From Clostridiales bacterium (lineage in GTDB: Bacteria; Bacillota; Clostridia; Lachnospirales; Lachnospiraceae): a DNA stretch of 37,565 nt. The notes beneath the pieces are model-generated. The model was not told where the DNA came from. It saw nothing but the letters and a program-made list of their open reading frames with translations, and did not search any database. Shown piece by piece: positions 1 to 37,565 of this stretch. Both the position numbers and the translations under genes were made by a program. The stretch covers positions 1 to 37,565 of the forward strand of contig JAJBUL010000035.1 of the NCBI GenBank assembly GCA_020860365.1. The letters run 5' to 3'. How positions within the stretch are numbered: the first letter of the stretch is position 1; each line of letters begins with the position of its first letter.

Positions 1-606
1 CCCCTGTACTGCCAGAATTCCCTGTCCGGCAGCGGGAATCATCTCTTCGGTCGTAAAATACCGGCTGACACGCTGTAAAAGCCCCAGCCGCTTCAGCCCT
101 GCCGCCGCCAGAATCGTCGCACAGTATTCGCCGCTGTCCAGCTTTTTCAATCGGGTCTGCACATTTCCGCGAATCGGCGCGAATGTGGCCTGCGGGTATA
201 GCTGCGCAAACTGCAGCATCCTGCGTCTGGAGGAACAGCCGACCGGCTTTGAAAAATCCAGTTCATCCGCTCCTTCCGGGAGAATCAATGCGTCGCGCAC
301 ATCCTCCCGCGCGGAATACGCGATCAGCGGAAGCGCCTCAGGCAGCTCCATCGGGACATCCTTGAGGCTATGGACAGACAGATCCGAGCGGCCATCCAGC
401 AAAGCCGCATCCAGTTCCTTTACAAAAAGTCCTTTTCCTCCGATTTTTTCCAGCGGCTGATTTAATACCTTATCGCCAGTGGTCTTCATCGTAAGGATCT
501 CCACGGACAGCTCCGGATGCGCCTGCTGTATATACTGCCGCACCATCTCCGACTGAATCACAGCCAGCTGGCTTTCCCGGCTGCCAATCACAATTTTTCT
601 GGTCAT
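1..606 (-). CDS. hemC: Porphobilinogen deaminase (hydroxymethylbilane synthase), C-terminus cut by window edge
   Basis: Minus-strand translation from ATG at 606: MTRKIVIGSRESQLAVIQSEMV...LTMKTTGDKVLNQPLEKIGGKGLFVKELDAALLDGRSDLSVHSLKDVP, typical HemC motifs; open to position 1. Confidence 0.95.
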   Translation of the reverse strand, partial: MTRKIVIGSRESQLAVIQSEMVRQYIQQAHPELSVEILTMKTTGDKVLNQPLEKIGGKGLFVKELDAALLDGRSDLSVHSLKDVPMELPEALPLIAYSAREDVRDALILPEGADELDFSKPVGCSSRRRMLQFAQLYPQATFAPIRGNVQTRLKKLDSGEYCATILAAAGLKRLGLLQRVSRYFTTEEMIPAAGQGILAVQG

Positions 607-1853
607 TCTGTCTTTATATTCCTTTCCACGTCATACATTTTCTCAAGCCCTTCAATGCATTCCCGAAACGCCGCCTCACTTACGCAGTCCCGCAGCCCGA
701 ACAGCAGCTTATTCATTGTGCGCTCTGCCGCCCCTTCAATCTCCTCATTCAGTTTTTCTTTTTCCTGCTCCTCCAGGGGAAGACTGCGCACCGTTTTTGT
801 CAGGCGTTTTTCCAGATCAACTGCCGTCTGCGTCTTGATCGACTGAATTTTCGGAATCATGTCCACGCACTCGTACCAGTCAAAAAATTCTTCCATCTGC
901 TTCGCAAAACAGGCTTCCGCATCGGCAATCGCCCGTTGTTGTTCCTCGCTCACTGCTCCTTCGCGGAAACAGTCAATGTCATAGAGACGCACACCGTCCA
1001 GTTCGGCTACGCCGGGTTCAATGTCCCGCGGCACCGCCAGGTCGATCAAAACAACCGGCTTTTTCCGATATTCCGCAACCAGCTCTCTGGTCAGCGTATA
1101 ATTCGGGCTGACAGTCGCACTCAGTACGTAGTCACATTCGCCAAACAGTTCCATCCGCCGCCCGTAATCAATCCGTGAGCAGTTCGGCGGAATCTCCACC
1201 ACGCCGCTGCGGTACTGGCGAACCGTCACCGTGACAAATGCTCCCTGTTTTTGCAGCTGTGTCGCGGCCAGCTTTCCCATCACGCCATTGCCAATCACCA
1301 TGCATGTTTTCCCGTCAAAAATGTACCCCTCTTCTTTCAGTGTTCGAATCGCGGTATGAACCGCAGACTGGTCGGTAGAAGATAACTCCCCGCTGGTCTT
1401 CACCTTCTTCGCAGATGTAACCGCCATCCGGAAAAGCGTCTCCAGCACATGATCCGCCGCGTAATGTTCTCTGGCAAACGCCAGCGCATCCTTCACCTGT
1501 GTCACGATCTGATCGTCCCCCAGAATCCGAGACTCCAGACCCGCCGCAAGGCGGAACAGATGATGCACCGCCTCCCGCTCCTGCCGGAAGCGGAAAAATG
1601 ACCGATAGTCCAGCGTTTCCGGAATGTCTCTGATTTCACAGAGCAGCCCGTACAAATCACTCTCAAAATCCTCTCCGGTACTTAAGTAAAGCTCCATCCG
1701 ATTACAGGTTGAAATCATAACACAGCCGTTAACGCCTTTTACCTGTTTCAGACGTTCCAGGGCCTCTGCCATACTTTTTTTCGTAAAAGAAAAAACAGTC
1801 CGTATATCAATCGGGGCGTTTTCATGGTCAATCCCCGCCATCCGTATTCCCAC
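603..1853 (-). CDS. hemA: Glutamyl-tRNA reductase
   Basis: MISTCNRMELY catalytic Cys motif, LESRILGDDQIVTQVKDA, VIGNGVMGKLAA nucleotide-binding region. Confidence 0.93.
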   Translation of the reverse strand: MGIRMAGIDHENAPIDIRTVFSFTKKSMAEALERLKQVKGVNGCVMISTCNRMELYLSTGEDFESDLYGLLCEIRDIPETLDYRSFFRFRQEREAVHHLFRLAAGLESRILGDDQIVTQVKDALAFAREHYAADHVLETLFRMAVTSAKKVKTSGELSSTDQSAVHTAIRTLKEEGYIFDGKTCMVIGNGVMGKLAATQLQKQGAFVTVTVRQYRSGVVEIPPNCSRIDYGRRMELFGECDYVLSATVSPNYTLTRELVAEYRKKPVVLIDLAVPRDIEPGVAELDGVRLYDIDCFREGAVSEEQQRAIADAEACFAKQMEEFFDWYECVDMIPKIQSIKTQTAVDLEKRLTKTVRSLPLEEQEKEKLNEEIEGAAERTMNKLLFGLRDCVSEAAFRECIEGLEKMYDVERNIKTE

Positions 1854-1866
1854 AGTATTCCTCCCG

Positions 1867-2715
1867 CTATCCAGTCAAGCAACTCACATCGTTCCTCACG
1901 ATATATGCAAATCTTAACACTGGCATCTCTGCCGCATCCATCGCGTCCCGCACATGATCCAGAAACATCTCCCGAACCCCGGCATATTCGCCGAGTCCCT
2001 TCAAAACACACCTTACCTCAAACCCGGCGCTCTCAAAACGGCTTTTCCATGAATCCGCGTCAGAACCGGCCAGATCATTTTCCGCATGATCGCCAGCAAC
2101 AATCATAAACGGCGCCAGAACGACCTCTCTGAACTGTTGCTCCTGTACGCGCCGCATCAGCGAATCCAGTGCCGGATAGGCTTCCACCGTCCCCATAAAA
2201 ATATTGGAATAACCCATGTCCTTAAACTGGTAATCCAGCGCCGCGTAAATAGAGTTCGCGTAGTGCTCCGTCCCGTGCCCCATCAAGACCAGTGCTTCGT
2301 CTTCTGCAATTCGCAGTTCCTGCGCAATCACACGCACAATGCGCACATTGTCCTCCTGTGTGGTCAAAAGCGGTTTCCCCACCGAAATACGGGAAAACAG
2401 ATGCCCGCATTTTCTTACACTCTCCAGCATCTGATCATTCTCAATTCCATTAATTACATGCGTCGGCTGAACAACGACATCCGCCATCCCATCTGCCGCC
2501 ATCTGTATCAAAGCTTCCTCTACATCCGGGATATCGATCCCGTCACGCATTTTAATTTTCCTGCGGATCATTCCACTCGTCCAGGCTCGGTATACCCTCC
2601 AGGTGGGATACTCCTGTCTCATGCTAGCCTCAATCTGGTCAATGGTCTTTTTTCTGGTCTCCTCATAGCTTGTCCCAAAGCTGACGACCAGAATTCCTTT
2701 CCCGCTCTTACTCAT
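1867..2715 (-). CDS. cbiK: Anaerobic sirohydrochlorin cobaltochelatase CbiK family
   Basis: ILVVSFGTSYEETRKKTID N-terminus, LVLMGHGTEHYAN and APFMIVAGDHAENDLAG metal-site motifs. Confidence 0.92.
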   Translation of the reverse strand: MSKSGKGILVVSFGTSYEETRKKTIDQIEASMRQEYPTWRVYRAWTSGMIRRKIKMRDGIDIPDVEEALIQMAADGMADVVVQPTHVINGIENDQMLESVRKCGHLFSRISVGKPLLTTQEDNVRIVRVIAQELRIAEDEALVLMGHGTEHYANSIYAALDYQFKDMGYSNIFMGTVEAYPALDSLMRRVQEQQFREVVLAPFMIVAGDHAENDLAGSDADSWKSRFESAGFEVRCVLKGLGEYAGVREMFLDHVRDAMDAAEMPVLRFAYIVRNDVSCLTG

Positions 2716-2815
2716 TTCAACAATTCCTTTCCGCGATATATCTGGAGCAGTCCTTTCCCTTTTTAATTATCTCATTTAAACAAGAGAAAAGCCCCATAGC
2801 GGAGCGGGGATGAGC

Positions 2816-2859
2816 TAGAAAAAGGCTGCGATATAATTGGAAAAATTATATCACAGCCC
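2816..2859 (-). terminator. Intrinsic terminator after the nitrogenase-like operon
   Basis: Arms 2824-2838 and 2844-2858 (ggctgcgatataatt/aattatatcacagcc, 15 bp with one wobble); minus-strand reading ends in a T5 run (2819-2823). Confidence 0.85.
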
Positions 2860-2893
2860 TTCTTGAGTGTCCAGATTTATATTTGTTATCTGT

Positions 2894-4273
2894 TTAAATC
2901 CGTTTAAACGAAAAATCCTTCTCTTCGCGTAACCGGAGCATTTCCTTTCCCTTCGTCATATAATCTTCCGCAAATGTGATGGCTCCCGTTATTCCAGACC
3001 AGGACTTCCCGTATATTGCCTGACGGTAAACCGGCCAAGAGGAGGGCAGCAGCACTGCCTGGCTCTGGATAGCCGCATCAGCTTCGAGCGAGCTTCCCAA
3101 AACAATATCCGCGGACGAAGATCGAAGAACGCGCGCGATCTCCTGTGCGTCGCTTGTATACACCGTGTTTTTTGATAAAAGACCCGTGCTTTCCGTCGAA
3201 TTTGCTGATACCGCGGACAACGGCAGACCTTCATAAGTGTCTGCGTTACGCGGAACATCCGTTATCACTGCCGCTGTGATTCTGGCCTGAAAATAGTTTG
3301 AGAGGAACCCCGCGTATTGCTTTACCTGACGTTCCTCTCCGACCAGTGCGAAACGATGGTTGGCATGCTCGGCGTAAAAGGCTTCCCGGATACATGCAAA
3401 ACAGGCTTCAAAGCTTTCCCGTTCCCGCTTTAAAAAAGGATGAATTGTTTCTTCTGGAAGGGAAAGAACCCCGGCGACCTGACGCACAAACGTCTCAACC
3501 TCCTCCATCCCGGTTGGCACGGTATCATATGTCTGGTAAGGTATCTGATATAACTCCTCCAGTTTTCTGGCCGCCTTTACTCCCCAGTGGGAAAACACCA
3601 GTGTCAGATCTGCCTTTGACGCTGCGGCAAGCTCTTTTACGCCCTCCGGCGAGAGAAAAAACGTATTTGCCTGAATGCCTGCTCCAGTGAGAATTCTGCG
3701 CAGCTCCAGCAATTCACCTCGAAAATACAAATCCTGCTGCGGCAGGATGCCCAAGATATTTACCAGAGGTTTCCTCTTATCTCCCGAAAAAGCCGGCTTT
3801 GGAAGAATCTCCTGGATATCCGGCAGTTTCGAAAACAGATCCGCCATCACAGTCTCATATCCATAATGGCTGTCGCCGTGAAATCCTGCCAGCAATGAAT
3901 GGATCACTGGCTCTCCCTGCTCCTGGGCCTCCCGTGTCATAGCTTCTATGTCATCACCTACCATTGCTGATTCGCAGCTATTCAAAACAACATAAAGCTC
4001 CCCGTTGAATACTTTCAGAGAATTCTTAATCTGTTCCCGCAGCCGGGAGGCTCCGCCAAAAATCACATGGCGCTCCTGAACGGCACTTCCGGGAATCGCA
4101 CAGCCTGCAATCTGCGCGTTTCCAAATCCTCCCGCCCTGGAAGCAAGGGCATCCTGAATCGCACAGCCCGCATTGGAATGTACGATTGGAACGACGCCGC
4201 GGATCGCGGTCAATGTACGCACAGCGCCATGCAGGGCACATCCGTAACGAGGTCTTGCGATTGCCTCAGCCAT
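2894..4273 (-). CDS. Nitrogenase component 1-type oxidoreductase, K/B-like subunit
   Basis: VPIVHSNAGCAIQ, QIAGCAIPGS, HVIFGGASRLREQI, LNSCESAMVGDDIEAM motifs of the NifDK/BchNB/CfbD superfamily; starts 2 nt after the upstream subunit's stop. Confidence 0.88.
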   Translation of the reverse strand: MAEAIARPRYGCALHGAVRTLTAIRGVVPIVHSNAGCAIQDALASRAGGFGNAQIAGCAIPGSAVQERHVIFGGASRLREQIKNSLKVFNGELYVVLNSCESAMVGDDIEAMTREAQEQGEPVIHSLLAGFHGDSHYGYETVMADLFSKLPDIQEILPKPAFSGDKRKPLVNILGILPQQDLYFRGELLELRRILTGAGIQANTFFLSPEGVKELAAASKADLTLVFSHWGVKAARKLEELYQIPYQTYDTVPTGMEEVETFVRQVAGVLSLPEETIHPFLKRERESFEACFACIREAFYAEHANHRFALVGEERQVKQYAGFLSNYFQARITAAVITDVPRNADTYEGLPLSAVSANSTESTGLLSKNTVYTSDAQEIARVLRSSSADIVLGSSLEADAAIQSQAVLLPSSWPVYRQAIYGKSWSGITGAITFAEDYMTKGKEMLRLREEKDFSFKRI

Positions 4274-4274
4274 G

Positions 4275-5705
4275 TTATTTTACCTTCTGTTTTACATACC
4301 AATTCGCGCTCTTGCGCAGCCATGATTTCTTGTATAATTCCGGCGATTCCAGCGACCAGGGCACAGCATCACGGATTCGGTCGATCAACTGGCGAATCCC
4401 TTCATATCCAAGGATAGCGGTATGCGCCATTGATACCGGGATACAGCCTGGTACCTCTCCGGCAAAGGCTACTTCTTCCCCGTAAGAAAGATAGTAATCT
4501 GCTTTCCGCTTCGCAATCACGTTTGCCTTTTCAAACGGCTGCCCATTTGCTACCACGACAGATGTCCCCGGATTCAGAGACGAGAGTTTTTCCAGATAGC
4601 TTCGGCTCTCCATATCCACTGATAAAACGGACAAGCCAACCACCTCTCCTCCAAAATGCTGTATCGTCTCCAGCAAACCAGGGAGCAAAGAGAGCGGCGC
4701 ATCCAGAAAAAATCGCTTCCCGGCAAGCGACACCCCTCCTAATTCACGTTCCAGCATACTTTCCTGTTTTTCCACATACTCCTCAGCTGCAGAAGAACGG
4801 CCATACAATTCCGCGATGTGAAGGATGAATGACCGCACACTTTTCAGTCCAACCGGCGCATTCAAACATAATCCGGGAACCTGAAAACACTCTTCCAATC
4901 CCTCTGAAAGATATTGTCCTTCCTCCGGATTTAGCGCCACGGACGCCAGCGCATTTCCTGCCTGCCGAATCGTCTCTACGGACGCATATCGCGGCAAAAG
5001 GCGAAAAGGAATGCCAAGCTCCCGAAAAATCGAAATAATAGCCGACAGGCTTTCCGGATTTTCTGAAAAGGAAAGCAGATTGACCGGCATTAAATTCGCA
5101 CTGGCACCAGCTCCTGATGCTTTATCTCCATCCACTTTCACCCTGGCCCGTCCGATCACGTATTTCAGCAACACATGGCTGACAATATCATATCCGGTGA
5201 GGGGCGTTTTCGTCTTGAATCCATCTGTATAAACAAAAATCAATTCTGAATCTATTTCCTCTGACATTTCCAGAATCAAAGACTGGACATCGTCATTATT
5301 AATGGCGATTACCGGCGTCCCTACAATGAATATCACCTTTGCGCGAGTCTCCCTGGAAGCGCGAAGACATGCGCTTCGAAGCTTTTCATCGCCTCCCAGA
5401 ATCGTATCGCGCTCGTCCAGATTGGTAGAGTACCAGCGAAAGGGCTGCTCCTCGTGATATCCCAGGCCGGAAGTCGCACAGCCTACAGCTCCATGTACGA
5501 CAACCGCGGCATCCTTTATCGTGCTTAAGATGCGAAGGGCATACAAAATTTCATCCGGTGAAACCTGTGTGAGCGTACGCACCCGCTGGAGAATCTGGGC
5601 GCCACTTGTCTCATCACGCAATCCTTCCAGGGCTCCATTATAGTGACTCAGTGTCTGCAGACGTCTTTCCCGCGTCAATACCTTTCTTTCCTCCATCAGG
5701 CTCAT
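4275..5705 (-). CDS. Nitrogenase component 1-type oxidoreductase, D/N-like subunit
   Basis: VVVHGAVGCATSGLGYHEEQPFRWYSTNLDERDTILGGDEKL, APVGLKSVRSFILHIAELYG, AHTAILGYEGIRQLIDRI. Start at 5705 (MSLMEERK), because the longer track ORF overlaps the upstream nifH-like gene. Confidence 0.87.
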   Translation of the reverse strand: MSLMEERKVLTRERRLQTLSHYNGALEGLRDETSGAQILQRVRTLTQVSPDEILYALRILSTIKDAAVVVHGAVGCATSGLGYHEEQPFRWYSTNLDERDTILGGDEKLRSACLRASRETRAKVIFIVGTPVIAINNDDVQSLILEMSEEIDSELIFVYTDGFKTKTPLTGYDIVSHVLLKYVIGRARVKVDGDKASGAGASANLMPVNLLSFSENPESLSAIISIFRELGIPFRLLPRYASVETIRQAGNALASVALNPEEGQYLSEGLEECFQVPGLCLNAPVGLKSVRSFILHIAELYGRSSAAEEYVEKQESMLERELGGVSLAGKRFFLDAPLSLLPGLLETIQHFGGEVVGLSVLSVDMESRSYLEKLSSLNPGTSVVVANGQPFEKANVIAKRKADYYLSYGEEVAFAGEVPGCIPVSMAHTAILGYEGIRQLIDRIRDAVPWSLESPELYKKSWLRKSANWYVKQKVK

Positions 5706-5706
5706 A

Positions 5707-6582
5707 TCAGATTCCCTCCTGCGCGCCGACAAATCCGCTTTCGAGACTGTATATCCTGTCTCCCCATTCCCTTGCCCAATCTCGAAGTTCCGCGCTGCCA
5801 AGCGGTTTTGGGATCACCAGATCCTCACTTTCAGCGATATCTCGTGCCAGCTTGCGATAGAGCTTTGCGTGTTCAGAATCCGGGTTCGCCTCAATTACCG
5901 TTTTTCCATACAGTTCACTCTGGGAAACCACCAGGGAGCGCGGTATATATCCAACTGTTTTCGTATCCGTTCGTTTTGTAAAATCATCCAGAATCGCCTG
6001 AGAGTACCCTGTGGAGAGTCCATTTCCGATGACTCCTCCAAGCTTTGCGCCGCCGCTGGGCGCATATTTGCTGATCGCCTTGAACAGATTGTTCGCCGCA
6101 TAGATCGCCATAAAATCTGAAGAGCTGACCACATAAGCGCGATCCGTAATCCCGTCGCGGATTGGCACCGCAAACCCGCCGCAGACCACATCGCCGAGTA
6201 CGTCATAAAGGACATAGTCTGGCTTAAACTCCTCAAACAGGCGAAGCTCCTGCAGAAGATTCACCGCCGCGTTAATTCCCCGGCCTGCGCAGCCTACTCC
6301 CGGAACCGGACCGCCCGACTCAATGCAGAGCACTCCTTTGAAGCCGCGGATGGAAATATCATCCAGATGTACCCGGTTTCCCTCCCGCAGGCTGTCAAGC
6401 ACAGTCGGAAGATACGTGTTGCCCCGCAGCGTATTTGTTGAATCACTCTTTGGGTCGCAGCCAATCTGGATTACCTTATAACCCGCCTCCGCCAGAGCTG
6501 CGCTGATATTGGAGGTCGTAGTCGATTTTCCAATACCGCCTTTTCCATAAATCGCAATATGTTTCCCGATTCTCTCAGCCAT
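5707..6582 (-). CDS. NifH/BchL/CfbC-like ATP-dependent Fe-S reductase
   Basis: P-loop YGKGGIGKSTTTSN; GPVPGVGCAGRGI and DVLGDVVCGGFAVPIR carry both [4Fe-4S] ligand cysteines. Confidence 0.95.
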   Translation of the reverse strand: MAERIGKHIAIYGKGGIGKSTTTSNISAALAEAGYKVIQIGCDPKSDSTNTLRGNTYLPTVLDSLREGNRVHLDDISIRGFKGVLCIESGGPVPGVGCAGRGINAAVNLLQELRLFEEFKPDYVLYDVLGDVVCGGFAVPIRDGITDRAYVVSSSDFMAIYAANNLFKAISKYAPSGGAKLGGVIGNGLSTGYSQAILDDFTKRTDTKTVGYIPRSLVVSQSELYGKTVIEANPDSEHAKLYRKLARDIAESEDLVIPKPLGSAELRDWAREWGDRIYSLESGFVGAQEGI

Positions 6583-6631
6583 TTTTCTTTCCTCTTTCTA
6601 TTCCGCTGTACATCTGGTATTATTTTTTATC

Positions 6632-7846
6632 TCAGCCATTCGCCACGATCCGCCCTTTTCTGTCAATCGTGACATGATTTTTCAGGCGGAACAGGTCGTG
6701 CATTACGGTGTCAGATTCTGCCGTAGCATCACGCAATTGCGTCCAGGTGACCCCGTAATTGCGGAAAATATCTGCTGTCCGCTCCTGGACATCCCAATGC
6801 CAGTCCGCCTCCGGTGTACGATGCCCCTCCAGCGCGGAACCCACATTCACATACCATTGGCTTGGCACCGCTATTACTCCAATGCTCGCCAGATAGCTGA
6901 TGCCGGAAAGAAGCGATTCCTTCGTCTCCAGACCTGCCACAAAAGTAGAACGGACATGATATTTCCCGAATACGTCCAGTTCTTCCTTCAGCGCGTTCAG
7001 CCAGTTTTCCCTGCCGCCGCACTGGCTGGATTTGCCCGGGCAATAATATTCAAAAAGCTTTTCATTCCAGACTTCCATATTCGTAGCAATTGTAGAAAAG
7101 CCCGCATCCCTGTATTTTTCAAACACAGAAAAGTCAAGCGGCGCGCCTACGCAGGCGGTTCCGTTGAAGTGTTCCAATCCGGTATAATCCGCGATTGCCT
7201 CCGCCACATCGATATAATACTCTACCTCACGCCGTTCCGGGACAAAACCACCGCTCACCGTCAGCTTGTCAAACCCTTCCTCAAACGCTGTCGCCACGGT
7301 CTCTCCGATCTGTTTTGGCGTCTTCCAGGAAATCCCCTGGCACTCCGCATAGATTGACTTTGTTGCATTAATGTTGCAAAACAGACAATCGAGTCCTTTG
7401 TCCTTCAGGGCGCATTCATTGCTATATGCGATAAAAATTACGCCATAGCCATTGTCCTGGGCAATGGTGCGCATATCCGTGCCATCACTGGTCTTTTTCG
7501 CATAATAGCCAGATCGCGATTTAAAATTAACGTTTTCAAATACCGGTTCCCGCCTGCCTATACGATAAATATTATACTGGCCATCCTCATAAACCAGGGA
7601 ATAATGGCTGTCACGAAACCAGCGGATACGCACCTGATAACCGCCTTCTGGAGTCAGAAAGCAGGCGGGAAACTCAATTCCCCTGTGCGCTTCCTTATCC
7701 TGAGAAAACATTGCGTTGACGCCCTCCACATATCGATTTCCAAGATCCAGATGAGAAAAAATATAGGGATCAAAATTCAGCCCCTCCACCAGGATCTCAT
7801 TTTTCAGTCTGATTTCATTGTATAGTGTCTGATAATCTGCGCTCAT
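6632..7846 (-). CDS. Radical SAM protein associated with nitrogenase-like genes
   Basis: YSNECALKDKGLDCLFCNIN (CX8CX2C) and KLTVSGGFVPERREVEYY-type radical SAM fold motifs; RBS GGGAGG before ATG at 7846. Confidence 0.8.
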   Translation of the reverse strand: MSADYQTLYNEIRLKNEILVEGLNFDPYIFSHLDLGNRYVEGVNAMFSQDKEAHRGIEFPACFLTPEGGYQVRIRWFRDSHYSLVYEDGQYNIYRIGRREPVFENVNFKSRSGYYAKKTSDGTDMRTIAQDNGYGVIFIAYSNECALKDKGLDCLFCNINATKSIYAECQGISWKTPKQIGETVATAFEEGFDKLTVSGGFVPERREVEYYIDVAEAIADYTGLEHFNGTACVGAPLDFSVFEKYRDAGFSTIATNMEVWNEKLFEYYCPGKSSQCGGRENWLNALKEELDVFGKYHVRSTFVAGLETKESLLSGISYLASIGVIAVPSQWYVNVGSALEGHRTPEADWHWDVQERTADIFRNYGVTWTQLRDATAESDTVMHDLFRLKNHVTIDRKGRIVANG

Positions 7847-7943
7847 CTTTTCCTCCCACAATTATATAAATATTCGTATCTATTCGAAACAGCAGGCCAC
7901 AGACCGCCTTTTCTTTCGATGCTTTTCTGAACTGTTGCAAATA

Positions 7944-8729
7944 TTACTTCTCAGCTATCCCATATTTCTTCAGTACTGTATTTCCGATCAGCCGCATCAC
8001 CCGGTCGGACAGGTAGCCCAAAAGTCCCAGGGTAATGATTCCGACAAAGATCCAGTCGATGCGGAAATACAGGCGGGATGTATAAATCATATAGCCCAGT
8101 CCGGATTTCGCCGCGAGCATTTCTGCCGTCACAATTGATGTGAAAGCACTGCCAAGACCCAGGCGCGCCCCGGTAAAAATATAAGGAACTACCGATGGAA
8201 GCACAATAGAGTATAAAATCTGCCATTCACTCGCTCCCAGCGTCCGTGCCGCCTGCAGCTTGGTTTCATCAATGCTCTGGACGCCGGAGAGCGTGTTTAC
8301 AAGCACGATAAACCATGTACTGTAGGCGATCAGAATAATCTTTGATATCTCTCCCACGCCAAACCACATCAGGAACAGGGTCAGAAACGCGATTGCCGGA
8401 ACAAAGCGGAAAAAATTCACGAAAGGCTCCACGATCTCCCGCAGGATATGCACCCTCCCAATGAGAATGCCAAGCGGAACCGCAAACAGAAATCCAAGGA
8501 TCCATCCGACAAACACCCGCCAGGAACTAATACATACATATTCAAACAGCTTCCCATTCGCGATGACTTCCCATCCTCCGGTAATCGTCTGCCAGGGATT
8601 TGGAAAAAAATTCTCAATATAGAAAGAAGACGCAAATGTCCAAATCAGCAGAAAAAGAATCCAGGTCACGATACCAGACTGAATCAGGCGGCGCAGCAGA
8701 CGATACAGGAATTGCCCAATCCGTTTCAT
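7944..8729 (-). CDS. ABC transporter permease, SsuC/TauC type
   Basis: Hydrophobic TM segments; EAA-type loop LQAARTLGASEWQILYSIVLPSVVPYIFTGARLGLGSAF. Confidence 0.92.
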   Translation of the reverse strand: MKRIGQFLYRLLRRLIQSGIVTWILFLLIWTFASSFYIENFFPNPWQTITGGWEVIANGKLFEYVCISSWRVFVGWILGFLFAVPLGILIGRVHILREIVEPFVNFFRFVPAIAFLTLFLMWFGVGEISKIILIAYSTWFIVLVNTLSGVQSIDETKLQAARTLGASEWQILYSIVLPSVVPYIFTGARLGLGSAFTSIVTAEMLAAKSGLGYMIYTSRLYFRIDWIFVGIITLGLLGYLSDRVMRLIGNTVLKKYGIAEK

Positions 8730-9577
8730 GCGCTTTCCCCCCTTACCTGTTCAAAATCAAAATACTGCTGCAGCTGTTCTCTCAGATCCAAAAAGGCCGG
8801 ATCCCGCTCATTACGGGGATAGGGTAACTCCACATCATACGTTTTGCAGATCGATGCATGCGGAGACATGGACATTACACTGATCTTTTCTCCAAGCAGG
8901 ACCGCCTCATTAATGTCGTGTGTAACGAAAATAATAGTTTTGCCGGTTTTCTGCCAGATATGGATCAGTTCATTCTGTAGCATCCGTCTGGTCTGTGCGT
9001 CTAAAGCGCCAAATGGCTCATCCATAATCAGAATCCGCGGATTGCAGGCAAGCGCGCGGGCGATCTGAAGCCGCTGCTTCATCCCGCCGGAAAGTTCCGA
9101 AGGATATTTATCTGCGTGATCTTTCAAATCCACAAGTTCCAGATATTCTTCCACTATTCTCTTTCTCTCATCCTTCTTTACTTTCTGAACCCTCAGACCA
9201 TATTCTACATTTTCATACGCAGTTTTCCAGGGAAAGAGCGCGGCGTCCGCGTTCTGAAAAATGACGCCCCGCTCCTTTCCGGCTTTCCTTACAGGATGGC
9301 CTTCAATGCTGATCTCACCGGCAGAGGGCTTTAAAAGCCCCGCCAGTATGTTGAGAAGAGTAGACTTGCCACAGCCGCTCTTTCCGATCAGGATCAGAAA
9401 TTCCCCTTCCGCAATCTCCATGTCTACATCATGCAGGACTTCGTCCTCACCGTCTTTTTTAAAAGCACCGTAGGTTTTCGAAATGTGACGAACCGAAATT
9501 AGTGACGGAAAATGCACTTTTACAGTCCTTGCTTTTTCAAATTTAACAATGGTATCGGCTGCTGCCTGCTCAGTCAT
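8726..9577 (-). CDS. ABC transporter ATP-binding protein, SsuB/TauB type
   Basis: Walker A GKSGCGKSTLL, signature LSGGMKQRLQIARAL, Walker B ILIMDEPFGALDA; start MTEQAAAD with RBS; overlaps the permease start by 4 nt. Confidence 0.94.
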   Translation of the reverse strand: MTEQAAADTIVKFEKARTVKVHFPSLISVRHISKTYGAFKKDGEDEVLHDVDMEIAEGEFLILIGKSGCGKSTLLNILAGLLKPSAGEISIEGHPVRKAGKERGVIFQNADAALFPWKTAYENVEYGLRVQKVKKDERKRIVEEYLELVDLKDHADKYPSELSGGMKQRLQIARALACNPRILIMDEPFGALDAQTRRMLQNELIHIWQKTGKTIIFVTHDINEAVLLGEKISVMSMSPHASICKTYDVELPYPRNERDPAFLDLREQLQQYFDFEQVRGESA

Positions 9578-9599
9578 AAAATCAGCTCCTTTGTCTGGC

Positions 9600-10598
9600 T
9601 TAGAAATCCACCTTTTCCGGCAAAACCGCAGTAACTGCATCCGTAAAGATATAATTGTTCAGATCATATTCGTTCTCAATCAGACCATTTTCAATCGACC
9701 ATTCTGCGATGCTGACGATGTGATCTACATCACTCTGCGTGAATTCAATGTCATAATCGTAGGTACCAAGTCCATTGATCGCATCCTCTTTTGCGATACC
9801 CAGGCTGTCTGTCAGATAATCTGCCGACAAATCCGTGTCACTGTTGATAATTTCCGTTGCTTCATTCAATGCCAGAATCAGCCGTTCCACATACTCAACA
9901 TTTTCTTCTGCAAGTGTACTGTCTACGACCAGATAAGCGATATTTATATTGTCAATATCGTCCAAATCCGCGATGGTATGCGCGCCTTCCACAGCGAGCG
10001 CGTCGTCTGCATACTGCTTGGAAAGCCATACCGCATCCACATTATAGGAAGCAAAGGCTGCAATCATTTCCGCATCGGAAGTAAAGTACAAAAGATTCAC
10101 GTCCTCCTCCGTCAGGCCATAGGTGGTCAGCGTCTTCGCAACCTCCAACTCATTGACTGTACCGCTCGCCACAGCGATGTTCTTTCCGGCTAGATCCTCT
10201 CCCGACTGGATTTCCTCAATATTCGCATACAGACTCTTAGAATCACCATGCCCGCTCAGAATGCTCGTAACCAGCCGCAGATTCGCTGCCTCCGAGGCGC
10301 GGGTCGCGACCGCGTAATCATTGGCCTCGCCGACCTGCACTTCGTTCAGAATCACTCCATTGACCGTGTCAATACCATACGAATAGGTAACCAGTTCTGC
10401 GTCAATGTTGTACTTTTCAAATATTCCTGCCTCTTCCGCGACACGTATCTGGGCAGAAAAGACGCTGCTGTCAACGCCGATTGATACAGAAAAAGGCTCA
10501 TATTCCGTCTCAGACTCACTCTCTTCCGCGAAAGTAGTCGTTCCAAAGGATACAGTAAGGGCAGTTGCAAATAAAATAGCAAATAATTTTTTCTTCAT
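9600..10598 (-). CDS. ABC transporter substrate-binding protein (SsuA/NMT1/ThiY-like)
   Basis: Signal peptide MKKKLFAILFATALTVSFGTTTFAEES; periplasmic-binding fold sequence EAGIFEKYNIDAELVTYSYG...EVQVGEANDYAVATRASEA. Confidence 0.88.
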   Translation of the reverse strand: MKKKLFAILFATALTVSFGTTTFAEESESETEYEPFSVSIGVDSSVFSAQIRVAEEAGIFEKYNIDAELVTYSYGIDTVNGVILNEVQVGEANDYAVATRASEAANLRLVTSILSGHGDSKSLYANIEEIQSGEDLAGKNIAVASGTVNELEVAKTLTTYGLTEEDVNLLYFTSDAEMIAAFASYNVDAVWLSKQYADDALAVEGAHTIADLDDIDNINIAYLVVDSTLAEENVEYVERLILALNEATEIINSDTDLSADYLTDSLGIAKEDAINGLGTYDYDIEFTQSDVDHIVSIAEWSIENGLIENEYDLNNYIFTDAVTAVLPEKVDF

Positions 10599-10635
10599 AA
10601 TAAATTCTCCTTATTATTTTTCTGTTTGATATTGA

Positions 10636-11829
10636 TTATTGATCTGAATTTGCCAGAAGCCGTCTGATTTCTTCCACTTTATCCAGACGTTCCCATGGCA
10701 AATCAATATCTGTTCTTCCAAAGTGCCCGTACGCTGCGGTCTGTTTGTAAATCGGGCGCGCCAGGTCAAGATCATGAATAATAGCAGCAGGGCGAAAATC
10801 AAAAACGGTTCGAATAATATCCAGGATTTTTTCATCAGCCATCTTACCGGTACCGAACGTGTTGACCGCGATGGAAACCGGATTCGCCACACCGATTGCG
10901 TATCCCAATTCTATCTCCAGCTGATCTGTGGCTCCGGCAGCCACCAGATTTTTTGCTGCTCTGCGTGCAGCATATGCTCCTGAACGGTCTACCTTAGTGG
11001 GATCTTTTCCGGAAAATGCGCCGCCGCCGTGATGTCCGGCTCCGCCGTAGGTATCTACTATGATCTTACGCCCGGTAACGCCAGCGTCTCCCTGCGGACC
11101 TCCAATCACAAATCGGCCGGTCGGATTGACATAGTAAATCGTATCCGCATCCAACAATTCTACCGGAATCACAGGAGCGATAACTTCACGCAGCACATCC
11201 TCCCGAATCTGCTCAAGAGAAACATCCGCAGCATGCTGGGTAGACAATACAATCGTGTGAATGCGCTTTACTTTTCCGGCATCGTCATACTCCACTGTCA
11301 CCTGCGATTTCCCATCCGGCCGCAAATATGGAAGCGTTCCATCCTTACGCACCTTTGCCAGCTGGCGGGTAAGACGATGCGCGAATGAAAGCGATGGCGG
11401 CAGATATTCCGGCGTCTCATTTGTCGCGTAGCCAAAAAGAATCCCCTGATCTCCCGCACCGATATCAAATTCACTGGAGTTCTCTCCTGCCCGGTATTCC
11501 AGCGCCCGGTTAACTCCCTGGGCAATATCCGGCGATTGCTCATCAATCGAGGTTAACACTGCGATGGAATCCGCGTTATATCCATCCACATTGTTGACGT
11601 AGCCAATTTCCCGTATCGTGTCTCTCGCAACCTTCGCGATATCCACATACGCTTTCGTAGAAATTTCTCCAACAATCAACGCCAATCCGGTCGCCACAGT
11701 TGTTTCAGCGGCTACTCTTGCTTTTGGATCCAGTTCCAGCAGGGCATCCAGAATCGCATCCGATATCTGATCCGCGATTTTATCCGGATGTCCTTCTGTC
11801 ACTGATTCCGAAGTAAACAATCTTCCCAT
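10636..11829 (-). CDS. metK: S-adenosylmethionine synthetase
   Basis: [63 protein letters not shown]; start at 11829 rather than the longer track ORF. Confidence 0.97.
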
Positions 11830-11891
11830 TTTTTCTCCTTTCAAAACCGTAAACCAGATCATAAACCGGAGCAGTAAATAATTAATTGGAT

Positions 11892-11940
11892 AAAAAAAAG
11901 ATTTTAAATCCGCGCTATTTCTCTTCCGCGATTTAAAATC
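11892..11940 (-). terminator. Terminator/attenuator hairpin between the YezD-like ORF and metK
   Basis: Arms gattttaaat(c)cgcg 11900-11914 and cgcgatttaaaatc 11927-11940, followed on the minus strand by T8 (11892-11899). Confidence 0.8.
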
Positions 11941-11990
11941 TCCAGTCTTTCTGGTCAACTTTAAATTTATAGTTTCTGTAATATAATCTT

Positions 11991-12140
11991 TTATGTCAGG
12001 CGGATTTTCTCCTGCTTATCGATCTGAACAATCCTGCCATCCTGCACTACAATTGTGATAGATCCATACCGGATCTCCGAGAGGAGCTTTTCGATGACAC
12101 TCAACTCCTGTTCAGTAAGTCTGACCCCCTCTTTCTTCAT
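11991..12140 (-). CDS. YezD-like / DUF2292 small protein (49 aa)
   Basis: Below the ORF-track cutoff: [59 protein letters not shown] 7 nt upstream; GSxTIVxQDGxxxQIxxxEKIRL pattern of the family. Confidence 0.8.
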
Positions 12141-12390
12141 TCTCATCCCTCCTGTCATGGAAACGGTCTCGCAATCTTACGATATCGTATACCAGTCTCC
12201 TGGAGATGTCAGCGTGCAGAGCAACAGCTCCCTGTACGCTTCCGGAATATCACGTATCCCTGCTTCAAACGTTTATTAAAGAGTATCCTTTACAGTCGCG
12301 TAATCCTCCCGCGGAATAATATATTTCTCTCATACCTCATAGTCTCCTTTTCATATTTATTTAGTGGGAATACTATGTTTTACAGGCAGT

Positions 12391-12419
12391 ATCATACAAC
12401 AAAAAACAGAACCTGTCAA
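12391..12419 (-). promoter_or_regulatory. Sigma-70 type promoter of the YezD-metK-ABC-nitrogenase-like operon
   Basis: Minus strand: TTGACA (12419-12414), 17-nt spacer, TATGAT (12396-12391). Confidence 0.75.
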
Positions 12420-12521
12420 TTTTGAAAAACCGATAACCAGATATCACTTTTTCAGATAACAGGTTCTATTTAGAAATACGAACTTTTTGACAGGTCGAAT
12501 AGATTTCCAGAACCTGTCAAT
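12408..12521. repeat. Repeated AGAACCTGTCAAT boxes
   Basis: Identical 13-mers at 12408-12420 and 12509-12521; partial inverted copies aacaggttct (12458-12467) and ttgacaggt (12487-12495). Confidence 0.7.
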
Positions 12522-12642
12522 ACTACAATTGACCAGAGAAAACACTTAATGATCACGCCATGACCAAATTCACGTTACCTTAACCACTGCAAGTGTGATC
12601 AATAACAGGAAACTCACCATTTATAATTCAGGAGGACAATCC

Positions 12643-13242
12643 ATGGCAGTTGAATTTAAAAACAGCGTTACAAAAGATAACCTGATGCGCGCATTTGCGG
12701 GCGAAAGCCAGGCCAGAAACCGCTATACCTTTGCGGCAGCCCAGGCCAGAAAAGAAAATCTTCCCGTAATCGAGGCTGTCTTTGCCTATACCGCCAATCA
12801 GGAACGTGAACACGCGGAAATCTTCTATAATCACCTGCAGCAGCTTTCCGGCTCTACCATCCACGTCGACGGCGGTTACCCGGTCGACTTAAGCGACAGC
12901 ATCAGCGACCTGCTGCGCAGAGCCCAGCACAATGAATACGAAGAAGCGGAATCCGTCTATACCAGCTTCGGCGATACTGCAAAAGAGGAAGGCTTTCTGA
13001 CTGTCGCAGGCTCCTTTCACATGATTGCCGCCATTGAAAAATATCACGGCGACCGCTTCGGCCGGTTCGCACAATATATGGAAGAAAACAGGCTCTTCGT
13101 CTCCGACGTCCAGACCGGATGGATCTGCCTGAACTGCGGCTATATTTACACAGGCACAAAGGCACCCGCCAAATGCCCCGTCTGCCAACACGAGCAGGGA
13201 TATTTTATCCGGTTGGAATTATCGCCGTTCGCAAATCTGTAG
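12643..13242 (+). CDS. Rubrerythrin with C-terminal rubredoxin domain
   Basis: NLMRAFAGESQARNRY, ANQEREHAEIFYNHL, WICLNCGYIYTGTKAPAKCPVCQH; RBS GGAGG before ATG at 12643. Confidence 0.96.
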   Translation: MAVEFKNSVTKDNLMRAFAGESQARNRYTFAAAQARKENLPVIEAVFAYTANQEREHAEIFYNHLQQLSGSTIHVDGGYPVDLSDSISDLLRRAQHNEYEEAESVYTSFGDTAKEEGFLTVAGSFHMIAAIEKYHGDRFGRFAQYMEENRLFVSDVQTGWICLNCGYIYTGTKAPAKCPVCQHEQGYFIRLELSPFANL

Positions 13243-13278
13243 AACCGGATCGAGCAGGGGAAACTATCCCCCTGCCTT

Positions 13279-14370
13279 TCATTTGGCAGACCTTTTTAAT
13301 ACCGCCAGCCGTTCCTGAAACATCTCGCGGCATTCGGGCATTTCTCTGAAACAGGATTCCTCCACCTCGCAAATCTGATTCAGCCCGTTTCTTTTTACCG
13401 CCTCAATCGCGGCGTCTTTCTGCGTTGCCCGTTCGCCAAATAACGTCTGGCAAGCAGCGCCCTCCAGAGAATCATAGCTATGAAACGCCTGATTCAAATC
13501 CATCAGCTTATGAAGGCGCATCGGACGATTCGTCGCATTTTGCACCAGAACGCCCCAGTTTCCCCAGTGGCGATCTGTGTTCCCGACGAGATAATCGATT
13601 ACATTCATCATGTAATAATTGTGACGGTCAAGTCTGAGAATATATTTTTTCAAATCTATATCATGATTCACCGCGTATATCTGAAAGGACTCCATCGAAG
13701 CAATCGAATACTCTTTCGAAGTAAAATTTTCACTGACCGATACCCGTTCCCCGTCAAAATATCCTTCTTCATAAAGAACCTGATTGACGTCAAAGCACCG
13801 GCAGATTCTGCTCGCTGTCAGTTCCCTTTCCACAGAATGGTCTATTCCTCCTTTCAATAGAAAAAAATGTTCCCTCTCCCTTTTCCATGCCTTAGGGAAA
13901 CACCCATTCGTGGAAAGGTCTCTCGCAAGTGACTGATTATCAACCGTCAGCTGTTTTCCGCGCAGCGAAACGCTGATAAATGCGTTGCTGAGATGATTCT
14001 CATAGAGGTTCACATCAGAAAAAGGGAGCTTCTCCCCGGCAGGCTTTACCCAGAACACATCTGTCAGGGAAACGCAGTGATAGGACAGGGCAATCTGTGC
14101 CCGGTCACGGTCTGTGACCGCCTGCCCCATACCGATGCTGTTCAGAATCTCTTTTGCATATTTTCGATCCAGGGTGAGGACTCGCGTGGCACACCAGTAA
14201 TAAAAATTAGTCACGTTATTTACCAGCGTATCGATTTCCTCATCTTCGTCGTCAAGATACAAATGATACGGCAAAAAAGATTTAAAATAAACCCTGCAGC
14301 GCCCAGAGGTATCGACCTGCGCCACTTTCCTGTCCATATGCATAATATCATATTGTATATTCTGCCGCAT
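13279..14370 (-). CDS. HipA-like kinase domain protein
   Basis: IDYLVGNTDRHWGNWGVLVQ and LHKLMDLNQAFHSYD match the HipA-type catalytic and metal-binding loops. Confidence 0.7.
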   Translation of the reverse strand: MRQNIQYDIMHMDRKVAQVDTSGRCRVYFKSFLPYHLYLDDEDEEIDTLVNNVTNFYYWCATRVLTLDRKYAKEILNSIGMGQAVTDRDRAQIALSYHCVSLTDVFWVKPAGEKLPFSDVNLYENHLSNAFISVSLRGKQLTVDNQSLARDLSTNGCFPKAWKREREHFFLLKGGIDHSVERELTASRICRCFDVNQVLYEEGYFDGERVSVSENFTSKEYSIASMESFQIYAVNHDIDLKKYILRLDRHNYYMMNVIDYLVGNTDRHWGNWGVLVQNATNRPMRLHKLMDLNQAFHSYDSLEGAACQTLFGERATQKDAAIEAVKRNGLNQICEVEESCFREMPECREMFQERLAVLKRSAK

Positions 14371-14666
14371 CTTTTTCTAAAATCCTTTCTGAGATAGCCA
14401 CAAAATCATTACCTTTAAATCCGTGTGCCCAGTATAGCATATTTAATCGAGTAATTCCATTAAAATAAGCTATAGTTAACATTTGATTTTTACACAAATA
14501 TAGGCTATACTTAACTTGAAAAAACAATTCGGTTACACATGTAAATATATTATTCGTGCAAGTGTGATTTATAGCAGAATTCGCACAGGCATAATTGGGA
14601 ATAAGACATTCTCTTTACTTCCGTATGCATAAGTAAGGCAGGCAAGGAGCCAGAAAGGAGGATTCT

Positions 14667-14822
14667 ATGCAGGATATGGGGATGACAGATAAGCAATTCA
14701 ACGGATTTGTACGATTTGTTCTGGATGATATAAAAGAGGTAATCGATGAACTTGAAGATAGCAAGGCAAAAGAAAAACTTGAAAAAGTAGCAGAAAACCT
14801 GCAAAAAACACTGGAGGATTAG
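14667..14822 (+). CDS. Small hypothetical protein (51 aa), acidic/helical
   Basis: RBS aaaggagg then ATG at 14667; MQDMGMTDKQFNGFVRFVLDDIKEVIDELEDSKAKEKLEKVAENLQKTLED*; below the ORF-track cutoff. Confidence 0.65.
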   Translation: MQDMGMTDKQFNGFVRFVLDDIKEVIDELEDSKAKEKLEKVAENLQKTLED

Positions 14823-14939
14823 AGCATCCTTCCAATATCTACAGAACCCCCTACAAAAGAGCGGCGATACTTGCCATCGTCTGATGATTCACTTTAAGCT
14901 TACTTATCAGAGGAAACCTGGCAAGAATCAGGAAACATT

Positions 14940-14980
14940 TGAAAAAACGGGCAGAGAAGAACCATCTTCTCTGCCCGTTT
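14940..14980 (-). terminator. Intrinsic terminator downstream of tpiA
   Basis: Perfect 16-bp arms aaacgggcagagaaga (14945-14960) / tcttctctgcccgttt (14965-14980), with a T run on the minus strand. Confidence 0.9.
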
Positions 14981-14997
14981 CCATCTAAATCCGATGC

Positions 14998-15747
14998 TTA
15001 TTTGTAGTTGACAATCTTCCCGAATTCTTCCTTGAGGGAAGCGCCGCCTACCAGTCCGCCATCAATGTCTGCCTGCGCAAACAGGTCCGGAGCAGTCTTC
15101 GCGTTGACAGAACCGCCGTACTGAATACGGATCTCTGCCGCGGTCGCTTCGTCATAAATCTCTGCGATGCACGCACGGATGCCTGCGCAAACTTCCTGCG
15201 CCTGCTCCGTGGTTGCTGTCTTGCCGGTACCGATCGCCCAGATCGGCTCGTAAGCGATAACAGCGGTCTTAGCCTGGTCAGCAGTCACATTCTGGAAGCC
15301 AACCTTTACCTGCTGACGGATCCAGTCCATCGTGATGCCCTGCTCTCTCTGTGTAAGAGACTCGCCGCAGCACATGATCGGTGTGATGCCGTGCTCAAAA
15401 GCCTTGAGCATCTTCTTATTTACCGTCTCGCTGGTCTCAGCGAAATACTCTCTTCTCTCAGAATGGCCAAGCACTACATATTTCACGCCAGTATCGGTAA
15501 GCATGTTTGGAGAAATCTCTCCTGTGTATGCGCCCTTCTCCTCAAAATACATATTCTCAGCGCCAACCTGAATGTTGGAACCTTTCGCAGCCTCTACAAC
15601 CGGAATGATATCAATTGCCGGTACGCAGAATACTACGTCTACCTCGTCATTTACTACAAGCGGTTTCAATGTCTCTACCAGCTTTACAGCCTCGCTCGGC
15701 GTCATGTTCATTTTCCAGTTGCCGGCGATGATTTTTTTTCTTGCCAT
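14998..15747 (-). CDS. tpiA: Triosephosphate isomerase
   Basis: [57 protein letters not shown]. Confidence 0.98.
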
Positions 15748-15825
15748 GATTGTATTCTCCTGTTTTATAATGATAATAAACGACGTAAGTCGCTTTATTC
15801 TCTTACACGACTTCTATAATTTCAT

Positions 15826-15966
15826 GCAATGAGCCGTTCCTCGATTCCGCGCCTTATGGCGCTCCATCTCGTGCGCGGGCATTCGCCCTATCGATAACAG
15901 AAAAGTCTGCTCTCTATGAGCAAGCTCATTCGAGCTGCCTTTTCTATTATCGGCACGGCTCATTGC
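15826..15966. repeat. Multi-hairpin palindromic element with 12-bp terminal inverted repeats between pgk and tpiA
   Basis: Outer arms gcaatgagccgt (15826-15837) / acggctcattgc (15955-15966), enclosing further hairpins (see findings). Confidence 0.75.
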
Positions 15967-15973
15967 TTTCGCG

Positions 15974-17194
15974 TCATTTGTCATCCGCTGCCATAACGCC
16001 CGGAAGGTCTTTGCCCTCGAGGAACTCCAGGGAAGCGCCGCCACCGGTGGAGATGTGGGACATCTTATCGCCAAAGCCAAGCTGGTTGACTGCCGCCGCG
16101 GAATCTCCGCCGCCGATGATCGTCGTCGCATCGGTCTCCGCCAGAGACTTCGCTACCGCGATGGTGCCCTTCGCAAGGATCGGGTTCTCAAATACGCCCA
16201 TTGGGCCGTTCCATACCACGGTCTTCGCGGATTTCACTGCCTCTGCGTAAAGCTCCTGGGTCTTCGGTCCGATATCCATACCCATCTTGTCTGCCGGAAT
16301 CTCTGTGGAAGCATACACTTCCGTAGCAATCTCTGCGTCGATCGGGTTCGGGAATTCAGAAGTCACAATAGTATCTACCGGCAGGAGCAGCTTCTTGCCA
16401 AGCTTCTCTGCCTTTGCCATCATCTCTTTGCAGTAATCGAGCTTCGTGTCATCACAGAGAGAGGTACCGATCTCATAGCCCTGTGCCTTCAGGAAAGTGT
16501 AAGCCATGCCGCCGCCAATGATCAGCGTGTCGCATTTCTCAAGCAGATTAGAGATAACGTTCAGCTTGTCCGCTACCTTTGCGCCGCCAAGGATGGCTAC
16601 GAACGGTCTTACCGGATTCTCTACCGCATTGCCAAGGAAGTTGATCTCTTTTTCCATCAGATAACCAACCGCACAGTTACCGCCTTTCGCGCGCACAACT
16701 TCGGTCACACCTGCTACAGATGCGTGTGCTCTGTGAGAAGAGCCAAACGCGTCGCATACATAATCGTCGCACAGGTCAGCCAGCTCTTTGCTGAACGCTT
16801 CGCCATTCTTCGTCTCTTCCGCGCCGCGGAAACGGGTATTCTGCAGAAGCGCGACATCACCCGGCTGCATCGCTTCTACCGCCGCGGTAGCTGCCTCACC
16901 GGTTACATTGTAATCCGCGACAAAATTTACTTCCTTGCCAAGCTTCTCGCTCAGTCTCTTTGCTACCGGAGCAAGGGACTCACCCTCGTTCGGGCCATTC
17001 TTTACTTTGCCCAGGTGAGAGCAAAGAATTACCTTACCGCCGTCTGCGATCAGCTTATTGATCGTCGGAAGTGCCGCCACGATACGAGTCTCATCTGTGA
17101 TCTCGCCATTCTTCAGCGGTACGTTGAAATCGCAGCGAACCAGAACTTTTCTGCCGTTTGCGTTGAAATCATCAACTGATTTTTTGTTAAGCAT
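15974..17194 (-). CDS. pgk: Phosphoglycerate kinase
   Basis: [46 protein letters not shown]; start [10 protein letters not shown]. Confidence 0.97.
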
Positions 17195-17283
17195 TGGGAA
17201 ATCCTCCTGATTTTTGAAATTCAAAAAAGGTAGTTGTTCAGAACAGCAGGCCGCAGACCCACTCTTCGTTCTGAACTGTTACC

Positions 17284-17320
17284 AAAAAAAGAAGCCCGGT
17301 CCTTTGAAGACCGGACCTCT
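17284..17320 (-). terminator. Terminator between gap and pgk
   Basis: ccggtc (17296-17301)/gaccgg (17309-17314) hairpin, extended with mismatches, followed on the minus strand by T7. Confidence 0.75.
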
Positions 17321-17367
17321 TTCACATTAGGTCTTTTATCATATTTACGACCAGGCGCGCGCAGTAA

Positions 17368-18381
17368 TTAAGCCAGCTCAGCGAAATACTTGATTGTGCG
17401 AACCATCTGGCTTACATAGGAATTCTCATTGTCATACCATGAAACAACCTGTACCTGAGAAGTTCCATTGCCAAGGTTCACAACCATAGTCTGTGTCGCA
17501 TCGAACAGAGAACCATATCTCATACCGATTACGTCAGAGGATACGATCTCGTCTGTGTTGTATCCGAAGGACTCTGTAGCTTCTGCCTTCATAGCAGCGT
17601 TAATGCCCTCAACAGTAGCCTCGCCCTTTACAACTGCGTTCAGGATTGTAGTAGAACCTGTCGGGGTCGGAACACGCTGTGCAGCGCCGATGAGCTTGCC
17701 CTTCAGTTCTGGAATAACCAGGCCGATCGCCTTTGCAGCGCCTGTGGAGTTCGGAACGATATTGCAGGCACCTGCACGAGATCTTCTCAGATCGCCTTTT
17801 CTCTGCGGTCCGTCAAGGATCATCTGGTCGCCAGTGTAAGCATGAATCGTGCACATAATACCGGACTCGATCGGCATATAATCATTCAGAGCCTTTGCCA
17901 TCGGAGCCAGGCAGTTTGTTGTACAGGAAGCTGCGGAAATAACGGTATCTTCTTTTGTCAGAGTGTCATGGTTTACATTGTAAACGATGGTCGGAAGATC
18001 ATTGCCAGCCGGTGCGGAGATAACAACCTTCTTAGCGCCTGCGTTGATATGAGCCATCGATTTCTCTTTGGAGGTATAGAAACCTGTGCACTCCAAAACT
18101 ACATCTACGCCAAGCTCGCCCCACGGAAGCTTGGAAGCATCTGCCTCTTTGTAGATCGTGATGGTATGGCCGTCTACTACGATCGCGTCATCCGTATAGG
18201 AAACGGTGTCAGCCTTCTCATATTTGCCCTGTGAAGAATCATACTTCAGAAGGTGAGCCAGCATCTTCGGGCTGGTCAGATCGTTGATCGCTACTACATC
18301 GTAGCCTTCTGCCTGGAACATCTGTCTGAATGCCAGACGGCCGATACGTCCAAATCCATTGATCGCTACTTTTACTGCCAT
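17368..18381 (-). CDS. gap: Glyceraldehyde-3-phosphate dehydrogenase
   Basis: [52 protein letters not shown]. Confidence 0.98.
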
Positions 18382-18455
18382 GATAATAATTCCTCCTATA
18401 TGTGTTTTTGAACAGGTAATGCCGGGAATTGTTAAAAATTCCCCAACCTTTTGCT

Positions 18456-18484
18456 ATTCTACCTAATTTTTCCCAGAATTTCAA
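18456..18484 (-). promoter_or_regulatory. Promoter of gap-pgk-tpiA
   Basis: Minus strand TTGAAA - 17 nt - TAGAAT; a gggaatt/aattccc inverted repeat (18424-18443) lies in the predicted 5'UTR. Confidence 0.6.
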
Positions 18485-18607
18485 GTGTTAATATGCGGGA
18501 ACGAAAAATTTTTATAGACTTTTTACATGGATTTCGCTATGATAATAAAGCAATGGGGAATTTCAGAGCCTGCATGGCCAGCCTTTTGCAGAAAGGAACG
18601 GAAATTT

Positions 18608-19429
18608 ATGGGCATTCTCTATGATTATCATCTGCACTCTGCGTTTTCCGGGGACAGCGATACCCCCACCGAAGAAATGGTTCAACGCGCCTTGACGCTT
18701 GGACTTACAGGCATCTGTCTCACCGAACATCTGGATATTGACGCACCGCCTGACCCCAAGGGCGCGGATTTTACATTTCTGGACTTTGATGCCTACTTTG
18801 CAAAGCTGGAAGAGCTGCGCACACTTTGCGGCAGTAAAATCCAGATCGGCTTTGGCATGGAATTTGGCATGCTGCCACATCTGCCAGGCGAGCTTTCCTC
18901 GCTGAATAAAAAATACCCGTTTGATTTTCTCATCCTCTCTCAACATTTTGTCTGCGGAGTGGATCCCTACTATCCAGAATATTTCGAAAGCAGAACAGAA
19001 CGGGAAGGATACGAAGAATATTTTCGCACGGAATATGAGAATCTGCATAAGTTTTCCCTGAACGATTACGATACCCTGGGGCACATGGACTATATCATCC
19101 GCTACGGTCCAAACCGGAACCAGAATTATTCATACAGGGCATACGCAGATTTCATTGACCCAATCCTGCGCTATCTGATCGAACACGGAAAATGTCTGGA
19201 ACTAAACACCGCCGGCTATAAATATGGACTTAACGAACCCAATCCCTGCGCTGACGTCTTCCGGCGCTATCGGGATCTTGGCGGTGAGCTGGTCACGATC
19301 GGCTCCGATGCACACCAGCCACAGCATATCGCTTATGACTTTGAGCGTGCAGAAAAATTGCTTACCTCTCTGGGATTTCGCTATTATACCATTTTTGAGC
19401 AGAGGAAAGGACGACAGGTACGATTTTAG
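18608..19429 (+). CDS. PHP-domain phosphatase, histidinol-phosphatase (HisJ/HisK) family
   Basis: YDYHLHSAFSGDSDTP, ICLTEHLD, GMEFG, GHMDYIIRY, TIGSDAHQPQHI metal-binding motifs. Confidence 0.88.
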   Translation: MGILYDYHLHSAFSGDSDTPTEEMVQRALTLGLTGICLTEHLDIDAPPDPKGADFTFLDFDAYFAKLEELRTLCGSKIQIGFGMEFGMLPHLPGELSSLNKKYPFDFLILSQHFVCGVDPYYPEYFESRTEREGYEEYFRTEYENLHKFSLNDYDTLGHMDYIIRYGPNRNQNYSYRAYADFIDPILRYLIEHGKCLELNTAGYKYGLNEPNPCADVFRRYRDLGGELVTIGSDAHQPQHIAYDFERAEKLLTSLGFRYYTIFEQRKGRQVRF

Positions 19430-19600
19430 GAGAACATTTCCTGACAGGCCAGACAAATCCGATTCTTACGGTTTGATTCGTTCGCATACTACTGGCTGAC
19501 ACTTGACAGGACGACGGGCAGGGCAAGCCCTGCCCTTATCGGTTGGTACAGGAACGTATCTACAAAGGGAAAACAGCTGAAAGGGATCGCAAACCCTCCC

Positions 19601-20851
19601 CTACGATTCCGCATCCTCACTTTCATCTGCGAGTCCAAGCGCCTCGCCGAGCAGATTATAACCGCTAAAGGCGTCCAGAATGTGGTAGGCGCCAACATCC
19701 TCCGACGACCATCCTGCGGTCACCAGAATGTATTCCCGCTCACCGACCTGAGCCATAGTCGCCAGGCAAAGCCCGGCTTCCTCCGTATAACCGGTTTTCG
19801 CGCCAAGAATTTCTCCGCCGGTCACGATTTCATCCGCGACATTCTTAAAGAAGGTACTCCATACGGTAAACCCGTCCGGATGGATGTCCGTTGCGGACAT
19901 TACGTGATAGTGTGTCGTAAATACGGTACGGAAAGTATCATTTTCCAGCGCTGCCTGCAAAATCAAAGCCATCTCATATACCGTCGTATACTGGTCGTCA
20001 TCATGCAGCCCTGTACAATTCGCGAAATGGCTCTGCGTCAGCCCCAGCTCTTCCACCTTTTGGTTCATCAGCTCCGCAAGACCTTCCTCTGAACCAGCCG
20101 CCTCGATCGCAAGCTGCATACAGCACTCCGCGCCGGACGGAAGCAAAGCCCCATAAAGCAATTCCCGGATCACCGTCGTCTCCCCCGGCTCAAACCCGGC
20201 CTGAGAGGCATTCTGCGCGTACAGGGCGTCATAATAATCCGAAGACATTGTAACCGATGCATCCAGATCAGAAATATTTTCAATCGCCACCCACACCGAC
20301 AGAACCTTTGTCATGGAAGCCGGGTAAATCTTCTCATCACTGCGTTTTGCCCCCATCACAGTCCCCGTATTCTTATCGATCAGAACAGCGTACGGACTGT
20401 AAAGCGAATCCAGATCGACTGTGACATCCGGAGCCGTATCCGTAGTCTTCGGGCTACTCAGAAAGCTCAGAATTCCCTGACTGTCAGATGCGTTTTCCTG
20501 ATCACTTTGCCTCAGCAGATGCGTTCCTGCAAACACGGCAATCACCAGGACAAGAAAAACCGTAAGAAAAATAAGAACGGTTCTTCTCCCGTCGATCTTT
20601 CCCGCACGGCTTTTCCTGGCAGAATGCTTTCTGTTTCTGGTTGTTTTCTTTCCTGCATTCCGGCTTCTGTTTTGTTCCTCATAACGGCTGCCATAGGCAT
20701 CCGCCCGATTCGCGCGCCGGTTCGAGGTGGTATTATGTGTCTCTCGCTCTATTCGCATAATGATAATCTTCACAATCTCCGCATTGATAAATGACATCCG
20801 CAACGATTCCGAATCGTCAATCACATTCGTTGCTTTACAGAGATTATACAA
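19601..20851 (-). CDS. D-alanyl-D-alanine carboxypeptidase (PBP5/DacA-like)
   Basis: YPASMTKVLSVWVAIE (SxxK), LPSGAECCMQLAIE (SGxxC/SxN region), LGAKTGYTEEAGLC (KTG); N-terminal TM anchor. Exact start uncertain. Confidence 0.9.
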   Translation of the reverse strand: MYNLCKATNVIDDSESLRMSFINAEIVKIIIMRIERETHNTTSNRRANRADAYGSRYEEQNRSRNAGKKTTRNRKHSARKSRAGKIDGRRTVLIFLTVFLVLVIAVFAGTHLLRQSDQENASDSQGILSFLSSPKTTDTAPDVTVDLDSLYSPYAVLIDKNTGTVMGAKRSDEKIYPASMTKVLSVWVAIENISDLDASVTMSSDYYDALYAQNASQAGFEPGETTVIRELLYGALLPSGAECCMQLAIEAAGSEEGLAELMNQKVEELGLTQSHFANCTGLHDDDQYTTVYEMALILQAALENDTFRTVFTTHYHVMSATDIHPDGFTVWSTFFKNVADEIVTGGEILGAKTGYTEEAGLCLATMAQVGEREYILVTAGWSSEDVGAYHILDAFSGYNLLGEALGLADESEDAES

Positions 20852-20892
20852 TCATTTTTATTTTCCGACAAGTCTGTTCACAAAAACACCAT

Positions 20893-22323
20893 TTACTCAT
20901 CCAGACAAATGACAGACGGAGCAATCCAGTTCCCATTGATCACGTCCTCTGACGGAAGATACACCCGCAGGAAAAGATGGAATTCTCCACTCCCTGTCGG
21001 CAGCCAGTTATCCAGATCCTCTTCCTCTGTCGCGGCAGCCTGAATATAAATATCCAGAGAACCATCCTCATTGTATTGCACCTCTGCACGGTCATTGATG
21101 CAGTATCGATCCAGTTCATTATCAATCAGCAAATCCGTCTCACTGTCATAAACCGTAACAGACCAGAACCCATCCTCCTCCACCTGCGGAAGCTCATCCG
21201 CGTCAAAGTGCAGCACATAGCTCCTGTCTCCGGTCAGCCGATTGCCTTCACTGTCAACGGTTGTCTTTAAGTACATGGCGACAGAGACGGGATTCGCGCC
21301 CAGACCGCCCAGCGCTATCAGTGCCCGATATTCATATTCTGTACCATAATCCCCGATTGGTTCTCCATAGAAAGACCATGTCCCATTTTGTATCTGAAAT
21401 TCCGCCGTATCTGCACTAAGCTCCGCTGCCAGCCCCGAAAGCATATTCGTCCAGTTTTCAGAGACATTTGTCCCCAGAATCGACGCGTCAAACGTCAGGC
21501 CCGGTCCAACCTGAATCGCCTCAAAAGCAGCAATTTGCTCAGCATCATCAGCGGAAGGCGGATTCTCCGCCATCAGCTCGTTCGCCAGATGAAAGTATTC
21601 GTCCGGGGTAAGGGAAAGAACGTAAGTCAGCGGCACATAGTTCTTATCCTCATCATATGTGCCTTTTACCGGCTCACTCCCGGTCTCATACTGGGAAAGG
21701 GTGGCTGCCGTCATTTCGTTTTGAATCGCTGCCACATTTTCCAGGTCATCCTCGCCATCACAAATCGTCCGCACGATAAGCCAGCCCATGTTTGTTGGCA
21801 TGGAAACCTGTACCATACCATCCGGAATATCCCCCTCGTAGTCTGGCCCGGTAAAAAGATACGTACAGGCATCCGACGTATCGCCTCCGGTGCCCAGAAT
21901 CGCTACCGTATTCGTATATGCATCCAGTACCTGAATGGAACAGTAGCGATCCGTAGCAGGCTTCTCAATCACCACTGCATCCTCACTCAGATCCAGCCAG
22001 ACCTGGGAATATACCGTATCCACATTTGGCGTCACCACATCCGTTGCATCCGCGTCAGCCAGCTTGTCCGCGTGAATAAACTGATTCACCGGCGCCTGTG
22101 TAGACGTAGCTTCCACTGTATTTGTCATCTTTTCCTTCGTTGCGTGGACAAGCACCAGAGGAAAAGAATATATATATGCTTCCCTAACCAGTTCCCAGGT
22201 CTCGTCCTCCGTGGCAGCACATACCAACGTACCCGGAACAGCAGCCAATATCCCGGTAAATAACAGGCAACCGATCAGAAAAATGCTTAAGCTTCTTTTG
22301 CCTTCCCTTCTTTTTTTCACCAT
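20893..22323 (-). CDS. Secreted DUF1254/DUF1214 domain protein
   Basis: Signal peptide (MVKKRREGKRSLSIFLIGCLLFTG...), EAYIYSFPLVLVHATKEKMTN, TPNVDTVYSQVWLDLSEDAVVIEKP, RYCSIQVLDAYTN. Confidence 0.88.
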   Translation of the reverse strand: MVKKRREGKRSLSIFLIGCLLFTGILAAVPGTLVCAATEDETWELVREAYIYSFPLVLVHATKEKMTNTVEATSTQAPVNQFIHADKLADADATDVVTPNVDTVYSQVWLDLSEDAVVIEKPATDRYCSIQVLDAYTNTVAILGTGGDTSDACTYLFTGPDYEGDIPDGMVQVSMPTNMGWLIVRTICDGEDDLENVAAIQNEMTAATLSQYETGSEPVKGTYDEDKNYVPLTYVLSLTPDEYFHLANELMAENPPSADDAEQIAAFEAIQVGPGLTFDASILGTNVSENWTNMLSGLAAELSADTAEFQIQNGTWSFYGEPIGDYGTEYEYRALIALGGLGANPVSVAMYLKTTVDSEGNRLTGDRSYVLHFDADELPQVEEDGFWSVTVYDSETDLLIDNELDRYCINDRAEVQYNEDGSLDIYIQAAATEEEDLDNWLPTGSGEFHLFLRVYLPSEDVINGNWIAPSVICLDE

Positions 22324-22357
22324 GCAGTTCCTCCTTTCAGAAAAATCGCTTTCGTTC

Positions 22358-23908
22358 CTAATGCTGATAAGTAATATCATCATAGCTGGCATCAAATGTA
22401 AGTGCAGTACCGGATGTTACTTCTTCATACAGATTTTGTGCCAGTGCTACGGTCTGTTCCGCGATCGAAATCCCCAGCTCCGTTGCCGTCTGCGAAAGAC
22501 TTGCCGTGTCATCCTCATAAACAGCCAGCAATTGCTCATCAACCGATACCTGATCCTCTGCAAGCTTACTCATATATCCCTGATAAAACTCTTTCACGGC
22601 TTCTTTCATCGCGTCATCAGCGTCAGATCGCAGATATTCTCCAAGCTTCTGATAAGTCCAGTAAGCAGATGTATCGGTATATTCCGGGGCCTCTTCTTTA
22701 TAGGAATCCGCGACGTCTGTCAGTAACGCACCATAAAATGGCACCATCGGCGCATAAGCAGCACTGCTTAAGCTCAGCCACTCTATGGTAGCCAGTTCGG
22801 CCGGCATATCCTTACGAATCTGAATAATATGACATTCTGCCGAAGAAGCCGTGCCAATGCAGCGGATTTCGGAAGATGCGGTCGCCGGCCTTGCATCCGA
22901 AAAATCAATTCCGGCTTCTGTATATTCTTCATACTGGCTGCCTGCAAGCTGATATAAATCCTCAATGGTCACCTTCTGAGACGGCACAAAGAAGATATCC
23001 TGATAATCATCTGTGTAGATATCGGTATTGTCCTCTCCTGTCAGAATATACTGAGCGGCCCGAATGCGGTCTGCATCATAAGAATCATAGCCTTCTCCGC
23101 CATAAGTAAGCTTGACATTGATATCATTCACATCCGGATTCTCCAGGGCTGCCACATAAATACCACCTTCCTGGGCAACGGTCACAATGCCCTCCGAGGC
23201 GATTACATTTTCCGTATCGTCAAGATCAACATCACCGAGCACCAGACAGTTGGGAATCAAAGCCGCCTTATCATCCGGCATACGGATCGCACAATACTGA
23301 TGTCCGGACAAAATCTCGAAATACCATACTTCTGTGTTATCAGAAATAAACACACCGTCTGCCGAGTACCATACTCCATAATCGTCAATGGCCTGCGCCA
23401 GGATTTCCACGCCCTGTCTTGCCGTGGAAGCCTGGCATAAAATATAATCCAGATAATTTTCTTCAGAAATTCCCGAACTGCCTGTAAAAGGATCGGCAGC
23501 CTGTGCTTCCTCAGAGTTCTCTGCAGTCGTAGTGGCCGACATGGCAACCCCCATCTCATTTATACCAACCTCACCAAATAATCCGTCGCCATAATCAGCC
23601 GCATCACGGCAAGCCGTATAGCTGTAGGTCATTGTTATGCTGGTATTATAATATGGCGCTGTAAAATCCGTATATCCCTTCTCATCGGTCCACATCCTGT
23701 CTTCCGGAATCTCTTTCGATTCAATCACCTGGAATACTTTGTCATAAGAAGAACCAATATCCTCCGTACGCCCCAACATCACAGAGCCATCAGCTGTCAA
23801 ATCGGATCCTACATAATAAGAAGTACAGGCGCCCGCCGGAATCCTTATCCAAACAGAAAGCCCCAAAACCGTCAGCAGGGATACCATCCATTTTCTGCGT
23901 TTTCTCAT
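22358..23908 (-). CDS. C69-family dipeptidase (PepD-like), secreted
   Basis: Signal peptide ending AGA|CTSYYVGSDLTADGSVMLGRTEDI, the N-terminal nucleophile Cys of C69 peptidases. Confidence 0.87.
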   Translation of the reverse strand: MRKRRKWMVSLLTVLGLSVWIRIPAGACTSYYVGSDLTADGSVMLGRTEDIGSSYDKVFQVIESKEIPEDRMWTDEKGYTDFTAPYYNTSITMTYSYTACRDAADYGDGLFGEVGINEMGVAMSATTTAENSEEAQAADPFTGSSGISEENYLDYILCQASTARQGVEILAQAIDDYGVWYSADGVFISDNTEVWYFEILSGHQYCAIRMPDDKAALIPNCLVLGDVDLDDTENVIASEGIVTVAQEGGIYVAALENPDVNDINVKLTYGGEGYDSYDADRIRAAQYILTGEDNTDIYTDDYQDIFFVPSQKVTIEDLYQLAGSQYEEYTEAGIDFSDARPATASSEIRCIGTASSAECHIIQIRKDMPAELATIEWLSLSSAAYAPMVPFYGALLTDVADSYKEEAPEYTDTSAYWTYQKLGEYLRSDADDAMKEAVKEFYQGYMSKLAEDQVSVDEQLLAVYEDDTASLSQTATELGISIAEQTVALAQNLYEEVTSGTALTFDASYDDITYQH

Positions 23909-24070
23909 TTTTTCCCTCCTCATATTCTTATAGTGATATAGTATACCATTACGAGCCTCAAAACACAAATATTTTCCTTTGTCAAAGATGCCTCCAGGCT
24001 AGTCAACGCCCCGCCGCGCAGTTCCATGCAGTGGGTGAAAGAATTCGACCGGAGGACTTCCGTCGAACGC

Positions 24071-25525
24071 TTAAACAATGGCCTTTCCAGTAGACTTCCG
24101 ATATTCATACTTTTCCCCGTAATGCTTATATTTCCTTTTATAGGATTTGGAACAGGTGACGACCATCCCCAGCAGCTTCGTATTGGCTGTCTCCAGCGTG
24201 CGCATGGATTCGCGCAGAAGCCGTTTTTCATAGAAATCCTCCCGCACAGCGAAGAGCATTCCGTCTATGTATTTCGTGACTGTCAGCGCGTCAGAGACAA
24301 CACCAATCGGCGGCAGGTCAAGAATCAGATAATCAAAGCTTCTGCCCACCGTTTCGAGCACTTTCTGCATCCGTCTGGAGCCAAGCAGTTCGGAAGAGTT
24401 CTGGGCGATGTCTCCCGCGGAAATCACAGAAAAAACTGCCTCTCCGGAGGTGTACGCCTGGAGCACTCCGGACGCGTCCGACTTTCCAATCAGGAAATTG
24501 GTCATCCCGGGCTTTTCCTGCAGCTTCAGACGCTCCGCGATGGAAGGCAGGCGGAAGTCACAGTCAATCAGGCAAACCTTTTTCCCCGCAAGCGCGGCGG
24601 TGTAGGCCAGGTTCACTGCAGTCGTTGTTTTCCCCTCTACCCTCACTGAAGAGGTGACGCCGATGATTGTATACGGCCGTTCCCTGGCTTCGTCAAGCAG
24701 ACAAAAAGAAATATTCTCCCGCAGCAGCCGGTAAGCCTCCGCCGCAGCAAAGCTTAAATTTCCGCACAGTTCCGCCCCCGAAGAGGACGCCTTTCGGCCT
24801 TTCTTTTTTATCACCTTTTTCCCCATCAGCGGAATCACTGCGAGGATCGCTTTGTTTTTGAAATCCCTCCGTATTTTGTCCTCCACGCTCATCCCGTTTT
24901 TGAGCAGGGAAACCAGCAAAATTCCCGCGCAGGAGAACATCATTCCGGCTGCGGCTCCCATAAACGCATACCGTTTCGTGTCCGGCGAGCTCTGGGAAGA
25001 GGCGACCCGAGCATATTCCACTACTTTTACGGAACTTCCGGAGATAATATCCATGATTTCATCCGGAACAATCTCCGCAATCGCGTTTGCGATCACCGCC
25101 GCTTCTTCCGGGTCAGCGGAGGTCACCGTGACTTTAAAGACCTCCGTGTCATTGATCGCCGCTGTCGTAATCATCGCTTCGAGTGTTTCATAGGAATAAG
25201 ATACGCCGGTCTGCTCAATCACGGCGCTCAGCGTCGGATAGCTGGTGAGCACGACTGCATAGGTATCCACCAGGTTTTGCGAGGCGGTGATATCCGCACT
25301 GGTAATACTGGTGGAATCGCTGGTATTGATCGAATTGTTCACATACAGTTTAATGGATGACTGATAGAGCGGAGTAATCCTTCTGTCCGCATAAGTGTAT
25401 GCCGCCCCGCCCAAAAGCAACGTGCTAAGAAGTATGATCCACAGATACCGCAGCAATAACTTCAGCAGCTGGTCCAGACGAATCATATATCTGTTGTCGT
25501 CTACATATTCAAGCCATTCGTGCAT
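24071..25525 (-). CDS. Chain-length determinant/tyrosine autokinase fusion (Wzc/CapAB type)
   Basis: N-terminal Wzz-like TM region, VEGKTTTAVNLAYTAALAGKKVCLIDCDFRLPS, YLILDLPP, Tyr-rich C-terminus YKRKYKHYGEKYEYRK. Confidence 0.88.
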   Translation of the reverse strand: MHEWLEYVDDNRYMIRLDQLLKLLLRYLWIILLSTLLLGGAAYTYADRRITPLYQSSIKLYVNNSINTSDSTSITSADITASQNLVDTYAVVLTSYPTLSAVIEQTGVSYSYETLEAMITTAAINDTEVFKVTVTSADPEEAAVIANAIAEIVPDEIMDIISGSSVKVVEYARVASSQSSPDTKRYAFMGAAAGMMFSCAGILLVSLLKNGMSVEDKIRRDFKNKAILAVIPLMGKKVIKKKGRKASSSGAELCGNLSFAAAEAYRLLRENISFCLLDEARERPYTIIGVTSSVRVEGKTTTAVNLAYTAALAGKKVCLIDCDFRLPSIAERLKLQEKPGMTNFLIGKSDASGVLQAYTSGEAVFSVISAGDIAQNSSELLGSRRMQKVLETVGRSFDYLILDLPPIGVVSDALTVTKYIDGMLFAVREDFYEKRLLRESMRTLETANTKLLGMVVTCSKSYKRKYKHYGEKYEYRKSTGKAIV

Positions 25526-25879
25526 TTTTACCTCACTTTTTATCTGTCCAGTATGGCATTCCGCAGCCTTTTCCTCTGTACCCTGCCAGATTGAAAACAC
25601 CCGAAACCCCGTTTTACTGTACCTTTATAACATAACAAAAATGAAAATGGAACTGTACGAAAGTGTAGTCCTGCATTTTGGGATGTGGTTTTGTTACAGA
25701 CAGGGTTACAAGTCAGACTCATGCAAAAAGCAATAATCTTAAAAGCCACGACAAATAGCTCCTCCCTAAAGAGGGAGAGAAGGACTGACGTTTAATGCGG
25801 CGGTGGGTGGTAGAAAATCTAAAAGTCAACTGATATATAATGAGATTCTCATATCTATTGGAATATACTTTTTCGTGAA

Positions 25880-26332
25880 TCAGTTCGCAACTTTGTCAGG
25901 TAAGTTACCTGATTGAAACATGATACCTTCCATCTCCTTAACTGTTTGAAGAAGTTTTTGCTCCGGATCATATAAGATATGATTGATATTTTTTTCAATA
26001 TCGAAAGCTGTCCCCTCAAGATTCCATAAATAATTATCCAGTGATGTAATATACAGGCAGGCATTTTTGATATCTATATTACCGTTTAGCAGCATGGCAA
26101 TCAGCTTCATGCTTGCATGGTTCAGCACCATGATATCCAGCGCAGATTTTGTCTCATCCGCCATGTAACCAAGGGAATAGGCAGATACATATTTTGCCAC
26201 CCATGGATTCGAGTTCTTTAGATAGGAATTCTCATTTGCAGCCATAAAATCACAGAGAAAAAAGCCAAAGGAACGATTTCGCTGCATAAAAGTAAAGTTT
26301 ATGGCGGAAAGTGCCGAACCATTACAACTCAT
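25880..26332 (-). CDS. Hypothetical protein translationally coupled to the TetR gene
   Basis: Start codon overlaps the 3' end of the TetR ORF by 11 nt; coding-like composition; no family recognised. Confidence 0.5.
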   Translation of the reverse strand: MSCNGSALSAINFTFMQRNRSFGFFLCDFMAANENSYLKNSNPWVAKYVSAYSLGYMADETKSALDIMVLNHASMKLIAMLLNGNIDIKNACLYITSLDNYLWNLEGTAFDIEKNINHILYDPEQKLLQTVKEMEGIMFQSGNLPDKVAN

Positions 26333-26960
26333 TTTCCCGCTCAGCCATTGACATTCCGCTCAGCTGGTACAGACATTTTTTCGCATCCGGTGTAATACCA
26401 AGAGTAATCTCCAGCATCCAGAAAAAAGCGTTTTTCTTTTGCTCGTACTCCTCTTTGCTCCAGTGGAACACATGCGGATCTGTTAGCTGCGAAGCACAGA
26501 ACAGCAGCTCTACGCTCTCCCTGGGATACGGCGTTGAGAATTCACCACTTTCAATTCCCTGCTTCACAATCTCCGTCATCACATCCGTAAAACGGGACAG
26601 GATGCGAGTGAAGCTTTTCTGGTAAAGCTCCTCATTTTCCTGTTCGCAGGAGCCGCCCTCTGGCATCGGTCTGTTCGACAGCAGATGGATGACCTGGATC
26701 AGTTTTTCTACTACTGATATCGATGTATCCTCTGCAATCTTCTGCATGGTTTCTTCCCGGCGGTCAATCTGACGCGCAATCATCGCGGACAGGATTTCTT
26801 CCTTACCCTTGAAATGGTAATAAAGTGTCCCTTTCGCGATATTGCATTCTCTCATAATGTCCTCAACCGTCGTTTGTGCGTATCCTTTTTCATTGAATAA
26901 CCGTTCTGCAATATCCAGTATCTCATTCTTACGTTCTGCTGCTTCTTTTACGACTCTCAT
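26322..26960 (-). CDS. TetR/AcrR family transcriptional regulator
   Basis: KNEILDIAERLFNEKGYAQTTVEDIMRECNIAKGTLYYHFKGKEEIL HTH. Confidence 0.95.
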   Translation of the reverse strand: MRVVKEAAERKNEILDIAERLFNEKGYAQTTVEDIMRECNIAKGTLYYHFKGKEEILSAMIARQIDRREETMQKIAEDTSISVVEKLIQVIHLLSNRPMPEGGSCEQENEELYQKSFTRILSRFTDVMTEIVKQGIESGEFSTPYPRESVELLFCASQLTDPHVFHWSKEEYEQKKNAFFWMLEITLGITPDAKKCLYQLSGMSMAERENEL

Positions 26961-26975
26961 TTCATCCTTCTTTCA

Positions 26976-26986
26976 GACCAACGGTC
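26976..26986. promoter_or_regulatory. Putative TetR operator GACCAACGGTC
   Basis: Inverted repeat GACC-N3-GGTC just upstream of the TetR start; identical 11-mer at 29886-29896. Confidence 0.65.
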
Positions 26987-27071
26987 GATTTTCCCTTATG
27001 TTACTTCTTCTTGCGAAGGATGTCAAAGTATTTTTCATTTGGTTTCCCGTTCTTTTGCTCTGCAATAAAAT

Positions 27072-27690
27072 TTACTCCATCTCAAATGCTCCCGTATACA
27101 GCTGGTAATAAGTTCCCTTCTGCGCGATGAGGTCGTCATGGTCGCCGCGCTCAATGATTCGCCCGTGATCCAGCACCATGATCGCCTTGCTGTTGCGGAC
27201 AGTGGAAAGCCGATGCGCAATGACAAAGACGGTCCTGCCCTCCATCAGATGATCCATCCCGTCCTGGACCAGAGCTTCCGTCCGGGTGTCAATCGAGCTG
27301 GTCGCCTCATCAAGGATCATACAGGGCGGATTGGCGACCGCAGCGCGGGCGATCGACAAAAGCTGCCGCTGACCCTGCGAGAGGTTCGCGCCGTTTCCGG
27401 CGAGCATGGTGTGATAGCCATCCGGCAAACGTGTAATGAAACTGTCTGCGTTCGTGAGTTTTGCTGCCGCAATGCATTCCTCATCTGTGGCGTCCAGCCT
27501 GCCGTAACGGATGTTTTCCATCACCGTCCCGGTAAACAAATTCACATCCTGCAGCACAATTCCCAGTGAACGGCGCAGATCTGGCTTTTTGATCTTATTG
27601 ATGTTGATCCCGTCATAGCGGACTTTTCCGTCTTCAATATCGTAAAAGCGGTTGATCAGGTTCGTGATCGTCGTCTTCCCGGCACCCGCT
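27072..27690 (-). pseudogene. ABC exporter ATPase fragment (nucleotide-binding domain only, MdlB/MsbA-like)
   Basis: GAGKTTITNLINRFYD, LSQGQRQLLSIARAAVANPPCMILDEATSSID, VIAHRLSTVRNSKAI; the TM domain and first Walker A residues are missing at a junction near 27690. Confidence 0.85.
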
Positions 27691-27693
27691 GAA

Positions 27694-27924
27694 TTCGTGG
27701 AGAACATCGTCCAGGCAATCAGCCGCGACATCCTCTGCCACGTCATGCACACCCTCTCCTACTGCCGGATTGTCGGCCATGTCCATGATGAACTTATCAT
27801 CGAATGTGAGATGGGCGTCAGCCTGAATGCAGTCTGCGAACAGATGGAACGAACACCTCCCTGGCTGCCCGGACTGTTGCTCCGTGCTGACGGGTATGAA
27901 ACCAATTTTTATAGAAAAGACTAA
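27694..27924 (+). pseudogene. C-terminal fragment of a family A (phage/mobile-element type) DNA polymerase
   Basis: VENIVQAISRDILCHVMHTLSYCRIVGHVHDELIIECEMGVSLNAVCEQMERTPPWLPGLLLRADGYETNFYRKD*, with the PolA motif C HVHDE. Confidence 0.8.
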
Positions 27925-27976
27925 CATCAAAATAACGGCTTCCGGTTCATCACCAGAAGCCGCCACCTTTTTATAA

Positions 27977-28981
27977 TCAGTTTAATTCAATGTCCATCGC
28001 ATAAGCATATGAAATGATTTCTCCAGTCTTTGTAGCATTATATCCTTTTTCATTGTGAGAATATTCGGAGATTTCAACAGATCCGAAATTCTTAAACCTT
28101 TCATATATACGACTAAGGACATTAATTTCTGCATTAGATAATGCTCCTTCCGGGACATCACATTCTGGTATAACCTGATGTTTCTCATACGGCCCATCAT
28201 ATAACACTTCAATATGCGCAATATGATCCGCTGCCATTTTATCAAGAATCATATCAAAATGATCTGGTACCGGTCCATAAGGAAGATGCGCATATTTCAA
28301 ACCTGACATAGATATTCCATTTTCTTTATAGAAAATCATATCGGAATAGTTAAGCAACTTCATCAACTTTGTTTTCAATAGCTCAGAGCTCTTTTGTGCA
28401 AAAAACAACACCATTGCACAGAGTTTCTCATAATCAAATTCTTTGAATCCATTCTCTTCACATGGAATCCTTCTGAAAAACAATTTGAAAAGACGTCCAC
28501 TCACCCGATATTTCGTATCCTGTTCCAATTTATCAACAGTATCTAACAGTTTTGCCTTCTGTCTTTCGTCAAAATTGATTTCATTCTCTGTCAGGTATGT
28601 CCGCATGTTTTCAGGCTCACGCAAGAATAACAGTAAGCTATTGTGAGCTTTATCTTGAATAGAACCATTCTCATACCGACAGATAGTTTTATCTCCCCAG
28701 TTCAAGAGTCTGGCAAAACTTCTCTGGCTTAAGCCATATTGCTCTCTTATTTTTTTTATCTCTTCTGGCAACAGCAGCTTATGCCTGCTGCGATATTCGT
28801 TATAAGCATTATTCAAAGTGACGCTATCAAATTCTTCGCAATAGAATTCTTCTCCGCACTCGGCACAAACTAATACCTTGGCATCAACCTCGATAGGTTC
28901 ACCACAGACATCATATGTTTCCTTCTTCATTATTACTTTAGTTTCAACTTCTCTTTCACATTCTTCACAATACTTTCTCAT
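27977..28981 (-). CDS. Type II antitoxin: MqsA-like Zn-finger + HTH fused to SocA-like/Panacea (DUF4065) domain
   Basis: CEECEREV...CAECGEEFYC zinc motif; IREQYGLSQRSFARLLNWGDKTICRYENGSIQD HTH; FAQKSSELLKTKLMKLLNYSDMIFYKENGISMSGLKYAHLPYGPVPDHF Panacea motif. Confidence 0.85.
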   Translation of the reverse strand: MRKYCEECEREVETKVIMKKETYDVCGEPIEVDAKVLVCAECGEEFYCEEFDSVTLNNAYNEYRSRHKLLLPEEIKKIREQYGLSQRSFARLLNWGDKTICRYENGSIQDKAHNSLLLFLREPENMRTYLTENEINFDERQKAKLLDTVDKLEQDTKYRVSGRLFKLFFRRIPCEENGFKEFDYEKLCAMVLFFAQKSSELLKTKLMKLLNYSDMIFYKENGISMSGLKYAHLPYGPVPDHFDMILDKMAADHIAHIEVLYDGPYEKHQVIPECDVPEGALSNAEINVLSRIYERFKNFGSVEISEYSHNEKGYNATKTGEIISYAYAMDIELN

Positions 28982-28998
28982 CGACGCTACCTCCTTTC

Positions 28999-29343
28999 CT
29001 AAGCAAAATCATCCTCATGGAATCCAATACATTTCAGAATATCCTCTCCATTTTCCTGTACGATTTTGACTTTTACATAAAATTGTATGCCATCAATATT
29101 CTTTTTGAATTCCCATATGTCTCCAGGACGATTAGGATCAAGATCCCGCTTAGGACCTTTGTAGTAATCACTGACAACAAGCCCTAAAATCTCATTCTTT
29201 GCATCTTTGATAGTAAGACCATGTTGCGCCAATGCCTGCATGTTTTTTCTTCTCGGAACAAAATCGTATTTTCCTGCGGACAAAAGCCTCTTAATATTAG
29301 TAAGATATGCCGCAATGTCCGATGTGCTCGCTTGATTACTCAC
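28999..29343 (-). CDS. Putative MqsR-like toxin (GTG start)
   Basis: SDIAAYLTNIKRLLSAGKYDFVPRRKNMQALAQHGLTIKDAKNEILGLVVSDYYKGPKRD...YVKVKI; RBS GGAGGTGA; lies directly upstream of the antitoxin, as in mqsRA. Confidence 0.7.
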   Translation of the reverse strand: MSNQASTSDIAAYLTNIKRLLSAGKYDFVPRRKNMQALAQHGLTIKDAKNEILGLVVSDYYKGPKRDLDPNRPGDIWEFKKNIDGIQFYVKVKIVQENGEDILKCIGFHEDDFA

Positions 29344-29366
29344 TCAGTCACCTCCGTGTACTTTAT

Positions 29367-29394
29367 ATTATACTCAAGTGTCCTAAAAAGTCAA
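29367..29394 (-). promoter_or_regulatory. Promoter of the toxin-antitoxin operon
   Basis: Minus strand TTGACT - 16 nt - TATAAT. Confidence 0.65.
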
Positions 29395-29615
29395 GAAGAA
29401 CACGGTCATATGACCGCACTTTCCTTGGCTATTTCATATGCATAGAGATAAATTCCATTTCTAACCCTGCTCTAATTTACCATTTCATCAAGATTCATAG
29501 CTTCCATTCCCATTCCAACACCCATATATTACCAGCTCTTCCATCTTAATATAATGATGTCATTATAGTATCATCCAAAAAAGAGGAAACACCTCCGCGC
29601 CTGAGGCATCTCCCC

Positions 29616-29875
29616 TTATCTCTCTTTTATTTGCTGATGTATTCTGCTGCCAGTTCCCGGATCTTTCGGATCTGATAGTTCCTCCAGATCCCATTTGATC
29701 AGGTACATAGTCCCCATCGTCTTCTCGCCCGTCTCGTTGGTGTGGTAGATTTCTTTCCCTGCCGGGGTATTGTACTCTCCAAACTCAGCCTCAATATCGA
29801 GGAAGCGCACACCATCTTTCACACAATAACCGTGGAAGCGGTTTTCGGAAACCTCAGGTACAGGAAGTATAATAT
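29616..29875 (-). pseudogene. C-terminal fragment of an unidentified protein
   Basis: Open frame EDIILPVPEVSENRFHGYCVKDGVRFLDIEAEFGEYNTPAGKEIYHTNETGEKTMGTMYLIKWDLEELS... is protein-like but has no start with RBS and breaks at about 29880. Confidence 0.5.
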
Positions 29876-29885
29876 CTTCTCAACC

Positions 29886-29896
29886 GACCAACGGTC
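29886..29896. promoter_or_regulatory. Second copy of the putative TetR operator
   Basis: GACCAACGGTC, identical to 26976-26986; on the + strand followed by ggaaaggag RBS and ATG at 29965 that reads only MFPHST*. Confidence 0.6.
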
Positions 29897-30066
29897 TGTA
29901 CGGGGTACTATATGAGAATTACAGAACAATGAAGAGATTTATATTGGAAAGGAGAAAGAATACCATGTTTCCGCATTCCACATAATGATTGCCATGAAGC
30001 TCATGAAGGATTGCGAGAGTGCGAAGCACGTAGCAATCCGTAGTATCATACCCCTTTTGTCGCTCG

Positions 30067-30372
30067 AATCATTATATGCCTGTCGGGAACGATGCGTCAG
30101 CCACACTTCTTCCGACACCTGAGCAAAGAAAACTGCTATACAATAAAATCCGGGAATACCGGAGTCCCAAGTCGCTGTTCACGCTGGATTTCCAGAATGA
30201 TGCAGAATACATTTATCTATTCCTGCACGAGACACCCGAAGATTAGTTTGCAGATACAGTAAATGCTATTATTTCAGGCAAATCGGGACAACAGCACATC
30301 AGGCACGATGAAAAAGAACAGAAAAGAAGATTACAGGAAAAGCGGCTGAATCAGCTGCTTTTCCCAATTTAG
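30067..30372 (+). pseudogene. Radical SAM protein fragment joined to another coding-like fragment, in-frame TAG at 30244
   Basis: HYMPVGNDASATLLPTPEQRKLLYNKIREYRSPKSLFTLDFQNDAEY resembles the interior of Lachnospiraceae radical SAM proteins; TAG, then FADTVNAIISGKSGQQHIRHDEKEQKRRLQEKRLNQLLFPI* in the same frame. Confidence 0.55.
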
Positions 30373-30380
30373 AGTTATCC

Positions 30381-31208
30381 CTACACCAGAAATTCAAATG
30401 CGTCCCCTGACTGCACATAATGCACCGGTATCTGCCCTACCAGCTCCGGCAGATACCGCAGCATATCCTTCATACCGATCTCTTCGAAATTAAAGTGTCC
30501 AATGTTATAAATTATTTTCGGATGGCCAAGCTGTGCAGCGTCGCGCACATAAGCGCTGACTGTCCAGTCAATCAGCTCAAGCGGGATAATAGCATCAATC
30601 TCTTCCCTATCCACTTTCAGAAGCTTCTCACTTTCTCCCGGTCCATGCTCACGGATATGCTCCCACAGGAAAATCTTTGAGACCTTTGTATGAGGATCTC
30701 CAACAATACGAATTCCGTTCAGGTTCAGCTTTTCCTTCAGAAATTGGCCAAGCTCCGTCGCATCTGTCTCCGGAATCTGATACAGCAGCGGCTTTTTGGC
30801 GGAACCGATCAGATACTGCTCCCAGCCCAGTTCCTTCATAATCCCGTAAAAGATACCATCAAGAGGCGGATCGACCGGGCTACCCCCGTGAATATGATCA
30901 TGATCCCGCCAGACCACAATCCCATTCTCATCCAGCAGCTTTTTCTTCTCCTGAAAGATGGCGCTTCCTTCCAGCCAGCCGGTCGTATCCTCATGGCTCC
31001 AGAACAGCGGTTCATGCACAATGATCAGATTCGCCCCCAGCTTTGCCGCCTCGCGGATGACATGGACAGAAGCAAAGCATGTCACCACGATGCCGGTACA
31101 TTTCTGCGCAGGATCGCCGATTTTCACTACATCCGTGGTTGGAAAATTCTCATCCATCGGCGGATGATATGCGATTACTTTCGCAATGATCTCACTTATT
31201 TTCATCAC
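30381..31208 (-). CDS. Nif3/YbgI-like dinuclear metal center protein
   Basis: GIVVTCFASVHVIREAAKLGANLIIVHEPLFWSHED and IYNIGHFNFEEIGMKDM match Nif3-type metal ligands. Confidence 0.85.
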   Translation of the reverse strand: MMKISEIIAKVIAYHPPMDENFPTTDVVKIGDPAQKCTGIVVTCFASVHVIREAAKLGANLIIVHEPLFWSHEDTTGWLEGSAIFQEKKKLLDENGIVVWRDHDHIHGGSPVDPPLDGIFYGIMKELGWEQYLIGSAKKPLLYQIPETDATELGQFLKEKLNLNGIRIVGDPHTKVSKIFLWEHIREHGPGESEKLLKVDREEIDAIIPLELIDWTVSAYVRDAAQLGHPKIIYNIGHFNFEEIGMKDMLRYLPELVGQIPVHYVQSGDAFEFLV

Positions 31209-31792
31209 TATTTTTCCTCCTTATCCTTATTTTTCAGAACAATTTCTTCTTATCGTCTTATCTTTTGTTTGTATACGTATGTTAACATCTACCTGACAAG
31301 AAAATAGCCTGCAATTATTCCCCTATCTTTCTACTTCCAGAAAAAAATACTAAAAAGACATTCACAAACTTGTACGAAAACAATGGAGTTTATATCAAAG
31401 ATAATAATATTTCTGCTGCGAATATACTTCATGGTCATAATCAGCAGGGATCTGGTTATTGGTTCTTCAGCAGTCCAAAGCATGACAGTTACCGGACTAT
31501 AGGAATTGGAAACACTTTACACGAATTGCTTTTGAGAAACAGTTTTCTGTGTAGTATAGAATTCTCCCGTTCTACGCAGTTTTTGTGGAAATTATATACC
31601 ATCATCCATACATTTTCGCCCACATTTCGGCCACACTTTTGCCCACGTAAACTTTCAAAATAAAAATTTACGTGGGCATTTCGTGAGAAAAGCCGATTTT
31701 TTCATCAATTGGCGTTTTCAACCGTTACGTAAAATATTGTTAAGGTTTATCAATTGACATATTGCTTTTATATTGTTCAATTGTACAATCTA

Positions 31793-32803
31793 TTAGAATT
31801 TTCCAGCCGTTGCTGCTTCCTCGATGGAAACTGCTACCGCTACCGTCATGCCGACCATCGGGTTGTTGCCCGCGCCGATCAGACCCATCATCTCTACGTG
31901 CGCCGGTACGGATGAAGATCCCGCGAACTGCGCGTCAGAGTGCATACGGCCAAGGGTATCGGTGAAGCCATAGGAAGCCGGGCCTGCCGCCATGTTGTCC
32001 GGATGAAGGGTACGGCCTGTGCCGCCGCCGGATGCCACGGAGAAGTACTTCTTGCCCGCTTCGATGCGCTCTTTCTTGTAAGTACCAGCAACCGGATGCT
32101 GGAAACGGGTCGGGTTCGTAGAGTTACCGGTGATGGAAACGTCTACGTTCTCTTTCCACATGATCGCTACGCCTTCCGGAACGCTGTTCGCGCCGTAGCA
32201 ATTTACCTTGCCGCGAAGGCCGTCGGAGTAGGATTTGCGGAATACTTCCTCTACCTTATTGGTATACGGATCGTATTTTGTCTCTACATATGTAAAGCCG
32301 TTGATTCTGGAAATGATCTGTGCAGCATCCTTGCCAAGGCCGTTCAGGATGACACGAAGCGGTTTCTGACGAACCTTGTTCGCTTTCTCAGCGATGCCGA
32401 TGGCACCTTCTGCTGCCGCGAAGGACTCATGGCCAGCAAGGAATGCGAAGCACTCAGTATCCTCCTCCAGGAGCATCTTGCCAAGGTTGCCATGGCCTAA
32501 GCCTACCTTACGGGTATCTGCTACAGAGCCCGGGATGCAGAAAGACTGCAGGCCCTCGCCGATGGCTGCCGCCGCATCTGCTGCCTTGCGGCAATTCTTC
32601 TTGGTTGCAATTGCTGCGCCTACGGTGTATGCCCAGCAGGCATTCTCAAAGCAGATCGGCTGAATGCCTTTGATCTGGTTGTAAACATCCAGTCCGGCGT
32701 CTTTTGTGATTTTCTCTGCTTCCTCAATGGAAGCGATTCCATAACTGTTCAGTACGGAATTGATCTTGTCAATTCTTCTCTCATATGATTCAAATAAAGC
32801 CAT
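31793..32803 (-). CDS. GGGtGRT protein
   Basis: Contains SVASGGGTGRTLHPDNMAAGP, the family-defining motif. Confidence 0.92.
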   Translation of the reverse strand: MALFESYERRIDKINSVLNSYGIASIEEAEKITKDAGLDVYNQIKGIQPICFENACWAYTVGAAIATKKNCRKAADAAAAIGEGLQSFCIPGSVADTRKVGLGHGNLGKMLLEEDTECFAFLAGHESFAAAEGAIGIAEKANKVRQKPLRVILNGLGKDAAQIISRINGFTYVETKYDPYTNKVEEVFRKSYSDGLRGKVNCYGANSVPEGVAIMWKENVDVSITGNSTNPTRFQHPVAGTYKKERIEAGKKYFSVASGGGTGRTLHPDNMAAGPASYGFTDTLGRMHSDAQFAGSSSVPAHVEMMGLIGAGNNPMVGMTVAVAVSIEEAATAGKF

Positions 32804-32822
32804 TTTGTCACACCTCCTTTAC

Positions 32823-33515
32823 TCACTCTTTGCGCGGGTCAATAATCTTCACTGCATCAGCTACACGGCCATACTGACCTTTCGCTTTTTCCCATGCGGT
32901 GTTCGGATCGTCGCCTTTTTTGATGAAATCTGTCATCTTGCCAAGGCTGACAAACTGATAACCAATGATCTCATCATCTGCGTCAAGAGCGATACCGGTT
33001 ACATAGCCTTCTGCCATCTCCAGATAGCGCGGGCCTTTCTTCAGTGTGCCATACATGGTGCCGACCTGAGAACGAAGTCCCTTTCCAAGATCCTCCAGAC
33101 CAGCGCCTACCGCCAGACCGTCCTCTGAGAACGCAGACTGCGATCTGCCGTATACGATCTGTAAAAACAGCTCTCTCATAGCTGTATTAATTGCATCACA
33201 GACAAGGTCCGTGTTCAGTGCCTCCAGAACCGTAAGTCCCGGAAGGATTTCTGCTGCCATGGCCGCAGAGTGCGTCATTCCAGAACAGCCGATTGTCTCA
33301 ACCAGAGCTTCCTGGATCACGCCATCCTTAATATTCAGGCTCAGCTTGCAGGCACCCTGCTGCGGTGCGCACCAGCCTACGCCATGTGTAAAGCCAGAGA
33401 TGTCTTTGATCTCTTTTGCCTGTACCCATTTTGCTTCTTCCGGGATCGGAGCGGCGCCATGATGGACTCCCTGCGCCACTGGGCACATTTCTTCTACTTC
33501 TCGTGAATAAATCAT
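32823..33515 (-). CDS. NifU/IscU-like iron-sulfur cluster scaffold protein
   Basis: GWCAPQQGACKLSLNIKDGVIQEALVETIGCSGMTHSAAMAAEILPG; start MIYSREVEEMCPVA. Confidence 0.85.
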   Translation of the reverse strand: MIYSREVEEMCPVAQGVHHGAAPIPEEAKWVQAKEIKDISGFTHGVGWCAPQQGACKLSLNIKDGVIQEALVETIGCSGMTHSAAMAAEILPGLTVLEALNTDLVCDAINTAMRELFLQIVYGRSQSAFSEDGLAVGAGLEDLGKGLRSQVGTMYGTLKKGPRYLEMAEGYVTGIALDADDEIIGYQFVSLGKMTDFIKKGDDPNTAWEKAKGQYGRVADAVKIIDPRKE

Positions 33516-33648
33516 TGTCTTACTCCTTTCGGTAAAAATAAAAATATGAAACGATAAAATCGTTTGCACGCAGCCATCACACTCTGCAAGCGCAAAACTG
33601 TTATAGCTGCTTTATTCTCATAAAGCGACAGATGCGGCAGATGATTGT

Positions 33649-33685
33649 TACATGGCCAGGTTGGAGACTACCATGTACTCCAACC
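33649..33685 (-). other. Candidate structured RNA element upstream of the scaffold/GGGtGRT operon
   Basis: 8-bp hairpin ggttggag/ctccaacc (33659-33666/33678-33685) whose loop (33671-33677) is complementary to 33649-33655 (7 bp). Confidence 0.5.
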
Positions 33686-33729
33686 ATATTCACCTGCACA
33701 AATCTGTTCACTTATAAGCATAGTAAATA

Positions 33730-34746
33730 TCAGTCATTATACCCATTCGGGTTCATCGACTGCCATCTCCAGCTGTCCGCACACATTTCATCAATGCCGT
33801 ACTGCGCTTCCCAGCCCAGCTCCTCTTTCGCCTTCGTCGGATCCGCATAACAGGTCGCGATATCGCCCGCGCGGCGCGGTTTGATTTCATAAGGAAGGGT
33901 CTTCCCGCAGGCTTTTTCGAACGCGTGAAGCACCTGCAGCACGCTGTAGCCCTTGCCGGTGCCAAGATTGTAAATACGGACTGCCGGCTCATCGTCGAAC
34001 TTCTTCATCGCCTTTACATGGCCGTTTGCCAGGTCGACCACATGGATGTAATCCCGCACGCCTGTCCCGTCCGGTGTGTCGTAGTCATCGCCAAATACGC
34101 CCAGCTTTTCCAACTTGCCGACCGCCACCTGCGCGATGTATGGCACCAGGTTGTTCGGAATTCCCTTCGGATCCTCACCGATGATGCCAGCCTTGTGCGC
34201 GCCAATCGGATTAAAATAGCGCAGCAGCACCACGTTCCACTCCGGGTCGGACACATGCAGGTCCGTCAGAATCTGCTCCAGCATTCCCTTCGTCTGCCCA
34301 TATGGATTTGTGATCTGTCCTTTCGGGCAGTCTTCCGTGATCGGCACAAACGCCGGATCCCCGTAAACTGTCGCAGATGAGCTGAAAATGATCTTCTTTA
34401 CACCATGGTTTCTCATAACGTCACAGAGCGTCAGAGTCCCGGTAATGTTGTTATGATAGTATTCCAACGGCTTCCGCACCGACTCACCGACCGCCTTATA
34501 GCCGGCAAAATGTATCACGGAATCAATCGACTCTTTTTCAAAAATCGCGTTCACCGCTTCACGATCCAGCATATCCGCATTATAAAAGGTAATCTTTTTC
34601 CCTGTGATTTGCTCTACCCGCTCAATTGCCTTTTCATTCGAATTGTACAGATTGTCCATCACGACGACGTCATATCCGTTGTTCAGAAGCTCCACACATG
34701 TATGGCTGCCGATATAACCGGCTCCGCCCGTTACCAATACTGTCAT
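33730..34746 (-). CDS. galE: UDP-glucose 4-epimerase
   Basis: MTVLVTGGAGYIGSHTCVELLNNGYDVVVMDNL, SSSATVYGDP, YGQTKGMLEQIL. Confidence 0.97.
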   Translation of the reverse strand: MTVLVTGGAGYIGSHTCVELLNNGYDVVVMDNLYNSNEKAIERVEQITGKKITFYNADMLDREAVNAIFEKESIDSVIHFAGYKAVGESVRKPLEYYHNNITGTLTLCDVMRNHGVKKIIFSSSATVYGDPAFVPITEDCPKGQITNPYGQTKGMLEQILTDLHVSDPEWNVVLLRYFNPIGAHKAGIIGEDPKGIPNNLVPYIAQVAVGKLEKLGVFGDDYDTPDGTGVRDYIHVVDLANGHVKAMKKFDDEPAVRIYNLGTGKGYSVLQVLHAFEKACGKTLPYEIKPRRAGDIATCYADPTKAKEELGWEAQYGIDEMCADSWRWQSMNPNGYND

Positions 34747-35084
34747 ATTTTCCTCCTTGCCCGGTATCACATCCGCGGTCAGCACCGCGATTCCTTCTGG
34801 TCGTCTCCCATGATACACTTTTCTGCCTGTTTTGTAAACAAAAAATCCTTCCGTTCCGCGAAAAAACGCAAAAACACCGCCAAAAATCCCACAGAAAAAC
34901 ATCTGTGCGAAACCCTGTTTCTATGATATACTAAACGTCAGGCAGTCTTTCAGGTTCGTTCATCGACCCTGGTATACCTGTCATTACGATTCTGTATAAA
35001 ATATTCTGACCGTTTTTTGCGCATCCATCTGGCCAGCATCCACAGATTGCCGGAAAACAGCCAGAAAGACGAAAGGAGTTTCCT

Positions 35085-36203
35085 ATGTTTCGATTTCCTT
35101 TTTCCTCAAATATGGGGGATACCCACCCCGCTGTCTGCCCATGCGGCCTTTCTCCTAAGAGTGTACGGAAAATGGCCCGCTCCCGTCGTTTCCTGCCGTT
35201 CATACTGGCGGTTGCCCTGCTTTTCCCGTCCCTCCCGGCTTTTGCTGAAGAAGAAAAGACTTCAGAGACTGGCTTTTTTCTGGACACGGTGATCACAATC
35301 ACCCTCTATGGAGACACGGATTCTGCTGCCATGGACGGATGCTTTGAGTTACTGGATGAATATGAACAGATGCTCAGCCGCACCGTCGAGGGCAGTGATG
35401 TGTGGAACGTCAATCACAGCGACGGCGAACCCACCGAAGTGAGCGAAGAAACCGCATACCTGATTGAGACCGCTCTATATTACTCGAAACTGTCTGACGG
35501 TGCCTTTGATATCACAATCACACCGCTGGTGGAGCTCTGGGATGTGCAGAACAAAGCCAGCCTGGTTTCCGAAAATGAGACAACAGAGGAAGCTTTGTCT
35601 TCCGGGCTGATTCCCTCCGACGAGGAGATCGAAGAAGCTCTGGCGCATATTGACTATACGGTCGTTTCCTGTGAAGGCACGACGGTTACCCTCTCCGATC
35701 CGGACGCCGAAATTGACCTCGGAGGCATTGCAAAAGGATATATTGCGGATTGTCTGGAGGAATATCTGCTATCCACAGGGATTGAGAGCGCTCTGATCAA
35801 CCTCGGCGGCAACGTACAGACGGTCGGCACCAAGCCGGACGGCAGCAGTTGGAAAATCGGTATCCAGAAGCCATTCGGCGGGAGTTCAGACATCATTACC
35901 GTCATCGAATGTACCGGGGAATCGGTCGTTACCTCTGGAACCTATGAGCGATATTTTGAAGTGGAGGGAACGATTTATCACCACATTCTTGACCCCAATA
36001 CCGGATATCCCACTGACAACGGACTCGTCAGCGTCACGATCCTGGCCGACTCCTCGACCGTCTGCGATGCCCTCAGCACGACCTGCTTTGTCCTCGGCCT
36101 GGAAGATGGCATGGAGCTGATCGAAACCATTGACGGCGTAGAAGCCCTGTTTATCACAGAAGATGAAACCATGTACCGCACCAGCGGATTCCCCGCAGAT
36201 TGA
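35085..36203 (+). CDS. apbE: FAD:protein FMN transferase (ApbE)
   Basis: FFLDTVITITLYG, DAEIDLGGIAKGYIAD, ALINLGGNVQTVGTKPDG, HHILDPNTGYPTDNGLVSVTI. Confidence 0.93.
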   Translation: MFRFPFSSNMGDTHPAVCPCGLSPKSVRKMARSRRFLPFILAVALLFPSLPAFAEEEKTSETGFFLDTVITITLYGDTDSAAMDGCFELLDEYEQMLSRTVEGSDVWNVNHSDGEPTEVSEETAYLIETALYYSKLSDGAFDITITPLVELWDVQNKASLVSENETTEEALSSGLIPSDEEIEEALAHIDYTVVSCEGTTVTLSDPDAEIDLGGIAKGYIADCLEEYLLSTGIESALINLGGNVQTVGTKPDGSSWKIGIQKPFGGSSDIITVIECTGESVVTSGTYERYFEVEGTIYHHILDPNTGYPTDNGLVSVTILADSSTVCDALSTTCFVLGLEDGMELIETIDGVEALFITEDETMYRTSGFPAD

Positions 36204-36218
36204 AAGGAAGCGTGAAAT

Positions 36219-37457
36219 ATGCGCCACGAGACCCATCCTTTAAAGGAAGACGAAATACTGCTGATTGAAAGCAAGTCGCTCCGCTCCATCCTGGCGGAAG
36301 TATCTTCCGAAGAGTTCTCATGCCGGAGCTGTCTCTTCTTTGATATTGAAACCACCGGCCTGTCTGCTGAGACGTCCTTTCTGTTTCTGATCGGCTGCAT
36401 CTGTTATGAAGCCGGAAGCTGGAACCGCCACCAGTTTTGCATTCACCTGGTACAGGAAGAGAGCCTCCTGCTCTCTTCCTTTTTCGAAATTGCGAAAAAA
36501 GTGCGTTTTCTGATCCATTTCAATGGCAATACCTTCGACATCCCATTTATCCAAAAACGGGCGGCTGCATATGGACTTTATCCGCCCTTCGATGATCTGC
36601 ACTCCATAGACCTCTACCAGCACTTCCGCCCGCTGCGCAAGATTCTGAACCTTCCGCACATGAATCAAAGCTTCCTTGAAAAATACATTGGGTGGGAACG
36701 GGAAGACCGGCTAAGCGGGAAAGAGGTCGTCTCCCTTTTCTGGTACTATGCGGCCCAACAAAATACAGGCAGAGCCAAATCACTCTCTCCTTCCAGCGGC
36801 ATCAATGGTGTTCCCGACGAGCAGGCTGCGGAGCTGCTTCTGCTCCAGCACAACCGCGACGATCTGCTCGGTATGCTGCAGATTCTAAAGCTGGAAGCTT
36901 ACGTGATGCTTTTATCCGGATCCATTTCCAGCACTGCCATTTTGCCGGAACAAGGCACAGACACAGGCGAATACCTGCATCTTGCTTTTCTCACAATCCT
37001 GCCTCTTCCTCACCCGTTGCTTCTGACAAAACCACTTTTTATAAAGGATGAGAAGCCTGCAAATATTACGCTTTCCATAAACGGTTCATCCGGAGAGCTT
37101 ACTGTCCCTGTTTTCTGTGGTACGCTCCGGTATTACATCCCGGACTATAAAAATTATTACTACCTTCCCCTGGAGCATCAGGCGCTCCACAAAAGCGTCG
37201 CCTCTTATGTCGCGAAGGACTATCGCGTTCCCGCAAAACCCGATACCTGTTACGTAGAAAAAACAGGACGCTTCCTGCCACTGCCGACCGGCGTCCAGAC
37301 ATCGGGCAGCGTCGCTTTTCTAAAGGAGAAACCGATCTTCCGGAAAAACTATGAAACAAAACATTTTTACTTTGAATCTACGGAAGAATCTGATCAACAG
37401 GAAGCGCTTATGCTTTCCTACGCCAGGGCACTCCTTACCCACTTCTGGCAAAGATGA
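36219..37457 (+). CDS. YprB-like ribonuclease H-fold exonuclease
   Basis: LFFDIETTGLSAETSFLFLIGC, LIHFNGNTFDIPFIQKRAAAYG, HNRDDLLGMLQI (DEDD-type motifs). Confidence 0.85.
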   Translation: MRHETHPLKEDEILLIESKSLRSILAEVSSEEFSCRSCLFFDIETTGLSAETSFLFLIGCICYEAGSWNRHQFCIHLVQEESLLLSSFFEIAKKVRFLIHFNGNTFDIPFIQKRAAAYGLYPPFDDLHSIDLYQHFRPLRKILNLPHMNQSFLEKYIGWEREDRLSGKEVVSLFWYYAAQQNTGRAKSLSPSSGINGVPDEQAAELLLLQHNRDDLLGMLQILKLEAYVMLLSGSISSTAILPEQGTDTGEYLHLAFLTILPLPHPLLLTKPLFIKDEKPANITLSINGSSGELTVPVFCGTLRYYIPDYKNYYYLPLEHQALHKSVASYVAKDYRVPAKPDTCYVEKTGRFLPLPTGVQTSGSVAFLKEKPIFRKNYETKHFYFESTEESDQQEALMLSYARALLTHFWQR

Positions 37458-37531
37458 TATGTGCAGTCGGATAGGTAGACAGGCTGGAACCCCCTTCTCC
37501 CCTATCCGATGCGCGAGCCGGTTGCGTCTTT

Positions 37532-37564
37532 AGCCGCAAAAAAAGAGGAAAGGTCTTCCTCTCC
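37532..37564 (-). terminator. Intrinsic terminator for a minus-strand gene beyond the window
   Basis: Minus strand AGAGGAA-GACCT-TTCCTCT followed by T7. Confidence 0.65.
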
Positions 37565-37565
37565 G

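Follow-up and report, generated by a model that had tools for sequence, protein, structure and literature searches.

Gene content of the locus and identity of the subunits

The window analysed here is a 37,565-nucleotide stretch (contig JAJBUL010000035.1) of a Lachnospiraceae genome, itself 4.28 Mb in size and 95% complete. Read in the order of minus-strand transcription, the locus runs metK, a substrate-binding protein of the SsuA family, an ABC ATPase and permease, a radical SAM enzyme, a NifH-type reductase, a D-type and a K-type catalytic subunit, and then cbiK, hemA and hemC (Table 1). The two catalytic genes lie where the initial annotation had placed them, on the minus strand and with Pfam Oxidored_nitro matches; an in-frame TTG at 5801 lies upstream of the D-like ATG, and a start there would overlap isrH. 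In the IsrH-like reductase, C98 and C134 are invariant in 23 of 23 sequences. The radical SAM enzyme carries a CX8CX2C motif (C150, C159 and C162), matches TIGR04043 (E=4e-23) as well as the variant radical SAM family NF045502, and gave no NifB match. Searches at Rfam gathering thresholds turned up neither a SAM riboswitch nor a T-box in the window and in 17 related loci, and sulfur control of the operon by either element was dropped on this ground. Elsewhere in the window, positions 31793-32803 encode a GGGtGRT protein (PF14057), adjoined by an open reading frame (32823-33569) without a Pfam match.

Table 1. Genes and key residues of the nitrogenase-like locus (positions in the window)
Feature	Position	Strand	Details
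hemC, hemA, cbiK (tetrapyrrole genes)	4-2715	-	directly downstream of isrK
K-like gene (IsrK-like, NifK/MarK-type catalytic subunit)	2894..4273	-	459 aa; Pfam PF00148 Oxidored_nitro E=1e-57
IsrK C100 (LNSC), cluster site 3 (NifK Cys153, MarK Cys121)	3974..3976	-	Cys 31/31; codon checked
IsrK C58 (QIAGC), no conserved cysteine	4100..4102	-	Cys in 1/31 homologs
IsrK C37 (SNAGC), cluster site 2 (NifK Cys95, MarK Cys56)	4163..4165	-	Cys 31/31; codon checked
IsrK C12 (RYGC), cluster site 1 (NifK Cys70, MarK Cys32)	4238..4240	-	Cys 31/31; codon TGT checked
D-like gene (IsrD-like, NifD/MarD-type catalytic subunit)	4275..5705	-	476 aa from ATG; PF00148 E=5e-53
IsrD N259, FeMo-co/L-cluster Cys column (NifD Cys275, MarD Cys270)	4929..4931	-	N 23, D 3, S 2, A/I/V 1 each, n=31
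IsrD P131 (GTPV), site-3 column (Cys in MAR and nitrogenase)	5313..5315	-	Pro 31/31
IsrD C76 (HGAVGC), sole conserved D Cys, cluster site 2 (NifD Cys88, MarD Cys91)	5478..5480	-	Cys 31/31; codon checked
IsrD D51, site-1 column (Cys in MAR and nitrogenase)	5553..5555	-	Asp 31/31
IsrH-like NifH-type reductase	5707..6582	-	291 aa; PF00142 E=4e-94
IsrB-like radical SAM enzyme	6632..7861	-	directly upstream of isrH; NF045502 variant_rSAM 439 bits (cut-off 125)
SsuC/TauC-type ABC permease	7944..8729	-	
SsuB/TauB-type ABC ATPase	8726..9640	-	
SsuA-family substrate-binding protein	9600..10598	-	TIGR01728 E=1.5e-25, under its curated cut-off
Extra metK (S-adenosylmethionine synthetase)	10636..11958	-	TIGR01034 570 bits

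Against the subunits of methylthio-alkane reductase (MAR), window K scores far better with the MarK profile (E=1e-87) than with MarD (1e-17), and window D with MarD (9fmg_A/9d9u_A; 2e-60) than with MarK (5e-16); the best PDB match of window K is MarK 9d9u_C (E=3e-48 as a single sequence, 1e-87 as a profile). A tree built by a quick method, in which the K/D split is weakly supported and BchB has a long branch, places window K among the K-type and window D among the D-type sequences. Sequences that read Asp, Cys and Pro at the three D cluster sites (D/C/P) fall into a single clade (SH-aLRT 99), whose sister is the MAR-type clade (97). From the profile scores and tree placement together we assign the subunit with three cluster cysteines to the K type; by sequence comparison the two subunits are paralogs of D type (IsrD, sister to MarD) and K type (IsrK). 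AF2 models of D (mean pLDDT 79) and K (mean pLDDT 73, with low confidence in residues 48-89) find their best Foldseek matches in MAR chains 9fmg_A (TM 0.77/0.78) and 9d9u_C (TM 0.79/0.83), respectively, support that extends to the predicted fold and not to cluster geometry.

Cluster cysteines of the catalytic subunits

Among homologs of both subunits, 25 in a first set and 31 (29 distinct) in a second, the only invariant cysteines are C12, C37 and C100 of K and C76 of D. This preserves the count of three plus one in the initial annotation, though by way of a different residue: the K motifs SNAGC and LNSC were correctly named as conserved, but the third, QIAGC, holds a cysteine (C58) that 30 of the 31 homologs replace by Tyr, Phe, Glu, Ser or Val (Cys in 2 of 25 once the 92%-identical L006 is counted), and its place belongs to C12, which had been missed. 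Similarly, HGAVGC does contain the single conserved cysteine of D, but alignment with NifDK, NifEN, BchNB and MAR reference sequences puts it at cluster site 2 and not at the first, as had been proposed. C76 is the sole conserved D cysteine, and two D segments originally read as cysteine-free proved to be so, with Pro at site 3 (GTPV) and Asn in the segment aligned with FeMo-co Cys275. All four cysteines are kept even in homologs down to 36-38% identity to the window, and the four D sites are all cysteine (C/C/C/C) in 22 of 22 MAR-type D homologs belonging to the same taxonomic order, which together place the 3+1 pattern beyond chance.

At sites 1, 2, 3 and 275 the alignment reads C/C/C/S for window K and D/C/P/N for window D; among the references, MarD, NifD and NifE all read C/C/C/C, NifN S/C/A/G, BchN C/C/C/Q and BchB P/D/C/Y. 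The published MAR ligands (MarK 32/56/121, MarD 66/91/158, Cys270 and His429; PMC12552129) match the aligned columns by motif. The NifD Cys275 column is never Cys in the 31 Isr-type D sequences, as against 25 of 25 MAR-type ones. At the MarD Arg428/His429 columns window D has Tyr and Gly, and Trp195 is also lost; the Arg-His pair is present in 21 of 25 MAR-type D sequences and unconserved in Isr-type D.

Judged from these columns, the predicted ligand set is 3+1 and all cysteine, with its three-cysteine side on K, and we infer that C12, C37 and C100 of IsrK and C76 of IsrD would bind a single [4Fe-4S] cluster in each DK pair. A single four-ligand cluster in place of an 8Fe P-cluster had been proposed at the outset, and both the cysteine pattern and the distribution of NifB described below support it well. 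The set would correspond to the K-side half of a P-cluster. A similar division is seen in NifEN, where NifE Cys37/62/124 surround the O-cluster with NifN Cys44 beside it; there, however, the three cysteines lie on the D-type NifE, which also keeps Cys250 for the L-cluster, whereas in the window they lie on the K-type subunit (PMC13031127). The putative arrangement would thus mirror that of NifEN and DPOR, making it a good test of cluster position against electron flow.

The initial annotation had likened the enzyme to DPOR/COR, a comparison that proved imprecise and lacks support in that form. DPOR binds its cluster through three cysteines from BchN, the NifD-type subunit, and one aspartate from BchB. 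The window enzyme resembles BchNB in ligand count and in having no large active-site cluster, but its four predicted ligands are all cysteine, three of them are on the NifK-type subunit, and site 2 is Cys in both subunits. Nor is D51 likely to be a ligand, given that a deep Spirochaetota relative (L079), which has Pro at the P131 column, has Gly at this one and that Arg is reported in IsrD (PMC11423573); a DPOR-like role for this aspartate is disfavoured for the same reasons.

Relationship to isethionate reductase

A closer counterpart is found in Rhodobacter capsulatus, in which nflBHDK with an SsuABC importer gives anaerobic use of isethionate, the genes having been renamed isrBHDK (Morimoto et al. 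2024, PMC11423573). R. capsulatus needs the gene set and importer for this, and in R. sphaeroides they suffice for it; the IsrDK of R. capsulatus, once purified, behaves as a redox-active Fe-S protein, and Isr has been reported in Bacillota and Spirochaetota, intestinal bacteria included (PMC11423573). The window shares the B-H-D-K order with an SsuABC-type importer, and a radical SAM gene directly upstream of H that is not of NifB type. IsrK has Cys12, Cys37 and Cys99, matched by C12, C37 and C100 of window K; IsrD has one cysteine (Cys74), matched at the NifD Cys88 site by C76, and replaces Cys62 by Arg and Cys154 by Pro or Ser, with no Cys275 or His442 (PMC11423573). Window D likewise has Pro at the Cys154 site and no Cys275 equivalent, and its clade lies close to MarD in group IV in a tree drawn without R. 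capsulatus IsrD. The 3+1 cysteine pattern is therefore one already described for IsrDK in 2024 (PMC11423573), a precedent that the initial annotation had not recognised.

All other features compared agree, but the two appear to differ at the Cys62 site, where Arg is reported for IsrD and the window clade has Asp (Gly in L079); an invariant Arg43 sits 8 residues upstream of D51. For the radical SAM enzyme the link is indirect. R. capsulatus IsrB is reported as BciD-like and not of NifB type (PMC11423573); rcc02237, now IsrB, and Synechocystis sll0785 are both listed as BciD paralogs (Harada et al. 2013, PMC3613366); and the window enzyme weakly matches a Synechocystis MSMEG_0568-family (TIGR04043-type) protein, so that it is tied to IsrB/BciD through TIGR04043 and that paralog list.

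On cysteine pattern, gene order, radical SAM class and clade, with R. capsulatus IsrBHDK compared by its published description, we consider it probable that the window encodes a member of the known IsrBHDK kind, a group IV nitrogenase-like system with a sulfonate importer and one cluster. Since both gene order and cysteines match IsrBHDK, the enzyme is best seen as neither MAR nor DPOR/COR. Most likely it would remove sulfite from small sulfonates, isethionate for example. In the scheme we propose, the SsuABC-type importer would bring in a small sulfonate, which the vacated cofactor pocket would hold; IsrH, spending ATP, would feed electrons to the single [4Fe-4S] cluster between D and K; and the C-S bond would be cleaved reductively, with the radical SAM partner IsrB required and sulfite released for assimilation.

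Carriers, radical SAM modules and competing readings

The 24 related loci come mostly from Lachnospiraceae (Pseudobutyrivibrio and Anaerocolumna among them), with Treponema and another spirochaete; the D search has its closest match, at 92% identity, in a Lachnospiraceae metagenome-assembled genome. Beyond a 30-bit match to the NifB C-terminal region, no NifB was found in the window genome, and NifB is absent from 22 of the 28 genomes carrying the D/C/P pattern, which argues against an [Fe8S9C] cluster; of the six carriers with NifB, five also hold a D homolog that scores as MAR-type sequences do. Within one order, genomes with D/C/P have an NF045502 radical SAM gene in 8 of 8 cases and NifB in 2 of 8, and those with C/C/C/C in 1 of 22 and 21 of 22, counts that represent associations and not probabilities, since genomes from the same genus cannot be treated as independent. 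Isr-type enzymes are thus found in Lachnospiraceae and Treponema of gut and rumen type that for the most part lack NifB. This suggests that cleavage of the C-S bond probably proceeds here without a large cluster of the nitrogenase kind, which the sister family MAR does use.

In 27 of 28 carriers there are between one and six NF045502 copies, whereas D/C/P subunits number exactly one; 14 of the 28 have at least two NF045502 copies, a few of them contig-edge fragments. Several related loci (L012, L015, L027 and L029 among others) place multiple NF045502 genes beside separate SsuA-family binding proteins around a single HDK set, and paralogs inside one locus may be as low as 43-47% identical. Genes for MATE efflux and PPOX-like proteins also recur in such loci.

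Genes of SAM metabolism travel with these modules. Among 24 related loci, 18 have a metK inside the cluster, with at least three arrangements represented. It is an additional copy, since all 10 of the genomes with a linked metK that were checked hold another elsewhere. In the window genome (G000) that other metK, at 8880-10121 of contig C120, is split across two frames and may be frameshifted or reflect an assembly error. Members of the MTA/SAH nucleosidase family, enzymes that also remove 5'-deoxyadenosine (PMC10986504), are linked in 14 of 24 loci (an NCBIfam match confirms the family in L025, and the L012 match stays below cut-off); the window itself yielded none. IsrBHDK as described differs in both respects: window-type loci have the linked extra metK, often with the nucleosidase, and their carriers often hold several radical SAM/importer modules per HDK. 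The Isr paper does not mention metK (PMC11423573). What is new here is the recurring linkage to extra SAM-making and SAM-recycling genes; also of interest are the multiplicity of radical SAM modules around one HDK and the carriers that lack NifB.

The linked metK and nucleosidase, together with multiple radical SAM genes per single D, point to SAM consumption by IsrB in the course of turnover without proving it. Tentatively, IsrHDK, with its single K-side [4Fe-4S] cluster, might be a shared reductase and the NF045502 enzymes the partners that determine the substrate, each paired with an importer of its own and spending SAM at every turnover; this would explain both the travelling metK and MTA/SAH/5'-deoxyadenosine nucleosidase and the single HDK per several radical SAM/importer modules. 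Whether IsrB is an activator or a catalyst becomes testable through this linkage.

The same modules bear on the substrate. An Isr-like enzyme with the same fold and single cluster might act on taurine, another sulfonate or some other organosulfur compound, with importer and radical SAM enzyme setting specificity; the surplus of diverged radical SAM genes over D subunits in half of the carriers, several of them adjoining their own SsuA-family binding proteins, would fit such a variety. We nonetheless hold this to be somewhat unlikely, as the core HDK genes group in a single conserved clade and the importer belongs to the SsuA family, as for isethionate in R. capsulatus.

Isethionate-type activity also fits better than a tetrapyrrole reductase of DPOR/COR or CfbD kind with a 3Cys+1Asp cluster, a reading that we regard as highly improbable. 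It would account for hemC, hemA and cbiK on the same strand and for the aspartate conserved in all 31 homologs at a cluster site, but none of the related loci has these neighbours beside HDK, and a tetrapyrrole substrate deduced from them was rejected; moreover, D51 falls at site 1, whereas the aspartate of DPOR occupies site 2, a cysteine in the window enzyme; Gly replaces D51 in L079, and the importer is sulfonate-type. Least probable of all, and contradicted by the sequence to the point of near exclusion, is a true MAR with a P-cluster and an [Fe8S9C] cluster: MarDK are the closest solved structures for both subunits, but two of the six P-cluster cysteines and the equivalents of MarD Cys270, Arg428 and His429 are missing, the genome has no NifB/MarB, and the clade is separate. 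Doubt about a MAR assignment, voiced already in the initial annotation, is borne out, as is the lack of a FeMo-co or L-cluster cysteine; independent support comes from the missing NifB in this genome and in most carriers. MarBHDK is nevertheless close kin, a sister clade with the same fold, C-S bond cleavage and a sulfur-salvage context, but MAR has all six P-cluster cysteines, Cys270 and His429 for [Fe8S9C], and a NifB-type MarB (PMC12552129), and the ligands beyond the four shared cysteines, like NifB, are lacking here.

Plasmid searches returned no Isr from Pseudomonadota. The window genome (G000) holds two further nitrogenase-like loci. On contig C270 (L031: 5463-12340) a NifH-type gene is accompanied by FecBCD/BtuCDF-type importer genes, which suggests a metal chelate as substrate; one subunit there reads C/C/C and its partner has Thr at cluster site 2, a possible 3+0 pattern, and no NifB is present. 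On contig C12 (L032: 5944-8174) a NifH-type gene adjoins a diverged 524-aa Oxidored_nitro protein whose cluster cysteines fail to align. Two nitrogenase-like operons reading C/C/C/C lie on a plasmid of Candidatus Chlorohelix (L034; 6956-11988 and 19375-27942), and both include a NifB-type gene; an O-acetylhomoserine sulfhydrylase gene is close to the first, and the second has an SsuA-type importer. The second, an HDK set with a radical SAM gene, an importer and a K subunit 30% identical, was weighed as a candidate Isr and set aside; its D subunit reads C/C/C/C and its radical SAM enzyme matches NifB, which places it with the MAR/Nfa kind.
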